Positions 1 through 64,000 of a stretch of 64,000 nt of DNA are shown piece after piece. Below the pieces are notes generated by a model, which did not search any database, was not told where the DNA came from, and saw only the letters and a list, made by a program, of their open reading frames with translations. The stretch comes from Ichthyenterobacterium magnum. GTDB lineage: Bacteria > Bacteroidota > Bacteroidia > Flavobacteriales > Flavobacteriaceae. How positions within the stretch are numbered: the first letter of the stretch is position 1; the number at the start of each line of letters is the position of its first letter. The position numbers and the translations under genes were made by a program. The DNA lies in the NCBI RefSeq assembly GCF_003610635.1, contig NZ_RAQJ01000001.1:1-64000 (forward strand). Direction: 5' to 3'.

Positions 1-3000
1 TAAATCTACAGTATTGTCTTCGTTATTACAAACTTCAAATGTGTTAAACGGATTTATTGCTGGTGGTAAATTAATATCTATATCGAGTGGTACCGCATTA
101 TAGCAATCAGCCACAGTGTTATAAACTTTTATATAAACCGTTTGAGGGTTAGAAATATTAATATAAGCTTCAGGTGTAGCAATTGCATTAATATCAGCAT
201 CTAAATCTAACATAGTTTCAAAATAGGTGATAACATTATCTGGGTTTATAACATCAAACAATTCTGATTCAGATTGTGTAAGATCAATAGTTGTTGTTGC
301 ATCATAATCATCATCACAATACACAAGTAAACTTGGTATATTAGGATGCTCATTTACACGTAATGCAAACTGTGTTAAGCTGTAACAATCCGTTATATTA
401 TTTTCAATTCTTACATAAATAATTTGATTATCTTCTCCAGTATATACATCAGGTAATGCAGAAATAGCAGCATTTGCATTGGCTTCATCTAAATAATAGG
501 TTACTGTAAACTCAAGTGCATCTTGATTCCCTAAAACAGAACTTGTTTGCGAGAATAAACTAAACACATCAATATTGTCATTTGACGCATCATCACAGGT
601 TTGCATATCATTTGGTTGATTTGCAATTGGTAAAGGGTTTATAATAAGTTCAAATGGATAAATATAAAAACAGGACGTTGCACCAAATTCAACCCTTACA
701 TAAATAGTATCACTTATGGTTTGATAGGTATAATCTGTACTTAGAGCATTATTGCTGTTTTGAGCATCTGTTAGGTTTTGATAATAACTAAACAATACAT
801 CTGTATCTTCATTAACAATAACAGATTCAATTTCATTTAAATTAAAACTGCTAGTAGGATTATCACATATCTCATACGTAGCAAACTCATTAATTGCTGG
901 CGGAAGATTTATAATTAAATCTAAAGTAACTGTCGAATAACACTCTGCCAACGCATTATATGCTTTTATAAATATAGTTTGAGGATTCGTTAGATTTAAA
1001 TACGTATCAGGATTAGTAATCATATTACTATCTGTATCTAAATCTGCTTGAGATTCAAAATATGAGATTGTAATGTAATTAGGTGTTACTGCATACAAAT
1101 CTGTTTCGGCTTGTGTTAAGTCAAACTGCGTAATGCCATCATAATCTGCATCACATAAAATAATAGGTTGAGCTGGTTGCGGATGCTCATAAATTAACAC
1201 ATCAAATGTAGTAGTGCTATAACAACCTGTAGTATTATTTTCTATTCTAACATGAATTGTTTGTCCGTTAGCAGCATTATACATATCTGGTAAAGCACCT
1301 GTATCATTATTTGCCGAAGCATCATCAACATGATAAGTTACAGTAAACAAAGTTGAACTTTGCGTACCAAGAACAGCGTTCTCTTGCAAGCTTAAATCTA
1401 TAAGCTCAACACCATCATTAGTTGCATCATCGCAAGCTAAAAATGTAGATGGCATATTTGCAATTGGTAACGGATTTACAATTAAATCAAAATCATAGGT
1501 TGTTGAGCATCCTGTTAACGCATACTCTAGCCTAACAAAAATAGTATCACTCGTTGTTAGATACGTATAATTTGTTGGTAATGGGTTTGAATTTGAATTT
1601 GCATCTGCTTGAGATGTATGGTATGAAAATACAATACCTGTAACATCATCTGTAACAACAGAATTAATGGTTGTTAAATCAAAACCACTTGTGGTATTAT
1701 CACAAATCTCATAGGTTTGAAAATCGTTAACTGGCGGCGGAAGATTAACAATTAAATTAATTGGTAGTATAACATAACAGTTAGAAATGGTATTATTAAT
1801 CTTTATATAAACCGTTTCAGGATTGGTGGTATTAGTATAATTCTCTGGATCAAGAATAAGTTCTGAATCGGTTTCTGCGCCAACAAATGATTCGTGGTAG
1901 CTTATTACAATATCATTTTGCCTAACATCTAAAATTTCAAATTCAGAAATAGTTAAATCAAAAACTACACTACCATCATAGTCAGCATCACACAACATTA
2001 AATCTGATGGTAAATTAACGTCTGGAACTTGAATAATATTAATATTAAATTCTACTATGGCATGACAATATGTACCATTTTCTATTCTAACAAATACTTG
2101 CTGCGGATTGGTTGTGTTGGTATAGGTTAATGGCAATTCACTAAGATCATTATCTGCTTCATAATATGAAGGATGAAATGAAATATCTAAAGTTTCTGGA
2201 ATACCATTAGAAATTTCAGCTATTTGAGTATTTAAATCGAAGGTTTCGATACCATCATTGCTAATCTCATCACAAGTAAATACATCTGCTGGCGGATTAT
2301 AAAGCGGCAATGACCCAACTTCTAATTCAAATGAAGATGTACCATAGCAGTCTTGATCTGTATAACTTTCTACACGTACATAAATAGTTTGCGGACTCGA
2401 CGTATTTTGATATGCAGCGTATTTATCAATAATACTTGTTCGGTCTTCTGCATCTTGAGCAGTTTCAAAATAAAGTACTTGTTTATCTGGCTGACCGTTT
2501 AAAATTTCGTTGTCTTTTAAATAGAAGAAAAAATCTGCAATCTGATTTCCGTCAGCTTCACAGTTCTCAAAATTAGTAATGGGTATAAACTCAGGCAAAG
2601 TATTTATATATGTGTAGAAGCCAATTATGCTAAAGCATTCTGTAGAACTATTCTCTACTCTAACATAAATATACTGTGTTGAAGCGTTATAACTATCTGG
2701 ATTTGCAATTTCGTTTTCATCATTAAATGCATTCCAATAATCCACATGATATGTAATATTTAATCCTGTAGTATTAGCAACAATTTCTGGAATTTTAGTT
2801 TCTAAATCTACTATAAACATACCATCTTGATCATCATCACAAATAATAATATCTGTTGGCTGCGTTACCGTTGGCGCACTTGTTACATTAATAGTTAGTG
2901 GCGCAATATCAAAACATCCTGTTAATGTATTGGTTACTCTTACATAAACCAATTGTGGGTTTACAGAATTATAATAATAAGGCGGAAGTATATTCTCATT

Positions 3001-4320
3001 ATTAATGGCATCTTGCTCAGTTAAGTAATATTTTACGTTAGCTCCATTTACACCTGTACTTACATAAGTATTAAATGTGCTTAAAAATATAGATGTAAAT
3101 CCATCTGTATCTTCATCACAATAATCTACCGTGCCTAAACCTTGAATATCTATATGCGGATTAATAATCAAATTTATTGTAATAAACTCAGTACAAACAT
3201 CACTTATAATAGTTGCAAAAATTTGAGCTGGACTTGTACTTACAGTATAAGGTATAGCTACGTTTAATGGATTTGCATCATTATCTTGATCATCTTGAGT
3301 TTCGTAAAACGTAATTGTAAAATCATCATTTTCATTATAACCATTAACTAAAGTTTCAGTAATTTCATTTAAATCAAAATCTTCAACACCATCATCAGAT
3401 ACATCATCACAGACATTAAAACTACTTGTATCAAAACCTGTTTGAATAATATTTGCATGCAATTCTAAAGGAACAATAGAATAACAACCTGTTACATCAT
3501 CTACAACACGTATATATACTACCTGAAACGTTTGCACTACATTCTGGTAATTTGTTGCATCTGCAATTGAATTATTTCCAGTTTGTGCATCTGTATAAAG
3601 TTCATGAAATGAAACCGAAACACCTGTAAGACCCTGTAATACATTAGCAATAACCGATGTTAAATCAAAAGTTTCAAAACCGTCCATGTCTTGCTCACAA
3701 CTATTAATCCATTGGTCTTCTTGATTAACTACTGGGTTATCTAAAACGGTAATATCTATTGTCGTTGTACTTACACATCCAGTTGTAGCATCATAAACTC
3801 TTACGTATAATGTTTCACTAGTATTGATATTAGTGTAAGGCATGAAAATTTGATTGCTACCATTTTCTGCATCTTGCTGATTGTAATGATAGGTTACATA
3901 AAAATTTGGGTTATCTCCTGTAATTTCTGAATTAGCATCTGTTAAATAGATTAAAGTAAAACCGTCTGAAACTTCATCATCACAAATCTCAAAAGGACTT
4001 GGTTCATTAATTGCTGGTGCTTGATTAACCACTAAATTAAATGTTGAAAATGCTAAACATCCATTAACCGTATCTTCAATTCTAATATAAATGGGTTGCG
4101 GGCTCGACGTATTTTGATATGGATTTATAACAGGATTAACGCCATTTAGAGCATCATCATTAGTAAGGTGATAACTTATATTATAGTTTGATGGCGGAAC
4201 AGATATAATGACTTCATAGTCTTTTGTTGCTAAATCAAACGTTTCTACACCATCATTACTATTATCGTCACAGAGTAGATAATCTGAAATAGTCCCTGAA
4301 GATTGTTCCGAATTTAAGGT
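1..4320 (-). repeat. Array of about 94-residue protein repeats with three-unit higher-order period
   Basis: The conserved Cys-Asp codons opening each unit fall near 4265, 3990, 3690, 3410, 3115, 2845, 2560, 2270, 1985, 1710, 1430, 1150, 870, 595, 310 and 45, a spacing of about 265-300 bp. In the left half the units come in a repeating order of three types (CDADYDG, CDDATNDG, CDNTTSG), so segments about 840 bp apart resemble each other more than neighbouring units do. These are coding repeats inside the giant secreted protein. Confidence 0.8.
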
Positions 4321-5334
4321 CACTTCTACCTCATCTTCAATAACACATTGTGTGCTATTTAATTGAATGCTAATTTCTACTTTATAGGTTCCTGATTCTG
4401 TTGCTTCATACGTTGGATTAGTTTCTCCAGTAATTAAAACGCCATTTCTAAACCATTCATAAGTTGCTAAAGGATTATCTATATTTCCATCAAGCGTTAC
4501 AGATTGTCCGCAAGTTGAAATATCTGGACCTAAATCTACTGATGCATTAAAGCTATTACCTTCAATAAACACTGCCGAATCATAAAACTCATCACCTTGA
4601 TCTGCTATAACTAACTTAATATGGTATTGTACATTAGGTTGTATTGAAGCTGTTGCTGTTAATACAGTTGTTCTTCCGTTATAATTAGTGTCTCCAATAT
4701 TATAACCTTGAAAAAAACTTTCATTTTCTGAAGGACAAAACCCAACTATTTCGTCATGAATGGTATTTGTGTTTACAGGAATTGAGGTTCCAGGGATTAA
4801 AGCGATATTTTGATATGGGTCGGTTGAAGCAGTTTCGCGAATTAGAAATGCAAAACCATCAGAGTATTCGCAAGGATTAGTTCCAAAATATTCTTCTGAA
4901 GCTAATAAGTAATTAAACTGAATTAGATTGGCTACAGAAATAAAATCAAACTCTATAGATGTTGCATTTAAAGTTCCGGTTATACCTAGTGCGTTTTCTA
5001 AATCTGTATCTGTAGTCCAATCCGTTTCTCCTTGATTTAAAACTGCATTATTTACTACATTACCAGCATCTGCAACACTTCCTGTAGTAAGCATAATACC
5101 ATTTTGAAACGGAAAATTAGAAGTAGATTTTTCAAAATAACCATAACTTCCCAAACCGTTTACAGAACCATTTACTGAAGATGAAATATTTGAAATATCT
5201 ACACAACCTTGGCCCAAATTACTTTCTATTAAAGCTTCAAGAGGTATCGTTTCATCTGTTGTAATTTGCTGTGAAAACAAAATATGGTTAAAACAAAAAA
5301 GCACAGCAATACATAGAAGGTAATTCTTTTTCAT
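1..5334 (-). CDS. Giant secreted repeat protein with choice-of-anchor L domain (partial; C-terminus beyond left edge)
   Basis: The frame is open for 1778 codons from the ATG at 5334 to the window edge; an in-frame ATG two codons upstream (5340) is the alternative start. The N-terminus (MKKNYLLCIAVLFCFNHILF, then SQQ) is a signal peptide. Roughly residues 40-220 look like a choice-of-anchor L domain (LLASEEYFGTNPCEYSDGFA), followed by a PKD/Ig-like segment with VDLGPDISTCG. From about residue 355 there are at least 16 repeats of about 94 residues, each opening with a C-D-(D/E/A/N) acidic motif and containing YVRV-x-TGC-like strands. Such proteins usually end in a gliding-motility/T9SS type B sorting domain; that end is not visible. 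Inferred role: cell-surface or released adhesin exported by type IX secretion. A -7-like box (TTGCTTTG on the minus strand, 5356-5363) lies 22 nt upstream. Confidence 0.88.
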   Translation of the reverse strand, partial: MKKNYLLCIAVLFCFNHILFSQQITTDETIPLEALIESNLGQGCVDISNISSSVNGSVNGLGSYGYFEKSTSNFPFQNGIMLTTGSVADAGNVVNNAVLNQGETDWTTDTDLENALGITGTLNATSIEFDFISVANLIQFNYLLASEEYFGTNPCEYSDGFAFLIRETASTDPYQNIALIPGTSIPVNTNTIHDEIVGFCPSENESFFQGYNIGDTNYNGRTTVLTATASIQPNVQYHIKLVIADQGDEFYDSAVFIEGNSFNASVDLGPDISTCGQSVTLDGNIDNPLATYEWFRNGVLITGETNPTYEATESGTYKVEISIQLNSTQCVIEDEVEVTLNSEQSSGTISDYLLCDDNSNDGVETFDLATKDYEVIISVPPSNYNISYHLTNDDALNGVNPVINPYQNTSSPQPIYIRIEDTVNGCLAFSTFNLVVNQAPAINEPSPFEICDDEVSDGFTLIYLTDANSEITGDNPNFYVTYHYNQQDAENGSNQIFMPYTNINTSETLYVRVYDATTGCVSTTTIDITVLDNPVVNQEDQWINSCEQDMDGFETFDLTSVIANVLQGLTGVSVSFHELYTDAQTGNNSIADATNYQNVVQTFQVVYIRVVDDVTGCYSIVPLELHANIIQTGFDTSSFNVCDDVSDDGVEDFDLNEITETLVNGYNENDDFTITFYETQDDQDNDANPLNVAIPYTVSTSPAQIFATIISDVCTEFITINLIINPHIDIQGLGTVDYCDEDTDGFTSIFLSTFNTYVSTGVNGANVKYYLTEQDAINNENILPPYYYNSVNPQLVYVRVTNTLTGCFDIAPLTINVTSAPTVTQPTDIIICDDDQDGMFIVDLETKIPEIVANTTGLNITYHVDYWNAFNDENEIANPDSYNASTQYIYVRVENSSTECFSIIGFYTYINTLPEFIPITNFENCEADGNQIADFFFYLKDNEILNGQPDKQVLYFETAQDAEDRTSIIDKYAAYQNTSSPQTIYVRVESYTDQDCYGTSSFELEVGSLPLYNPPADVFTCDEISNDGIETFDLNTQIAEISNGIPETLDISFHPSYYEADNDLSELPLTYTNTTNPQQVFVRIENGTYCHAIVEFNINIIQVPDVNLPSDLMLCDADYDGSVVFDLTISEFEILDVRQNDIVISYHESFVGAETDSELILDPENYTNTTNPETVYIKINNTISNCYVILPINLIVNLPPPVNDFQTYEICDNTTSGFDLTTINSVVTDDVTGIVFSYHTSQADANSNSNPLPTNYTYLTTSDTIFVRLEYALTGCSTTYDFDLIVNPLPIANMPSTFLACDDATNDGVELIDLSLQENAVLGTQSSTLFTVTYHVDDASANNDTGALPDMYNAANGQTIHVRIENNTTGCYSTTTFDVLIYEHPQPAQPIILCDADYDGITQFDLTQAETDLYAVTPNYITISYFESQADLDTDSNMITNPDTYLNLTNPQTIFIKAYNALAECYSTVTLDLIINLPPAINEFATYEICDNPTSSFNLNEIESVIVNEDTDVLFSYYQNLTDAQNSNNALSTDYTYQTISDTIYVRVEFGATSCFYIYPFELIINPLPIANQPNDMQTCDDASNDNIDVFSLFSQTSSVLGNQDALEFTVTYYLDEANANAAISALPDVYTGEDNQIIYVRIENNITDCYSLTQFALRVNEHPNIPSLLVYCDDDYDATTTIDLTQSESELFDVINPDNVITYFETMLDLDADINAIATPEAYINISNPQTVYIKVYNTVADCYNAVPLDIDINLPPAINPFNTFEVCNNEDNTVDL

Positions 5335-5416
5335 TTGCATAGATTGATTTTATAGCAAAGCAATTAAGTACTAATGTAAACTTGGGAGTAACAATGTATA
5401 AAAGTTTAAAATAGAA

Positions 5417-5442
5417 AAAAATCCCCATTAATGGGGATTTTT
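5417..5442. terminator. Perfect palindromic hairpin between divergent genes
   Basis: AAATCCCCATTAATGGGG with its completing ATTT forms a perfect palindrome with an A tract on the left and a T tract on the right, the form of a bidirectional intrinsic terminator. It sits between two divergent genes (starts at 5334 and 5603), where no mRNA 3' end is expected. It could be a leader attenuator, the end of an unannotated small RNA, or an operator-like palindrome. Confidence 0.5.
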
Positions 5443-5602
5443 AAAGTTGAAATGGGCATTTATTTAGATGAAGTACATTTTATTTTTTTTAGCGGATTAT
5501 TTACAAAGCTATAGCATTTTTATATATGCTTTTTTAAATGGCTTATATGCTATATTGTAACATTTTAAAATAAAAACTGACAAACATATAAAACTAGTCA
5601 TT

Positions 5603-6055
5603 ATGCTTTTAAAAAACCACTATCATCTTTTAGGTATAGAACCATCAAGTGACATTAACACTATAAAAAAAGCATTCAGAAAAGAGATTGCCATTTATCA
5701 TCCTGAAAAAAACAAAACTGAAGAAGCTGCAGAGCGATTTGAAGGTTTAATACTTGCCTTTGATATTCTTTCGCATCCAGAAAAAAGAAAAACCTACGAC
5801 AAATTATTAAGTGAGTCACTTACAAACAAACCCGCAGTTATAGAGCAAAAAGAAGAACAGCAATATAAAGAGTGGAAAAAAGAAGCCAAAACAAAATCTA
5901 AAAAATACAAATCTTCTTCTCTTGATGACCTATTGCTACTTGACCTATTTTTTGAAGCAGGCATACATGGTTTACTTGATAGTACAGATGGTCTTTTAGA
6001 TGGAATTGGTGATGTTTTAGGAGAAGGTTTAGGTGGCGTTTTCGATTTATTCTAA
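5603..6055 (+). CDS. J-domain-like protein with HPE in place of HPD
   Basis: A 150-residue protein whose first 65 or so residues read as a DnaJ J domain: YHLLGIEPSSDINTIKKAFR (helices I-II), then the loop, then a helix III region with the FEGLILAFDILSHPEKRKTY signature. The catalytic HPD tripeptide that stimulates Hsp70 ATPase is H33-P34-E35 here. A lysine-rich linker (about 75-105) is followed by a leucine/glycine-rich hydrophobic tail (LLDGIGDVLGEGLGGVFDLF) that may contact a membrane or a partner. It lacks the Gly/Phe, zinc-finger and C-terminal domains of true DnaJ. Its last 9 bases overlap the convergent LytTR regulator. The J fold is clear; co-chaperone activity is doubtful given the Asp-to-Glu change. 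Confidence 0.8.
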   Translation: MLLKNHYHLLGIEPSSDINTIKKAFRKEIAIYHPEKNKTEEAAERFEGLILAFDILSHPEKRKTYDKLLSESLTNKPAVIEQKEEQQYKEWKKEAKTKSKKYKSSSLDDLLLLDLFFEAGIHGLLDSTDGLLDGIGDVLGEGLGGVFDLF

Positions 6056-6802
6056 CCAGTTTTTAAAATCTTTAACGCGCTCTCTTGCAACAATAACCTC
6101 TTGCTCATTAAACGTATTGAGTTTTACCTGAAGCCTTGAATTGGTATAACTTATCATATCTTTTATTGCATTAATATTCACAAAAAACTTTCGGCTAGCC
6201 CTAAAAAACACTTGCGGTTCTAGTTCGCTTTCAAGATGTTCTAAACTTGTGTCTAATAAGTAATTTCTACCTTCGTTTGTAAACGCGTAAGTCCCTTTGT
6301 TTTCGCTATAAAAACACTCAATATCTTCAATATTAATGAGTTTTAGGTGCTGACCTACTTTTACAGAGAATCGCTTTTTATATTCGCGATCTATTGGATT
6401 TACCAATAACTTTTTAATATCATTAAAATCTAAAGTTACGGAGGTTTGTTTAGGTGTACGCTCATTATATTTTAATACTGCTTTTTCTAAATCTTCAGCA
6501 TCTATTGGTTTAAGTAAATAATCAATACTATTAAGTTTAAAAGCCTGCAACGCGTACTCATCATAAGCTGTAGTAAAAATAACTGCCGACTTGATATCTA
6601 TAGCTTCAAAAATTTCAAATGATAAACCATCACTTAGTTGTATGTCTAAAAAAATAAGGTCTGGATGTTCGTTATTATTAAACCAATCTATAGACTCTTC
6701 TACAGAATGCAGCATAACTTCTGTTTCAATATTTAAACTACTTAACATACGTTGCAAACGTCTTGCAGATGGTTTTTCGTCTTCTATGATGATTACATTC
6801 AT
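6047..6802 (-). CDS. LytTR-family response regulator
   Basis: This 251-residue protein has a CheY-like receiver domain (about 1-120) with acidic residues E7/D8, phosphoacceptor D53 in LIFLDIQ, T77/T78 and K98 in YLLKPID. A LytTR DNA-binding domain follows (about 145-251; FSVKVGQHLKLINIEDIECF, FFRASRKFFVNINAI). Full length for the LytR/AlgR class. It is the last gene of the minus-strand operon that begins with the TPR protein at 9555 and is almost certainly the partner of the histidine kinase at 7563-8912. Targets are not evident from the sequence. Confidence 0.93.
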   Translation of the reverse strand: MNVIIIEDEKPSARRLQRMLSSLNIETEVMLHSVEESIDWFNNNEHPDLIFLDIQLSDGLSFEIFEAIDIKSAVIFTTAYDEYALQAFKLNSIDYLLKPIDAEDLEKAVLKYNERTPKQTSVTLDFNDIKKLLVNPIDREYKKRFSVKVGQHLKLINIEDIECFYSENKGTYAFTNEGRNYLLDTSLEHLESELEPQVFFRASRKFFVNINAIKDMISYTNSRLQVKLNTFNEQEVIVARERVKDFKNWLE

Positions 6803-6852
6803 TATTTTAATTTATTTTTTCTTCAAAAAAATTATAATTCTATTAAATAGGT

Positions 6853-7185
6853 TTATTCCCAAAAAGTGGTTTTTACTTCTTCTTCTTTATCTTTTAGAAA
6901 CTCTTTTGCTTTTCTATCTTCCCAGTTTTTATTAAAAAGCGATTTTCTTTTAAAAACACTCCAAGCATGGATGCTAATTAAAGCTGTCCATAATACTAGA
7001 ACTGTAATATTTAATGCGGTAATATTATTTGTATATGGACCACCTTCTTCAAGAATATAAAGATTATATGAGAGAAGCGCTACTACAATTGCATACAGTA
7101 TTAAATGTAAATAGAACATTTTAATCCGTTTTACTTGATGCTTTGCATTTTCATAATGCTTTTTATCTTCTTTACTTAATGTCAT
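6853..7185 (-). CDS. 2TM domain-containing protein
   Basis: A 110-residue protein of the 2TM-domain family: a charged amphipathic N-terminus (ENAKHQVKRIKMFYLHLILY) leads into two transmembrane segments (about 24-46 and 60-82) with a short connector, then a basic tail with the NWEDRKAKEFL motif shared with its two neighbours. It lies between the histidine kinase and its LytTR regulator, 50 bp upstream of the regulator, suggesting a membrane accessory role in that signalling system. The biochemical function of the family is unknown. Confidence 0.85.
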   Translation of the reverse strand: MTLSKEDKKHYENAKHQVKRIKMFYLHLILYAIVVALLSYNLYILEEGGPYTNNITALNITVLVLWTALISIHAWSVFKRKSLFNKNWEDRKAKEFLKDKEEEVKTTFWE

Positions 7186-7206
7186 TACTATTATAGCTTA
7201 AATTAA

Positions 7207-7551
7207 TTATTTCCAGCTTTTATTTTCTTTGTCCATAATTTCTTTAATCTTGCGTTCTTCCCATTTTTTTCCAAAAATGAAGTCTGGCCCAAAAACACCT
7301 AAGAAATGGAAAAACAAACCAATTCCCCAGAACAAAGCTGTGGCGTAAGTTCCGAAACTAAAAAACCCGTTACTACTATTGACTCCTATTAAAATAATTA
7401 AAAATAAATTTACTACAATGTAAGATGCTAAGTGCCAATAGAATCCTTTTAGTGCATCTAGTTTTTTTCTTGCTCTTATATAAGCTTCTTCTTTACGAAA
7501 TCGTTGTTGTGGCGTATCTTCTATACCTGATTCTAAATTATATCTTTCCAT
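7207..7551 (-). CDS. 2TM domain-containing protein
   Basis: A 114-residue protein from the ATG at 7551 (MERYNLESG); an in-frame TTG at 7572 overlaps the kinase stop and is less likely. The arrangement matches the next gene: YIRARKKLDALKGFYWHLAS leading into membrane segment 1, a second hydrophobic stretch, then GKKWEERKIKEIM. It is closely similar to the 2TM domain fused to the upstream kinase (YVRARNHVEELKGFYY, GRNWEKRKIEKFM), so the three are tandem paralogues. It starts 11 bp after the kinase stop and is probably translationally coupled. Confidence 0.85.
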   Translation of the reverse strand: MERYNLESGIEDTPQQRFRKEEAYIRARKKLDALKGFYWHLASYIVVNLFLIILIGVNSSNGFFSFGTYATALFWGIGLFFHFLGVFGPDFIFGKKWEERKIKEIMDKENKSWK

Positions 7552-7562
7552 ACTACTATTAA

Positions 7563-8912
7563 TTAATTCCAACGTTTATCTTCTTCGTCACGCATAAATT
7601 TTTCAATTTTACGTTTTTCCCAATTACGCCCAAAAGCACCATCATTTACAAATACCCTAAAAGCTTGAATTGCTAAACCTAATCCCCAACCAAACATTGG
7701 AAACCAAAACCATTGTATGGTATGTGGCGTATATCTATACCATATAAAAATTAAAAAAGGGATTACAAAAACGTAAGATATTAAACTGTAATAAAAGCCT
7801 TTAAGTTCTTCTACATGATTACGAGCCCTTACGTAGCTCTCATCAAATTCTGTTGGTGTATGTGATTGTTTTCTCATGATTGATATTTGTTTTGTAAGCA
7901 TTGGTATTGCGACTGCAAAACTTTTTGCTTGTTGATTGATTTTTACTTTTCTATTTGTTAATAATTGGTAGCGTTGTTTAATATTTTCTAAACCTACACC
8001 ACTACTCTTTTTCACTATTTGTTTTGGTTGTAAATTGTTTTCTACAACTAAACTCTCACTAGTTTCATAAATCTTAATATGCAATGGTTTACTACTGGTA
8101 ACCATATTATGTTTGACTGCATTTTCTAAAAGCAACTGCAATGATAATGGTACCACTTTACTTTCTGGGTTTGAAGCTTTCTCAGGAATTTCAAAAATAA
8201 TACTGTCTTCAAAACGCATTTTTAAAAGTGACATATAAGTTCTTGCAAAATCTAACTCTTCATCAACGGTTATAATATCTTTGTTTTTCTGTTCTAAAAC
8301 ATAACGATATACTTTAGACAATGAGGTTGTGAATTTTTGTGCATTATCTGGGTTCTCTTCTATTAAACTTGTTAATACATTTAAGCTATTAAATAAAAAG
8401 TGAGGATCTAACTGATTTTTTAAAGCATCAAATTTTGCGCTTGCAGTACCAGCAATTACTTTTTGTTCTTTAAGCTTGTTCTTTTGGTATTTAGCAACAA
8501 AGTAAACCACATGAAAAATAGTTACAATGGTTAATGTAATCCATAATCCAAATGAATAGTTTCCCCAAGTTTCATTTGCAACAAACTCACTAAATGTTTT
8601 ACCATTAAAAATGATTTCAGTATTAGCTCTAAGTATAAACAAACCTATTAATGTAATGATTGTAGATCCTGCAATACCTAAAGCAATGCGTTTAATAGTA
8701 TCACCTTTTTTCCATGGACGACGTTCCATATAATCGAAAAAAAACATATTGGAATAGCCCAGAACAAACGAGTAAAGTTGATACACTACAAACTCAGCTA
8801 AAAACGCATTAATACCATTGAAGCGAAATCCATCTGAAAGGAAATTACCTATTAAAAAGATTAAACATCCTATAATAAAAGTGAGTATTATATTTTTAAC
8901 TGATTTTGTCAT
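7563..8912 (-). CDS. LytS-type sensor histidine kinase fused to a C-terminal 2TM domain
   Basis: 449 residues. Four predicted membrane segments (about 8-28, 36-58, 76-95, 122-142) precede a His_kinase domain whose phosphoacceptor is H171 in QLDPHFLFN. An HATPase_c region follows with N box (QLLLENAVKHN) and G box (GVGLENIKQRY). Kinases of this family normally end soon after this; here the frame continues into a complete 2TM domain (about 346-449: YVRARNHVEELKGFYY ... NWEKRKIEKFM). An internal Met (M346, codon at 7877) sits exactly where a separate 2TM gene would begin, so the fusion probably arose by loss of a stop codon, or the short form is also made. Partner regulator: 6047-6802. Confidence 0.9.
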   Translation of the reverse strand: MTKSVKNIILTFIIGCLIFLIGNFLSDGFRFNGINAFLAEFVVYQLYSFVLGYSNMFFFDYMERRPWKKGDTIKRIALGIAGSTIITLIGLFILRANTEIIFNGKTFSEFVANETWGNYSFGLWITLTIVTIFHVVYFVAKYQKNKLKEQKVIAGTASAKFDALKNQLDPHFLFNSLNVLTSLIEENPDNAQKFTTSLSKVYRYVLEQKNKDIITVDEELDFARTYMSLLKMRFEDSIIFEIPEKASNPESKVVPLSLQLLLENAVKHNMVTSSKPLHIKIYETSESLVVENNLQPKQIVKKSSGVGLENIKQRYQLLTNRKVKINQQAKSFAVAIPMLTKQISIMRKQSHTPTEFDESYVRARNHVEELKGFYYSLISYVFVIPFLIFIWYRYTPHTIQWFWFPMFGWGLGLAIQAFRVFVNDGAFGRNWEKRKIEKFMRDEEDKRWN

Positions 8913-8934
8913 GATAGCTTCTTAAGACAATTAA

Positions 8935-9555
8935 TTATTCGCAAGATGCTAATACTTGCTCTACACGTTTTTGTCCCCATTTTGGGTGAAACGCAGTTTC
9001 TGGTTTAAAGTTAGCAAAAAGTTCTAAGGCCTTTTCTAAGTCTTTACAAAAAGGTTTAGTATCACTACCAAAATAACGTGCGCTTCCCATTCCCCATTCT
9101 GCTTTTCCTGCAACAACTCTTGGATTTTCTGGAGCAATTTCATGAGCTTTAGCATAAAGCTCTGCAATTTTACCAGAATATTTCATACCATAAGTCATGC
9201 CGTCAAAAGCAACCCAATTGGTTAATACATGTGCTTGTAACACTAATAATTCAGGATTATTTTCACTTATATGCATTGCTACATCTAAATGCTCTTGTGC
9301 TTTATCTAATTGTGCTTTAAGAATAGCTTCATCTTTTTGCTCCCAACTTTTTAAGCTATTCATTTGTGCAATATAATAATGAGGCAACCACTGTTTTGTG
9401 TCTGCTTTAGCAATACGTTCAAACATGTTTTCGGCTTCGTCCCATTTATTTTCTTCCCAAAGTGTAAATGCTTTTTGCATGCCTTTGTCAAAATTTGCTT
9501 GTGCATTAGTTATGGTTGATATAAAAAATAATGCAATAATGATAAAATGTTTCAT
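8935..9555 (-). CDS. Secreted TPR-like protein
   Basis: 206 residues with a signal peptide (MKHFIIIALFFISTITNAQA). The mature part is helical with TPR-like repeats: ALTLWEENKWDEAENMFERI-type first repeat near 28-50, a middle repeat around the LDKAQEHLDVAMHI segment, and AELYAKAHEIAPENPRV near 130. First gene of the kinase-2TM-regulator operon, 22 bp upstream of the kinase, so it may be a periplasmic input or accessory protein. A near-consensus -7 box (GATATTTG on the minus strand, 9580-9587) precedes it. No enzymatic motif is visible. Confidence 0.75.
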   Translation of the reverse strand: MKHFIIIALFFISTITNAQANFDKGMQKAFTLWEENKWDEAENMFERIAKADTKQWLPHYYIAQMNSLKSWEQKDEAILKAQLDKAQEHLDVAMHISENNPELLVLQAHVLTNWVAFDGMTYGMKYSGKIAELYAKAHEIAPENPRVVAGKAEWGMGSARYFGSDTKPFCKDLEKALELFANFKPETAFHPKWGQKRVEQVLASCE

Positions 9556-9741
9556 AATGTTTCTGTTTTAATGATGAGGCAAATATCTTGTAAGACGTTC
9601 TATCTATAAAACCTTGTTTACCGAATTGTATAAATTTATGGACGAACTGTAATCTCTTAAAGATTAATATTAAAATAAGTAACTTAGTTCCGCTATTTGA
9701 TACTAATAGAATAACTATTCATTATTTAATCTATCAATCAT

Positions 9742-11553
9742 ATGAAAAAATTAGTACTACTCGTTCTTAGTTTATTTTTTATTTCTTCACTAAATGCTCA
9801 AACTGACAAACGTTTAAAAGGCGTAGAAAAGGAAATGAATGCCATTTTAGAAACCGCTAAAGCTGCTGGTTTTGCTGTTGCTGTTGTTGAAGGCGATAAA
9901 GTTATTTACGCCAAAGGTTTTGGATATAGCGACTACGAAAACAAAATTCCTGTAGATACAAACACCCTATTTGCTATTGGATCTTCAACTAAAGCATTTA
10001 CATCATCTGTTTTAGGAGTATTACGAGCAGAGGACAAATTGTCTTTTGATGATAATCCAAGACAACACTTACCTGAATTAGAGTTTTATAACGATGATAT
10101 GAATTCTAATATCATTATAAAAGATTTAATGCGTCATAGTACAGGTTTACCAAGACATGATATGTCGTGGTATAATTTCACATCACATGATAAAGACAGT
10201 TTAATTACTCGCGTAAAATACCAAAAACCATTTACTGGTGTTAGACAACAATGGTATTATAATAACTTTATGTTTTTGGCTCAAGGCCTTATTGCAGAAC
10301 GCATTACAGGCAAAAGTTGGGAAGATAATATAAGAGATCTTTTTATAAAACCTTTAGGTATGACTAGAACTAATGTCTCAATAGATGAAATGAAAACTGC
10401 TAGTAATGCAGCATTTGGTTATAACCTTAAAGATGGTGAAATTATAGAAAAAACAGATTACTATGATATTGCTGCCATGTCTCCTGCTGGAAGCATTAAC
10501 AGTAGCGTTAATGATATGTCTAAGTGGTTAATTACTTGGATTAATGACGGAAAATACAATGGTAAAGAAATCCTTCCTGAAGCGTATGTAAAAGAAGCTA
10601 TGAGTTCTCAAATGGTTATTGGAGCTGCCTTACCAAAAGAAGACTTAGAAAATATTCACTTTGCAAATTATGGTTACGGTTGGATGTTACAATCGTATAA
10701 AGGTCATTATCGTGTAGATCACGGAGGAAACATAAATGGGTTCTCTGCTAATGTTTGCTTTTTCCCTTCTGATGATATTGGTATTGTGGTATTAACCAAC
10801 CAAAATGGATCAGCAGTTACCACTTTGGCAAGAAATACTATATCAGACCGTTTACTCGATGTAAATACTACAGATTGGGTAAAAAAACATGCAGATTTAA
10901 TAGAAAAAAGAAAAAAAGCTAGTGAAGAATCTAAAAACGACAAACCTGAATCATCGAAAGTAGAAAACACTAAGCCATCTCATGTAAAACAAGATTATAC
11001 TGGAGTTTACTCAAACAAAGGTTATGGTGATTTTAAAGTTGAATTAAAAAACGATTCTTTATTTTCTGAATATCTTAAAATTAAACAATATGTTAAGCAT
11101 TACCATTATGACACTTTTGAGTTTATTGATGTTATAGATAATGTAGTAGACACCTCTCAAATTGGCAATGCCTTTAAAATAAAGTTTAATACTAATGCCA
11201 CAGGTGATATTAGTAGCGCAGAGATAAATGTAGAACCAACTCTAGGCCCAATTGTATTTGATCGTACACCTTTAACTATTAATGTAAACACAGATGATTT
11301 ACAACGCTATGTTGGTGAGTTTGATTTAAAAGGCACTACAATAAAAACCTATATTAAAAATGGTGACACACTTTATTTATTTGTAACAGGACAACCAGAA
11401 TATGAATTATTAGCTACAGACGAACATAAATTCTCTTTTAAAGCTATTGATGGTTTTAAAGTAGAATTTACACCAAGTGATGATGGATCTATAAACGACA
11501 TGACACTTATACAACCTAATGGTACGTTTAAAACAAAGCGTAAAGCAGAATAA
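9742..11553 (+). CDS. Serine hydrolase of the class C beta-lactamase/DD-peptidase family with C-terminal DUF3471-like domain
   Basis: 603 residues; signal peptide MKKLVLLVLSLFFISSLNAQ. The serine hydrolase domain (about 25-380) has the three active-site motifs of the family: S81-x-x-K84 in IGSSTKAF, Y172-x-N174 in WYYNN, and H327-G-G in VDHGGNINGF replacing KTG. A lysine/glutamate-rich linker (about 385-415) leads to beta-rich C-terminal modules of the DUF3471 lipocalin-like type (415-600). Predicted periplasmic. Proteins of this family hydrolyse peptides, esters or beta-lactams; the substrate cannot be read from the sequence and resistance should not be assumed. Monocistronic with a strong terminator just downstream. 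Confidence 0.88.
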   Translation: MKKLVLLVLSLFFISSLNAQTDKRLKGVEKEMNAILETAKAAGFAVAVVEGDKVIYAKGFGYSDYENKIPVDTNTLFAIGSSTKAFTSSVLGVLRAEDKLSFDDNPRQHLPELEFYNDDMNSNIIIKDLMRHSTGLPRHDMSWYNFTSHDKDSLITRVKYQKPFTGVRQQWYYNNFMFLAQGLIAERITGKSWEDNIRDLFIKPLGMTRTNVSIDEMKTASNAAFGYNLKDGEIIEKTDYYDIAAMSPAGSINSSVNDMSKWLITWINDGKYNGKEILPEAYVKEAMSSQMVIGAALPKEDLENIHFANYGYGWMLQSYKGHYRVDHGGNINGFSANVCFFPSDDIGIVVLTNQNGSAVTTLARNTISDRLLDVNTTDWVKKHADLIEKRKKASEESKNDKPESSKVENTKPSHVKQDYTGVYSNKGYGDFKVELKNDSLFSEYLKIKQYVKHYHYDTFEFIDVIDNVVDTSQIGNAFKIKFNTNATGDISSAEINVEPTLGPIVFDRTPLTINVNTDDLQRYVGEFDLKGTTIKTYIKNGDTLYLFVTGQPEYELLATDEHKFSFKAIDGFKVEFTPSDDGSINDMTLIQPNGTFKTKRKAE

Positions 11554-11569
11554 ATAGTTTCTTATATAG

Positions 11570-11599
11570 AAAAGCACCTTATCTTATAGGTGCTTTTTT
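11570..11599 (+). terminator. Intrinsic terminator of the serine hydrolase gene
   Basis: AAAAGCACCT (11570-11579) pairs perfectly with AGGTGCTTTT (11588-11597) around an 8-nt loop and runs into a T tract. It begins 17 bp after the stop codon at 11553. Confidence 0.88.
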
Positions 11600-11611
11600 A
11601 ATTTATAACTT

Positions 11612-11639
11612 AAAATACGTAAATTTACATACTTCTTTT
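11612..11639. promoter_or_regulatory. TACGTA-type dyad upstream of the Crp-like regulator
   Basis: The segment AAAATACGTAAATTTACATA followed by CTTCTTTT is an imperfect dyad (TACGTA / TTACaTA) about 80 bp upstream of the GTG start at 11719. A near-identical segment with perfect arms occurs at 15430-15457. Possible transcription-factor site; the factor is unknown. Confidence 0.4.
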
Positions 11640-11718
11640 TTATTCAAAAAAACGAATACCTCAATTAAATAACTACATATAAAGTAGTTGACAACAATGA
11701 AATAACAAATTTATTTTT

Positions 11719-12288
11719 GTGAAAAATCAACTTAAAACCTACTTAAACAGATATGTCTATTTTAGCGACACCGAAATTGATTTAATCTATTCTCAACTAA
11801 AAGAAAAAACGTTTAAAAAAAAAGCGTTTCTTTTAAAAGAAAGTAAGGTTTGTAAATTCAACTATTTTATTCTCAAAGGTCTTGTTAGGTCATTCTATAT
11901 TGATGAAAAAGGAAAAGAAAAAATAACCCTATTTGCCATAGACAATTGGTGGGTAACTAATACTGAAAGCTTTATTAAACAAACTCCATCTATACAATAT
12001 ATTCAAGCAATAGAAGAAACAACTGTTCTTTACTTATCAAAAGAAACTCTTGAAATTCTTTATAACAAATGCCCAAAGCTTGAAAGAGCTTTTAGAATAA
12101 TTACTGAAAATATGCTCATAGCAAATCAACGAAAAAGTGATGTTTTTCTACAAATGAAGAGTAAAGAGCGTTACAATGATTTTGTTAAAAAACTTCCAGA
12201 CTTTATTCAGCGTGTACCGCAATATATGATCGCTTCTTATCTAGAAATATCTCCCGAATACCTAAGCGAATTAAGAAAACCAAAGTAA
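11719..12288 (+). CDS. Crp/Fnr-family transcriptional regulator
   Basis: 189 residues starting from GTG (11719); the only nearby upstream ATG (11697) runs straight into a stop. Residues about 15-120 form a cyclic-nucleotide-binding beta-roll (KKAFLLKESKVCKFNYFILK, GLVRSFYIDEKGKEKITLF). The C-terminal winged helix is short but ends as usual for the Bacteroidota branch: FIQRVPQYMIASYLEISPEY then LSELRK, the recognition helix. The usual cAMP-contact residues are not conserved, so the effector is unknown. It is followed by an AhpD-like protein and a DJ-1/PfpI lipoprotein on the same strand, likely co-transcribed and possibly its targets. Confidence 0.88.
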   Translation: MKNQLKTYLNRYVYFSDTEIDLIYSQLKEKTFKKKAFLLKESKVCKFNYFILKGLVRSFYIDEKGKEKITLFAIDNWWVTNTESFIKQTPSIQYIQAIEETTVLYLSKETLEILYNKCPKLERAFRIITENMLIANQRKSDVFLQMKSKERYNDFVKKLPDFIQRVPQYMIASYLEISPEYLSELRKPK

Positions 12289-12348
12289 TATTAATTTCTT
12301 AAGATATCTTAACTTCTAATTGATTCTTTACTAATAATTTTGCTTAAA

Positions 12349-12831
12349 ATGTTTAAAGAAAAACTTATGGAACGAATTACCTATCGAGATATTCCAAACG
12401 GAATGTTTGAAAACTTAAGAACTATTGAAACTTCAATTACAAATTCTTCTCTAGATAGAAAATTAATTGAAATTATTAGATTAAGAACTGCTCAAAAAAA
12501 TGGCTGCGCTTATTGTGTAGATATGCATTATAAAGAATTAAAACATCTTGGAGAAACCGAATTACGTTTATCTTCATTATGTGTTTGGGAAGAAACACCA
12601 TATTTTTCTGATAAAGAAAGAGCTGTATTACACTTTACAGATACACTCACAAAATTAAATAGAGGTCCAATTTCTAATACTGATTATAACTCTTTATCAA
12701 AATTCTTTTCAAAAGAAGACATCTGTTATTTAACATTGACTATTTCTCAAAGTAACACATGGAATCGCTTAATGAAAGTATTTCAGTTTACGCCTGGACA
12801 TTATAAAATAAATCAATATAAAACAAACTAG
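12349..12831 (+). CDS. Carboxymuconolactone decarboxylase/AhpD-like protein
   Basis: 160 residues from the ATG at 12349; the in-frame ATG at 12367 (MERITYRDIP) is an equally good start, and a TTG at 12340 is unlikely. The redox centre of the AhpD fold is present as C-A-Y-C-V-D-M-H (RTAQKNGCAYCVDMHYKEL), with the conserved downstream helix around FTDTLTKL. Members act as alkylhydroperoxidase-like or uncharacterised redox proteins. It starts about 60 bp after the Crp-like regulator and ends 8 bp before the DJ-1-like lipoprotein, suggesting one operon linked to stress response. Confidence 0.87.
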   Translation: MFKEKLMERITYRDIPNGMFENLRTIETSITNSSLDRKLIEIIRLRTAQKNGCAYCVDMHYKELKHLGETELRLSSLCVWEETPYFSDKERAVLHFTDTLTKLNRGPISNTDYNSLSKFFSKEDICYLTLTISQSNTWNRLMKVFQFTPGHYKINQYKTN

Positions 12832-12839
12832 CACTAAAA

Positions 12840-13586
12840 ATGAAAAAATTAGGAATCATCATAATAACAGCTATTATAGTTAGTTGCAATCCGAACAATT
12901 CAAAGCATACAACAAACAATAAAATAGCCCATCAAAGTATAATCAAGACCGATACACTAACAAAACACTTAAAAGCTTTTAAACCAGAATTACCTACAAT
13001 AGGTTTACTTATGTTTAGTGGAGTTTTACAAGGAGAAGTTATAGCTACATCAGATGTTTTTGGGAAACCAAATAAAGACAGAAAACAACTTTTTAATGTA
13101 ATTACTATAGCACAAACCCAAAACCCAATCACAACCGAAGAAGGTATGCATTTTGTTCCTGATTACACTTTTGAGAATTGCCCCAAATTAACGGCTTTAT
13201 TTGTTCCTAGTGGATATGATATGTATGCACAAGTCCGTAATGAACAAATGATAGATTTTATTAAAAAGAAAAACAAAGAAACTAAATATATAGTGAGCAA
13301 TTGCGCTGGAGCGCAGCTTATAGGGAAATCTGGAATAGCAGATGGTCATAAAATCGTCACCTATATTGGAGGCGGAAAACAATTGCAAAAAGATTATCCA
13401 AATTTAAAAGTTCAAAATGACAGTTTAGTAACCTTTGTTGAAGACGGAAAATTTAGTTCATCAAATGGGAACTTGACCAGCTATATTTCTGCTTTAAATC
13501 TAGTAGAAAAAATGACTAGTCCAGAACACAGAGCGTTTGTTGAAGACTATTTATATATCGACCGACTTCAAAAATGGAAAAAATGA
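12840..13586 (+). CDS. DJ-1/PfpI-family lipoprotein
   Basis: 248 residues with a lipoprotein signal (GIIIITAIIVSC, Cys16), so it is anchored to a membrane outside the cytoplasm. The class I glutamine amidotransferase-like fold is seen at 50-235: N-terminal strand PTIGLLMFSGV, conserved Glu in GEVIATSDVFG, and the nucleophile elbow ...IVSNCAGAQLIG with Cys155. Relatives are peptidases, glyoxalases, isonitrile hydratases or AraC-regulator amidase domains; the activity here is unknown. A lipid-anchored DJ-1 protein is uncommon. Last gene of the short plus-strand group with the Crp-like regulator; convergent with the nuclease at 13595, only 8 bp away. Confidence 0.85.
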   Translation: MKKLGIIIITAIIVSCNPNNSKHTTNNKIAHQSIIKTDTLTKHLKAFKPELPTIGLLMFSGVLQGEVIATSDVFGKPNKDRKQLFNVITIAQTQNPITTEEGMHFVPDYTFENCPKLTALFVPSGYDMYAQVRNEQMIDFIKKKNKETKYIVSNCAGAQLIGKSGIADGHKIVTYIGGGKQLQKDYPNLKVQNDSLVTFVEDGKFSSSNGNLTSYISALNLVEKMTSPEHRAFVEDYLYIDRLQKWKK

Positions 13587-13594
13587 TGCAATTA

Positions 13595-15325
13595 CTAATA
13601 CTTCAATATTTTAAAGGTTTCAGAGGTGTTTTGTGAGTTATTAACCAAAACATAATAAACACCTGAAGGCAATACTTTTGTATCTAATGTTATAGAACCT
13701 AATTTTGTTTTAGTCGTTAAAACAAGTCGACCTAAAGCATCATATAAACTAATACTATAATCACCTGGGTTATTAAAGGTCAATGTAATGTTATCACTTG
13801 TAGGATTAGGATAAACCTTTACATTTAAAGTCGTCTCTTCATCTAAACCTAAAGTTTCATTTATTGAAAAATCTGTAATTACCGGAAAATGATCCGAAGC
13901 ACTACTTGTATCTAATAAATCAAAACCATATAATGCTAATCTATTAGCTGGCATTTCTTCAGTTTGAAGCACAAAAGATTTTTCGGCAGTTAAGGTATAA
14001 TCAGAAAAAATGATGAAGTCTAATTTGCCTGGAGGAAAACCTTGACCATCAGAGCGCCAAGTATAATTCATTCTAATATCAGTTTGAAGGCAGTTTTGTT
14101 CTGTTAAGTCACTATCATCCCAATCTAATGGATCACCAACACCATAAGATGCCGTATCTTGAATATCGCCTGTTTTTAGCGTTGTTAGTTGTTGCGAAAA
14201 GCCAACCAAATTTAAATCACCTCCATAAACAAAAGGTGTGTTTGCAGGCAACGTGATATCGCCACCTGCAGATTTAGCATCTAAAATAAATGCAGCGTAT
14301 TGATCTGCTTGATCCTGTCTATTAACATCTGCGCCACAACAGCTTAAATGCGCATTTGTAAACAGCAAATCTGTACCATAACTGCTTGGCAAATCAATAA
14401 GTACAGGAAATTGTCGTGTTAAACCATCCCAACGTTGTGTGATTTCCCATCTAGAAACAGTGACTTCGCCACCATGTCTTTCTACATACCAGCCATTTGC
14501 TGTACCTAACGGAAGCCAAGCATCAAAAAGCGATTTTACATAGGCTTCAGTTGTATTATAACTTTCAACAAAGCCAACAATATCAGGATTTACAATTTTA
14601 ATTATGTTTTCAAAATTATCAACTCTATCCACCTCTAACAAGCCGTTAAATAGCGTGTTGTATATCATAATTCTAATATCAGATATATCAGATTTATTAA
14701 TCTCAATTGGTGTATATGGTGTCACAGGTGTTTCATCAAACGTATATGAAAACACAGAACCAACATTTGGCACTTTATCAAAATTACTATCGTTTTTTAA
14801 GAGTATTTTTATAGTTGAAGATGTAAACAAAGGGTTGATACCATCAGGAATAGCATTACGACCAATGGCAATTTCAAACTCATCAGAGGTTACTGTTGGT
14901 GCAGCTCTTAATTTAAGGTCTGAAAACCCAACTTGAGAATACGGCGTAACATTATAATGTGCAAAAAGCTCTGTAAAAATGATACCAAGTTCTGATCCAT
15001 ATCCTTGTTGAACATCAAAACCTGTACTTGTATTATTATCTGAATCTATAAAAATCCCTAAATCGTGTAAAATAAGGTCATCGGTTAGATCAAATTCTGC
15101 ATCGGCTTTTATTTTAATAAATAAAAACTCACTATCGTTGGTAACTTGAATTTCTAAAAAGTCGATACCACTAATGTTTTCGTTAGTATCTACAAAAGTG
15201 GTTAAATCTGGTGTCCAATCATCAAAAACACCATCTATAGTTATGGCTTTAGATTGGGCAAATAGTAATTGTAAGTTTATAAACGCTAAGAGTAGTAAGC
15301 TCTTTTTTAGGTTATTTAATCTCAT
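13595..15325 (-). CDS. Secreted endonuclease/exonuclease/phosphatase-family protein with T9SS type A sorting domain
   Basis: 576 residues. Signal peptide (KSLLLLAFINLQLLFAQS) is followed by a CBM9/DOMON-like beta domain (about 27-200, ITIDGVFDDW ... LGIFIDSDNNTSTGFD). An EEP-fold hydrolase follows (about 215-490): IMIYNTLFNG, IVGFVES with the metal-binding Glu, FTNAHLSCCG, YGGDLNL and the terminal SDHFPVITDF His motif. The C-terminal 80 residues (VKVYPNPTSDNITLTF, VLPSGVYYVLV) are a Por-secretion type A sorting domain. It is thus exported to the surface or medium and may cleave nucleic acids or phosphoesters. Monocistronic. Confidence 0.92.
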   Translation of the reverse strand: MRLNNLKKSLLLLAFINLQLLFAQSKAITIDGVFDDWTPDLTTFVDTNENISGIDFLEIQVTNDSEFLFIKIKADAEFDLTDDLILHDLGIFIDSDNNTSTGFDVQQGYGSELGIIFTELFAHYNVTPYSQVGFSDLKLRAAPTVTSDEFEIAIGRNAIPDGINPLFTSSTIKILLKNDSNFDKVPNVGSVFSYTFDETPVTPYTPIEINKSDISDIRIMIYNTLFNGLLEVDRVDNFENIIKIVNPDIVGFVESYNTTEAYVKSLFDAWLPLGTANGWYVERHGGEVTVSRWEITQRWDGLTRQFPVLIDLPSSYGTDLLFTNAHLSCCGADVNRQDQADQYAAFILDAKSAGGDITLPANTPFVYGGDLNLVGFSQQLTTLKTGDIQDTASYGVGDPLDWDDSDLTEQNCLQTDIRMNYTWRSDGQGFPPGKLDFIIFSDYTLTAEKSFVLQTEEMPANRLALYGFDLLDTSSASDHFPVITDFSINETLGLDEETTLNVKVYPNPTSDNITLTFNNPGDYSISLYDALGRLVLTTKTKLGSITLDTKVLPSGVYYVLVNNSQNTSETFKILKY

Positions 15326-15683
15326 AGGTTTTTAAAATAATGTCATGCAATTTACGGTATTAATAAAGAAGAACATACCAGTAACAAAATAAATAAAAAA
15401 GCGTGATTATTTATAGTGTTTTAACTTAAAAAATACGTAGAACTACGTATTTCTTTTCTCAATTTATTTGCCGTACTTCGCTTAAATATTGATATAGAAT
15501 ATTAAAACGGGTTCATATCATAAAATTATACCATATTAAATTAACACTACGGTCAAAAATGGGCTGACAATCCAAAGTCGAAATTTGAACAATGACGTCA
15601 AAAAAAGGTAAATCTGATATTATAAACATCAACAAAAAACAATACAAACAAAGGATATATTTTCCTAAAATAAATTAAAAAAA
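15326..15683. other. Gene-free interval with a TACGTA dyad and a probable interspersed repeat
   Basis: No convincing gene in these 358 bp. The interval holds the dyad at 15430-15457 and, at about 15470-15605 on the minus strand, sequence that reads SLFKFRLWIVSPFLTVV in one frame, which I recall as a tiny recurrent hypothetical ORF of Flavobacteriaceae. It contains the palindrome TGACGTCA (15593-15600). A purine-rich, AT-rich stretch then leads to the ATG at 15684. It marks the left border of an accessory island. Confidence 0.45.
15430..15457. promoter_or_regulatory. Perfect TACGTA dyad
   Basis: AAATACGTAG (15431-15440) and CTACGTATTT (15443-15452) are perfect 10-bp arms around a 2-bp centre, followed by CTTTT. 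It lies 105 bp upstream of the secreted nuclease (start 15325) and shares most positions with the segment at 11612-11639. The centre is too short for a good RNA hairpin, so a dimeric DNA-binding protein site is more likely. Confidence 0.45.
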
Positions 15684-16349
15684 ATGAACTTAATTAAACT
15701 TTCTAGAAAACCCTATATGCCGATTTTTTTGGCAACATAAATCTTATTTGTTTCATGCAATGTACCACATAGTGAAGCAATAGACTTGGAGAATTCAAAA
15801 AACACCTCTTTGAGTTTAGAAAAATTTACAGAAAAGCATATTGACTATACAAATAAGCTTTCATCAATTTTGAAAAACGAAAAGAATGTCGATATGAATA
15901 TTTTAGAAAACTCTAAAGGAGTTTTTAATGATATTGATGAACTTAAAATGTTTCTAATCGAATCTGAAATTGAACAGGTTGAAGAAATAGCTAATTTACT
16001 TTTACAAATACATAACAATACTGATACTTTTTTAAAGAATCTAACCTTTTCAAAAAGTTTAACCGAAAATGAGGCTATTCAAATTATTACAAATGAAATA
16101 ATATGGCAACTGAATCTAAAGTTAGATAGAAGTAGTCTAATGAAAGCTAGTGATTGTCAAAGAGCATATGATATAGCTATGTATCGATGTGAAAGAAATT
16201 TTGCAATAGGTGTTGCTGGCTTAGCTGTTTCTGCTTTTTTTACATTTGGATTAGGGTCTGTTGTTGGTGCAACAGTAATAGCTGGAATTGCTGCAAATTG
16301 TGGAGCCGAAGCACTTTCTGACTATAATGACTGTAGAGAAGCACTTTGA
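15684..16349 (+). pseudogene. Small lipoprotein gene with an in-frame TAA in the signal peptide
   Basis: From the ATG at 15684 the frame reads MNLIKLSRKPYMPIFLAT, then TAA (15738-15740), then ILFVSC, a perfect lipobox with Cys25, and continues open to the TGA at 16347. The mature part has an acidic helical region and a C-terminal domain with four Cys (SDCQRAYDIAMYRCERN ... AANCGAEALSDYNDCREAL) around a glycine-rich hydrophobic stretch (GVAGLAVSAFFTFGLGSVVG). Either one nonsense mutation inactivates it, the base is wrong, or a TTG at 15786 yields a 187-residue protein without a signal. The intact frame downstream argues for a recent change or a sequencing error. No family recognised. Confidence 0.6.
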
Positions 16350-16414
16350 TTACCATATTAGATTTTTAGAAATAAGAAAATTTCAACCTCAATTTTTATA
16401 AAAATTTAAAAGAA

Positions 16415-16573
16415 ATGAAAAAAAAATATTTAATATATATTCCTTTAATTTTAATTTTAATTATTCAAATATTTGATAAAAATGATGATTTCGTTATTAT
16501 TCAATATATATTATTAGCTTCGATGATAATTGCGTTGTTGATAAAACTATTTAATAGAAAAAAACAAGTATAG
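16415..16573 (+). CDS. Small two-transmembrane-segment protein (52 residues)
   Basis: The ORF from ATG at 16415 to TAG at 16571 encodes MKKKYLIYIPLILILIIQIF, a charged turn (DKNDD), a second hydrophobic helix (IIQYILLASMIIALLIKLF) and a basic end NRKKQV. The charge pattern (Lys-rich at both ends, acidic loop) is that of a real two-helix membrane protein with both termini inside. It follows the broken lipoprotein gene by 65 bp and is followed by an attC-like element. Its position is equivalent to that of the membrane protein behind the toxin candidate in the next module. No family recognised. Confidence 0.55.
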   Translation: MKKKYLIYIPLILILIIQIFDKNDDFVIIQYILLASMIIALLIKLFNRKKQV

Positions 16574-16628
16574 CTTGATAGAAAAACTAGTATGGCATAA
16601 CACAGTATAAAAATAATTGCTATTTTAG

Positions 16629-16763
16629 GTTTAACCGAAACCGCAACTATTCTTATACAAAACCGATAGAGCACATTCGTCAAAGGCGAACTTTAATTAC
16701 TACGTACTACCCACTCTTGCCCTTAAAGTAAATGTGCTCCATCTAAAGGGTTAAACGAAACTT
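16629..16763 (+). repeat. attC-like structured element, copy 1
   Basis: Nested inverted repeats: outer GTTTAAC (16629-16635) with GTTAAAC (16750-16756); middle GAGCACATT (16669-16677) with AATGTGCTC (16731-16739); inner ACTTTAA (16690-16696) with TTAAAGT (16723-16729). The outer boxes fit the integron R''/R' consensus RYYYAAC and GTTRRRY. The 14 bases GTTAAACGAAACTT at its right end recur exactly in copy 2. It lies between two gene modules and contains no ORF. Confidence 0.55.
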
Positions 16764-16798
16764 AAAAAAACATTATTAATTTTAGACAACGGTAGAAC

Positions 16799-18733
16799 AT
16801 GAAAAGTAAAATCAAACAATTAATCAAAATTGGAATTCTATACCTTGTAATGATATTAGCACAAACAAGCTGTGAAAAAAATAATAACTCAATTGATGAT
16901 GAACTACAACAAGAAAAAAAAGCAAGCAAGGTTTCTTTCTCGGACTTTAATACTAATGTTACCCATAATCGTCAATATCAAAACCTAGAAAGACATTTTG
17001 ACATTAGTAAAAACTATAATCAAAATCTACAGAATAGAATTAGTGCAAATGATAGTATAACTTTACTAACTGACGAAATATTACTCATTCAAAAAAATGA
17101 TATTTCTTATTATACTTTTAAAATTGTTGCGCCATCAGAACATAATGAGTTTTACAATTTAGTGGTTCATGTAAACAATCAACAACAAATTATTAAATCT
17201 GAAATTTATGAGTACACACCTGATGATGATTGGTTAATAGAAACGAGTCAACCATACTCTGGTTTTGTTAAAGTTATAGATAATGATTTTATTTCGCTAG
17301 ACGATTTATTTTCCGCTAGAGCAATGCAACAATGCCTTACAGGTGCATCAGGAGAATGGGAATGCAATTTAGGGAACAATCATGCACCAGGAGAAGGACA
17401 ATCTTGTACGTCTTGGGATTTCATTATTACTTTAGAATATGGGCGTTGTCCTGATCAAGGTTTTGGTCCTGAGTTATATCTTGATAATACATTAACTGAT
17501 CCATCTGTTCCAAATTCTGGTGGTGGTGGAAGTCCTACAATTCCTACTGAAACTTTTAATTTTTTAAAAGAAGAATGTATCGCTGATATTGCTAATGAGC
17601 TTGGATTAAGTATAAATGACAGCGATTGTTTAAGTAATAACAGTTCTTTTTCAGAAGCTTGTAGTTTAAGTAATGATATTTCAAATTACTTGGCAAATAA
17701 TCAAGTAAGTTCTAACCCAAATGGTGGGTTAGGGTTTAGTATAAATTCACTTGAAGCCATTGCAATTGCAAAAGAATTCGTAGAAATAAGATGCGGTCTT
17801 CCAGAAGCAAAATTAGAAAGATTTCTTGAACTCAAAGAAATTCTAAATAATAATCCTTGGGCTCTAGTTCAAGAATGCGCTGAACAAAATGGACTCAATA
17901 CAAATAATTATTTAGATTTATATAACTTACCATTTCCCCAAGAGTGTAGTGATAGGTTATTTAATATGGGAGTAGAATGGCATCATCAACCAATTACCGA
18001 TGGAAATGTACCACTAGCTAATATCGATTATTATGGGGTAGAAGTTAATAATTATCCAGATTTTGACAATGATGGAAACCCAGATTCTGAAGCTGAAATA
18101 TACCAAGCCTTCAGAGAGAAGTTTATAGATGTAGCAAGTGGAGATTTAGAAGATTTTCAATTTTCTTGTAATGTTCCTTTTAATTCTACTAATAATGGTG
18201 ATATAAATTGGGAGTTTATTCCTTTGACTACACAAGATGGTATAGACTTTGTCTCAAATGACCCTATTGCTTCAATCTTACTCATAGAAGCTGATGCAAG
18301 TGGTTTTTTCCCATCCATAGCAACTGATGATGGTGCTGTTATTGTTTCTGATTTCACAAATAATGATTGGACAATTTCTACAATTATGACAGCCAATAAT
18401 GGTACACAACCTTTCTCTGGTAATCGGCAATGGGGTTGGTTAATTAACCAAAATGGGAACTTCGAATTTTTTACTAGAGCTGTTGATGTTGCAAACATAA
18501 GTTTATTGTTGAATATTGGAGCTAGTACTGAATGTCAACAAGACACCTATTACAATATTGCCGAAGCCACTTGGGAAAATATGCAGCAAGAAATAGTAGA
18601 TTGGATAAATAGTACTGAAAGTAATGGTGGGCAAGCTTCGATTATACCTAAAACAGCCATTAGAGTTGATAAAGAAAAAATAGAGGAGTTACTTACAAGC
18701 AATGAAACTATAAACCAAATTAATTGTGATTAA
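16799..18733 (+). CDS. Large secreted lipoprotein, candidate polymorphic toxin
   Basis: 644 residues. The N-terminus (IGILYLVMILAQTSC, Cys25) is a lipoprotein-like signal. Residues about 60-180 form a beta-rich N-terminal module (ITLLTDEILLIQKNDISYYT, VVHVNNQQQIIKSEIYEY). A Cys-containing segment and a Gly/Ser linker (about 235-255, SGGGGSPTIP) follow, then a helical region, then a distinct C-terminal module (about 430-640) with GVEWHHQP, GNRQWGWLINQNGNFEFFTR and WENMQQEIVDWI. The layout (exported N-terminus, linker, separate C-terminal domain, adjacent membrane protein 2 bp downstream) is that of a polymorphic toxin with its immunity protein. No catalytic motif is certain, so the toxin role is inference. 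Confidence 0.7.
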   Translation: MKSKIKQLIKIGILYLVMILAQTSCEKNNNSIDDELQQEKKASKVSFSDFNTNVTHNRQYQNLERHFDISKNYNQNLQNRISANDSITLLTDEILLIQKNDISYYTFKIVAPSEHNEFYNLVVHVNNQQQIIKSEIYEYTPDDDWLIETSQPYSGFVKVIDNDFISLDDLFSARAMQQCLTGASGEWECNLGNNHAPGEGQSCTSWDFIITLEYGRCPDQGFGPELYLDNTLTDPSVPNSGGGGSPTIPTETFNFLKEECIADIANELGLSINDSDCLSNNSSFSEACSLSNDISNYLANNQVSSNPNGGLGFSINSLEAIAIAKEFVEIRCGLPEAKLERFLELKEILNNNPWALVQECAEQNGLNTNNYLDLYNLPFPQECSDRLFNMGVEWHHQPITDGNVPLANIDYYGVEVNNYPDFDNDGNPDSEAEIYQAFREKFIDVASGDLEDFQFSCNVPFNSTNNGDINWEFIPLTTQDGIDFVSNDPIASILLIEADASGFFPSIATDDGAVIVSDFTNNDWTISTIMTANNGTQPFSGNRQWGWLINQNGNFEFFTRAVDVANISLLLNIGASTECQQDTYYNIAEATWENMQQEIVDWINSTESNGGQASIIPKTAIRVDKEKIEELLTSNETINQINCD

Positions 18734-18735
18734 GT

Positions 18736-19335
18736 ATGAATTTATCAACTAAAGATATATTACTTTTTGTGAAAATTATTCTACCGTCTGTAATTTGTAT
18801 ACTTTCATTTATACTTTTTAAGATTGACATTGGGTATCACGTATTATTTTTTGGTATCGTTATAATGTTATTTAATTTAAGAAAGGCTAAATACAATTAT
18901 CTGATTAGTTTTATTTCTTCAATAGGAATATCATATTTGGCTTTTTTCATTTCCATCGGTCTATATTTTGGAATTGGCTACATATTAATGCAATTTATTG
19001 AGCTTGATAAACTAGAGGAATTTTCCATATATGAATATAATTTTAAAAACTTTTTAATGTTGCTTCCAATTTCAATATTCTCACCAATCCTTATGTTTTT
19101 ATTCTATAAATTTTTATTTAAAATAAATAAAAATAAATATACTAAAACTATTATTTTGATTACTATTATCGCTTTAATAATATTTGGTACAATAAAGAAA
19201 GATTTTGAAGATGAAAATGTATCGGCTTTTTGGCAATTTGTAATGGCTATTGCAATTCAACTAGTGCTATATGAAAATGAGATTAGTGAATTTATAAAAA
19301 GTAAAAATACTGACTACAACAATAGCTATAAGTAA
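18736..19335 (+). CDS. Polytopic membrane protein, candidate immunity protein
   Basis: 199 residues with about six hydrophobic helices (near 9-28, 30-47, 53-80, 103-128, 136-150 and 160-178) and a hydrophilic tail (SEFIKSKNTDYNNSYK). No signal peptide, no enzyme motif, no family recognised. Its ATG lies 2 bp after the stop of the large lipoprotein, so the pair is translationally coupled. A multi-pass inner-membrane protein directly behind an exported toxin-like protein is a common form of immunity protein; that is inference from context. It is followed at once by attC-like copy 2. Confidence 0.75.
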   Translation: MNLSTKDILLFVKIILPSVICILSFILFKIDIGYHVLFFGIVIMLFNLRKAKYNYLISFISSIGISYLAFFISIGLYFGIGYILMQFIELDKLEEFSIYEYNFKNFLMLLPISIFSPILMFLFYKFLFKINKNKYTKTIILITIIALIIFGTIKKDFEDENVSAFWQFVMAIAIQLVLYENEISEFIKSKNTDYNNSYK

Positions 19336-19352
19336 TTGCTTTGGGTGTGGGC

Positions 19353-19371
19353 GTTAGGTGTTTTTCCTAAC
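19353..19371. terminator. Small hairpin after the membrane-protein gene
   Basis: GTTAGG (19353-19358) pairs with CCTAAC (19366-19371) around a T-rich loop, 17 bp after the membrane-protein stop. The T run lies in the loop instead of after the stem, so this is a weak terminator candidate and may be part of the adjoining attC-like element. Confidence 0.3.
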
Positions 19372-19388
19372 TGTCACTTTTGGTCGGT

Positions 19389-19531
19389 CTTTAACGATAC
19401 ATATCAGGTCGCTAGAAGCAATTTGATGACGTTCTTACTGTCTTTTGTTTTTTATGCAACTTGCCTAAACAAGCCACAACAAAATAAAACCCAGAACGTC
19501 ACTGCGCATAGTGCTACGTTAAACGAAACTT
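19389..19531 (+). repeat. attC-like structured element, copy 2
   Basis: Same architecture as copy 1 with different arm sequences: outer TTTAACG (19390-19396) with CGTTAAA (19517-19523); middle TGACGTTCT (19427-19435) with AGAACGTCA (19493-19501); inner TTTTGTT (19443-19449) with AACAAAA (19478-19484); and an apical CTTG/CAAG. It ends with the same GTTAAACGAAACTT (19518-19531). Spacings between boxes (about 30 bp left, 10-15 bp right) match copy 1. No protein-coding signal. Confidence 0.55.
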
Positions 19532-19540
19532 CAAAAAATA

Positions 19541-20242
19541 CTATAAATTTTTATCATAAGCCTCAATAAATTCTTTAGCTCTTGTGTTTCCGTTATTAAA
19601 CTCTAAACTCTTGTTATAATTGGTATAAGCCTGTAAACTATCGCCACTTAGTAAATAGGCTTCTGCTAAACTATCGTACACATTAGCACTTTCTGGAAAT
19701 AGTGCCACATTCATTTTAAAAACCTCGATGGCATTATCGAATTCCTTTTTTTCTAAATGTCTATAACCCAAAAAATTAAACTGCCTTTCATTAAGATACA
19801 TACTTGTTGAGTCTTGCGCTTTAATAACTAGATAACCTTCAAGCGCTTTACCGTAATCCTTATCTTTTAAGTGCATACTTGGGGTTTTATAATCGTCTGC
19901 AACTTTTAAATAATCGTAGGTAATTGGCTCATCATCATTTTCTGGTAATACTGCTAAATAGCGTTTTTTAGTTTCAGGATGTTGTACAAAATGCAGCTTT
20001 TTATACATATCTGCTACAAAAAGCACATTGTTATCTAAAACCACAGGTTCTAGTTTTTCTGCGCCTTTCCATTTTAAAAACAAGGTATTGTCTATATAAT
20101 AGACTTCAATAAGTTCTTCTTGAGTAAACAAATAGCGTCCTGAAGTTTGCTCTTTAAATTCTGCTGTGTAGTCTGGCTTATTTGAGCAGCTTGAGATGAT
20201 AACTGCAACAACTAAAGACAGTAAAAGGGTTTTAATTTTCAT
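19541..20242 (-). CDS. TPR-containing lipoprotein
   Basis: 233 residues with a lipoprotein signal (KIKTLLLSLVVAVIISSC, Cys19). Residues 30-110 are a small beta-rich domain (GRYLFTQEELIEVYYIDNTL, LFLKWKGAEKLEPVVL) of the kind found at the end of serine hydrolases and peptidases of this phylum. The C-terminal half holds two or three TPR motifs (FNFLGYRHLEKKEFDNAIEV, ANVYDSLAEAYLLSGDSLQA). Probably membrane-anchored, in a protein-interaction role. Monocistronic; it lies just outside the accessory island, whose copy-2 element ends 9 bp from its stop. Confidence 0.8.
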   Translation of the reverse strand: MKIKTLLLSLVVAVIISSCSNKPDYTAEFKEQTSGRYLFTQEELIEVYYIDNTLFLKWKGAEKLEPVVLDNNVLFVADMYKKLHFVQHPETKKRYLAVLPENDDEPITYDYLKVADDYKTPSMHLKDKDYGKALEGYLVIKAQDSTSMYLNERQFNFLGYRHLEKKEFDNAIEVFKMNVALFPESANVYDSLAEAYLLSGDSLQAYTNYNKSLEFNNGNTRAKEFIEAYDKNL

Positions 20243-20284
20243 TGTAATACGATTGGTTGATTGCTATATAATGAGCAAAAAAAA

Positions 20285-20303
20285 GTCTCATTATAAATGA
20301 GAC
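20285..20303 (-). terminator. Intrinsic terminator of the PPIase gene
   Basis: GTCTCATT (20285-20292) pairs with AATGAGAC (20296-20303) around ATA. On the minus strand the stem is followed by eight T. It lies about 80 bp downstream of the PPIase stop and before the next minus-strand gene. Confidence 0.82.
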
Positions 20304-20380
20304 GATTTTTTATAAATATTGTTACTAATGTGTATCAATTTGTCTTACTTTTTTAATAAGATACTTAGACTATTCCTTTC

Positions 20381-21313
20381 TTATTTCACATCCATTAGTT
20401 CTACATCAAACACTAAAGTAGCATCTGGAGGAATAACACCACCAGCACCTGCAGATCCATAACCTAAATCACTAGGTATTACTAAACGTGCTTTATCACC
20501 AACGTTTAAAAGGCAAATACCTTCATCCCAACCAGCAATAACTTGACCAACACCAACTTGAAAATCTAATGGTGCATTACGTTTGTATGACGAATCGAAA
20601 ACGGTTCCGTCAGCCAATTGTCCTTTATAATGTACAGATACAGTTTTACCAGCTTCGGCAGCTTTACCATCTCCTTTTTGAATGATTTGGTAACGTAATC
20701 CGCTTTTAGTTTCTTCAAAACCAACAGCAAGCTTATCTAATTCTGCTCTTGCAGCTTCGCGCTCTGCAGCAATACGTGCTTCACGAGATCCTTCAAAAGT
20801 TCTAAAGGCTTCAATAGCATTAAAGTTTTCAGCATCTGCTCCTACTCTAACAATCTCTAAACTATCAATAACATCACCTTGAGCAATAGCATCAACAACA
20901 TCTTGTCCTGATTGTACTTTTCCAAAAACAGTATGGTTATTATCTAACCAAGGAGTTTCAACATGTGTGATAAAAAACTGACTTCCGTTGGTTCCTGGTC
21001 CAGCATTTGCCATAGATAACACACCTGGAGCATCATGTTTTAAATCTGGATGAAACTCATCATCAAACTTATAACCTGGGTTTCCAGAACCTGAACCTTG
21101 TGGGCAACCACCTTGAATCATAAAATCTGGAATAACTCTATGAAATTTTAAACCATCATAATAAGGTGTACCTTGAGGCTTCACTTCATTTTCTAAATTA
21201 CCTTCAGCTAAAGCAACAAAGTTACCAACTGTTCCTGGTGTTTTTTGAAATTCTAAAGCGACTAAAATCTCGCCTTTTGTTGTATTAAATTTTGCGTATA
21301 AACCGTCTTGCAT
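20381..21313 (-). CDS. Bifunctional peptidylprolyl isomerase: cyclophilin-FKBP fusion
   Basis: 310 residues from the ATG at 21313. A TTG at 21340 in the same frame is ruled out because it lies inside a perfect -7 box. The N-terminal cyclophilin domain (about 4-160) carries FHRVIPDFMIQGG, GSQFFITH and WLDNNHTVFGKV. An Ala/Glu-rich helical linker (about 165-200) leads to a complete FKBP domain (about 205-310): VSVHYKGQLADGTVFDSS, QVIAGWDEGI, DLGYGSAGAGGVIPPDATLV. There is no signal peptide, so it is cytoplasmic and both domains should catalyse prolyl cis-trans isomerisation during folding. Monocistronic with its own promoter and terminator. Confidence 0.94.
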   Translation of the reverse strand: MQDGLYAKFNTTKGEILVALEFQKTPGTVGNFVALAEGNLENEVKPQGTPYYDGLKFHRVIPDFMIQGGCPQGSGSGNPGYKFDDEFHPDLKHDAPGVLSMANAGPGTNGSQFFITHVETPWLDNNHTVFGKVQSGQDVVDAIAQGDVIDSLEIVRVGADAENFNAIEAFRTFEGSREARIAAEREAARAELDKLAVGFEETKSGLRYQIIQKGDGKAAEAGKTVSVHYKGQLADGTVFDSSYKRNAPLDFQVGVGQVIAGWDEGICLLNVGDKARLVIPSDLGYGSAGAGGVIPPDATLVFDVELMDVK

Positions 21314-21337
21314 TTTAATATATTTTATTTGAAGCTG

Positions 21338-21345
21338 CAAAGATA
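21338..21345 (-). promoter_or_regulatory. Bacteroidota -7 box of the PPIase gene
   Basis: TATCTTTG on the minus strand matches TAnnTTTG exactly, 25 bp upstream of the ATG at 21313. It fixes the start codon, because the upstream TTG at 21340 would overlap it. Confidence 0.7.
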
Positions 21346-21428
21346 GTTAATGATTTATGATTTACGAATTTTGAATGTTGATTTTAGAATTGAAAAATAA
21401 TAGTAGTTTTACCAAAAAAATTAAGTGA

Positions 21429-21881
21429 ATGAAATTCATTACAAAAATACTTGCAGGTTTTGGAAATATTAGAGCCATGGAAAAACTACATGTGGATGAC
21501 CATACCGAAGCTATTATAAATGATATAGACAATGCACCTTTTGCTATATCTGATAACAATGTATTGTTTGCTGGATTAAATGAACTTGGTGGTTATTACT
21601 TTTTTCAAACGGTTGTGGTTGGTACATTTCATATTAAAACCATTAAAGGCGCGCAATTAACACTTACAGGAATAGACTTTGAGATTGTATTAGAATCTGA
21701 TATGGAAGAGTTAGAGTCTGACCATTCTAACGTATCTAATAGAAGTATCTCGAAAATTGATTTTCAGATTGAAAAAGAAGACATCGACAAAGTTGATGCT
21801 ACTAGAATTAAAAAAATGGTCTTAACATCAAAAAAGAAAGTTGTTGAGTTTACTATTTATAAAAAAGGTACAACAGACTAA
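21429..21881 (+). CDS. Conserved hypothetical protein
   Basis: 150 residues beginning MKFITKILAGFGNIRAMEKL, with no signal peptide and no long hydrophobic segment. The middle is beta-rich (YYFFQTVVVGTFHIKTIKG, AQLTLTGIDFEIVLES), then an acidic stretch (SDMEELESD) and a lysine-rich C-terminus (VLTSKKKVVEFTIYKKG). Probably a soluble cytoplasmic protein. No family recognised. It stands alone between the divergent PPIase gene and the convergent MarR gene (stop 20 bp away), giving no functional context. Confidence 0.75.
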   Translation: MKFITKILAGFGNIRAMEKLHVDDHTEAIINDIDNAPFAISDNNVLFAGLNELGGYYFFQTVVVGTFHIKTIKGAQLTLTGIDFEIVLESDMEELESDHSNVSNRSISKIDFQIEKEDIDKVDATRIKKMVLTSKKKVVEFTIYKKGTTD

Positions 21882-21901
21882 TAAAATACTAGTGTTTTAG
21901 A

Positions 21902-22507
21902 CTACATCCTTTCTATATACTCTGGACAATCTAGTCTTAGATCTTTATTTAATAATTCTTTTTCTAATAGATTACAATAATCTGAAGTATCATTTTTTTG
22001 ATAAAATTTACAACCAAAACACGTACGTTGTACTGTTAAAATTCCTTTTTGATTCAATTTATAAATTAACTCGCTTAAGGTTTTAAACATAGCTTCAAGT
22101 TCGCTTTGATTAAATTTATCTACTTGATGTTTTAAAGGGGTTGCAAAATCATATATCTTAGAAGCTAATTGCTTTCCTAATTGTGATAAATGTATACTGT
22201 AACTCCTACTATCACTTGAAGAATAATCTTTTAAGATTAATTGTTTTTTATCAAGAGTTTTAATGGCGTCACTTATTGTTGGTTTTGTAACATTAAACTC
22301 TTTAGCTAGGTGACTTACATTACATAATTCTTGTTTGTGATTGGCAACAAAAATTAAAATTTGAATTTGTATAGGACTTAAGCCTACCAACTTTGCTTTT
22401 TCCCAAAGCAAAATTTTAAACACTTCTGAAATACGTTCTAGGCCAGAAACAATTTTGTTTGAAATATGTTTCTGTTGATGTTCGGGATTAAAAACATTAT
22501 TATCCAT
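21902..22507 (-). CDS. MarR-family regulator with C-terminal four-cysteine motif
   Basis: 201 residues from the ATG at 22507 (MDNNVFNPEHQQKH); the frame is open 26 codons further but that part covers the hairpin and promoter. The winged helix-turn-helix is clear: LSPIQIQILIFVANHK, NVSHLAKEFNVTKPTISDAI (recognition helix), then the wing KDYSSSDSRSYSIHLSQLG. The tail adds C-x2-C-x11-C-x15-C (about C163, C166, C178, C194), absent from ordinary MarR proteins and suited to a metal or redox-sensing centre. It is last in a set of minus-strand genes sharing an inverted repeat operator (22545, 23590, 23894), so it probably represses them and itself. Confidence 0.88.
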   Translation of the reverse strand: MDNNVFNPEHQQKHISNKIVSGLERISEVFKILLWEKAKLVGLSPIQIQILIFVANHKQELCNVSHLAKEFNVTKPTISDAIKTLDKKQLILKDYSSSDSRSYSIHLSQLGKQLASKIYDFATPLKHQVDKFNQSELEAMFKTLSELIYKLNQKGILTVQRTCFGCKFYQKNDTSDYCNLLEKELLNKDLRLDCPEYIERM

Positions 22508-22515
22508 AAAAAAAA

Positions 22516-22540
22516 GCCTGCCGAATTTAGGTCGACAGGC
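22516..22540 (-). terminator. Hairpin with T tract abutting the MarR start codon
   Basis: On the minus strand GCCTG-T-CGA pairs with TCG-G-CAGGC (one mismatch), followed by eight T that run straight into the ATG at 22507. It can terminate transcripts coming from the DUF2024 gene (stop at 22563). Its first arm overlaps the predicted start point of the MarR promoter, so MarR-promoter transcripts may escape it. Confidence 0.7.
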
Positions 22541-22557
22541 AAAGTTAGTCATCCTAA
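22540..22557 (-). promoter_or_regulatory. MarR promoter -7 box with overlapping operator
   Basis: Minus-strand -7 box TAACTTTG (22540-22547) matches TAnnTTTG. The operator TTAGTCATCCTAA (22545-22557 on the plus strand) overlaps it by three bases and is a degenerate copy of the perfect inverted repeats at 23590 and 23894. Binding there would block RNA polymerase, consistent with autorepression. Confidence 0.6.
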
Positions 22558-22562
22558 TTAAA

Positions 22563-22826
22563 TTAATAACAGTTTTCCATTTCAATTATTGAATATCCCT
22601 TTTTGGCAATATCATCAATAACAGATTTAGGCGCAGTTTCTATATGACAAAAACGACATTCTTTTGTGGTTATAATTGGATTGGTAATCCCTTTTGTTTT
22701 CAAATATGCCTTTCCGAAGTTAAATACTATACTTTCATCTGTTACGCTACTTTGCACAAGAATATCAAAATGCATTGTTATGCTATCATCACGTTTTACG
22801 TATGTATCCCAAACTGAAACGTTCAT
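22563..22826 (-). CDS. DUF2024 family protein
   Basis: 87 residues. The start MNVSVWDTYVKRDDSITMHF and the end KECRFCHIETAPKSVIDDI are characteristic of DUF2024, a small soluble family of unknown function. The C-x-x-C-H motif (residues about 57-61) could bind metal or take part in thiol chemistry. It begins 4 bp after the stop of the secreted protein at 22831 and is certainly in the same operon, under the operator at 23590. Confidence 0.88.
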   Translation of the reverse strand: MNVSVWDTYVKRDDSITMHFDILVQSSVTDESIVFNFGKAYLKTKGITNPIITTKECRFCHIETAPKSVIDDIAKKGYSIIEMENCY

Positions 22827-22830
22827 AGGC

Positions 22831-23556
22831 TTATTGTTTTACATTATATGGTAATGACAAGTTACCACTTGCAACGCTATACACTTCATAAACACCAAGC
22901 ATTGGAAGTTCAAGATTACTCGTATTTACTTTCATAAACGCTGTAACACCATCATAATTAAAATCGGTTCTATTGTTTATTCTATAATCTGGAACTATTA
23001 CTTTTATGGTATTATTTGCAGTTGTTACAGGATATCCAGGGGAATCCATATACATTGGCATTCCTGGGTTTGTTGGTGGTAAAACAACAGTCATATCAGC
23101 TTTTTTAAATTGTTTAACCGAGAGCCCACCAGCAACTCTTTTATCTTCATGTAAAATTACCCAATGTGGGTGCCAAACAACTCCATCATTATTATAAATT
23201 GTATCATTATCCTCGTCCCATAATGGTGTATCGTCAAAATCTGGATGCGATGTTAAAGCAAGAGCTACAATACCTTCAGTTTGATTAAAACCTACGTCAG
23301 TTGGCTTTAAATTTGTTGGAAACACATACCCTAATACTAAGGCTCCATCTAGTTGCCCAACTTTTTTTGGAATTGTATGACCTGCTTTACCATTAACAGA
23401 TATTTCCCAAACGGTTATACCCAAATTCTTTTGATGTGTTACAGTTACTTCATTAATGTTGAAGTCTTCGTTATTGTATTTACTTTCTTGAGCGAAAGAA
23501 ATAAACGCAGTACAAGAAAATAAAACTATTACAATGATTGAGACAATTGATTTCAT
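22831..23556 (-). CDS. Exported protein of unknown function
   Basis: 241 residues. The N-terminus (SIVSIIVIVLFSCTAFISFA then QES) is a signal peptide; the Cys in LFSC could make it a lipoprotein, but the FAQ-E site fits better. The mature domain is beta-rich and aromatic (ITVWEISVNGKAGHTIPKKV, GVVWHPHWVILHEDKRVAGG), with histidines in WHPHW and a proline/methionine loop (PPTNPGMPMYMDSPGYP). The HPHW, HPDF and Met-rich elements could bind a metal; this is speculation. No family recognised. It heads an operon with DUF2024 and carries the perfect operator 34 bp upstream, tying it to the MarR regulator. Confidence 0.8.
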   Translation of the reverse strand: MKSIVSIIVIVLFSCTAFISFAQESKYNNEDFNINEVTVTHQKNLGITVWEISVNGKAGHTIPKKVGQLDGALVLGYVFPTNLKPTDVGFNQTEGIVALALTSHPDFDDTPLWDEDNDTIYNNDGVVWHPHWVILHEDKRVAGGLSVKQFKKADMTVVLPPTNPGMPMYMDSPGYPVTTANNTIKVIVPDYRINNRTDFNYDGVTAFMKVNTSNLELPMLGVYEVYSVASGNLSLPYNVKQ

Positions 23557-23589
23557 AATTATTTTGATTTAAAATTGGTGATTATTTAC

Positions 23590-23602
23590 TTAGGATTCCT
23601 AA
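23590..23602 (-). promoter_or_regulatory. Perfect MarR-type operator upstream of the exported protein gene
   Basis: TTAGGATTCCTAA is a perfect odd-length palindrome. It lies in the 60-bp gap between the thioredoxin-like gene and the exported-protein gene, 34 bp from the start codon. Two variants precede the other transcription units of this cluster. Confidence 0.65.
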
Positions 23603-23616
23603 TTATTTTGTTAAAA

Positions 23617-23850
23617 TTAACCTTTAACATCAGCCATTGAGGCTCCAAAATTGATGTGTAAGGTATGTCCATTTGGTGTTACTAAAGCTGGAACAGACTC
23701 TACACCTGCTTGCTCTGCTTCACTAATACGATTTCTGTTTTCGTCTATGTTCACGATTTCTACATTATCTGCTCCTATTAAATTGATAATGTCATGTTCT
23801 GCACTTATACAAACTGGACAGCCTGCATGGTAAAAAATTGATTTGCTCAT
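23617..23850 (-). CDS. Small thioredoxin/glutaredoxin-fold protein
   Basis: 77 residues, cytoplasmic, with the N-terminal redox motif C-P-V-C (IFYHAGCPVCISAEHDII), a following strand VEIVNIDENRN, the cis-proline in SVPALVTPNGHTLHINFG, and an early end. This is a minimal thioredoxin fold as in glutaredoxin-like proteins. It could reduce disulphides of partner proteins, possibly including the cysteine-rich MarR regulator. It has its own operator and promoter (23885-23906), the same operator type as the two downstream units, so it belongs to the same small regulon. Confidence 0.87.
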   Translation of the reverse strand: MSKSIFYHAGCPVCISAEHDIINLIGADNVEIVNIDENRNRISEAEQAGVESVPALVTPNGHTLHINFGASMADVKG

Positions 23851-23884
23851 CTTACTCTATTTTATGTTTTGAATTATTGCAATA

Positions 23885-23906
23885 CAAATATAGTAAGGAT
23901 TCCTAA
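23885..23906 (-). promoter_or_regulatory. Promoter and MarR-type operator of the thioredoxin-like gene
   Basis: Minus-strand -7 box TATATTTG (23885-23892) matches TAnnTTTG, and the operator TAAGGATTCCTAA (23894-23906 on the plus strand; one change from the perfect palindrome) lies one base upstream of it, in the spacer between -7 and -33. The placement mirrors that at the MarR gene. Confidence 0.65.
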
Positions 23907-23969
23907 CTATAAAAATTATTTAGCTATTATTTTTATATTATCTCTTAAATATATTGGGAAATTGAGTGA

Positions 23970-26171
23970 TTAGTTGGCTACTTCACTCATAAATTTTATA
24001 CGGTATAAGCGTAATTCTTCGTCTTCATAATCGCCTTCAAACTCTTCTATAGCATCAGAAATTTTATCGGTTTCAGATTCCATAAAATAGTCATGAATCT
24101 CTTCTTGCTGGTCTTCATCTAGAACCTCATCAATCCAATAATTGATATTTAATTTTGTTCCAGAAAAGACAATAGCTTCCATTTCTTTAATAAATTCGGG
24201 CATTTTCATCCCTTTAGAAGATGCAATATCATCTAATGGCAATTTACGATCTACATTTTGAATGATGTATAACTTTAATGCTGAATTTGAGCCTGTACTT
24301 TTAACAACAAAATCGTCAGGACGCATAATATCATTGTCTTCTACATATTGAGAAATCAATGCTATAAAATCACTACCATATTTTTTAGCTTTTCCGTCTC
24401 CAACTCCATGAACGTTACTTAACTCTTCAAGTGTCATTGGATATTTTAAAGCCATATCTTCTAACGATGGGTCTTGAAAAATAACAAATGGTGGCACGCC
24501 TAAATGTTTTGCATTACGTTTACGTAAATCTCTAAGCATGCTCATTAGTTTTTCGTCGGCAACGCCTCCACCACTTTTTGCAGCTGTAATAATAGTATCG
24601 TCTGTACCTTCATCAAACACATGGTCTTCTGTCATCATAAATGACTGAGGCGTTTTTATATACGCTCTACCTTCTGGAGATAATCTTAAAACACCATAAG
24701 TTTCAATATCTTTTTTAAGGTAGCCGGCTACTAAAACCTGACGTATTAACGCCATCCAATACCGTTTATCTTTAGCTTTACCAATTCCGAAAAAAGGTTG
24801 CGTATCAGTTTTATGAGAAGAAATTAGTGCATTAGTAATACCTATTAATACTTGAACTAGGTCTTTAGATTTATATTTCTCATTGGTTTTATCTACAGTT
24901 TCTAGAAGTATTGAAACTTCATTTTGAGCTTCGTGTTGCTTTTTAGGATGGCGTACGTTATCATCCATATCACCACCTTCACCTGTAGCGTTATCAAATT
25001 CTTCTCCAAAATAATGTAGAATAAATTTACGTCTAGATATCGAGCTTTCTGCAAAAGCAACTACTTCTTGTAGTAAGGCTTGACCAATCTCTTGCTCTGC
25101 AACGGGCTTACCAGACATAAATTTTTCAAGTTTCTCTATATCTTTATAAGCATAATACGCCAAACAATGCCCTTCGCCACCATCACGTCCTGCACGACCA
25201 GTTTCTTGATAATAACTCTCAATACTCTTTGGCATATCATGATGTATCACAAAACGTACATCAGGCTTATCGATTCCCATACCAAAAGCAATTGTAGCAA
25301 CAACAACATCTGTGTCTTCCATTAAAAACATGTCTTGATGCTTTACTCTAGTTTTAGGGTCTAAACCAGCATGATAAGGCACAGCTTTTATTCCATTAAC
25401 TTGTAATACTTGTGCTAATTCTTCTACTCTTTTTCTGCTTAAACAATATATAATACCAGATTTGCCTTCATTTTGTTTTACAAATCTTATAATATCTGCA
25501 TCTACATTTTTAGTTTTTGGTCGTATTTCGTAATACAAATTAGGTCTGTTAAACGACGCTTTAAAAGTAGTAGCATTAGTAATATCTAAACTTTTTAAAA
25601 TATCCTCTTGTACTTTAGGCGTAGCTGTAGCTGTTAAACCTACAATAGGTATATTATCTCCTATACGCTTAATAATATGGCGTAGATTTCTGTATTCTGG
25701 TCTAAAATCATGACCCCATTCACTAATACAATGCGCTTCATCAACAGCCATAAATGTAATAGTAACGGTTCTTAAAAACTCAACATGTTCTTCTTTGGTA
25801 AGAGATTCTGGAGCTACATATAGTAACTTAGTAACACCGTTTTTAATGTCTTCTTTTACACGCTTAACTTCAGTTTTATTTAATGACGAATTTAAAACAT
25901 GAGCAATGCCTTCTTCTTTAGATATACCTCTAATAGCATCAACTTGGTTTTTCATTAATGCAATAAGTGGCGATACTATAATTGCAGTTCCGTCTTTTAT
26001 TAAAGCTGGTAATTGGTAACAGAGTGATTTTCCACCACCTGTTGGCATAATAACGAAAGTATTCTCGTTAGCGACAACACTTTTAATGACTTGTTCTTGA
26101 AGTCCTTTAAACTTAGAAAAACCAAAATATTTTTTTAGCTCTGAATGTAAGTCAATTTCTTTGCTACTCAT
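23970..26171 (-). CDS. recQ: ATP-dependent DNA helicase RecQ
   Basis: 733 residues. The helicase core (about 1-340) has Walker A in IMPTGGGKSLCYQLPA, the DEAH box with aromatic-rich loop (VDEAHCISEWGHDFRPEYR), and motif VI QETGRAGRDG. A zinc/RQC region follows (about 345-520), then an HRDC domain (about 530-620, LRKRNAKHLGVPPFVIFQD) and an acidic C-terminal extension. Length is normal for the flavobacterial form, longer than E. coli RecQ (about 610). It unwinds DNA 3'-5' in recombination repair. Divergent from kdsD with 59 bp between starts. Confidence 0.96.
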   Translation of the reverse strand: MSSKEIDLHSELKKYFGFSKFKGLQEQVIKSVVANENTFVIMPTGGGKSLCYQLPALIKDGTAIIVSPLIALMKNQVDAIRGISKEEGIAHVLNSSLNKTEVKRVKEDIKNGVTKLLYVAPESLTKEEHVEFLRTVTITFMAVDEAHCISEWGHDFRPEYRNLRHIIKRIGDNIPIVGLTATATPKVQEDILKSLDITNATTFKASFNRPNLYYEIRPKTKNVDADIIRFVKQNEGKSGIIYCLSRKRVEELAQVLQVNGIKAVPYHAGLDPKTRVKHQDMFLMEDTDVVVATIAFGMGIDKPDVRFVIHHDMPKSIESYYQETGRAGRDGGEGHCLAYYAYKDIEKLEKFMSGKPVAEQEIGQALLQEVVAFAESSISRRKFILHYFGEEFDNATGEGGDMDDNVRHPKKQHEAQNEVSILLETVDKTNEKYKSKDLVQVLIGITNALISSHKTDTQPFFGIGKAKDKRYWMALIRQVLVAGYLKKDIETYGVLRLSPEGRAYIKTPQSFMMTEDHVFDEGTDDTIITAAKSGGGVADEKLMSMLRDLRKRNAKHLGVPPFVIFQDPSLEDMALKYPMTLEELSNVHGVGDGKAKKYGSDFIALISQYVEDNDIMRPDDFVVKSTGSNSALKLYIIQNVDRKLPLDDIASSKGMKMPEFIKEMEAIVFSGTKLNINYWIDEVLDEDQQEEIHDYFMESETDKISDAIEEFEGDYEDEELRLYRIKFMSEVAN

Positions 26172-26193
26172 TAATCCCTATTAGTATTTTATA

Positions 26194-26201
26194 TACATTT
26201 G
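26194..26201 (+). promoter_or_regulatory. Bacteroidota -7 box upstream of kdsD
   Basis: TACATTTG matches TAnnTTTG, 30 bp upstream of the kdsD ATG at 26231 in the short recQ/kdsD divergent interval. No clear -33 TTG at the usual distance. Confidence 0.5.
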
Positions 26202-26230
26202 CAGAAGACTAAAGATAACAATTTCTTTAA

Positions 26231-27226
26231 ATGCATCAAACTCAAAAAAAAATAATTTTGAACATTAACAATTCGATTCTAAATACTGCAAAAAAAACTA
26301 TAAATTTAGAGAGTAAAGCAATTTCAAATTTAAATGATTTACTGACTGATGATTTTGCTGATGCGGTATCACTAATGTACAATTCTAAAGGAAGAGTTGT
26401 AATTACCGGAATAGGCAAAAGCGCTATTATAGCCAATAAAATTGTAGCAACTTTAAACTCTACTGGAACACCTTCTGTTTTTATGCATGCTGCAGATGCA
26501 ATTCATGGTGATTTAGGTTTGATTCTAGAAGATGATGTTGTCATTTGTATTTCGAAAAGTGGAAACACACCAGAAATTAAAGTTTTAGTACCACTTATTA
26601 AGAATGCAAAAAATAAAATGATTGCTATTACAGGAAATTTAAATTCTTTTTTAGCACAACAAGCTGATTATATTCTTAATGCATTTGTCGAACAGGAAGC
26701 TTGCCCTAATAACTTAGCGCCAACAACTAGTACAACAGCACAATTAGTTATTGGTGATGCTTTAGCTGTTTGCTTGTTAGAATTAAGAGGGTTTTCTAGT
26801 AAAGATTTTGCTAAATATCATCCAGGTGGTGCTTTAGGCAAACGTCTTTATTTACGTGTAAATGATCTTTCATCTGTAAACAAAAAACCTCAAGTAGCCT
26901 TAAAAACTAGTGTAAAACAGGTTATCGTAGAGATATCTGAAAAAATGCTTGGTGTAACTGCTGTAGTAGAAAACAATAAAATTGTTGGTATAATCACAGA
27001 TGGTGATTTAAGGCGAATGCTTACTAAAAGTGATGCTTTTATACACTTAACAGCTAAAGATATTATGAGTAGTAATCCAAAACGTATTGATGAAAACGCT
27101 ATGGCTGTTGATGCAATGGAAGTTATGGAAAACAACGGTATTTCTCAATTGTTAGTTGAAGACAATAATGGTGATTATGCTGGAATAGTTCACCTACATG
27201 ATTTAATAAAAGAAGGTATTATATAA
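26231..27226 (+). CDS. kdsD: Arabinose-5-phosphate isomerase (KpsF/GutQ family)
   Basis: 331 residues: an SIS sugar-isomerase domain (about 30-195; GRVVITGIGKSAIIANKIVA, HAADAIHGDLGLI, ICISKSGNTPEI) followed by paired CBS domains (about 215-330; GIITDGDLRRML, GISQLLVEDNNGDYAG). It converts ribulose 5-phosphate to arabinose 5-phosphate, the first committed step to Kdo for lipopolysaccharide. Full length for the family. Its stop overlaps the tatC start by one base (TAATG), so the two are coupled, and lptB follows three genes on, consistent with envelope biogenesis. Confidence 0.92.
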   Translation: MHQTQKKIILNINNSILNTAKKTINLESKAISNLNDLLTDDFADAVSLMYNSKGRVVITGIGKSAIIANKIVATLNSTGTPSVFMHAADAIHGDLGLILEDDVVICISKSGNTPEIKVLVPLIKNAKNKMIAITGNLNSFLAQQADYILNAFVEQEACPNNLAPTTSTTAQLVIGDALAVCLLELRGFSSKDFAKYHPGGALGKRLYLRVNDLSSVNKKPQVALKTSVKQVIVEISEKMLGVTAVVENNKIVGIITDGDLRRMLTKSDAFIHLTAKDIMSSNPKRIDENAMAVDAMEVMENNGISQLLVEDNNGDYAGIVHLHDLIKEGII

Positions 27227-28047
27227 TGGCAAAACATCATACCAATGAAATGTCTTTTTTAGATCATCTTGAAGATTTAAGATGGCATTTAATTCGTGCA
27301 ACACTAGCAATTGTAATTGCTGGTTTTGCAGCTTTTATAATGTCTGACTTTATTTTTGACACTATTATATTTGGTCCAAAAAAATTAAGTTTCCCAACTT
27401 ATAAATGGTTATGTAAAATTTCGACATTTATAGGTATTGACACTACGTTTTGCGCAGATGAGTTTCCATTTTCTATTCAAAACAGAACAATGGGCGGCCA
27501 ATTTTCGGCACATATTTGGACCTCAATAACTACCGGTTTTGTGGTTGCATTTCCGTATGTGATTTACCAATTCTGGAAATTTATAAGTCCTGGTTTGCAT
27601 GCAAATGAGCGCAAACACTCTAGAGGTTTTATTATCATTTCATCACTTTTATTTTTCTTAGGTGTCCTTTTTGGATATTATATTGTAACACCTTTATCAA
27701 TCAATTTTTTAGGGACTTATAATGTGAGTAATGAAATTTCAAACGAGATAGATATTAGTTCTTATATAGCATTAGTAAGGTCTTCAGCTATTGCTTCGGG
27801 TTTAATTTTTGAGCTTCCAATTATCATCTATTTTTTAACCAAAATAGGATTGGTTACACCTAAATTTTTAAAGAAGTACAGAAAATTTGCTTTGGTTATT
27901 GTTTTAATTCTTTCAGCAATTATAACACCTCCAGATATTGCTAGTCAAATTATAGTAGCCATACCAATATTAATATTATACCAAGTGAGTATTTATATTT
28001 CAAAAATGGTAGTTAAAAATCAAAAGAAAAAAGAAAAACATGTCTGA
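27226..28047 (+). CDS. tatC: Twin-arginine translocase subunit TatC
   Basis: 273 residues with six transmembrane helices. The hallmark N-terminus is present (MSFLDHLEDLRWHLIRA), as are FVVAFPYVIYQFWKFISPGL, the conserved Glu/Phe region around GLIFELPIIIYF, and ILSAIITPPDIASQIIVAIP before the last helix. A cytoplasmic Lys-rich tail ends the protein. TatC recognises twin-arginine signal peptides and moves folded proteins across the inner membrane. Overlaps kdsD by one base and the next gene by 8 bases; no tatA is nearby. Confidence 0.95.
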   Translation: MAKHHTNEMSFLDHLEDLRWHLIRATLAIVIAGFAAFIMSDFIFDTIIFGPKKLSFPTYKWLCKISTFIGIDTTFCADEFPFSIQNRTMGGQFSAHIWTSITTGFVVAFPYVIYQFWKFISPGLHANERKHSRGFIIISSLLFFLGVLFGYYIVTPLSINFLGTYNVSNEISNEIDISSYIALVRSSAIASGLIFELPIIIYFLTKIGLVTPKFLKKYRKFALVIVLILSAIITPPDIASQIIVAIPILILYQVSIYISKMVVKNQKKKEKHV

Positions 28048-28387
28048 TATCGTAAAAGAATTTAATGACTATCGTTCTAAAATGAACGCTAACATTTTAG
28101 CAGATAATAATAAAATTATAAAGCGCATTTTTAATTTAGATACTAATGCTTTTGCCGAAGGTGCTTTAGATAAAAAAACCAAAGAGCTTTTAGGTTTAGT
28201 TGCTTCTACCGTTTTACGTTGCGATGATTGTATAAAGTATCATTTAGAAGCTAGCCATAAAGAAGGTTTAAAAAAGGAAGAGGTTGTTGAAGCTTTAGGT
28301 ATTGCTACTTTAGTAGGCGGTACCATAGTAATTCCGCATTTACGACGTGCTTATGAGTTTTGGGATGCTTTAGAAACTGAGCGTTAA
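28040..28387 (+). CDS. Carboxymuconolactone decarboxylase/AhpD-like protein
   Basis: 115 residues, the usual size. The AhpD-type redox motif is C-D-D-C in VLRCDDCIKYHLEASHKEG, with the conserved His two turns later and GIATLVGGTIVIPHLRRAYE afterwards. Probably a cytoplasmic thiol-based peroxidase-like protein; the substrate is unknown. Its start overlaps the end of tatC by 8 bases, so it belongs to the kdsD-tatC operon. A second, more distant family member is at 12349. Confidence 0.9.
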   Translation: MSDIVKEFNDYRSKMNANILADNNKIIKRIFNLDTNAFAEGALDKKTKELLGLVASTVLRCDDCIKYHLEASHKEGLKKEEVVEALGIATLVGGTIVIPHLRRAYEFWDALETER

Positions 28388-28461
28388 ACTTTTAATAAAT
28401 TAAAATACCTAAACCTAGTAGTATATACGATTTTACTATTTTAGCGTTTATTACCTAGTAT

Positions 28462-29202
28462 ATGAAGTTAAGAGCCGATAATTTAATGAAGTCCTACAGC
28501 GGACGAAAAGTTGTAAAAGATGTATCTTTAGAAGTTAACCAAGGAGAAATTGTTGGGCTTTTAGGACCTAATGGTGCTGGAAAAACAACTTCGTTTTATA
28601 TGATTGTTGGTTTAATAAAACCTAATGGTGGTAGCATTCATCTGGATAATACAAATATTACAAATTACCCAATGTACAAACGTGCTCAAAATGGTATTGG
28701 TTATTTAGCACAAGAAGCTTCGGTTTTTAGAAAACTAAGTATTGAGGACAATATTTTAAGCGTTCTACAACTAACTAAACTTAGTAAAAAGGAACAGTTA
28801 GATAAAATGGAATCGTTAATTGATGAGTTTAGTTTAGGTCATATTAGAAAAAACAGAGGCGATTTATTATCTGGTGGTGAAAGACGTCGTACAGAAATTG
28901 CTCGTGCATTAGCTACAGACCCAAATTTTATTTTATTAGATGAGCCATTTGCTGGAGTTGATCCAGTTGCTGTAGAAGACATACAACGTATTATAGCCCA
29001 ATTAACAAAGAAAAATATTGGTATCTTAATAACCGACCATAACGTACAAGAAACCTTAGCGATTACAGACAGAACGTACTTAATGTTTGAAGGAAGTATC
29101 TTAAAAGCTGGTGAACCAGAAGAACTAGCTAGTGACGAAATGGTACGTAAAGTATACTTGGGTCAAAACTTTGAGTTACGTAAAAAGAAATTGGAGTTTT
29201 AA
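28462..29202 (+). CDS. lptB: LPS export ABC transporter ATP-binding protein LptB
   Basis: 246 residues. Walker [22 protein letters not shown]-loop region [20 protein letters not shown], signature [15 protein letters not shown] and Walker [20 protein letters not shown] with the switch His in [11 protein letters not shown]. The [10 protein letters not shown] and [11 protein letters not shown] stretches are specific to LptB. It is the cytoplasmic ATPase that powers extraction of lipopolysaccharide by LptFG. A 74-bp gap separates it from the upstream gene, so it may have its own promoter. Confidence 0.95.
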
Positions 29203-29264
29203 AATTCTTCAAGCAATTACTCAAAAAACAACAAAGACCTAAAAAGCTTAATTAGTAACTACAC

Positions 29265-30155
29265 TTATATATTTTTATTTTTCTTAAAAAGAATACTGAT
29301 AATTTTTTTTATTAGTTTAACAACTATTAATGCTACTGCTCCTACTAACAACCCAACAATAAAATCTCTGAGCATAGATGGAAGATCTTCCAAGAAATGA
29401 TGTAAAAATTCTAGGTTATGCACAAATATTCCTCCTGCAACTAGAAGTAATGCAATCGTTCCTATAACCGATAAACTTTTAATAATTTTTGGCAAGGCTT
29501 TGACTAAAATTGTTCCAATAGTATATGAAATTCCTTTATTTCCATTACTCATTTTAATTAATCGAAAACCTAGATCATCCATTCTAACGATAAGAGCTAC
29601 AATACCATAAACTCCAGCAGTAGCAATAACAGCTACTATTGAAACCACTAAAATTTGAAATAATAAATCTCTTCCAACAACAGTCCCTAAAGCTATAATT
29701 ATAATTTCTACAGAAAGTATAAAATCGGTTACAATAGCCGATTTTATTTTAGACTTCTCTATAACTAAAAGTTCTTCTTTAGAAAAATCTTCTTTTAATT
29801 CAACTATTTTTTCCTGATGATGAGGCACAAAATATTCAAATATTTTTTCAGCTCCTTCATAAGCTAAATACATACCACCAAGCACTAAAATAACAATTAC
29901 AGCCCAAGGCAGGAATGCACTCAATAAAAATGCTATAGGCAAAATGATAATTTTATTTAGCATTGAACCTTTAGTTATAGCCCAAAGCACAGGAATCTCT
30001 CTAGAAGATACAAATCCAGATGCTTTTTCGGCATTTACAGCCAAGTCATCACCCAAAATACCAGCTGTTTTTTTAGTAGTAATTTTACTCATTGCAGCAA
30101 CATCATCCATGAGTGCTCCAATATCATCTAATAATGCAAAAAATCCTGATGCCAT
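29265..30155 (-). CDS. DUF808 family membrane protein (YedI-like)
   Basis: 296 residues. The N-terminus (MASGFFALLDDIGALMDDVA, AMSKITTKKTAGILGDDLAV) is the signature of the DUF808/YedI family. Eight or so hydrophobic helices follow, with basic loops and a lysine-rich C-terminus (KKIISILFKKNKNI). Inner-membrane protein of unknown function; some relatives are annotated as possible transporters without proof. It is 26 bp upstream of nothing on its own strand that is obviously related: its 3' end faces lptB, and pssA lies upstream on the same strand, 26 bp away. Confidence 0.9.
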   Translation of the reverse strand: MASGFFALLDDIGALMDDVAAMSKITTKKTAGILGDDLAVNAEKASGFVSSREIPVLWAITKGSMLNKIIILPIAFLLSAFLPWAVIVILVLGGMYLAYEGAEKIFEYFVPHHQEKIVELKEDFSKEELLVIEKSKIKSAIVTDFILSVEIIIIALGTVVGRDLLFQILVVSIVAVIATAGVYGIVALIVRMDDLGFRLIKMSNGNKGISYTIGTILVKALPKIIKSLSVIGTIALLLVAGGIFVHNLEFLHHFLEDLPSMLRDFIVGLLVGAVALIVVKLIKKIISILFKKNKNI

Positions 30156-30181
30156 TGATTTATATTAACTTTTTGAATATA

Positions 30182-30940
30182 TTATTTAGTTGTAAGATTT
30201 TTAAATACTGAAAGTATAATGTAAAGTGTAATGATTAAAGGAATTGCTACAAAATGTAATACCAACAAAAGAATTAAGCTTAAAATAATAAACACATATC
30301 TAACCGCATTACTTTTAAAGCTCCAATCCTTAAACTTTAAAGCAAATAGCTTAATCTTTGAATTTAATAAGTAACAACTCAAAAAGGTTAAACCGATTAA
30401 AAACCATTTATTAAGTATCACACTATTAATCAAATCATTACCTTGATATTCAAGAATTAATGGTAATGAAATAATAAGCAGCGTGTTTGCAGGTACAGGA
30501 AGACCTTTAAAATAACTTTGCTGATCTTCGTCTATATTAAATTTTGCTAACCTATATGCAGAAGCCAATGTAATACATAAGCCAATTAAAGCAATTGGTG
30601 CTAATTTAATGCCTTGCCAATCTATTAAAGCATTCCACTCATTAGAAACCGATGAAAATGCTGGAGCATCAACGCTCATTGCAATAAGTTTAAACATTAC
30701 TATTCCTGGCACCAAACCACTAGTAACCATATCTGCTAAAGAATCTAACTGAATTCCTAAATCACTCTGCACATTAAGTTTACGTGCAAAAAAACCATCA
30801 AAAAAATCGAAGAAAATACCTAAAAAAACAAAAATTGCTGCTAGAACAAAATTGTTATAAACAGCAAAGATAACTGCAATACTTCCGCATAATAAATTAA
30901 GAAGTGTTATTGCATTAGGAATGTAATTTTTTATTGCCAT
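30182..30940 (-). CDS. pssA: CDP-alcohol phosphatidyltransferase, probable phosphatidylserine synthase
   Basis: 252 residues with eight predicted membrane helices. The CDP-alcohol phosphotransferase motif D-G-x2-A-R-x8-G-x3-D-x3-D is intact (FFDGFFARKLNVQSDLG, then IQLDSLADMVTSG). The start (NYIPNAITLLNLLCGSIAVI) and length fit the PssA branch, which transfers the phosphatidyl group of CDP-diacylglycerol to serine, feeding phosphatidylethanolamine synthesis. Assignment to serine over another alcohol is by similarity only. Divergent from the PorV-like gene at 31063. Confidence 0.88.
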   Translation of the reverse strand: MAIKNYIPNAITLLNLLCGSIAVIFAVYNNFVLAAIFVFLGIFFDFFDGFFARKLNVQSDLGIQLDSLADMVTSGLVPGIVMFKLIAMSVDAPAFSSVSNEWNALIDWQGIKLAPIALIGLCITLASAYRLAKFNIDEDQQSYFKGLPVPANTLLIISLPLILEYQGNDLINSVILNKWFLIGLTFLSCYLLNSKIKLFALKFKDWSFKSNAVRYVFIILSLILLLVLHFVAIPLIITLYIILSVFKNLTTK

Positions 30941-31039
30941 AAATAAGATTTGTGTAAAAATAACAAACTATTTTCTACAAATGCAACTATCAGGCAATAA
31001 CTGAGTCATTTTGAAGTTTAATAGGTTAAAAATATTATG

Positions 31040-31047
31040 CATCTTTG
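31040..31047 (+). promoter_or_regulatory. Near-consensus -7 box upstream of the PorV/PorQ-like gene
   Basis: CATCTTTG matches TAnnTTTG at all but one base and lies 16 bp before the TTG at 31063. This implies a very short leader and helps exclude starts further upstream. Confidence 0.4.
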
Positions 31048-31062
31048 TAAAAATTTTTGCTA

Positions 31063-32133
31063 TTGAAAACATATCTATTCTTTGCACTAGCTTTAGTGTC
31101 ATTATTAAGCACTGCCCAAACCACGCGTAAATACTCTAATGAGTTTATGAACATTGGTGTTGATGCTGCAGCTTTAGGAATGAGTAATGCAGTAGTATCT
31201 CATACTGGAGATGTAAATTCTGGATATTGGAATCCTGCTGGATTGGTAAACCTAGAAGATAATCAATTAGCATTGTTACATTCTAGCTACTTCGCAAATA
31301 TTGCCTCTTACAATTACGCAGCATTTGCAATGCCTTTAGATGATAGAAGTGCCATTGCATTTTCTTTAATACGTTTTGGTGTTGACGATATTCTTGATAC
31401 CACACAATTAATTGATGACCAAGGAAATATTAACTATGATCGTATTAGTAAATTTTCTACAGCCGATTATGGTTTAACGTTTTCTTACGGAAGAAACCTA
31501 CCTATTCCTGGTTTAAGTTATGGTGTTAATGCAAAGGTAATTAGAAGAATTATAGGTGATTTTGCCACGTCTTGGGGATTTGGTTTAGATCTTGGTCTAC
31601 AGTTTGAAACTAAAAATGATTGGAAAATAGGTATCATGGCAAGAGACATTACAACTACATTTAATGCTTGGGCTTTTGATGATGATAAACTAGCTACAAT
31701 ACAAAATGCAATTGAAGGTCAAAATCAAACGGTTCCTGAAAGTTCTGAGATTACAATTCCTAAACTTCAAATAGGAATGTCGAAAAAGTTTATTTTTCAT
31801 TATGATTATTCGCTTTTAGCTTCGCTTGATTTAAATGTACGGTTTGAAGAAAATAACGATCTTATTTCTACTTCTTTTGCAAGTATTAATCCTGCTTTAG
31901 GTTTGGAGTTTGGCTATACAGATTTAGTGTTTTTAAGAGCTGGCGCGGGTAATTTTCAAAATGAATTACAAATTGATAATTCTGAAAATCTCACATTTCA
32001 ACCAAGCTTAGGTCTTGGTTTTAAATACAATGGTATACAAATAGATTATGCATTTACAGATATTGGAGACCAAAGTGTTGCTTTGTATTCTAATGTGTTT
32101 TCTTTAAAACTCGATTTTAGTATCTTTAGATAA
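31063..32133 (+). CDS. PorV/PorQ-family outer-membrane beta-barrel protein
   Basis: 356 residues from TTG at 31063 (MKTYLFFALALVSLLSTAQ); another TTG two codons upstream (31057) is possible, and no ATG is available. A signal peptide is followed by the family opening NIGVDAAALGMSNAVVS and VNSGYWNPAGLVNLEDNQLA, then alternating beta strands to the end (SLKLDFSIF). This FadL-like barrel family includes PorV and PorQ of type IX secretion. Which one, or a non-secretion paralogue, cannot be decided from sequence alone. Followed 10 bp downstream by a DUF4105 protein in the same operon. Confidence 0.87.
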   Translation: MKTYLFFALALVSLLSTAQTTRKYSNEFMNIGVDAAALGMSNAVVSHTGDVNSGYWNPAGLVNLEDNQLALLHSSYFANIASYNYAAFAMPLDDRSAIAFSLIRFGVDDILDTTQLIDDQGNINYDRISKFSTADYGLTFSYGRNLPIPGLSYGVNAKVIRRIIGDFATSWGFGLDLGLQFETKNDWKIGIMARDITTTFNAWAFDDDKLATIQNAIEGQNQTVPESSEITIPKLQIGMSKKFIFHYDYSLLASLDLNVRFEENNDLISTSFASINPALGLEFGYTDLVFLRAGAGNFQNELQIDNSENLTFQPSLGLGFKYNGIQIDYAFTDIGDQSVALYSNVFSLKLDFSIFR

Positions 32134-32143
32134 TACTTTTTTT

Positions 32144-33313
32144 ATGAAGATACGTTTTCTGCTCATTATTTGCCTATTCAGTTTTCAGCTCATAAATTCA
32201 CAAAAGCTATCTCAAAATGCAGAAATTAGTGTTTTAACTGTTGGTCCAGGAAACTCACTTAATGATGCTTTTGGCCATAATGCATTTAGAATTAAAGATG
32301 TTGCAAATGGGTTTGATTTAGTGTATGGTTATGGCGAATATGATTTTGATGCTCCAAATTTTTATTTAAAGTTTGCTCAAGGAAAACTTAATTACTTATT
32401 GAGTAAAACAAATTTTAATCGATTTTATAGAGGCTATGTTTATCAAAACAGAACTATTAATGAACAAGTTTTAAATTTATCTGCTACTGAAAAACAAAAA
32501 CTTTTTGATTTTTTACAGAACAACTATAAACCAGAAAACAGGAGGTATTTATACGATTTCTTTTATGATAATTGCGCCACTAAAATTAGAGATGTTGCTC
32601 AAAATGCATCAGAACGCGAAATAACGTTTAATAATATTAGAAATTTTGAACATAAAACGTTCAGAAATCTTATTCATGAGCATGTTAACAGAAATTCGTG
32701 GGGAAGTTTTGGTATTGATATTGCTTTAGGCTCTGTTATTGATCAACCAGCCACGCTTAATGAACATATGTATTTACCAAAATACATTTTTGAGTGTTTT
32801 GAAAATGCAACTTTAAGTCCATCTGAAAATCTTGTAAAATCTACTAAAACTTTATACAAAAAAAAGGAAACTAATACTTCAGAGAATTTACTTTTTAGTC
32901 CTTTAGTAGTATTAAGTATCATTAGTTTTTTAATACTTTTAGTTACTTATTTTGATTATAAAAAACTTAAGCGAAGTAATTGGTTAGATGTTTTACTATT
33001 TAGTCTTACTGGTATTATAGGCTTACTTATTTTACTACTCTGGTTTGCTACAGATCATAGTGCTACAGCTCAAAATTATAATTTGCTTTGGGCATTCCCG
33101 TTTAATAGTATAGCTCTGTTTCAACTATTTAAAAACCCAGTAAAAATCTGGTTTGTTAAGTATTTAAAGTTTTTAGTAATTATGCTTTGTCTATTAACAT
33201 TACATTGGATTGTAGGTATTCAAGTATATGCTATAGGATTGATTCCTCTTTTAATTGCATTATTTATAAGATATATGTATCTCATAAAATACTTTAATAC
33301 AGTTTCTAAATAG
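32144..33313 (+). CDS. DUF4105/Lnb-type membrane protein
   Basis: 389 residues. A signal peptide (LLIICLFSFQLINSQK) is followed by a DUF4105 domain (about 22-190): AEISVLTVGPGNSLNDAFGH with the conserved His, AFRIKD, VYGYGEYDFDAPNFYLKFAQ, and FFYDNCATKIRDV with the conserved Cys. The C-terminal third (about 250-385) has five membrane helices. DUF4105 proteins include Lnb, a lipoprotein N-acyltransferase described in Bacteroides, so triacylation of outer-membrane lipoproteins is a likely role. The His and Cys fit a catalytic dyad. Same operon as the PorV-like gene; convergent with the sugar transferase at 33322. Confidence 0.85.
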   Translation: MKIRFLLIICLFSFQLINSQKLSQNAEISVLTVGPGNSLNDAFGHNAFRIKDVANGFDLVYGYGEYDFDAPNFYLKFAQGKLNYLLSKTNFNRFYRGYVYQNRTINEQVLNLSATEKQKLFDFLQNNYKPENRRYLYDFFYDNCATKIRDVAQNASEREITFNNIRNFEHKTFRNLIHEHVNRNSWGSFGIDIALGSVIDQPATLNEHMYLPKYIFECFENATLSPSENLVKSTKTLYKKKETNTSENLLFSPLVVLSIISFLILLVTYFDYKKLKRSNWLDVLLFSLTGIIGLLILLLWFATDHSATAQNYNLLWAFPFNSIALFQLFKNPVKIWFVKYLKFLVIMLCLLTLHWIVGIQVYAIGLIPLLIALFIRYMYLIKYFNTVSK

Positions 33314-33321
33314 CTTTAAAA

Positions 33322-34716
33322 TTATTGCCCTCTATAATATAAAATTGTACTTAATGTTTTTACAATAATATTAAGATCTAAAAACACGCTTCTGTGTTTA
33401 ATATAATACAAATCATACTGAAGTTTTGTTAGACTATCATCGACAGACGAACCATATCTAGTTTTTACTTGTGCCCAACCTGTAAGACCTGGTTTTATAA
33501 TATGGCGTGTTTCATAAAATGGAATAACTCTTGAGAGTTCATTAACAAAAAATGGGCGTTCTGGTCTTGGCCCAATAATACTCATATCTCCTTTTAGGAC
33601 ATTAATAAACTGAGGGACTTCATCTAATCGTGATCGGCGCAAAAAATTACCAAACATGGTAATTCTAACATCATTTTCTTGAGCCCATTTTGCACCATCA
33701 GTTTCAGCATTAACAATCATACTCCTTAATTTAATAATATTAAAGGGCTTACCGTTTTTACCTACACGTTCTTGAGTATAAAATAAAGGGCCTTGGTTTG
33801 CTATAGCATTACCAATAATAACAAACGGAATAAGTAGCATCCCAAAAATTAATCCAAAAAAGGAAAAGATGATATCAAATGAACGTCTAAAAAATAAATA
33901 GAGTGTATTTTGATTGCTTCTACTAAATGGAAAATATTTATAAAAATCTTTACCCACAAATTGAATTGGCACACGGTACGTTAACTCTTCATAAACTTGA
34001 GTATATTCTCTTATAGTAAACCCATTTTCTAAAAGCACTATTAAATCATGATAAATACTAGATGTAATCGTTTCAGAATCATAACTAGCCACCAACACCT
34101 CAGAAACTTTATAATCTGAAATAACACTCATAAGCTCACTAGGTCCAAACTCTTTTAAGCCCTTAAACTTAATTGGAGATTCAGTCTCTTTTTCGCAATT
34201 TATAAAACCAACAATTCTATAATTAGGATCAGACTCGTTTAAAGGTTTAATGATACTTTCAATATTAGAAATTTCTCCTACTAGCAATACATTTTTGTAA
34301 AACCTAGGTGATGCAATAAAGGTTATGTAAGCTAATCGCCATAAAAAAATCATGACTATAATTGCTATATAAAAATAAATAATTTGCAGCCTTTTTTCTG
34401 GTAAAAATGGTGTGAAAAATGGTGTTAGTAGGTAGAATAATACAACCGTAGAAGCTGTTAAAACTATGTTTCTAAATGTAATATCTAATTTACTTGATTT
34501 TTGTAAATCGTAAATTTCGAATATTGTACCAAAAATTGTGATATAGATAATTAACACAAGTATGCTAATGTTATTCTCTCTATTAACTATTAAATAATCG
34601 AAGTTAAAGAATAGTTCTAGAAGATAAAGTCCAAAAAGCACAAAAACAACATCTAATAAACGTAATAATACTTTACGCTCAGAAACCTCAAAATGGATGC
34701 CTTTTTTTTTGTTCAT
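33322..34716 (-). CDS. Polyprenyl-phosphate hexose/N-acetylhexosamine-1-phosphate transferase (initiating enzyme)
   Basis: 464 residues. Four N-terminal membrane helices and a CoA-binding-like Rossmann domain (about 140-270, KNVLLVGEISNIESIIKPL) precede a fifth membrane segment and the bacterial sugar transferase domain (about 280-464). The latter has YTQERVGKNGKPFNIIKLRS, the Asp/Glu-rich LRRSRLDEVPQFINVLKGDM and SIIGPRPERP. It transfers a sugar phosphate from a UDP-sugar to undecaprenyl phosphate, starting each polysaccharide repeat unit. It is the last gene of the long minus-strand locus, 38 bp after a GT4 enzyme. The sugar cannot be predicted. Confidence 0.93.
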   Translation of the reverse strand: MNKKKGIHFEVSERKVLLRLLDVVFVLFGLYLLELFFNFDYLIVNRENNISILVLIIYITIFGTIFEIYDLQKSSKLDITFRNIVLTASTVVLFYLLTPFFTPFLPEKRLQIIYFYIAIIVMIFLWRLAYITFIASPRFYKNVLLVGEISNIESIIKPLNESDPNYRIVGFINCEKETESPIKFKGLKEFGPSELMSVISDYKVSEVLVASYDSETITSSIYHDLIVLLENGFTIREYTQVYEELTYRVPIQFVGKDFYKYFPFSRSNQNTLYLFFRRSFDIIFSFFGLIFGMLLIPFVIIGNAIANQGPLFYTQERVGKNGKPFNIIKLRSMIVNAETDGAKWAQENDVRITMFGNFLRRSRLDEVPQFINVLKGDMSIIGPRPERPFFVNELSRVIPFYETRHIIKPGLTGWAQVKTRYGSSVDDSLTKLQYDLYYIKHRSVFLDLNIIVKTLSTILYYRGQ

Positions 34717-34754
34717 GGTTAATGTTAGAGTTCTGTAAATATAACAAGTTAAGT

Positions 34755-35783
34755 TTAACTATTACTAGCATCAACAGATAAGACTTTTAACCATTCGCTT
34801 TTAATATAGTTCCAATCAAATTTTTCAACTTTTAATCGCGCTTTTTCAACCATAGAATTACACTTTTTTTGGTCACTAAAAAGCTCTTCTATAGCTTTTG
34901 ACATAGCTGAAGCATTATTAGGGTTAACTAAAATGCCATCAATATTATGGTCTATTAAAAATGGCATACCTCCAACGTTTGTTGAAACTATTGGCAAACC
35001 AAGAGCCATCGCTTCAATGACACTCAATGGTGTATTATCAAAATTTGTTGTATTTATAAATACATTAAAATTATTAGATAATTTATTCCATTCATCTTTT
35101 GTTAACTTTCCTTTAAAATCAACTTCAAGCTCTAAATCTTTTGCTAGTTTCTGAGTCGTTTTTAATGAACCATCTATTTCTGGTCCAACCATGCATAACT
35201 CAGAATCAGGAAACTTATTTTTAAGCTGCTTTAACACTTTAACTGCTAGTTTTGGATTATAAATTTTTGAAAATGAACGCACCCATAACAACTTTGGTGT
35301 ATCGTAAGCACGTGCTTTAAAACTAAAACTATTAATTTCAATAGTATTAGGGATATATCTAATGTTATTATATCCTAATTTCTCAAAACTCGTTTTAAGA
35401 TATAATGAAGGTGCTATATTAATATAGGCCTTTTTAAAAATACTTTTACTCATTTTTGAGTTTCTTTTTAAACGAGAAGGCAAATTCCCTCCATGAAGAA
35501 TAGGTATGTATTTTAAATGTAAGGCTCTACATAATTGGCTTACGCCTAACGCGTAATAAAAATTTAAAGTACTATAGGTATCTATTATAACAAAATCTGT
35601 TTTACGTCTTAACTTAAAAACAGCATATAACATATGTAATAAGCGTAATATTTGATTTGTATAACTAGATGCATAGCTAACATTAAAACCCTCTTTCTCT
35701 AGTAATAATCCTAATACATCAATATATGAGGCATTACGATTATAGTTTTGCAATCGATTTCCTATGTATAACACGTTTTTCAT
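34755..35783 (-). CDS. GT4-family glycosyltransferase
   Basis: 342 residues with a GT-B fold: N-terminal MKNVLYIGNRLQNYNRNASY, linker and nucleotide-binding C-terminal domain with the E-x7-E motif in SVIEAMALGLPIVSTNVGG and the FINTTNFDNTPLS stretch. Retaining transferase using a nucleotide sugar, cytoplasmic or membrane-peripheral, building the polysaccharide repeat. Its ATG lies inside the last 44 bases of the polymerase gene, a longer overlap than elsewhere in the locus, so the two are probably coupled. Confidence 0.9.
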   Translation of the reverse strand: MKNVLYIGNRLQNYNRNASYIDVLGLLLEKEGFNVSYASSYTNQILRLLHMLYAVFKLRRKTDFVIIDTYSTLNFYYALGVSQLCRALHLKYIPILHGGNLPSRLKRNSKMSKSIFKKAYINIAPSLYLKTSFEKLGYNNIRYIPNTIEINSFSFKARAYDTPKLLWVRSFSKIYNPKLAVKVLKQLKNKFPDSELCMVGPEIDGSLKTTQKLAKDLELEVDFKGKLTKDEWNKLSNNFNVFINTTNFDNTPLSVIEAMALGLPIVSTNVGGMPFLIDHNIDGILVNPNNASAMSKAIEELFSDQKKCNSMVEKARLKVEKFDWNYIKSEWLKVLSVDASNS

Positions 35784-37098
35784 TAGTAATATTTAAAAGT
35801 GATAATGCATACACAAAACCGGGTGCCGCCAGACGCATAGCAGAATGGTTAATCGTTGCAAACCAAAAAACTAAAAAAGCATAAAAAAACAAGTTCTTTT
35901 TGTGCTGCGTTCTATAGGCTAATGGTTTAAAAATCAAAATACTTAATATAAAAATCCCGAGCATTCCATGTTCAGAAAGCAAACGACTTACTTCATTATG
36001 CGATGTAATAATAACACCTTCTGTTTCTAGCCTAAGGTTTTTCATACCACTAGCGCCAACACCTAAAAAAGGGTTGTCTAAAAATCCTTCTAACTCTTCA
36101 AGAAACAACTCTCCTCGCCCAGTACTTATATCATTCTTATCTCGTCCTAACTCGTCTTGATTAGCATAGCGTTTATCTATTAAGCCGCTAGTTCTAGTTG
36201 AGCTAACAATCCATGTTGCTGCACCTAACATACAAAACATAATGAATGTAAATATAATTTGTTGTTTGCGTTGATATGCAGATTTAGTGTATAAAAGAAA
36301 TAAAAAAGCCCCAATCATAATAATAGCTGCAAAAACACCTCCGCGACTAAATGTTATTATTCCTCGATAACTTATAAAAGCCAGAATAAAACCATTTATA
36401 AATTTTAAAATCAAACTTGGCGATTTTATAAATAAGCGTACTGTAAAAGCAAACATTCCTAGCCCTAATAAGGTTGCAACTTGATTTGGCCCAAAACCAC
36501 CAGATGTTGCAAAATTAGAATCTGTTCCTCTTAATATACTTTTTAAGCTAGGTGTATAAAAATATAAGTACGTAACCATTGAAACTATTGGCAAGCTCAT
36601 ATACAAAATAACATCTAATATCTGCTGTTGGCTTATTTTTTTATCATAACAAAACAAAGCAGAAGCGCCTAGACATACAGGACCACTTAGTACAAATGCG
36701 ATACTTGTTCTAAAGTTTAAATCGTAACGTAAATTAACCGAAGCAACAACAACAGCAGGAACTAATGCTATAAGATAGAAAAAATAGGGATAGCCTTTTC
36801 CTGAGATTCCTTTATAAAACATCCCAAAAAGAACAAATAAAACAACCAGATACTTAGAGATTTCATAAAACAAACCACCACTAGTCATTCTAAACATAGC
36901 CTCACCACCAATAATATAAGAACATGCAAGCAAAACCTCGAAGGTTTTTTTATGGTTTGGTGCCGTAATTATCCTAAAAATAAAGTAACTTATTATAGCT
37001 AAATAAAATGGGCTTCTAAACGGTGGAATAGCATAAAGTAGAATTCCAATAAGAATATGAAAACCAACTAAACCAATATATTTTATGTCTTTATCCAA
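35740..37098 (-). CDS. O-antigen/exopolysaccharide polymerase (Wzy/O-antigen ligase family)
   Basis: 452 residues beginning with TTG at 37098 (MDKDIKYIGLVGFHIL); no in-frame ATG exists between the upstream TAA and the first helix. About twelve membrane helices and one large periplasmic loop (about 300-360) carrying R-T-S-G, STGRGELFLEELEGFLDNPF and GVGASGMKN, the typical Wzy_C/O-antigen ligase loop with Arg and the following His (SHNEVSRLL). It should polymerise lipid-linked repeat units on the periplasmic face, or ligate the finished chain. Sequence cannot separate the two roles. Confidence 0.88.
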   Translation of the reverse strand: MDKDIKYIGLVGFHILIGILLYAIPPFRSPFYLAIISYFIFRIITAPNHKKTFEVLLACSYIIGGEAMFRMTSGGLFYEISKYLVVLFVLFGMFYKGISGKGYPYFFYLIALVPAVVVASVNLRYDLNFRTSIAFVLSGPVCLGASALFCYDKKISQQQILDVILYMSLPIVSMVTYLYFYTPSLKSILRGTDSNFATSGGFGPNQVATLLGLGMFAFTVRLFIKSPSLILKFINGFILAFISYRGIITFSRGGVFAAIIMIGAFLFLLYTKSAYQRKQQIIFTFIMFCMLGAATWIVSSTRTSGLIDKRYANQDELGRDKNDISTGRGELFLEELEGFLDNPFLGVGASGMKNLRLETEGVIITSHNEVSRLLSEHGMLGIFILSILIFKPLAYRTQHKKNLFFYAFLVFWFATINHSAMRLAAPGFVYALSLLNITNEKRVIHRKSIAKL

Positions 37099-37163
37099 TG
37101 TATTGAATGTAATCCTTATAAGAATCTTTTAATTTAAAATCTAAAATAGCAAATTGAAAAAGA

Positions 37164-38249
37164 CTACAAGAGTATTTCATTATAATGTTGTACAATTAGT
37201 TTTACTATAGACGCTTTAGAAAACGTATTTATAACTGTATTGTTTAATCTTTCTCCATATAAAATACGGTCTTCTTCATTTTCAATAAGGTATTGTAATG
37301 CGTTAACTAATTCGTCACTAGTATTTGGCTGTATTAAAATTCCATTGTCTTTATTAGAAACGATATGCTTACACTCTCCAACGTCTGTAACTACAACTGG
37401 AAGCTTGCCCAAACCATACTCTAACAATGTTAGTGGCAAACCTTCAATATTAGACGACAATACACCTATATCGCTTTCTTTAATAATTTTTTTAACATCA
37501 GATTGACTTCCATAAAAAAATACCGAGTTGTTAAGTTGTAACTCATTAACTAAGTCATAAACAGCTTTTGAGTAGTGATCATTAAAATCTTGTCCTACAC
37601 AATGTAATGTCCAATCATCATGGGTTTCACAAATTTTTTGAAAAGCTTTAAGCAATACAAAATGATTTTTATCTGGTCTTAAATTAGCCAAACACAAAAT
37701 ACGTTTAGATAAATTTCCCTTAAGAATACTGACTTCATTACTAGTAACTACAGATTCTAAAACTGAAAAGTTAGGCACATAAGATATTAAATTACCTTTT
37801 AAATGGTGTTTACTCCAATGTACTAGATTTTGGTTAACACAAAGTATTGATGAAAAAAAATAAGAACAAAAACGTAAAACTTGTCTTTTTTTATAACTTA
37901 AATTGATGTTATTTCCATAATGATTATGCCAAACAATTTTAACCTTTGGCAACATTATTTTTACTAGTGTAGCCAAAAAAAATGAAGTAGAATGCGCATG
38001 AACAATATCTATTTTTTCAGATTTTAAAAACTTATAAAACTTTAAAACCGCTTTTATATCTAATGTGTTTTTCCGCTTTAAAAAAAGATAACTAACCGAT
38101 GGATTAATAAAAGCTTTGAGCATACCTTCTTGCCTTGAGCAACATAAATACGAACGCTCTATAGATTCTGACAATGCATTAGATATATTTACAGCCATGC
38201 GCTCTGCACCACCTGCATGTAATGAATCTATAAGTTGTACAACACGCAT
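37164..38249 (-). CDS. GT4-family glycosyltransferase
   Basis: 361 residues, GT-B fold. The start MRVVQLIDSLHAGGAERMAV is the typical GT4 glycine-rich acceptor-side loop. In the C-terminal domain ILCLANLRPDKNHFVLLKAF, the sugar-nucleotide site EGLPLTLLEYGLGKLPVVVT and DVGECKHIVSNKDNGILIQP are clear. A cytoplasmic retaining transferase for the polysaccharide. Its start overlaps the stop of the upstream GT4 gene by one base. Donor and acceptor unknown. Confidence 0.92.
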   Translation of the reverse strand: MRVVQLIDSLHAGGAERMAVNISNALSESIERSYLCCSRQEGMLKAFINPSVSYLFLKRKNTLDIKAVLKFYKFLKSEKIDIVHAHSTSFFLATLVKIMLPKVKIVWHNHYGNNINLSYKKRQVLRFCSYFFSSILCVNQNLVHWSKHHLKGNLISYVPNFSVLESVVTSNEVSILKGNLSKRILCLANLRPDKNHFVLLKAFQKICETHDDWTLHCVGQDFNDHYSKAVYDLVNELQLNNSVFFYGSQSDVKKIIKESDIGVLSSNIEGLPLTLLEYGLGKLPVVVTDVGECKHIVSNKDNGILIQPNTSDELVNALQYLIENEEDRILYGERLNNTVINTFSKASIVKLIVQHYNEILL

Positions 38250-39367
38250 TAGCTTAATAGTATATTTTTAATATCATGCTCAAGCCTATCAAAAGTATAT
38301 TGTTGGGACCATTTCATGGCAGCTTTTGCCATCATCTCTAAATTATCATTCTTAATAGCCTCTTCAATCTTTACTATTGCAGATTCTAAATTTGGTTTTA
38401 TGAGTATACCTCGTTTGCCATCAGCTAACATCCAAGACACACATGACACAGATGTTGCAATGGGTATACTTCCAAAAAACATACCTTCGGCAACTGCTTT
38501 TGGCCAACCTTCACTTTTTGATGGTAATATATTAAAATGAGCATCTAGTAATGCTGCTTTAACTACAGATTTATCTTGATTACCATGAAGAATTATATAT
38601 TTTTCTAAATCATTATGTTTTACATATAATTCTAATTCTGGCATCAATGGACCATCACCAAACATATCTAGTACTGCGTGCATTCCTTTTTTATTTAAAG
38701 CTTCAATAATTTTGATAGTAAACAAAGGTCTTTTTCCAACAACCAAAGCTCCAGCAAAGACAAAATGCAATGGTTTAGAGTAATCTCGAGGTCGAAAAGC
38801 TATTTTCTCGCTCTCAGTATAAGTTGCAGATATAAAAGGATGTATATTTTTAGACTCATTTGGCCATTGTCCATACACCAAAGTTTTCATATGTCTAGAA
38901 AAAAATGTACTTCTCAAAATAGACTGCTGTAAACGATAACTCTTTGGTTGATTGCTATTTGGATCCCAATTACCCGCATATTTTGTAGACTTTTTTGTAT
39001 TTGGAAAAAAAACCTGAACAAAGAGCCCCATTAACCCTAAATTTGCTGGACATCTAAAATGAATATGGTCGGCCGTTCTCATATGTTTGAATAATTTAAA
39101 TACAATTATTGGACTAACACAAAGTGATCTTAAAACATTAAATAAAGACAGAATATTAAAACTAGGCACGCTTACAAACTTAAGATTGTGGTGTACATAA
39201 GGCGCATCAATTGGATTAAGATTTTTATCATCCTTTCTGTGGCCTAAAACAACAACCTCGTCAGCATATGCAGCCCATAAATTCATTTCTCTAATATAGG
39301 GACCATAACCATATATTTTGCCTTCAAAAAAATTATGAAATACGCTACTTACAATTAATAATCTCAT
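38249..39367 (-). CDS. GT4-like glycosyltransferase
   Basis: 372 residues with GT-B architecture. The N-terminal domain includes RTADHIHFRCPANLGLMGLF, where a short cationic/aromatic stretch may contact membrane or acceptor. The C-terminal domain reads LHFVFAGALVVGKRPLFTIK, FNILPSKSEGWPKAVAEGMF with one Glu of the E-x7-E pair, and GKRGILIKP. More divergent than the neighbouring GT4 genes, but within the family. Adjacent genes are also glycosyltransferases, all in one operon. Confidence 0.87.
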   Translation of the reverse strand: MRLLIVSSVFHNFFEGKIYGYGPYIREMNLWAAYADEVVVLGHRKDDKNLNPIDAPYVHHNLKFVSVPSFNILSLFNVLRSLCVSPIIVFKLFKHMRTADHIHFRCPANLGLMGLFVQVFFPNTKKSTKYAGNWDPNSNQPKSYRLQQSILRSTFFSRHMKTLVYGQWPNESKNIHPFISATYTESEKIAFRPRDYSKPLHFVFAGALVVGKRPLFTIKIIEALNKKGMHAVLDMFGDGPLMPELELYVKHNDLEKYIILHGNQDKSVVKAALLDAHFNILPSKSEGWPKAVAEGMFFGSIPIATSVSCVSWMLADGKRGILIKPNLESAIVKIEEAIKNDNLEMMAKAAMKWSQQYTFDRLEHDIKNILLS

Positions 39368-39382
39368 TAATTAAAATTAGTC

Positions 39383-40378
39383 TTACCTATTAATTTGTGG
39401 TTTATTAATACACAAACTCCACCAGCCAACAACTCTACCAAAACCATCTGCCAATGCTTCTGCTTTTTTATTTGAATTGATAACATTTGTAAATCTAATT
39501 AAAGTTTGTAACAGTTGAACCAAATTCCATTTTAATCTTGCTGTAAAATTTGGGTTTTTGTATTTAATACGCCAAACATACCATCCGTTTTTTATAACCA
39601 TTTTTCCATATTTAAATTGATTTGGTCTTCCAGAAGCCTCATGATGGTGAGATAGTTGCGCATTCGTATTTACATACAGTGGTCCCAATTTAGATAATCT
39701 TAAAGAAAAATCTGCATCTTCATACAAACCATAACCTTCAAAATAGGTTGAAAAATTAAGGGTTGAAAATACACTTTTTCGATATGATGAAATACCGCCC
39801 ATTATTAAATCTATAGCATATATTTTTCCGTCAGGTGGCAAGAAACTAATTGATCGTCCATTCGAAAAACTAGACATTACTCCTGGTTGGGTTTCGGGTA
39901 ATAAACCAAGGTATCTTCGCAGCCTAAACTTTAAAGGTTCATCACGCATCCAACCATCATAGTAAAACTTATTAGAACGCTTTAACCTATCTGACGTTTC
40001 CCACACTACCTCATTATTAATATAACCACATACGGCTAAAGCTTTAGGCTTTAAGTTATATGTTTCTAATAACACTTTAAAATACGATGGTGTAAGTATA
40101 ATATCATCATCAAGAAAGCAAATAACATCTGTAGCATCATTTACTTTTAATATACCGTAGTTACGTTGCTTTGTTAAGCCTCTATTAGGTTGATCAACTT
40201 TAAAATAACGCAAGTTTTTAAACGCATACGCAGCTAACATTGTTTTTGTTTCGCCATTTGTAGACCCATCAATAATTAAAATTTCATTAGGATAAAGCTC
40301 CTGGTCTTTAACCGAATTAAGTAAATTCAGTAAAGCTTTTGGTCGCATATATGTACAAACAATAAGAGTAAAAGTCAT
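39383..40378 (-). CDS. GT2-family glycosyltransferase
   Basis: 331 residues, GT-A fold. MTFTLIVCTYMRPKALLNLL opens the nucleotide-binding half, and the metal-binding motif is DVICFLDDDIILTPSYF. The acceptor-side helix has YFEGYGLYEDADFSLRLSKL, with the catalytic-base Asp region ED-D-F. A soluble or membrane-peripheral inverting transferase. It starts 7 bp after the larger GT2 gene at 40386, with which it shares subfamily features such as YEDADF/YGEDTDF. Confidence 0.9.
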   Translation of the reverse strand: MTFTLIVCTYMRPKALLNLLNSVKDQELYPNEILIIDGSTNGETKTMLAAYAFKNLRYFKVDQPNRGLTKQRNYGILKVNDATDVICFLDDDIILTPSYFKVLLETYNLKPKALAVCGYINNEVVWETSDRLKRSNKFYYDGWMRDEPLKFRLRRYLGLLPETQPGVMSSFSNGRSISFLPPDGKIYAIDLIMGGISSYRKSVFSTLNFSTYFEGYGLYEDADFSLRLSKLGPLYVNTNAQLSHHHEASGRPNQFKYGKMVIKNGWYVWRIKYKNPNFTARLKWNLVQLLQTLIRFTNVINSNKKAEALADGFGRVVGWWSLCINKPQINR

Positions 40379-40385
40379 AGCTTAA

Positions 40386-41921
40386 TTATGAATAACGTTC
40401 GCCTATTTTAATTAATCGTTTTGCATAAGCAATAGATTTATTAAACTGTAAATGCTTATAGGGTAGTTTTAATAATCTAATTAAAAAATTAGATGCTTTC
40501 CCTTTAAAAAGATAAATAAAAAAATGCTTTCTACGCCATTCTTTCAACTGCTTTGCTTTATAATGTTTTAAAAACCCATAAGTCATTGTTGGGCTTGGTA
40601 TTGGTCTATAATATTTAACTGGTTTATCTAGCTCCCAAGGTTGAGTTTTACGCTTTTTTCCTATAATTTTTGATTGATGTCCCCAAAAACGATAGCCTCC
40701 TTTTTTAGGTTTTAAATGCAAGTTTGGTGAAAAAGGATTATGTAACAAAATTTCGCCGTGTTGCAAAATTCTAAAACCAAAATCAGTATCTTCTCCATAA
40801 CCACCATCAAAATTAATATCGTTTCCTATAAGGCGTTTTACTAAACTTCTTTTTACACAAGAATTTGCATTGCTAAACATATGAGACACACCAACTTTAA
40901 AACGTTGGTTTCCTAATACATCAAGGCGTTGTTGTAAATCTGTTAAATCTTGTGTTGTATGCTCAGCCATAATATCTAAACCATTACAAGCTTGTGCATT
41001 ATAGGTTTGCAATAGTCTTATATGGTTTTCAACAAAATCTGGCAATACTCTTACATCGTCATCTGCAAAAATAATATAGTCACCTGTACACATTGCTATA
41101 GCTTCATTTCTAGCTCTACAACTTCCTTTAGAGGTTTGCCATTTTACCTTAATATCAAATTTAAAGTTATTAGGGTTGTAAAATTTTGGGTCTCTATCTT
41201 CTTTAGGTGTAGCGTCAACAATAATTGCCTCTTTTATAAGATAACTTTGCTTATTATGGTCATTAAGTAATAACTCTGTATATTCTTGTCGCCTCATGGT
41301 TGGAATTACCAAACTTACCGTAGGTTGTCCTTGTATGGCATTTAAATGTCTTGGCGTAATACTAGTTGTATTACACTTGGTTACTTTTTTTAATGCTTTT
41401 TTAAAAGCCTTATACTCAGTAAAAATATTGAACAAACCCTGCCTATACATCATATAATAGCTATGATGCCTTTTAAAATGTTTAAGAAAAAACAAGTATC
41501 TATCTTCATCTGAAATTGAAATATTAATCTTATTAGCTTCATAGAGTCCTTTTACGTAAATTGGAATGCCTCCATTATGTCTAATAAGGTTGAAACCAAA
41601 ATCTAAACCTCTTACCAGTTCATTAGAAAAGTTATCATCAAACCCATTTAAAGAATTCCAAGTGGTTTCTCTTATAACAAAATTGTGGTAGTTTAACCGC
41701 CAATTAACAGCCAAATCTAAACCATTAAAATCATTTAAAAACCACCAATATACTGAGGTTTGATAGATTAAATGCTCAAAACAATTTTCAAAGCCTTGAT
41801 CTAAAGAGCTATGCCATAAATCGCCTGGTGTTTCTAACAAAGCATCTAAACGCTCAAGGTTTGGCATTCCAGTGTATAATAACGTTTCACCTTTAGCTGT
41901 TGTATAGGTTTTAAATTTCAT
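40386..41921 (-). CDS. GT2-family glycosyltransferase with degenerate N-terminal GT half
   Basis: 511 residues. The C-terminal part (about 205-440) is a full GT2 domain: TVSLVIPTMRRQEYTELLLN, metal-binding YIIFADDDVRVLPDFV and acceptor-side FDGGYGEDTDFGFRIL. The first 200 residues resemble only the second half of a GT2 domain (VIRETTWNSLNGFDDNFSNE, LVRGLDFGFNLIRHNGGIPI) and lack a nucleotide-binding start and DxD. Thus the protein looks like a two-domain transferase whose first domain has decayed. Overlaps the GT4 gene at 41911 by 11 bases. Confidence 0.87.
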   Translation of the reverse strand: MKFKTYTTAKGETLLYTGMPNLERLDALLETPGDLWHSSLDQGFENCFEHLIYQTSVYWWFLNDFNGLDLAVNWRLNYHNFVIRETTWNSLNGFDDNFSNELVRGLDFGFNLIRHNGGIPIYVKGLYEANKINISISDEDRYLFFLKHFKRHHSYYMMYRQGLFNIFTEYKAFKKALKKVTKCNTTSITPRHLNAIQGQPTVSLVIPTMRRQEYTELLLNDHNKQSYLIKEAIIVDATPKEDRDPKFYNPNNFKFDIKVKWQTSKGSCRARNEAIAMCTGDYIIFADDDVRVLPDFVENHIRLLQTYNAQACNGLDIMAEHTTQDLTDLQQRLDVLGNQRFKVGVSHMFSNANSCVKRSLVKRLIGNDINFDGGYGEDTDFGFRILQHGEILLHNPFSPNLHLKPKKGGYRFWGHQSKIIGKKRKTQPWELDKPVKYYRPIPSPTMTYGFLKHYKAKQLKEWRRKHFFIYLFKGKASNFLIRLLKLPYKHLQFNKSIAYAKRLIKIGERYS

Positions 41922-43062
41922 TTTTACCTTTAATTAATGCCTTATAAAAGCTTATATTTTGTTCAATAATCACTTGGTTTGAAAAATTTAAAATTACATG
42001 TTCTCTTGCTTGTTTGCCAAACATTTTTGCCTTTTTACAATCTCTTAGAAGCGTTATTATAGTATCTGCATACGCTTTATGATGCGCCGGATCTACAGTA
42101 TAACCTGTTTCTTTATCGACCATAAGCTCTTTAGCCCAACCTATGTTAGACGATACTAATGCTTTTTCCATTGCCAAAGCCTCTAACCATGTCATTGGGA
42201 AAGCTTCTGCAAAGCTAGGCAAAACAACAACATTTGCTTTTGCTATATAATCTTTTACATCTTTATATGGTACTTCTAGAATGTGTGTCACCTTTTCTTT
42301 TGCCTTAGGTGTTAATAATGAATTAAATAATGAAAGTGTTGATTTATTTTCTAAAACATCTTGTACATCTTTTCCTATTAAAAGTAATGATGCATTAGCA
42401 TCAGACGCCACTACAAAATTGAAAATCTGTGCCAACTCCAAAACACCTTTTTTTCTAATAATGGTACCAAAGTATAAAAGCTGCCCTTTATTAACCTCTA
42501 CCTCCATTGGTTTAAAAAAAGTAGTATCAATTCCATTATGGATAACCTTAATATCTTTTTTTAGCTTAAAAATAGCTGTTGTAACTTGCGCTGTAAATGC
42601 ACTTACCGAAAGTAGTTTGTCTGCGCGTTTTAAGGCATTGTTTTCAAAAAAATAATGCTTCTTTTTTTGTTGCCGTTTTTCTAAATGACAAAAATACGCA
42701 TCACTCCCATGCAGACGAATAACAACAGGTATAGTAAAATTCATAAATGCTGTAATTCCTGTCCAATCTGGCGCTTCTATGGCTTCAATATTTGCAGCAT
42801 TAATTTCTTGTTGTACTATACCTTGTATATGCTTTCGTTCTAAATACCAACCAAAAAATGTATAGCCCTTTCTAGCTATAGAAATAACTTTTATATTTTC
42901 ATCTATAAACGACGTATTTTCATTTTGAAAAACAACAAATACAGTAACATCAACACCAGATTTAATTAGCCCTTTTGCTAAGTTTTTAATACTTGAGCCT
43001 AAACCTGCCGAAGGTTTTAGCTTTTCATGTGGATACTCTGATGTTAAAAAGGCTATAGTCAT
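41911..43062 (-). CDS. GT4-family glycosyltransferase
   Basis: 383 residues. The N-terminal domain starts MTIAFLTSEYPHEKLKPSAG, LGSSIKNLAKGLIKSG, as in glycogen-synthase-like GT4 enzymes, with VIRLHGSDAYFCHLEKR. The C-terminal domain has LLYFGTIIRKKGVLELAQIF, SFAEAFPMTWLEALAMEKAL with the E-x7-E pattern, and DKETGYTVDP. A cytoplasmic retaining transferase for the polysaccharide. It overlaps the genes on both sides (4 and 11 bases), pointing to translational coupling. Confidence 0.92.
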   Translation of the reverse strand: MTIAFLTSEYPHEKLKPSAGLGSSIKNLAKGLIKSGVDVTVFVVFQNENTSFIDENIKVISIARKGYTFFGWYLERKHIQGIVQQEINAANIEAIEAPDWTGITAFMNFTIPVVIRLHGSDAYFCHLEKRQQKKKHYFFENNALKRADKLLSVSAFTAQVTTAIFKLKKDIKVIHNGIDTTFFKPMEVEVNKGQLLYFGTIIRKKGVLELAQIFNFVVASDANASLLLIGKDVQDVLENKSTLSLFNSLLTPKAKEKVTHILEVPYKDVKDYIAKANVVVLPSFAEAFPMTWLEALAMEKALVSSNIGWAKELMVDKETGYTVDPAHHKAYADTIITLLRDCKKAKMFGKQAREHVILNFSNQVIIEQNISFYKALIKGKNEI

Positions 43063-43943
43063 AGTTTCAACTCTTTTATTAACAACTCAGTAAAATAATT
43101 AGCGCCTTCTTCATTTAAATGAGAACAGTTTTGAAATAACGCATTGTTAGTTACTACTTCTGAAAAGTCTTTAAAATTTGGAATACGTATTTTTAAACTA
43201 TCAACATAGTCTCTGTTCTTTAAATTTTGACAAAACGGAGCACAAAAATAAATGACATCAATTTTATTTTTTCTACATATTGAATCTATAATATCAAAAC
43301 TTTTATTTTGCTTTAAAATAGTTTTTGGAAGTGTCGATATGCTTGAACTCTTCATTTTTCCATAAAGCGGTAAAAAACCATCATTAAAATTTACAACTGC
43401 TTTTCTATTAATAGATGAAGCTACAAACTCTCTAAACCCAACTCTGTAGTCGTTTTTTGCATATCTGTAAAAAGGGAGATAATAGTTTAAGTTAAAACTC
43501 GAATCTGTTTTTTGCAAATACGTTTTTATAATACTATGTTTTCTAATAAACGGTAATGATTGAGATCGAACGATATCTGAACTAGATTCAAAATTAAATA
43601 GGTAATCAACTTGAATAAAAACTTTATTAATTTTAATGTTTCGGCTTAATAATAATTGTAAAAAAATATTAACATCATCTAATTTTGCGCCTTGTGTTCC
43701 TAAGTTTAAAACAGTCTTATCTGTAAGTGCCTTTATTTTTGAAGTAACGATTGTGTTTTCAACTCTAGAGCTTCCTAAAAATACATAATCTAGGGTATCA
43801 CTCTCCTTTAATGATAAAATAAACTGTGTTTTATTTCTTGGGTCTGAATGTTCATAAACCCATGTATAAGCTAAATCTAAAACGCATAGCAAAACCACAA
43901 TAACAATAGATAAAAGGCCTATATGTTTTAAAAATGCTTTCAT
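43059..43943 (-). CDS. SGNH-like periplasmic protein paired with MBOAT
   Basis: 294 residues. One N-terminal membrane helix (LLSIVIVVLLCVLDLAYTW) anchors a periplasmic domain with an SGNH/AlgJ-like nucleophile block (DYVFLGSSRVENTIV), a strand IKINKVFIQVDYLFNF, and a C-terminal block FQNCSHLNEEGANYFTELL. In active SGNH enzymes the last block is D-x-x-H; here it is N-C-S-H. It starts one base after the MBOAT stop, so the pair probably transfers acyl groups to the polysaccharide across the membrane. Activity of this copy is uncertain because of the Asn. Confidence 0.75.
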   Translation of the reverse strand: MKAFLKHIGLLSIVIVVLLCVLDLAYTWVYEHSDPRNKTQFILSLKESDTLDYVFLGSSRVENTIVTSKIKALTDKTVLNLGTQGAKLDDVNIFLQLLLSRNIKINKVFIQVDYLFNFESSSDIVRSQSLPFIRKHSIIKTYLQKTDSSFNLNYYLPFYRYAKNDYRVGFREFVASSINRKAVVNFNDGFLPLYGKMKSSSISTLPKTILKQNKSFDIIDSICRKNKIDVIYFCAPFCQNLKNRDYVDSLKIRIPNFKDFSEVVTNNALFQNCSHLNEEGANYFTELLIKELKL

Positions 43944-45377
43944 CTAAAATTGAAAATATATAAAATCATTATGATTAGAATACACACCTAAAATAATAAT
44001 TAAAAATACAATGCCAATACTTTTAATTGTAGCATACTTACCCAAAAAAGGATGCTCGTAATGCCTAATTAACCACTCTATTACAACAAACAACAACACT
44101 AAAAGTAAGGCTTCAAAATTATAGCGCTCAATACTTAAAAATTGACTTGAAAAGTCATTTCTCAAAAAAATCTGTTTTATATATAAAACAGCATCACTAA
44201 CTGTGTTAGATCTAAAAAACACCCAAGCTAAACACGTTAACATGAAGGTTAATGCAATATTTACTATAGTTTTTAAACCCATAAATGATTTACTTATGCT
44301 AATATCATCCAAATAATTTCTATTTCTACTTAATAATAATAATGGCAAAAAATATACTGCATTTAGTGCTCCCCAAACAATGAATGTCCAATTTGCCCCA
44401 TGCCAAAAACCACTTACTAAAAAAATCACAAACACATTACGCACTTGTTTTATCTTACTAACTCTACTACCACCTAACGGAATATAAACATAATCTCGAA
44501 ACCAAGTGGACAACGAAATATGCCAACGCCTCCAAAACTCTGCTATATCTCTAGAAAAATAGGGGTAATTAAAATTACGCATAAGATCAAAACCTAGCAA
44601 CCTAGACAAACCAACAGCAATATCAGAGTAGCCTGAAAAATCTCCATAAATCTGAAATGCAAAATATACAGCACCTAATACTAATGATAAGGTGTTCATT
44701 TGCTCATAGTTATCAAAAATAACATTTACATAAGTAGCACAAGTATCTGCAATTACAACCTTTTTAAACAAGCCCCAAATAATAAGGTGTAATCCCGACA
44801 TAGCTTTTTTGTAACAAAATTTTTTTTGTATTGAAAACTGTGGCAACAAGTTTTTTGCACGCTCAATAGGTCCAGCTACCAATTGCGGAAAAAAAGCAAC
44901 AAAAGTTGCAAAATTAATAACGCTTTTTTCTGGATTTATTTTATCACGATATATATCTATTGTATAACTAAGGGTTTGAAATGTATAAAATGAAATTCCT
45001 ACAGGAAGTATAATCTGTAGTGTACTTCTATGCATAGTAATACCTAAACTAGACCAAACCTCTACCCAATTATCTATAAAAAAATTATAGTACTTAAAAA
45101 AACCAAGCAAACCAATATTTACGCATATGCTAACGCCAAGAAGAAATCGTCTATGCTTTTTTTTAATAGTTAACCCCAAAGCGTGTCCTACATAAAAATC
45201 TACTATAGTACTAAATAGTATTAGCGATAAAAATCGCCAATCCCACCAACCATAAAACACATAGCTGCTTATAAGTAAAAGTAAATTTTGATACCGGTTA
45301 TGTGTTTTAAAAACAAACCAATACAAACTAAACACAATAACAAAAAAAACTAAAAAACTAAATGAGTTAAACAACAT
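43944..45377 (-). CDS. MBOAT-family O-acyltransferase (AlgI-like)
   Basis: 477 residues with about eleven membrane helices. The family signature is present: PVGISFYTFQTLSYTIDIYR, VAFFPQLVAGPIERAKNLLP, FGDFSGYSDIAVGLSRLLGF-like segment, the FWRRWHISLSTWFRDYVYIP block with the first conserved His, and VSGFWHGANWTFIVWGALNA with the catalytic His. AlgI-type proteins pass acetyl or other acyl groups across the inner membrane to a periplasmic transferase. Directly followed by the SGNH-like gene at 43059, its expected partner in modifying the polysaccharide. Confidence 0.95.
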   Translation of the reverse strand: MLFNSFSFLVFFVIVFSLYWFVFKTHNRYQNLLLLISSYVFYGWWDWRFLSLILFSTIVDFYVGHALGLTIKKKHRRFLLGVSICVNIGLLGFFKYYNFFIDNWVEVWSSLGITMHRSTLQIILPVGISFYTFQTLSYTIDIYRDKINPEKSVINFATFVAFFPQLVAGPIERAKNLLPQFSIQKKFCYKKAMSGLHLIIWGLFKKVVIADTCATYVNVIFDNYEQMNTLSLVLGAVYFAFQIYGDFSGYSDIAVGLSRLLGFDLMRNFNYPYFSRDIAEFWRRWHISLSTWFRDYVYIPLGGSRVSKIKQVRNVFVIFLVSGFWHGANWTFIVWGALNAVYFLPLLLLSRNRNYLDDISISKSFMGLKTIVNIALTFMLTCLAWVFFRSNTVSDAVLYIKQIFLRNDFSSQFLSIERYNFEALLLVLLFVVIEWLIRHYEHPFLGKYATIKSIGIVFLIIILGVYSNHNDFIYFQF

Positions 45378-45381
45378 AAAT

Positions 45382-46791
45382 TTAAATAGTTGTTTTAAGT
45401 ATAATGTGTTCTAATGCATTCCAAATAGTGGCACATGCATTTTCAGGCAATTGTCCTACAACATTATGGTACCATTGAGTGCCAACAGAAACATTTGATC
45501 TTTCGCCTTTTAAAACTTCAAAAACTTTTGTTTCAAGTTCACTTTTATCTTTACACCAAATTACGGCAGCATCAGATGGCATAGATCTAAAATGAACATA
45601 TTTGTAATTCTGTCCTATATCTCGTATCCCTTTTTTAAGTTGTGGTTGCTCATAATTATAATAGATACAGGGCTTTTTATGTATTACAAAATCAAATACT
45701 GTAGATGAGCACACATTGGTAACCAACTCCGTATGGTAACATATATTAGCCAGTAAAGAAAAATCTTCTACTGTTGGTATTATTTCACTCCACATATCAC
45801 CTACCTGTTCCCAAATAGGATCAATCTTTATAATTAAATCTTTATTGTTTTTTAAAACCTCATCATACCGATCTGTAAAATCAACTGGGCATTTTCTATA
45901 AATAATCCCAATATTTTCACCTTTATTATTTAAGTTTCTAACTGCGTTGGTTAAATCTTCTAAATAATACTGATCCAATGGAGACGTAGTAATATCATCA
46001 CCAGAATAACAAACATATTTTTTATTAACATCTAAATTATATTCATTAAAAAAAGACGCCCTACTTTTTATTAAAGTACGATCATAATGTGGTACAAACT
46101 GAGGTGTTCCTGTAACAAAAACCTTACTTTCATCGATGTATGGATAGTAATGTAAAAGTTCTTTTTTCATAAGATCACTCCATACCAAATAATAGTCTGT
46201 TTCTATTACATTCATTGCTTTAGGAACATTATCCCAAGAATGAATAAAACAAACTGTTGGTATCCCTAAATCTTGGGCTGCCAAAACAGCACTAATCATT
46301 TTTGTGGATCGTTGGTTTGTACAAAAAACCAAATCAGGTTTGTCAGTAGTAAGCTGTTGCTTACAATAGGCATACTTTTTAGTAGATCGTTCTAATGTTT
46401 TAATCCTTTTTCTTATTCTCTTAATTCCTGCTTCTGTAGAGTTTAATCGTTCAAAAACATTAATAATAGTACTTTTAATAAAATCGTTAATCGATCTATA
46501 ACTTAAAGGAAATTTATAAAGCTGATATACATTATCCTTAAACTTTTTTGTCAATACATTTAATTCTATTCGTTTTCTTACTCTACAAAAAAGTAATGTT
46601 TGCCAATTTTGTTTATAAGTAGCAATACTAACCTCATTACAATTAAACCTATCGCTTAAAGAAAAACGTGTATCATTCCAATATTGAAGATTATAATTAC
46701 TGTTTTCTCCTTCTGCTTTAAATTTTGTGAATAAAAAATTTCTTAAGCCAGACCCGTCTGATACTAAAATAAATACTTTCTTGTCTTTCAT
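45382..46791 (-). CDS. GT-B-like glycosyl- or glycerophosphotransferase
   Basis: 469 residues from the ATG at 46791 (MKDKKVFILVSDGSGLRNFL); a GTG eight codons upstream is less likely. The N-terminal half has a basic helix-rich region. Then LVFCTNQRSTKMISAVLAAQ, GIPTVCFIHSWDNVPKAMNV and VFVTGTPQFVPHYD give the middle of a GT-B fold like that of CDP-glycerol glycerophosphotransferases and lipid-linked sugar transferases. The C-terminal domain has TNVCSSTVFDFVIHKKPCIY and YYNYEQPQ. Probably modifies the polysaccharide; exact donor unknown. Followed 4 bp later by the MBOAT gene. Confidence 0.75.
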   Translation of the reverse strand: MKDKKVFILVSDGSGLRNFLFTKFKAEGENSNYNLQYWNDTRFSLSDRFNCNEVSIATYKQNWQTLLFCRVRKRIELNVLTKKFKDNVYQLYKFPLSYRSINDFIKSTIINVFERLNSTEAGIKRIRKRIKTLERSTKKYAYCKQQLTTDKPDLVFCTNQRSTKMISAVLAAQDLGIPTVCFIHSWDNVPKAMNVIETDYYLVWSDLMKKELLHYYPYIDESKVFVTGTPQFVPHYDRTLIKSRASFFNEYNLDVNKKYVCYSGDDITTSPLDQYYLEDLTNAVRNLNNKGENIGIIYRKCPVDFTDRYDEVLKNNKDLIIKIDPIWEQVGDMWSEIIPTVEDFSLLANICYHTELVTNVCSSTVFDFVIHKKPCIYYNYEQPQLKKGIRDIGQNYKYVHFRSMPSDAAVIWCKDKSELETKVFEVLKGERSNVSVGTQWYHNVVGQLPENACATIWNALEHIILKTTI

Positions 46792-46827
46792 TAAATTTAA
46801 TACGTCTTTATACACACAAAATACAAA

Positions 46828-47637
46828 TTATTTAAATGGGCAAACAGACATTAGATCTAATTTTAATTTATTAATTTGTTTAGGGTTAGGAAGCTCAATT
46901 TTAGGGTTAAAAAACGCCTCTAAACTTTCATCTTTTTCTATATAATCAAACTTGTATGGTGGTATCAATACCGATTTAAAATAATCTTTAAACTTGATAT
47001 CATCACCAAACAATCGATCAGAAAACTTAACCCAAACCGCTGGTATACCATAGGCATGAGATACTATAACACCATGTAGTGACGAAGAAACAATACGTTC
47101 ACATTCCATAATTTGTTTGGTTGTTAGCTCTACATCATTGGTCATTAAATCTATAACAACAATAGCTTTGTGGTCTTTAAACAACTCAACAACTCTTGCA
47201 TAATCAACATAGTGTGGTATCACACCTAATTTATGTACTTTATTTACTTTAGGTAAATAATAATCTGGTAATAATAATGCTGGGTCTCCAAATATTTCTG
47301 GCACATCATAACCTTGACGCATTAAAACGCGCCTTGTCTCTGGACCTCTTACGGCCAAAAACTTTGCAGGTTTTACAAGTTGATCTTCATTTATAATACC
47401 ACTTCCCCAAACAATACAGTTTTTATTTACATGTGCCAAAATGCTACCAATAGTAACATATATAGGTGCAAATAAATTTTTAAAACTAGGTTTTTTTGGA
47501 TGTGTAAACTTTACCTTTGTATGCGAAATTTTCTCAACTAAATATTTACCAAGAAGATCACCATAGTTTTCTTTTGGTTTACCCATTAATAAAGGTTCAC
47601 TCCACCAAAACAATCTTATAGATTTTAATCGAAACAT
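46828..47637 (-). CDS. Polysaccharide pyruvyl transferase family protein
   Basis: 269 residues. The family pattern is seen in KPKENYGDLLGKYLVEKISH, NCIVWGSGIINEDQLVKPAK, FLAVRGPETRRVLMRQGYDV, IFGDPALLLPDYY and ERIVSSSLHGVIVSHAYGIP with the catalytic His. Such enzymes move pyruvate from phosphoenolpyruvate to a sugar hydroxyl pair, giving acidic ketal-decorated polysaccharide. Somewhat shorter than many members (about 300-380), without obvious deletion. Neighbours: GT2 gene 5 bp upstream, transferase-like gene downstream. Confidence 0.88.
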   Translation of the reverse strand: MFRLKSIRLFWWSEPLLMGKPKENYGDLLGKYLVEKISHTKVKFTHPKKPSFKNLFAPIYVTIGSILAHVNKNCIVWGSGIINEDQLVKPAKFLAVRGPETRRVLMRQGYDVPEIFGDPALLLPDYYLPKVNKVHKLGVIPHYVDYARVVELFKDHKAIVVIDLMTNDVELTTKQIMECERIVSSSLHGVIVSHAYGIPAVWVKFSDRLFGDDIKFKDYFKSVLIPPYKFDYIEKDESLEAFFNPKIELPNPKQINKLKLDLMSVCPFK

Positions 47638-47642
47638 ATAAC

Positions 47643-48740
47643 TTATATCGTTTTTAAATCTATTGTAAAATGAATCTCTTTTTTATCACTAACAACATAA
47701 AAAGCATAATTAGCGTGTCTGTATTTAAAAATTATGGCTTCTAATAATCTATCGTTTACATATTTTAAACTAACATAAGGTTGCGTTTCTTTATGTAACA
47801 AGGTTTTTGCCTTATACTTTAAAGACCTATAATAGTCGTCCTCTTTAAAAACAACTTTTATAACCTTATCATAATAATCGTTTATACCATAATCTAAAAA
47901 ATGAGTAACATGTGCTTTTATGGTATTTAAAAACAGCGTAGTCTCTGGCTTATTTAATATACTTTCGTCATGCATAGTATAAACATGGTTCCAGTTTTTT
48001 ACATCTCTATGTTTGGTGTGTTTTAATGCCTTGTTCCAAAGATAATGGCGTTGATTTATACGCTGTATGTTTTTAAGCCTAGGCACAACAGACAATGTAT
48101 CATCATTACCTTCTGCAAATCTAGGGTGCCATTGATGCAACAAAAGGTTTTCTTCACAACGGTTTAATGTATATCCTTTTTCAATTAACCTACTATTTAA
48201 ATCTTCATCTTCAGAGCCATAAAAATGGAAAAACGGATCTAAGCCTTTTACTTCTTTAAGTGCTTTATTATAAAACAAACCTATACCAAATGTATCGCCA
48301 AAATGTGTAGGCTTTAAATCTAAAAAACGGCGTTCTTCAATTTGATTTGCTTCTACATCTTTAGGTAAATAGCCTATTTTAAATAACAAAAACTGGTTAG
48401 GTTTGGCAATATTTAAACAGTAGTCTATAAAATGAGTCGCAAAAACAACATCAATATCAGAAAGCACAACATAGTCAGACTCTGTTTGAGAAATGCCATA
48501 ATTTAAAGCCTTACTCTTATTCCACAACAACCCTTTATGAGCAACATAATGGTAGGTAGCAAAAGAATAACTTTCCACAACATCTTTGATACTTTTAGCA
48601 AAATGCTGTTCACTACCATAATCTATAAACTGAACCTCAAAGTTTTGGTTACTTTGGTTTTGTAAAGACTGTAAAGACAAACGAACACGTTCAAAATCAC
48701 GATTTCTATAGGCGTATATAACGGTAATTTTTTGCTGCAT
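47643..48740 (-). CDS. GT2-family glycosyltransferase (galactosyltransferase-like)
   Basis: 365 residues, GT-A fold. It opens with KITVIYAYRNRDFERVRLSL and has the metal motif SDYVVLSDIDVVFATHFIDY. The acceptor-side motif is FFHFYGSEDEDLNSRLIEKG, typical of the N-terminal domain of chondroitin-type and galactosyltransferase-like GT2 enzymes. The C-terminal 120 residues form an extra domain rich in Lys, Tyr and His with no motif I recognise. Starts 6 bp downstream of the methyltransferase at 48747. Confidence 0.88.
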   Translation of the reverse strand: MQQKITVIYAYRNRDFERVRLSLQSLQNQSNQNFEVQFIDYGSEQHFAKSIKDVVESYSFATYHYVAHKGLLWNKSKALNYGISQTESDYVVLSDIDVVFATHFIDYCLNIAKPNQFLLFKIGYLPKDVEANQIEERRFLDLKPTHFGDTFGIGLFYNKALKEVKGLDPFFHFYGSEDEDLNSRLIEKGYTLNRCEENLLLHQWHPRFAEGNDDTLSVVPRLKNIQRINQRHYLWNKALKHTKHRDVKNWNHVYTMHDESILNKPETTLFLNTIKAHVTHFLDYGINDYYDKVIKVVFKEDDYYRSLKYKAKTLLHKETQPYVSLKYVNDRLLEAIIFKYRHANYAFYVVSDKKEIHFTIDLKTI

Positions 48741-48746
48741 TTTTAA

Positions 48747-49337
48747 TTATTTACTAAACTGAAACAGGACTTGCTTTTTCCATGTACCAATAATTTTGCT
48801 TTTTAATTGAAACTTATGTGCAATTGCAAATAAATCGGCTTCACTTAAATCACTTACCCAGCCATGAAACCTTCTATCTGTTTTTTCTTTAAAATGATTA
48901 GTTACAGCGTATGATAATACAAAATGATTGGTAAACTCAGAGAGATGTTTAATCAAAGCTTCCACCTCAAAAATATACTCTAAAACACCACTAAATATAA
49001 CATAATCTACATTAGGTATTTGTGGCAATTCTTTATTAAGATCAACCACCAGAGTATCTTCATTTCTACTCACAATATCAGAATGTAAGTAAGTACAGCC
49101 TTCTGGTAACATATTTTTTAAAACTAGTCGTGCGGCTCCAAACTCAAAAACTATACTGTTTGGTTGTACGTGGTTAGCCAAAAGTTGTGTGCGTTCATCC
49201 CATGAAGCAAATAGTGATTTATCTTTACTCCAACGATCAACATCAGACTGTTTGGTCGATTTATTTATAAACGTAATAATAATTCGCTTTATTTTTTCGA
49301 ATAAATACAACAATTTATTTGAGATTTTTTTAATCAT
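48747..49337 (-). CDS. Class I SAM-dependent methyltransferase (MetW-like)
   Basis: 196 residues. After a basic N-terminal helix, the SAM-binding motif I region is NSIVFEFGAARLVLKNMLPE, motif II LVVDLNKELPQIPNVDYVIF and motif IV SGVLEYIFEVEALIKHLSEF. The motif I glycines are partly replaced (E-F-G-A-A). It lacks a signal or membrane anchor. In this setting it probably methylates a sugar, but other small-molecule targets cannot be excluded. Located between two glycosyltransferase genes in the operon. Confidence 0.8.
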   Translation of the reverse strand: MIKKISNKLLYLFEKIKRIIITFINKSTKQSDVDRWSKDKSLFASWDERTQLLANHVQPNSIVFEFGAARLVLKNMLPEGCTYLHSDIVSRNEDTLVVDLNKELPQIPNVDYVIFSGVLEYIFEVEALIKHLSEFTNHFVLSYAVTNHFKEKTDRRFHGWVSDLSEADLFAIAHKFQLKSKIIGTWKKQVLFQFSK

Positions 49338-49361
49338 AAACTACATATTAAATATTTAAGT

Positions 49362-50609
49362 CTAGAGTTGCATAATTAGTTGTTTTAAGGTTGTAAACCA
49401 CATGTACGTTTTTAAATCTGGTCTGTTTAGATATTGTAATTCAGATTTATTTTTCCAATAATCATACATGGTTTCAATATGTGTTGCTATACGATCAACG
49501 TCATCTATCTCAGCTACAAATTCATAACGTTCTCCTAAAAGTCTTGAAACCTCACTATAGCTTGGCCCCAAATACAAAATAGGCTTATTAGCTTTTACAC
49601 AATGCGGAAATTTACCAGGTAAAAAAGGGCTTATTTCAGACTTAGCTTCTAAAATTACATTAACCGAGGCATGCTCCTGCATACCTTGCACATCTTTATA
49701 ACTAACATAACCTGGGCTTACATAAAGTTGAGAAATTTGTTGTTCTTTAGCATCCAAGTACGTTTTAAAATAAGCTTTATGTCCTAACAATAATAATTGA
49801 GTATCTGCTTTTGCTTCTGGGTGTTTATTTAAAAACAATTCAAATCCCTCTATTAAGCCTTTTGGGTTTCTAGGTTTCATCAAGCTTCCTGCATGCAATA
49901 TAGTAAAACGCTCCTTTTTAAAATACAATGGTAATATTGACCTGTCTATTTTAAAATCTGAAATTTGATGTGGTATAACAATGCCGCGTTCTAAAAAATC
50001 CGGATAATAACTTCCCATCCACTCTTTTAACAACTGACTGGGGAAAATTGCATGCGCCGATTGCTTTGAAACGGCTCTAAAAAACTCTTGTTGCTGGTAA
50101 TAGCCTGGTGCCACCCAATTATACGGTCTTGGGTAAAAATGCATAGGGTACGGATCATGCACATAAGCCAACCATTTGCTATGCCATTTATCAAGTTTAA
50201 GTACTGCCTTGTGTGCCCTAAAGCTTGCAGCCTTACTTAGCGTAAGCACCCAATCTGGCTTAAAATTAGTTTCTTTTTGCAATGCCGTTTTAATACTGTA
50301 CACATCATTAAAATGAGAAAAAGAAAAGCCCCAGCGTTTTTCAAAAAAAGGATTAATGTTAATTTTAAAAACCTTCCAGAGCATAACCTGAAGCTTACTA
50401 AGCACATACATAAAAGTAAACTTCTGCTCAGAGATTGAAACACAGTCAATCCCTTTTAAACTTGTCGCTTTTCGTGTATAATGATACACTTTTAAATCAA
50501 AACCAGACTGTTTTAGATTTCTAATAACATCTACATTAGCTTTAGATCCGCTACTATCTTCAATATTAATAGATTCAGTTACTATTAATATGTTTTTTTT
50601 TTCTACCAA
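49362..50609 (-). CDS. GT4-like glycosyltransferase lacking the usual E-x7-E motif
   Basis: 415 residues starting from TTG at 50609 (MVEKKNILIVTESINIEDSS), since no in-frame ATG lies between the upstream stop and the first strand. GT-B fold is shown by KADVNVIRNLKQSGFDLKVY-type N-terminal helix, LLKEWMGSYY, FTILHAGSLMKPRNPKGLIE and LLLGHKAYFKTYL. At the donor site the sequence is FLPGKFPHCVKANKPILYLG, with Lys/His where GT4 enzymes have Glu, so it is a divergent clade or altered enzyme. Probably still a transferase of this polysaccharide locus. Confidence 0.82.
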   Translation of the reverse strand: MVEKKNILIVTESINIEDSSGSKANVDVIRNLKQSGFDLKVYHYTRKATSLKGIDCVSISEQKFTFMYVLSKLQVMLWKVFKININPFFEKRWGFSFSHFNDVYSIKTALQKETNFKPDWVLTLSKAASFRAHKAVLKLDKWHSKWLAYVHDPYPMHFYPRPYNWVAPGYYQQQEFFRAVSKQSAHAIFPSQLLKEWMGSYYPDFLERGIVIPHQISDFKIDRSILPLYFKKERFTILHAGSLMKPRNPKGLIEGFELFLNKHPEAKADTQLLLLGHKAYFKTYLDAKEQQISQLYVSPGYVSYKDVQGMQEHASVNVILEAKSEISPFLPGKFPHCVKANKPILYLGPSYSEVSRLLGERYEFVAEIDDVDRIATHIETMYDYWKNKSELQYLNRPDLKTYMWFTTLKQLIMQL

Positions 50610-50618
50610 AATGTATAT

Positions 50619-51524
50619 CTAATTTTTAACAATCCATAAATTACCTCCTGTATTTTTATAACAAAATGGCATTTTTTCAAATAAAGAACTGTGATGAACA
50701 TGTAAATAATCTGCAAACAATTCAATACTAAATTCTAAATTATACATCAAAAAAGCTCTTAAAATATAATTCTCATTCCAATTTATACCTTTATAAACCC
50801 ATTCCTTTGGGTACTCAAATGGATAAAATATATCATGAAAATGGATATGCACGCCTTTGTTTAAAATCGGTAAAATTTCAAACAAAATATAATTAACATC
50901 ACTTCCTGTTTTTGATACATGTGTACTATCAATAAACAAAATATCCCCCGAATTTAATGCTTTAAATATATCAAGATTTAATAATTGCAAATCACTTTTA
51001 ATAATTACATTTTTTTCTTTGTCTTTAGTTTTCATTAAATCAAATAACCTTTCTGGATATGGGTCAATAAATGTTAAATTTATTTTATTATCAAAATAAA
51101 AATCATTTGTATCCAACATAATTGCAGAGGAGAATCCAGAACCTATTTCAATAATTTTTTTAGGCTGTAAATGCATCAACATTGCGAATAAAATTATTCC
51201 ATCTGTATGCCCATAATAACCATTATTAAACTGATATCTTAATTTTAAATCTTTTTCAAAAATATATGGAACTTTGTTATAGAACTCACTTAGCTGTAAT
51301 AACAATTCTTTTTGGTTTTCAAAGTTTAAATTAATGCCATTAACACCTTCTACTTCCCTATTTTGCCAAATCTCCTTCTCTCGCTTTTTAACCTCACTTA
51401 TTGAGATTACTGGTGAATAAAAATGCCCATTAGGGTATGCTGAATTTAGGCTATACTTGTATAATGTTCTTATATAGGGTAATTTGTTTAAAAACTTTTT
51501 AAAATAATTTTTTATTTTTTTCAT
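50619..51524 (-). CDS. Class I SAM-dependent methyltransferase
   Basis: 301 residues. The SAM-binding core spans about 115-240: motif I KKIIEIGSGFSSAIML, then NLTFIDPYPERLFDLM (acidic motif II), SGDILFIDSTHVSKTGSDVN (motif IV, Asp in FIDSTH) and GVHIHFHDIFYPFEYPKEWV. This is the Methyltransf_24-like pattern seen in polysaccharide loci. The N-terminal 100 residues are basic and aromatic without a known domain. It follows wecB by 7 bp and precedes the GT4-like gene by 9 bp in the operon. Confidence 0.83.
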   Translation of the reverse strand: MKKIKNYFKKFLNKLPYIRTLYKYSLNSAYPNGHFYSPVISISEVKKREKEIWQNREVEGVNGINLNFENQKELLLQLSEFYNKVPYIFEKDLKLRYQFNNGYYGHTDGIILFAMLMHLQPKKIIEIGSGFSSAIMLDTNDFYFDNKINLTFIDPYPERLFDLMKTKDKEKNVIIKSDLQLLNLDIFKALNSGDILFIDSTHVSKTGSDVNYILFEILPILNKGVHIHFHDIFYPFEYPKEWVYKGINWNENYILRAFLMYNLEFSIELFADYLHVHHSSLFEKMPFCYKNTGGNLWIVKN

Positions 51525-51531
51525 TCCTAAA

Positions 51532-52632
51532 TCATTTAAAATAATCTTTAATAAAATTAACTATAAGTTCAGCAGCTTTTCCACTGCCATAAGGATTTAC
51601 TTTAGTATCAAATTTAGTGCTACTAAGTAATTCTAATGTTTTATCTATAATTTTAGATGTGTTTGTTCCTACTAAAAAAGAATGTCCAGACAAAACACCT
51701 TCCAACCTTTCTGTTACTTCTCTAGTAACTAGTACTGGAATATTAAATGTTGGGGCTTCTTCTTGAATACCACCAGAATCAGATATAATAACCTTCGCTT
51801 TTTTCATCAACCAAACAAACGATGGATAATCTAACGGCTCTATAAGATGTATGTTTGCAATACCTTTTAATTTATCAAAAACAACCTGCCTTACATTTGG
51901 GTTATAATGTACTGGAAATACAATTTGTAAATCATTTTTAGATAATTCTAATATAGCATTGCATACATTAATATAACCTTGTCCAATATTTTCTCTCCTG
52001 TGTCCTGTTACCAGAATAATATCACTATTTAAATCTAGTAAGTTTTTTAAGTTTTCAATTGATGGATTAGAATAACCTTTTGCTAATTTATTTCTAGTAA
52101 ATTTTAAAGCATCAATAACTGAATTTCCTGTTATTAAAATATCTTTTTCTTTTACACCTTCTTCAAGTAGGTTTTTACTTGCGCTAAATGTAGGAGCCAT
52201 GTGGTAGTCTGATAATCGTCCTGTTAGTTGTCGGTTAATCTCTTCAGGAAATGGAGCGTGTTTATTATATGTTCGCAAACCCGCTTCAATATGCATGACC
52301 TTTATCTGTCTATGAAATGCGGCGAGAGCAACCATACTTGATGTGGTTGTGTCTCCATGCACAATAACTAAATCAAATATTTCACTATCTAAAATTGCAT
52401 CCATTTGAAATAAGATCTTAGAACTTAAAAAATTTAAATTTTGATTTTTTCTCATCAAATCTAAATCATAATCCACTTTTAGCTGAAAAAAATCTATTAC
52501 CTGATCTAATAATTCTCTATGTTGAGCAGTAACACATAGTTTATATGGTATATTTTTTTTATGCAACTCATAACATATTGGAGCCATTTTTATAGCTTCA
52601 GGGCGCGTTCCTATGCAAACAAGTATTTTCAT
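51532..52632 (-). CDS. wecB: UDP-N-acetylglucosamine 2-epimerase (non-hydrolysing)
   Basis: 366 residues, the expected length. Signature stretches are KILVCIGTRPEAIKMAPICY, VTAQHRELLDQVIDFFQLKV, FDLVIVHGDTTTSSMVALAA, IEAGLRTYNKHAPFPEEINR, VTGHRRENIGQGY and the UDP-binding DSGGIQEEAPTFNIPVLVTR. It interconverts UDP-GlcNAc and UDP-ManNAc, supplying ManNAc or ManNAcA for the polysaccharide. No UDP-ManNAc dehydrogenase gene is seen in this window. A 128-bp gap upstream (52633-52760) separates it from the next GT gene and may hold an internal promoter; only AT-rich sequence is visible there. Confidence 0.95.
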   Translation of the reverse strand: MKILVCIGTRPEAIKMAPICYELHKKNIPYKLCVTAQHRELLDQVIDFFQLKVDYDLDLMRKNQNLNFLSSKILFQMDAILDSEIFDLVIVHGDTTTSSMVALAAFHRQIKVMHIEAGLRTYNKHAPFPEEINRQLTGRLSDYHMAPTFSASKNLLEEGVKEKDILITGNSVIDALKFTRNKLAKGYSNPSIENLKNLLDLNSDIILVTGHRRENIGQGYINVCNAILELSKNDLQIVFPVHYNPNVRQVVFDKLKGIANIHLIEPLDYPSFVWLMKKAKVIISDSGGIQEEAPTFNIPVLVTREVTERLEGVLSGHSFLVGTNTSKIIDKTLELLSSTKFDTKVNPYGSGKAAELIVNFIKDYFK

Positions 52633-52760
52633 TACTTTCTAATCTCTCTTTTTTTTTAAAATTATTATAAAATTAAACTATTACTATAATCTTATTTTTT
52701 AAATTATTGATATTAACAATAAATTTCAAAAACTCTTAAAATCTCTGCAATTTAATCGTA

Positions 52761-53600
52761 TTAAAAATAAAGCCGTTTTATACTTGTTATATAATATAAA
52801 ACGCTTGGCAAAATGCCTTCTGTAATTCTATAATACAAGGTTCTTCCTTTTATTAGCTTGTGCTTAAACGGTTTGCTTTCACTATCATTAGCACTTGATC
52901 CTTGGCTAATATGTACAATTTTTGCCGCTGGCACAATCATACTTTCCATTTCCGGAAAATACGTTTTAATTCTATAAGATAACTCTGTATCTTCGCCATA
53001 CATAAAAAACCGTTTATCAAAACCTCCAACTTCATCAATAATGCGCTTTCTAACAAAAAAATCGGCTCCAGAAACGTAGTCTACAACAAACGGAATATTG
53101 CTCGTTGTAGGAATTGCTCTTCTATTGGCATTTAAATAATAGTGTTTTGAGTAAAAATACTTCCAAAAAGAGCCTTTTACAAACAGTCTAAAATTAGGAA
53201 AATTACCCGCAGAAACATTATATAACAAATCTGGAGTTAATAATTGAGCTCCAGCTACACTTACGTTTTTATTTGCAGCATTTTCCATAAAATTATAAAG
53301 AAGCTCTATAGCATTATTTATTAAGTACGTATCTGTATTTAACAAAAACAGATATTTTCCATTTGCTATTTTAATTCCTTTATTATTAGCTTTACCAAAG
53401 CCAAGGTTTTGCTTATTCGCTATTACTTTAACCTCTGGAAATTTCTTTTTAATAACAACAACAGAATCATCTTTTGAGTTATTATCAACCAAAATAAGTT
53501 CTATAACTATGTTTTTTGTAAAATCATAAACAGATTGTATGGCATCACATGTTAATTTACAGGTATTGTAGTTTACAAATATTATGCTAACATCTACCAT
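52761..53600 (-). CDS. GT2-family glycosyltransferase (rhamnosyltransferase-like)
   Basis: 279 residues. It starts VSIIFVNYNTCKLTCDAIQS, has the donor-side LILVDNNSKDDSV and the metal site KYLFLLNTDTYLINNAIELL (N-T-D, as in rhamnosyltransferase-like GT2 enzymes), and the acceptor-side FVDYVSGADFFVRKRIIDEV and GGFDKRFFMYGEDTELSYRI. A cytoplasmic inverting transferase; donor not certain. Next gene downstream is wecB, 128 bp away. Confidence 0.92.
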   Translation of the reverse strand: MVDVSIIFVNYNTCKLTCDAIQSVYDFTKNIVIELILVDNNSKDDSVVVIKKKFPEVKVIANKQNLGFGKANNKGIKIANGKYLFLLNTDTYLINNAIELLYNFMENAANKNVSVAGAQLLTPDLLYNVSAGNFPNFRLFVKGSFWKYFYSKHYYLNANRRAIPTTSNIPFVVDYVSGADFFVRKRIIDEVGGFDKRFFMYGEDTELSYRIKTYFPEMESMIVPAAKIVHISQGSSANDSESKPFKHKLIKGRTLYYRITEGILPSVLYYITSIKRLYF

Positions 53601-53606
53601 ATTTTA

Positions 53607-54413
53607 TTATAAATCTTTGTATGTTTTAAGCTTACCTTCATCTTTTAAATTAAGCCAAGAGCTAGAGCTGTTTGCCGTTTTAATATAATAGTCTTGCTCG
53701 GCGGTTAAATTATTAAAATCTATATACCAACCGCCATGCTTTGCTATATAAGGGTATTTAGTACGTATGGCTTTAAAAAAATTTTTCCAAACTGGTTTTA
53801 TGCCGCTTGGTCGGTATAAGGCAAATGTAGTATCAATTTTTGCTATATAGTTGTTATTCTTGTCTTGTTTTTTATAAAACTGACGCTCCCATTTTAATAC
53901 AGTCTGCTTTTCTTTATTTGTGTCTGGTATATCGTCTATTTTTAAACTAAACCCTACTTTATTTACATCTGGATTAGCATTGAGTATAGTTTTAAAATGC
54001 CATAAAAAATCATGCGGACATTCACTAAGTGGTACAATATCTGGATCGGTTACTACATAATACCCTTTTGCATAGGTTTTAAACAACTCTTCCTGATTCC
54101 AAAACACCCTATGACCGTAGTTTTTATGAAGCCTATGTATTTTAACTTGGTCATTAATCTCTTTAAAATACGCAATTAAAGGCGCATAGGTTGAGTTATT
54201 ATCTATAATTATAATATTGGTATATGCATTATCTTGCAAAAAGCTTAGTAATTGTTTTAAGTAAAAAAGCTGATTGTAACTTATAATAATAATCGGAATA
54301 GATTTATAATTTTTGTTATGGTGACGCAAAGTGGTATTAAATATTAAATTGTAATAATAGTAACAATAATACCTGAGTGTTAACACGCTTTTTTTAAGCT
54401 TTAAATCCTTCAC
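53607..54413 (-). CDS. GT-A-fold glycosyltransferase
   Basis: 268 residues starting from GTG at 54413 (MKDLKLKKSVLTLRYYCYYY). The core starts at IPIIIISYNQLFYLKQLLSF, with IIIIDNNSTYAPLIAYFKEI, then the metal-binding YYVVTDPDIVPLSECPHDFL. Typical downstream acceptor motifs are weak (GWYIDFNNLTAEQDYYIKTA). A divergent GT2-type transferase, soluble, in an operon of transferases, starting 12 bp downstream of the GT4 gene at 54426. Confidence 0.84.
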   Translation of the reverse strand: MKDLKLKKSVLTLRYYCYYYYNLIFNTTLRHHNKNYKSIPIIIISYNQLFYLKQLLSFLQDNAYTNIIIIDNNSTYAPLIAYFKEINDQVKIHRLHKNYGHRVFWNQEELFKTYAKGYYVVTDPDIVPLSECPHDFLWHFKTILNANPDVNKVGFSLKIDDIPDTNKEKQTVLKWERQFYKKQDKNNNYIAKIDTTFALYRPSGIKPVWKNFFKAIRTKYPYIAKHGGWYIDFNNLTAEQDYYIKTANSSSSWLNLKDEGKLKTYKDL

Positions 54414-54425
54414 TTTTTAGGCTTT

Positions 54426-55562
54426 TTATAAATCTTTATATATAGAAATTATCCTTTGTCTAATCTGCATATGGTCTAAACGCTTTAACGCAAATTCTTT
54501 ATTGATCTTATTAGCATAATTTATTAAGTCTTTATCTTGCAAACAAGACATTATCAAAACTTTTATAGAGTTTATATCTTCTGGATCAGTAATCAACAAC
54601 CCATTTTTATTATGTTCTATAATTTCTTCTGTTACACCTCCTGGACTTGATTGTATAGGGAAAGCTCCCATTACAATAGCCTCTAATAGTGTATTAGGCA
54701 AACCATCAGAAAGACTATTACCTATATAGATAAGTGACTGTCCCATTAATTTAATAACTTCTTCATGTGTTAATTCTCCTGTTCTAAAAACCTTAATCTT
54801 TAACTTTTTATCTTTAATATAATTCACTACAGAAGTAGTAGCACCAAAAACTATAACCTCATATTGTTTTACACTATCTATAGAGGCAATGGCTTTTATT
54901 ACAGATAAGGCTCGTCCAAAATGATGTTGGTAACCTTTAATTAAGATAATTCTTCTGTTCTTTAAAGGCTCTTTAAATTTAGACATATAATTAATATCAT
55001 AACCACCACCACCAGGAATAACCTCTAAGCTCATGCCTTTAAACCCTAAAGCTCTTGCTATTTTTAAATCTCTTAAACAGTCTGCATGCAAATAATTAAT
55101 ACGGTTTAACACTGCCTTTATTTTAAGGTTATGTGTTTCAATAGTTCTATAAAAAAACAAATCGCTACCCCAACAAGAATAAACCCATTTTAAGTCTAAA
55201 AACTTATTCATAGTTTTTAAAATGGGGTAAGAACATGATTGCATTTCAAAACTATGAACAACGTCTGGGTCTATTCTTTTTATCAAATTAGCGAGAGCTT
55301 CATTCTCAGAAACTTCTAAATAAGGCTTTATAAAATTATAAAACTTAGGAAACTTTTTAGATAACAGATACTCTCCTTTTATATAAGGAAATTTCCTCTT
55401 TTTCCAATGGGTAAACTGTGTAATAGTCGTTTGGGTTTTAAAATAACCTTTATCTAATACATCAAACCAATACAACTCAAAACTCGAATGCTCTAAGTTT
55501 TCAATCCATCTAAAAAAATGAATAGATGGCATCGCTACTAGAAGAATTTTTATTTTACCCAT
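54426..55562 (-). CDS. GT4-family glycosyltransferase
   Basis: 378 residues. N-terminal domain: KIKILLVAMPSIHFFRWIEN, LIKRIDPDVVHSFEMQSCSY and WVYSCWGSDLFFYRTIETHN. C-terminal domain: RRIILIKGYQHHFGRALSVI, GNSLSDGLPNTLLEAIVMGA with the E-x7-E glutamates, SSPGGVTEEIIEHNKNGLLI. A GT-B retaining transferase, cytoplasmic. Its first 13 bases overlap the end of the GT2 gene at 55550, so the two are translationally coupled. Confidence 0.92.
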   Translation of the reverse strand: MGKIKILLVAMPSIHFFRWIENLEHSSFELYWFDVLDKGYFKTQTTITQFTHWKKRKFPYIKGEYLLSKKFPKFYNFIKPYLEVSENEALANLIKRIDPDVVHSFEMQSCSYPILKTMNKFLDLKWVYSCWGSDLFFYRTIETHNLKIKAVLNRINYLHADCLRDLKIARALGFKGMSLEVIPGGGGYDINYMSKFKEPLKNRRIILIKGYQHHFGRALSVIKAIASIDSVKQYEVIVFGATTSVVNYIKDKKLKIKVFRTGELTHEEVIKLMGQSLIYIGNSLSDGLPNTLLEAIVMGAFPIQSSPGGVTEEIIEHNKNGLLITDPEDINSIKVLIMSCLQDKDLINYANKINKEFALKRLDHMQIRQRIISIYKDL

Positions 55563-56551
55563 TTTCTTGATAGCTTATATATACCAATACCTTTTATATT
55601 ATTAAGCTTTTTTAAATATAAAAATTCTAAGAGTTTTAATTTAAATAAATCAATTCTATTTATATAACCATTTGTAAACATGTATTGTTTTAAAACATAA
55701 CTTTCAGATTTTAGATTAGCAATATTAGGCAAGATATAATTCCTGTATATTTTAAGATAGAAAACAAATTGTAGTTCCCTAAACTTGTTATACTTTATGC
55801 TATCATTTTTATAATAATTAATCATAGTGTCGGTAGAATTAAAATATTCTAATAGCGATTTACTAATTAACTTTATAAAGTCAATGGTATATTTATGATG
55901 TCTATCTTCTTGCCTGTAAAAACAATCTGGCTGAGCATCTTCTAGTATTTTTATTTGTTCGGTATCAGTTTTAAATAATACTTTAATAGCAAATTCTACA
56001 TCTTGAAACCTTTGAAGTCTTTCATTAAAACGTGTTTTTAACTCATCTCTTTTTATGAACATTGATGTTAATTGCCATGGAAGTTCATGCTTTAAAAACA
56101 TAAGCAAATAGTTTGCCTTTATATTTGAGTATCTGTTAACAACTTCATTAGAGTCAAAAGGCTTTACATAAAACCTTAACATTTTAAATATAAACAAAGA
56201 AATGCTTGGGTTACTTATAGCTACTAACACTCGTGTTTCAATGCAGTTTTTTGCTAGTAAATCATCTGAGTCTAAAAAGACAATATAACTTCCCCTACTC
56301 AATTCAAACCCATAGTTACGACAAGCATTAGCACCTTTTGGGCGTTGAGCTGGCCGTTTATAATATTGAAAACGACTATCCTTTTTACAATAAAGGTCAA
56401 GTAAATTAGCAGTAGCATCTGTACTACCATCATCAACCACAAGACATTCCCAATTTTGGTAAGTTTGAGCCAAAACACTGTCAAGCGTTTGCCCAATTGT
56501 ATGAGCTCGATTATAAGTAGGAATAACTATAGAAACTAACGGAGTATGCAC
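55550..56551 (-). CDS. GT2-family glycosyltransferase
   Basis: 333 residues from GTG at 56551 (MHTPLVSIVIPTYNRAHTIG). The GT2 core is standard: QTLDSVLAQTYQNWECLVVD, DGSTDATANLLDLYCKK, the residue stretch GANACRNYGFELSRGSYIVF and metal site LDSDDLLAKNCIETR. The C-terminal third is helical and basic, without a motif I recognise. A cytoplasmic inverting transferase. First gene after a roughly 90-bp gap from the small gene at 56642, so a promoter may lie nearby; none is clear. Confidence 0.91.
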   Translation of the reverse strand: MHTPLVSIVIPTYNRAHTIGQTLDSVLAQTYQNWECLVVDDGSTDATANLLDLYCKKDSRFQYYKRPAQRPKGANACRNYGFELSRGSYIVFLDSDDLLAKNCIETRVLVAISNPSISLFIFKMLRFYVKPFDSNEVVNRYSNIKANYLLMFLKHELPWQLTSMFIKRDELKTRFNERLQRFQDVEFAIKVLFKTDTEQIKILEDAQPDCFYRQEDRHHKYTIDFIKLISKSLLEYFNSTDTMINYYKNDSIKYNKFRELQFVFYLKIYRNYILPNIANLKSESYVLKQYMFTNGYINRIDLFKLKLLEFLYLKKLNNIKGIGIYKLSRKWVK

Positions 56552-56641
56552 TAAATAAACATAATAATTAGAGCTCTAAAATACAGATTTAAAGGCAGTG
56601 CATAAAACCTAAATAAACATTTATTAGCAAACCAATACAAA

Positions 56642-56842
56642 TTATTTTCCTTTAGCAGATAAAACAACTTGCACATTATTGGGCTCCATCATAAAATATT
56701 TACAAAACGCAGTAATACTTACAAAATAATTAGGCTGTAATTCAAAATGACTGTTAATGTCTTTAATTGTTTGTAACGCTGTCTTATCACAAACATTCAT
56801 TAAAAACATAATATCAGCCGTATATAAAAATAACGGACTCAT
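56642..56842 (-). CDS. Small hypothetical protein (66 residues)
   Basis: The ORF starts with ATG at 56842 and reads SPLFLYTADIMFLMNVCDKT, ALQTIKDINSHFELQPNYFV, SITAFCKYFMMEPNNVQVVL. The pattern (a helix, a T-x-x-K-T turn-like stretch, a second helix, then S-I-x-x-F-C-x-Y) recalls small helix-turn-helix-like proteins that recur in flavobacteria. It carries no signal peptide. It is on the same strand as the polysaccharide operon, at its gap before the plus-strand gene at 57432. Could be real or fortuitous. Confidence 0.5.
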   Translation of the reverse strand: MSPLFLYTADIMFLMNVCDKTALQTIKDINSHFELQPNYFVSITAFCKYFMMEPNNVQVVLSAKGK

Positions 56843-57431
56843 AATACAATTAATAAATAGTTCAAAAAAAGCAACCAGTTAATTGTAATTTTTAGGAGAG
56901 TAAACAAGTCTTAAATAACTACCTAACAATTGTTTACACAATAAATCTATAAAAATTACAGCAATTATGCAAATTATGTTTCTACACTAACCAATCAAAA
57001 CAGCATTCCAAATAACCACAACCCAAAAACGATCAAGAACATTAAAGTTAAATGCATCACAATACACCATTAACTATCAACCATACCATAGCTATATCTA
57101 AGCCATACATAAGCCATACCTAAGCCATACATAAGCCATAGAAACAACACAAAAAAAACAACCAACAAAACACCATAAAACAGAAAAATTCATAAAAAAG
57201 CACCACCATTTTCCAAAAACAAGAAACATAAAGAACAAAATACCATTATCCTAAAAATAAAAAATTTTGCAAAAAACATAAAACTAAATTAGTCCTTGCA
57301 CAAGGTATTTCAATGAGTAAAACGAGCACTTAAAAGCTCATACGTAAGTAACCAAATCATAAAATACCAAGGCACCCAAATTATTTTATTTAACCAGATG
57401 TACATTATTACTACATCACAAATCTTAAATT
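56843..57431. other. 589-bp gene-free interval with tandem and inverted repeats
   Basis: A very A-rich, GC-poor interval without a plausible ORF. It holds four tandem 11-bp units at 57099-57141, a small palindrome CCTTG/CAAGG at 57294-57305, and nested inverted repeats: GGTATTT (57304-57310) with AAATACC (57362-57368), enclosing ATGAG (57313-57317) with CTCAT (57339-57343). The nested repeats lie 60-130 bp before the ATG at 57432 and may form a structured mRNA leader. Promoters for both flanking transcription units are expected here. Confidence 0.45.
57099..57141 (+). repeat. Four tandem 11-bp repeats
   Basis: The unit TAAGCCATACA or TAAGCCATACC occurs in direct succession at 57099, 57110, 57121 and 57132 (the last copy ends TAG). 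No spacers, so not a CRISPR array. It may be a replication-slippage tract or a cluster of protein-binding sites. Confidence 0.75.
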
Positions 57432-58178
57432 ATGGCAAAAGTTAAAAGCCTAATCAAGTTTGAAGGAACACTAGATGATTTAACATTTTACAAAGGCGAA
57501 GATGGCTATCTAGTAAGAACCAAAGGCGGTATCAGTAAAAACCGTATTCAAAACGACCCTTCGTTTGTACGAACTCGAGAAAACAATGCCGAGTTTGCCA
57601 ATTCTGCAACCAGTGGTAAATACCTCAGAAGAGCCGTAACTGCACTTATGTACGATGCAAAAGACCCAAGAGTCACATCCAGATTAACACAAACCATGAG
57701 TCGTGTTAAAAATGAAGATGTAACATCGCCACGTGGCTTACGTACCGTAGCCATTGGCTTGGCAACAGCACCAGGTAAAGCATGGTTAAAAAATTTCGAC
57801 TTCAATAAAAATGCTGTGCTAGAAAGTGTTTTGCTCACTAACTTTACCCTAAATACCACAAATGGTGAAATTGTTATTACAGATTTAGTACCTAGACAAC
57901 AATTAGGCACGCCTGAAGGTGCAACACATGTAACCTTTAGTAGCGGCTTTCTAAACCTAGATATGGCAACAGACGAAAAGGACATAGAGTTAAGTGCAAG
58001 TGTTAACCTGCCCATCAACCTAACACCTACAACCGTAACCTTATCGCCTGCAACACCAGCAGGTACAGGGCAAGCGTACTTCTTCTTAAAAGTAGCATTC
58101 TATCAGGAAATTAACGGCACACAATACCCTCTTAACAACGGTGCATTTAATGCCTTACAGTTACTAGAAGTAGTCTAG
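57432..58178 (+). CDS. Conserved flavobacterial protein of unknown function
   Basis: 248 residues beginning MAKVKSLIKFEGTLDDLTFY, KGEDGYLVRTKGGISKNRIQ, which I recall as the opening of a family of uncharacterised Bacteroidota proteins often seen near polysaccharide loci. The central part is basic and helical (RRAVTALMYDAKDPRVTSRL). The C-terminal half is predicted beta-sandwich (THVTFSSGFLNLDMATDEKD, GQAYFFLKVAFYQEINGTQY). No signal peptide, no enzyme motif. It is the only plus-strand gene in the 30-kb minus-strand locus and has its own leader and a strong terminator. Base composition is less A-rich than its surroundings. Confidence 0.75.
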   Translation: MAKVKSLIKFEGTLDDLTFYKGEDGYLVRTKGGISKNRIQNDPSFVRTRENNAEFANSATSGKYLRRAVTALMYDAKDPRVTSRLTQTMSRVKNEDVTSPRGLRTVAIGLATAPGKAWLKNFDFNKNAVLESVLLTNFTLNTTNGEIVITDLVPRQQLGTPEGATHVTFSSGFLNLDMATDEKDIELSASVNLPINLTPTTVTLSPATPAGTGQAYFFLKVAFYQEINGTQYPLNNGAFNALQLLEVV

Positions 58179-58190
58179 TGCTACTACAAC

Positions 58191-58223
58191 ACAAAGGCAA
58201 GTAATATTTTTACTTGCCTTTGT
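58191..58223 (+). terminator. Intrinsic terminator of the 57432 gene
   Basis: ACAAAGGCAAGTAA (58191-58204) pairs perfectly with TTACTTGCCTTTGT (58210-58223) around a TATTT loop. It begins 13 bp after the stop codon and is the strongest hairpin in the window. Confidence 0.85.
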
Positions 58224-58323
58224 TATAACATAAAATGCTCTAGCTCCTAAGCGGTCTCTAAAAGTTCCTGCAATAAATATACTAATGCTCACTATTATAA
58301 GTAAAACCTAGTACATCAATTTA

Positions 58324-59112
58324 CTATTTAGTACAATTATAAATGAGTTCTGAAGGTATAAAACCATACATTTTCAATTCTTTTTTTGAAAACTTTAAAA
58401 CGTAATCATCCTCTTTAACTTTAAAACCAACAGCATTTAATCTGTCTTTGTAATCTCTACCATAAAGTCTTACATGGTCATTTTGTCCAAAAGCTTTCTC
58501 TCGACCTTCTGGTGTTGTAATAGAAAAATCTTCATAGGTGTCTTCGTTATTGTAATCAATTGGAACCTGAAATATGCCAGTGCCTCCTTTTTTCATAACT
58601 CTAAAAAGCTCGCTCATAGCTAATTTATCATCTGGAATATGCTCTAAAACATGACTGCATATAATAAAATCGAAAGTTTCATCTTTAAAGGGAATCTTTG
58701 TGATATCAACTTTCATAGTTTTTGTATTACCTGCATAATTATATTCCTCAGGGTTTAAATCACAAGGTATATACGCTACATTTTGCATGTTATCAAAATG
58801 ATTATAAAACATTTTTTCTGGCGCAAAATGTAGCATTTTAATTTTAGTGCCTTTTCTTAAAAAATCTAACTCTTCTTCAAAATATGTCCAAAGTAATCGA
58901 TGCCGCTCTAAAGAACCACAAGTAAAACACCTTGCATTTTGCCTTTTAACCAATCCATACGCTTGAAAATACTTAAATTGAGATTTACAAATAGTACACT
59001 CTACACCGGTACCAACATGAGCGTTATTCTTTTTATAGCTATTATACTTATAATAGCTATAAAGCAAGCTTTTCGGAAGTACTTTCTTTATAATTTTTTT
59101 AATTAAATACAT
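58324..59112 (-). CDS. SAM-dependent methyltransferase with N-terminal double CxxC
   Basis: 262 residues. The N-terminus has two C-x-x-C pairs (VECTICKSQFKYFQAYG and ARCFTCGSLERHRLLW), probably a structural zinc ribbon. The methyltransferase core follows: KIKMLHFAPEKMFYNHF, ILPCDLNPEEYNYAGN-like acidic strand, FDFIICSHVLEHIPDDKLAM (motif IV) and ELFRVMKKGGTGIFQVPIDY. This type 11 methyltransferase architecture is common in polysaccharide loci. Sugar or terminal-group methylation is likely but unproven. It follows the GT4 gene at 59131 by 18 bp. Confidence 0.86.
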   Translation of the reverse strand: MYLIKKIIKKVLPKSLLYSYYKYNSYKKNNAHVGTGVECTICKSQFKYFQAYGLVKRQNARCFTCGSLERHRLLWTYFEEELDFLRKGTKIKMLHFAPEKMFYNHFDNMQNVAYIPCDLNPEEYNYAGNTKTMKVDITKIPFKDETFDFIICSHVLEHIPDDKLAMSELFRVMKKGGTGIFQVPIDYNNEDTYEDFSITTPEGREKAFGQNDHVRLYGRDYKDRLNAVGFKVKEDDYVLKFSKKELKMYGFIPSELIYNCTK

Positions 59113-59130
59113 TATCAGTTAGCTTTTTAG

Positions 59131-60222
59131 TTAAATTATAAGCATTTTGTCAAGCTTTTTTATATGCCGCTCTAAAGAAAAATACGTTTTAATTCGTACT
59201 CTACCTGCCACTCCTAGTTGCTTAGCATAGTCAGTAGAATTCAATACGCTTAACATATGTTCACGCATTGTAGCAACATCATGCGCCTCACAAAGCAAGC
59301 CTGTTTCTTTATGTAGTATCACATCAGGTATCCCAGCATGGTATGTAGAAATCACAGGCAAACCTGCTGCACTGGCTTCTAAAACAGCAAGAGGTGTCCC
59401 TTCCATATCACCATTATCGGCGGTAACAGAGTGCTGTACAAAGGCAAGAGATTCAGATAAATAACCTCGAAACGCTTCTGGTGTAATAACACCTAAAAAC
59501 TTTACATTACTTTCTATGTTGTAATGCTTTACTAAGTTTCTACAAGCATTAAGCAACGCACCATCTCCTGCCATTAATAATAGGGCTTCTGGGTATTTGC
59601 TCAACACCTCTTTAAAGGCCATAATAGTATAATACGGTGCTTTTTTATTAGTAAATCTGCCTATAGCAATAAACTGTTGCTTACTAAACGTTGCTTCAAC
59701 CTCCAAAAACTCAGGCTGAGGCCCATACACATTATAAACCAATTTAGCCTTAGGGCATCCCAGTTGCAAAAGCATTTGTTCCATAGGTTTTGAAACCGCA
59801 ATGACCTTATGGGCAAGAGCAAAAACATCTTTATAATAATTACAATGTTCTATCACATGCTTCACGCTAGCATCATAACCATGAAAGTGTACCACAATTG
59901 GTATATTCAATATATTTAAAACAGGCAGCAAATGATAAGCATGTGTACCATACTCTATTAAAACGCTATCAATACGGTGCTTTTTTAAAGATGTAATAAT
60001 TGCATTTGTCCAAAGATAATGATATGGTTTTTTAAAAACCTTACGCTTTATTTTTTGTATTAAGGCAGATACACCTGTTCTCAATAGTTGGTGACCTTCT
60101 ATCTTTATATGTTCACCAACGCCATAATAATAAAACACATTGCCCTTTAGGTAATTTTTATGTGCCTGAATAAAGGTTTCAGAATATGGATTTTGATTTG
60201 GTGTAAAAATTGCGATATTCAT
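59131..60222 (-). CDS. GT4-family glycosyltransferase
   Basis: 363 residues. N-terminal NIAIFTPNQNPYSETFIQAH, YHLLPVLNILNIPIVVHFHG and YDASVKHVIEHCNYYKDVF are typical of the colanic-acid-type GT4 group. C-terminal QFIAIGRFTNKKAPYYTIMA, LLMAGDGALLNACRNLVKHY, NGDMEGTPLAVLEASAAGLP with the E-x7-E pattern, and HAGIPDVILHKETGLLCEAH. A retaining transferase of the polysaccharide locus, cytoplasmic. A 78-bp gap separates it from the GT2 gene upstream. Confidence 0.93.
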   Translation of the reverse strand: MNIAIFTPNQNPYSETFIQAHKNYLKGNVFYYYGVGEHIKIEGHQLLRTGVSALIQKIKRKVFKKPYHYLWTNAIITSLKKHRIDSVLIEYGTHAYHLLPVLNILNIPIVVHFHGYDASVKHVIEHCNYYKDVFALAHKVIAVSKPMEQMLLQLGCPKAKLVYNVYGPQPEFLEVEATFSKQQFIAIGRFTNKKAPYYTIMAFKEVLSKYPEALLLMAGDGALLNACRNLVKHYNIESNVKFLGVITPEAFRGYLSESLAFVQHSVTADNGDMEGTPLAVLEASAAGLPVISTYHAGIPDVILHKETGLLCEAHDVATMREHMLSVLNSTDYAKQLGVAGRVRIKTYFSLERHIKKLDKMLII

Positions 60223-60300
60223 TTCTTATTTTTTTGCAATACCATATAGTCCTGTAATCATTTGTCAATTTTACATTTATGAATTGTCTCAAACCCATGA

Positions 60301-61149
60301 TTAAAATTTAAATAGATTTTTAAGTTTCTTATAAGTACTATTACTAAGTTTATTTAATTCTAAAGTATGAAACCTTATAATATCATCTATTTTTTGATGA
60401 ACACTAACATTAAAATTTTCCTTAAAATGTAACTGTAATACTATCCTGCTTTTATGATATGCCTTTTTTGTAATATGGTTTGTAATTCCTTTTTCATTTT
60501 TTCTGTATACACTCATGTATTCATCAATTCTATGAAGACTCCCTTTTGATGCAATAATAGCAAACAATGCCATATCGCCACTTTGTACCTTCAAAACCCA
60601 ATCAGGAATAAACTCTACATTTTTTCTAAAAACAAAAGAACTAGTATGAAATAAAGCTATTTTTGAAATAGTATCATCTAAATTATAGACTTCTTTATTA
60701 TAAACTCTCCAAGGTACAAAACTAGTATTAACATCACTTTCATTTGTACTCATTGTATTATGAAAGCTACCAGAAAACGAATCATTCTTCTTCAAAAAAT
60801 CAATCTGTTTTTGTAATTTTAATGGGTCTGTCCAATAATCATCTCCCTCGAGCATAGCAATATACTTAGCATCACTCTTTAAACACAAATCATATATCTG
60901 TTTGGCATTTTTTGAAGGCCCTAAATTTTTTTGATTTAAAATCAAATAAATTTTATCTGGATACCTTTTTTTAAGTTGTTTACATATCTCAGCAGTCTTG
61001 TCAGTTGAGCAATCTTCACCGATGAAAAGTTTATAATTAAAGTTCGTCTTCTGCATTAAAACAGACTCTATAGCTTGCTTAATATATGCCTCATGATTAT
61101 ACGTGACCATCCAAATAGCTACAGTCAAACTTGATTCAAATTTATTCAA
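60301..61149 (-). CDS. GT2-family glycosyltransferase
   Basis: 282 residues. The TTG start at 61149 overlaps the TGA of the upstream sulfotransferase gene (TTGA), a coupling arrangement like ATGA; no ATG is in frame before the core. Core motifs: TVAIWMVTYNHEAYIKQAIE, LFIGEDCSTDKTAEICKQLK, YIAMLEGDDYWTDPLKLQKQ (metal site EGDD) and TSSFVFRKNVEFIPDWVL. A standard soluble GT2 transferase; donor unknown. Confidence 0.91.
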   Translation of the reverse strand: MNKFESSLTVAIWMVTYNHEAYIKQAIESVLMQKTNFNYKLFIGEDCSTDKTAEICKQLKKRYPDKIYLILNQKNLGPSKNAKQIYDLCLKSDAKYIAMLEGDDYWTDPLKLQKQIDFLKKNDSFSGSFHNTMSTNESDVNTSFVPWRVYNKEVYNLDDTISKIALFHTSSFVFRKNVEFIPDWVLKVQSGDMALFAIIASKGSLHRIDEYMSVYRKNEKGITNHITKKAYHKSRIVLQLHFKENFNVSVHQKIDDIIRFHTLELNKLSNSTYKKLKNLFKF

Positions 61150-61844
61150 TTTCCAAACATTTTTTTTAATACCGTCTTTGTTTTAAGAACTAAAGATTTA
61201 TTTTTAGAATCTACAACTAATAATTCTTTTTTTTGAATTTCCGCCTTATTAGCATGAGGGAACTTAGTCTCTGGTATCGGTTTATTTAAAAAAGCACATA
61301 AAGTATCCCATCCATCATTCTTAAATAAATTCATAGGTAAGTAGTGAAAATCATTATTATCAAAATGTGTCATTAATTCCTTGTTTGATTCCAAATAATA
61401 ACTCTGAATATGCTCTTTAGTATTCTCTAAAGTTGTAATATTAATTATTTTTTTTAAATAATAAACTACCCCATATCTTCCTTTAGAATGAAAGACATTC
61501 AAAGCTGTATTCAAATTAGAATCAAACTTTGTTAACATTTTTAACAACGAACTATACCATGACTCTACTTCTCTTTGTGTATGTATAAATTTTGCGCGAG
61601 GATATTTTGTAGTTAAATATTTGTATAAGTCTGTACCTCCCCAAGGTAAATCAGTAAAAGCGTCATAATAATTGATAAGTCTATCAATTTCCTCAAAATC
61701 ATTATTAACATATAACCCTATTAAATAGTTTGTATGATTATTATCATAATGACCTTTACAAGTTTTATATCCTAAAATCGTTAATGCTTCTTCTAAAGAC
61801 GTAGTTCCTGTTTTTGGAAATCCTATGCAAAATATTTTGTCCAT
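61146..61844 (-). CDS. Sulfotransferase family protein
   Basis: 232 residues. The PAPS 5'-phosphosulfate loop is IFCIGFPKTGTTSLEEALTI, and the 3'-phosphate-binding region is KFIHTQREVESWYSSLLKM. The GYKTCKGHYDNNHTN and TDLPWGGTDLYKYLTTKYPR segments complete the type seen in the Sulfotransfer_4-like group. It should move sulfate from PAPS to a sugar hydroxyl, suggesting a sulfated polysaccharide, as is common in marine bacteria. It overlaps the GT2 gene downstream and starts 8 bp after the glycosidase-like gene. Confidence 0.88.
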   Translation of the reverse strand: MDKIFCIGFPKTGTTSLEEALTILGYKTCKGHYDNNHTNYLIGLYVNNDFEEIDRLINYYDAFTDLPWGGTDLYKYLTTKYPRAKFIHTQREVESWYSSLLKMLTKFDSNLNTALNVFHSKGRYGVVYYLKKIINITTLENTKEHIQSYYLESNKELMTHFDNNDFHYLPMNLFKNDGWDTLCAFLNKPIPETKFPHANKAEIQKKELLVVDSKNKSLVLKTKTVLKKMFGN

Positions 61845-61852
61845 TTTATTAG

Positions 61853-62785
61853 TTAATTCAATATTGCATAACCAAACCCTGTAACACCAAAGCCATTGCC
61901 ATTATAAAACATAAATTTACTGTTATTATGTTCAATAACATTTGGGTAAGACATCATTTCACTATCCCAGCCATTTTCAGATATGTCAATACCTACCAAC
62001 GCATCTTTTCTTGACCATTTAATACCATCTATAGACTCAGCATATCCAATTCTATATGAGCAATTTTTGTCTATTCTATAACCTTTTGCTTTTCTGTAGC
62101 CATACCACATTTTATAGATATTATCTTCTTTTAATACTGAAGCACTTACAATCCCGCCTTCCTCTTCATTTTTAAAATCTATAGCAATAACACCTTGCCT
62201 TTTCCAGTTTATTCCATCTTTTGACTCAGCATACTTAATATGGTAAAACGGTTCTAATTTTGAATCGATAAATTCCCACTTTACACATGACAAATACCAC
62301 ATTTTCCATGTACCATTTTCAATAACTACATTAGAAGTTCCAGTAAAATAAGGTTCTAAATGTGTTGATGGTAAAATCGAACCTTCAAATTGTCTTTTAA
62401 AAGTCACTCCATCATCTTCACTTACAGCCAATCCAATTGAATTATGGTAAGGAACAGTTTGTTTAACTGTCCAACCTATATAATAAAGGTATTTTAAATT
62501 TCCATATTTGATGATTGACGAAGGCATAAGTCCACTATCATCAAAAGTGCCAATATTTCCAAAATCAAAAAGAAACTTATCATTTCGATATAAGATATTA
62601 TTTGGGTTACCTGCTTCAACTTCTATATAACTTATTTGACTTTGACCTTTTATATTTCTGGTAGCGTAATAGATTCTCCAAATCTCATCGTTGAGCTTAT
62701 CAACCACTGGACATTGCGCATGTGTTTTATTCCATTCAAATTGACCATCAACATTAAAGATTAATCCTTTTTTAATCCACTTCAT
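61853..62785 (-). CDS. Beta-propeller glycoside hydrolase-like protein
   Basis: 310 residues without a signal peptide. Repeated blade motifs suggest a five-bladed propeller of the GH43/GH32/GH130 superfamily: WRIYYATRNIKGQSQISYIE, LKYLYYIGWTVKQTVPYHNS, IGLAVSEDDGVTFKRQ, GTWKMWYLSCVKWEF, YKMWYGYRKAKGYRI, KFMFYNGNGFGVTGFGYAIL. Candidate acidic catalytic residues cannot be assigned with confidence. Cytoplasmic members in polysaccharide loci can be phosphorylases or structural paralogues. It overlaps the NeuD-like gene by 4 bases. Confidence 0.82.
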   Translation of the reverse strand: MKWIKKGLIFNVDGQFEWNKTHAQCPVVDKLNDEIWRIYYATRNIKGQSQISYIEVEAGNPNNILYRNDKFLFDFGNIGTFDDSGLMPSSIIKYGNLKYLYYIGWTVKQTVPYHNSIGLAVSEDDGVTFKRQFEGSILPSTHLEPYFTGTSNVVIENGTWKMWYLSCVKWEFIDSKLEPFYHIKYAESKDGINWKRQGVIAIDFKNEEEGGIVSASVLKEDNIYKMWYGYRKAKGYRIDKNCSYRIGYAESIDGIKWSRKDALVGIDISENGWDSEMMSYPNVIEHNNSKFMFYNGNGFGVTGFGYAILN

Positions 62786-63444
62786 ATATCTAGCTCTAAA
62801 CTGTCTTTACTCTCTAATTTTTTAGCAGGATTACCTACATAAACACCCCAAGCATCTGTGTTTTTAGTTATAGAAGCCGACATTGCTACTAAACTGCCTT
62901 CTGCTAAAACAATGCCATCTCTAATGGTAGCATTTACTCCAAAAAAACAATTAGACTCAACTATACAATGACCAGATAAAACCACATGAGATGTAAACAT
63001 AACATGATCTTTAATAACAGAATGATGTCCTATATGATTACCACTCCAAAGAATTACATTATTTCCTATTTTAGTAAAAGGTTGTATGGTATTATTTTCT
63101 AAAATAAAACAATTATCTCCAATTTGGTTATCAAAAACAGTTGCTTTAGAACTAATATAACTTATAAAACTATATCCTTTATGCTGAGCTTCTAAGTAAA
63201 CTTTTTCTCTAATCTTGTTCATTTTTTTGGGAGACATTGGGGCAAAGAACTCAAACTTTGAAGGTGGATAACTTGTTTCTACATTTTCAAATTCAACTAT
63301 GGGCAAGCCTCTAAATAGCTTAATTTCTGGCATATATGCTTTATGCAAGCAAAATGCAACAACTTCATGCTCAGAATCATGCTCTAAATAATAATGTGCT
63401 AATTCAGCAAAGTCTTGAATTCCAAAAATAATAACTTTAGCCAT
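62782..63444 (-). CDS. NeuD/PglD-like sugar O- or N-acyltransferase
   Basis: 220 residues. An N-terminal PglD-like nucleotide-sugar domain (AKVIIFGIQDFAELAHYYLE, IVEFENVETSYPPSKFEFFA) precedes a left-handed beta-helix of hexapeptide repeats: VFDNQIGDNCFILENNTIQP, NNVILWSGNHIGHHSVIKDH with the catalytic-type His, HCIVESNCFFGVNATIRDGI, ending GVYVGNPAKKLE. It transfers an acyl group from CoA, probably acetate, to a sugar or nucleotide sugar. Overlaps the glycosidase-like gene, so co-transcribed. Confidence 0.9.
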   Translation of the reverse strand: MAKVIIFGIQDFAELAHYYLEHDSEHEVVAFCLHKAYMPEIKLFRGLPIVEFENVETSYPPSKFEFFAPMSPKKMNKIREKVYLEAQHKGYSFISYISSKATVFDNQIGDNCFILENNTIQPFTKIGNNVILWSGNHIGHHSVIKDHVMFTSHVVLSGHCIVESNCFFGVNATIRDGIVLAEGSLVAMSASITKNTDAWGVYVGNPAKKLESKDSLELDI

Positions 63445-63449
63445 CCAAA

Positions 63450-64000
63450 CTATTTTTTAAAAACATAAACTGTATATTCAAATAACCCATAATCATTACG
63501 AATAATAAAATTTCTTGTTAATTTTTTTGATAAAAAATCACTTAATGCATCTAAAGAAACATGAAACAAATCGTCTCTTTCCCATTCTACAGTTTTAGAC
63601 ATCACATTAAATGCAAAACCTTTTTTTGTTTTGCTATAAATAACTGCAATTAATTTTGTGAAATAGTTCCACATTTCATCAAAAGAAAGTTCTCTTTTTT
63701 CTGTAAATATGCCATTCATTATTACGTAATCAAAATTTGGAATACTTTTATTAGAATCTAAAATATCAACACAATAAAATGTACTATTTGGGTATTTATT
63801 TTTTGCTATATCAATAAATTTTTGTGAAATATCTAAACCTATATAACTAATGTTATGATAGTTTTTTCTGTCCAAAAAACCAAAAAGATGTGCTGTTCCA
63901 CAGCCAAAGTCTAGCAGTGACACTTTATTATCAGAATCATTATTAATTCTAATAATATCAACCATTACTTCGTAACGTTTATCAACATCTTCCAGTTTAG
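63450..64000 (-). CDS. SAM-dependent methyltransferase (partial; N-terminus beyond right edge)
   Basis: The frame stays open from the stop at 63450 to the window edge; the ATG at 63965 is internal, since the 11 codons before it (KLEDVDKRYEV) continue the frame. The SAM-binding motif I is KVSLLDFGCGTAHLFGFLDR, followed by ISYIGLDISQKFIDIAKNKY, TFYCVDILDS and FDYVIMNGIFTEKRELSFDE (motif IV with N-G). A class I methyltransferase, probably for a sugar in the polysaccharide. Five bases separate its stop from the NeuD-like gene. Confidence 0.87.
   Translation of the reverse strand, partial: KLEDVDKRYEVMVDIIRINNDSDNKVSLLDFGCGTAHLFGFLDRKNYHNISYIGLDISQKFIDIAKNKYPNSTFYCVDILDSNKSIPNFDYVIMNGIFTEKRELSFDEMWNYFTKLIAVIYSKTKKGFAFNVMSKTVEWERDDLFHVSLDALSDFLSKKLTRNFIIRNDYGLFEYTVYVFKK

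Follow-up and report, generated by a model that had tools for sequence, protein, structure and literature searches.

Does the MarR-family repressor encoded in this stretch of Ichthyenterobacterium magnum DNA govern its own gene and a small neighbouring gene set through one shared palindromic operator, and which signal would lift the repression? The locus lies on the minus strand of the window (the whole stretch of 64,000 nucleotides analysed here) and comprises genes for a thioredoxin-like protein (TRX), an exported protein (EXP), a DUF2024 protein and the repressor itself (Table 1). The preliminary description had proposed a MarR regulon answering to thiol or metal stress, and the palindromes that it placed at 22545, 23590 and 23894 were all present there, each closely upstream of the minus-strand gene named for it; it had also counted an exported protein of unknown function in the gene set, and EXP indeed has no Pfam assignment. 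The reading favoured here, which is regarded as fairly probable, is an autoregulated MarR stress regulon in which a C-terminal four-cysteine site (Cys4) would suffer damage from reactive species of nitrogen or oxygen, with nitric oxide (NO) as the leading candidate, taking the repressor off the DNA.

Table 1. Genes and predicted regulatory features of the marR-TRX locus (window coordinates)
Feature	Position	Strand	Remarks
MarR-family repressor, 201 aa	21902..22507	-	Pfam MarR_2 1.6e-9, MarR 4.8e-8; winged helix and C-terminal Cys4
Terminator-like hairpin (22516-22540) and T8 (22508-22515)	22508..22540	-	Abuts marR ATG
Putative marR promoter, -7 box TAACTTTG	22540..22547	-	TAnnTTTG-like box at same offset in 69/78 loci
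Putative marR operator TTAGGATGACTAA	22545..22557	-	Overlaps -7 box; kept in 78/80 loci, commonest form TTAGGATTACTAA
DUF2024 protein, 87 aa	22563..22826	-	Pfam PF09630 4.4e-30; PDB 2HFQ 4e-18
Exported protein (EXP), 241 aa, signal peptide	22831..23556	-	Matches no Pfam family
Middle palindrome TTAGGAATCCTAA, perfect	23590..23602	-	Upstream of EXP-DUF2024; without -7 box; site in 67 loci
Thioredoxin-like protein (TRX), 77 aa, CPVC	23617..23850	-	PDB 2K8S 3.7e-22
Putative TRX promoter, -7 box TATATTTG	23885..23892	-	Same offset in 71/76 loci
Putative TRX operator TTAGGAATCCTTA	23894..23906	-	Between -33 and -7 regions; 76 loci, commonest form TTAGGATTCCTTA

Distribution of the operator in the genome and in flavobacterial relatives

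When up to three mismatches were allowed, 39 motif matches were found in the window versus 37.9 expected from shuffles, which is chance level; therefore, the site at 22545 alone proves nothing. A scan of the genome, as the preliminary description had advised, placed TTAGGANTCCTWA at exactly two positions in 3.0 Mb, both in the marR-TRX locus, with a count of zero for the reversed-pattern control, and the site at 23590 is the sole perfect copy of TTAGGAATCCTAA in this genome. Outside the locus, ten one-mismatch sites were detected, nine of them within ORFs, and since these are fewer than in the reversed control, no added regulon members are claimed in this genome. No relevant paper on the operator motif was found in the literature searched.

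The comparison set consisted of 80 named marR loci, nearly all from Flavobacteriaceae. MarR orthologues with 44 to 72% identity were identified in 10 of 60 relatives, and TRX orthologues in relatives were 54 to 88% identical. It was verified that the gene order TRX, EXP, DUF2024, marR recurs among the 80 loci, some of them without EXP or DUF2024, and that, besides these four genes, no other neighbour is conserved in more than 10 of about 80 loci. Of about 80 loci, 76 have a site with at most two mismatches before TRX, 67 before EXP/DUF2024 and 78 before marR, so that motif and genes do co-occur in related species, all three sites being conserved in about 80 flavobacterial genomes.

Promoters and transcription units

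The Flavobacterium sigma-A box spans -12 to -5 (PMC9723704), so that the TRX operator would lie at about -26 to -14 and that of marR at about -22 to -10. For TRX (71 of 76 loci) and marR (69 of 78), the distance between the operator and a TAnnTTTG-like box is constant, confirming the earlier assignment of -7 boxes to two of the three operators; in the window, the TRX operator, read on the minus strand, ends one base before the box. Such positions of the TRX and marR operators are those expected for repression. On the other hand, the middle site has no such -7 box, and thus EXP and DUF2024 are probably transcribed from the TRX promoter. The earlier proposal of one operator before each of three separate units holds for the sites but probably not for the units, since the middle site lacks a recognisable promoter and EXP-DUF2024 is probably co-transcribed with TRX. 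The locus probably has two regulated promoters, those of TRX and marR, and one internal operator-like palindrome, which may be an internal operator.

Predicted RNA hairpins beside the operators

The hairpin that precedes marR in the window has a predicted energy of -15.1 kcal/mol (z -5.7), its 5' arm beginning at the final base of the marR -7 box and its T-run reaching up to the ATG. In relatives, a stem of at least five pairs was observed at 76 of 78 loci and a T-rich tail at 74 of 78, with many compensatory pair types. An RNA starting at 22534 (the predicted marR start is 22535) folds with only -0.4 kcal/mol, most of the 5' arm being missing. Because the marR RNA would lose this arm, the hairpin could halt upstream transcripts yet spare marR's own, and the element at 22508-22540 would stop read-through rather than marR transcription.

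The TRX-EXP spacer of 38 out of 54 relatives contains a 12-pair hairpin whose 5' arm is the middle operator; in it, AGTTAGGAXTCC pairs with GGAYTCCTAACT and X/Y covary (T-A, C-G, A-T, G-C). Excluding loop-end C-A mismatches, 36 G-U versus 2 internal A-C combinations were counted, as for sense RNA. Shuffled spacers match the hairpin score in about 10% of cases, so that single loci are weak and the whole set counts. This RNA-type hairpin and the lack of a -7 box at the middle palindrome speak for palindromes that are RNA elements, or sites of another regulator, instead of operators. Such an explanation is considered very improbable, given that the sites before TRX and marR are located on promoters, that sites co-occur with MarR and follow their targets across loci and phyla, and that the second hairpin arm is absent from the TRX-EXP spacer of the window.

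The MarR repressor and its C-terminal cysteines

The MarR family assignment is supported by PF12802 and PF01047 scores above cut-offs and by an AlphaFold model that matches MarR structures, with low confidence at the C-terminus, where Cys4 sits. The four cysteines (C163-x2-C166-x11-C178-x15-C194) are invariant in a 35-row flavobacterial alignment and in 34 of 34 aligned distant homologues, including those of Deinococcus, Nostoc, Spirosoma, Hymenobacter, Rhizobium, Phaeobacter and Sphingomonas. A palindromic operator at the repressor's own promoter was found at 78 of 80 loci and also in other phyla.

Three assignments to known regulators were rejected by profile scores: Rrf2/NsrR (PF02082, 20.1 bits versus a cut-off of 30; TIGR00738, 13.7 versus 73.3), the OhrR-type single-Cys MarR (NF052638, 26 bits versus 200) and the AdcR-type zinc MarR (NF038251, 29.5 bits versus 175). 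The nearest solved folds, MepR and SlyA, share the MarR fold (Foldseek E 4e-7; profile search 8e-13) but have no Cys4 tail and serve other regulons. With OhrR, MgrA/SarZ, AbfR and HypR the repressor has in common the MarR fold and the arrangement of an autoregulated repressor upstream of thiol-defence genes; however, these proteins sense through cysteines in or near the MarR core, whereas the window repressor has, in addition, about 45 aa of C-terminal tail with Cys4. The proposed logic is also akin to that of NsrR, an NO-sensing Fe-S repressor, in that damage of a Cys site by NO would derepress haem-based NO detoxification, although NsrR belongs to the Rrf2 family, which the window repressor fits far worse than MarR.

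ArnR of Corynebacterium glutamicum has a wHTH domain reminiscent of MarR/ArsR and a C-terminal Cys-bound [4Fe-4S] cluster, and it represses hmp, NO abolishing its DNA binding (PMC12343034). The window repressor, which resembles ArnR as described, may work in the same way, but ArnR has three conserved cysteines (179, 193, 223) and no fourth (PMC12343034) instead of C-x2-C-x11-C-x15-C, and its operator and targets differ. The window repressor scored far below the cut-off of NCBIfam NF041016, named 'ArnR', which describes an activator and perhaps not the C. glutamicum protein.

The proposed regulon across Bacteroidota

In phylum-wide samples, the operator was found upstream of cytochrome P460 (L158, L159, L216, L220, L223, L227), of protoglobin (L147, L155, L156, and genome G113 in L154/L256) and of a TRX-DUF2024-truncated haemoglobin-marR operon (L149); the L154 protoglobin sits under a longer overlapping ORF and was detected by family search. 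Sites also occur away from marR, before P460 (L220, L223) and before TRX-EXP-DUF2024 (L215). Where the genome has MarR, a site with zero to two mismatches precedes most P460 and protoglobin genes, whereas the sites upstream of 11 such genes in genomes lacking it have three mismatches or more. TTAGGANTCCTWA was present in 31 of 37 MarR-positive versus 11 of 37 MarR-negative genomes (Fisher 5e-6). Additionally, EXP occurred in 5 of 17 MarR-positive versus 1 of 181 MarR-negative genomes (Fisher 1.5e-5, uncorrected for relatedness), and P460 and protoglobin were associated with MarR at Fisher 0.005 and 0.009, the genomes not being phylogenetically independent. Comparative evidence, including sites that follow their targets away from marR, thus supports the MarR regulon, the shared operator and the operator-promoter overlap that the preliminary description had put forward. 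The operator, the gene set, Cys4 and the promoter overlap are all features established by comparison between loci, and regulation of the gene set by the MarR repressor is strongly indicated.

NosZ was found in 13 of 17 MarR-positive versus 61 of 181 MarR-negative genomes, an association that may merely mirror aerobic life. The genome of the window is among the carriers, its nitrous oxide reductase NosZ (TIGR04246) lying at G000:C1:218722-220524; no P460, protoglobin or truncated haemoglobin match was obtained in it, which is a point against the favoured reading. At L147:6820-7464, a second protoglobin, apparently exported (signal peptide), adjoins the cytoplasmic one, both behind the same operator.

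Occurrence in other phyla

The core TAGGANTCCTA precedes orthologous marR genes in Pseudomonadota, Cyanobacteriota (Nostoc) and, with one mismatch, Deinococcota (Deinococcus). EXP and MarR homologues are carried on plasmids of Rhizobiaceae, Roseobacteraceae, Sphingomonadaceae, Deinococcus, Nostoc and others, and 11 of 16 such loci have TAGGANTCCTA within 250 bp upstream of marR with no more than one mismatch; the 16 include two Bacteroidota plasmids that lack it in this stretch. TAGGANTCCTA is also found before TRX (Nostoc, Novosphingobium) and before the EXP operon (Rhizobium sp. SSA_523). Outside the phylum, the neighbours include redoxin, Tpx, AhpD-like, TlpA, MOSC, SOD, catalase, Hmp, protoglobin, HTHP and NnrS; NO proteins are rarer among them than thiol peroxidases and disulfide reductases. 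By sequence comparison, the repressor and its operator recur in at least four phyla beside genes predicted to detoxify NO or peroxide, which suggests a hitherto undescribed sensor for reactive nitrogen or oxygen. MOSC-domain proteins recur beside Cys4 marR or EXP outside Flavobacteria (six loci), and several unrelated genomes (five loci) have a class-I glutamine amidotransferase-like gene in the vicinity of Cys4 marR.

Proposed mechanism and nature of the signal

In the mechanism that we infer for repression, signal, cofactor and the function of EXP, a MarR dimer would bind TTAGGANTCCTAA-type palindromes between -33 and -7 (TRX) or over -7 (marR) and would hold both promoters off. Its Cys4 site, with a presumed Fe-S cluster or zinc, would be the target of reactive nitrogen or oxygen species, foremost of NO, and the damaged repressor would leave the DNA, so that TRX, DUF2024 and EXP, which could bind metal, would be made. 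In relatives, the same switch would drive cytochrome P460, protoglobin or truncated haemoglobin. NO is preferred as the signal because of the P460 chemistry, the NO-binding globins and the co-occurrence of NnrS and Hmp; protoglobin and truncated haemoglobin bind NO. Cytochrome P460 oxidises hydroxylamine to NO or N2O (PMC11928373).

Since thiol peroxidases and disulfide reductases are the more frequent neighbours outside the phylum, the signal may instead be peroxide or general thiol oxidants. In such a case, the same repressor and operator would respond to peroxide, hypochlorite or another thiol oxidant through Cys oxidation or zinc loss, and the haem proteins of relatives would be peroxidases. 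The redoxin, Tpx, AhpD-like, TlpA, SOD, catalase and HTHP neighbours in Pseudomonadota, Deinococcus, Nostoc and Hymenobacter are consistent with this, as is the gene set of the window, with its thioredoxin-like protein and small Cys proteins. However, the operator-linked P460, protoglobin and truncated haemoglobin of Bacteroidota are known for NO/hydroxylamine chemistry, not for peroxide, and NnrS and Hmp are among the neighbours too, so that an oxidant signal is judged less likely, though still a serious contender. A metalloregulator responding to zinc, copper or similar through Cys4, with EXP as a periplasmic metal-binding protein, would suit the likeness of Cys4 to a metal site and the invariant His/Asp of EXP, but it is improbable, as a transporter, P-type ATPase or chaperone was never a recurrent neighbour in about 80 loci and the distant loci. 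Of the thiol or metal stress first suggested for this locus, the thiol/oxidative part is plausible, with the strongest evidence pointing to reactive nitrogen species and peroxides, and the metal part is unsupported beyond the cysteines.

Returning to NO, a broader and more tentative proposal is a class of MarR repressors, spread across phyla, that would sense NO through a Cys4 Fe-S site at the C-terminus and would have a fixed TAGGANTCCTA operator and exchangeable NO-detoxifying effectors (P460, protoglobin, truncated haemoglobin), for which the new exported metalloprotein would substitute.

Products of the presumed target genes

DUF2024 has a conserved C57xxC60H61 motif and C86. The literature yielded one passing mention of DUF2024 and no function paper for 2HFQ or 2K8S, orphan structures that are members of the DUF2024 and thioredoxin-like families of the regulon and whose source organism we take to be N. 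europaea. At L150:5868-6497, DUF2024 and truncated haemoglobin are fused into a single ORF, a direct link of DUF2024 to haem/NO chemistry.

In EXP, the residues H104, D106, D109, H129, H131, W132 and D171 are invariant among Bacteroidota, Deinococcus and alpha- and gammaproteobacteria, and this His/Asp set suggests a metal site. A profile search against PDB returned nothing, and the EXP model (pLDDT 73) had no significant Foldseek match; the top VIA match, at Z 5.9, was the N-terminal part of dopamine beta-hydroxylase, with antibody domains scoring equally, which suggests a beta-sandwich at most. Within the regulon, EXP occupies the slot that P460 or globins fill elsewhere, and it probably does a job comparable to theirs, with detoxification or protection as the best guess.

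Implications

The regulon gives context and a testable role to three uncharacterised families, namely DUF2024, the 2K8S-type thioredoxin and the exported HxH protein, with one operator before all three for which any genome can be scanned. To our knowledge, little is known of how cytochrome P460 is regulated, and if the signal is NO, this protein would be tied to a defined regulator. In that case, a MarR-based route of NO sensing would also be added, in a set of bacteria to which N2O reducers belong; the genome of the window itself has nosZ.
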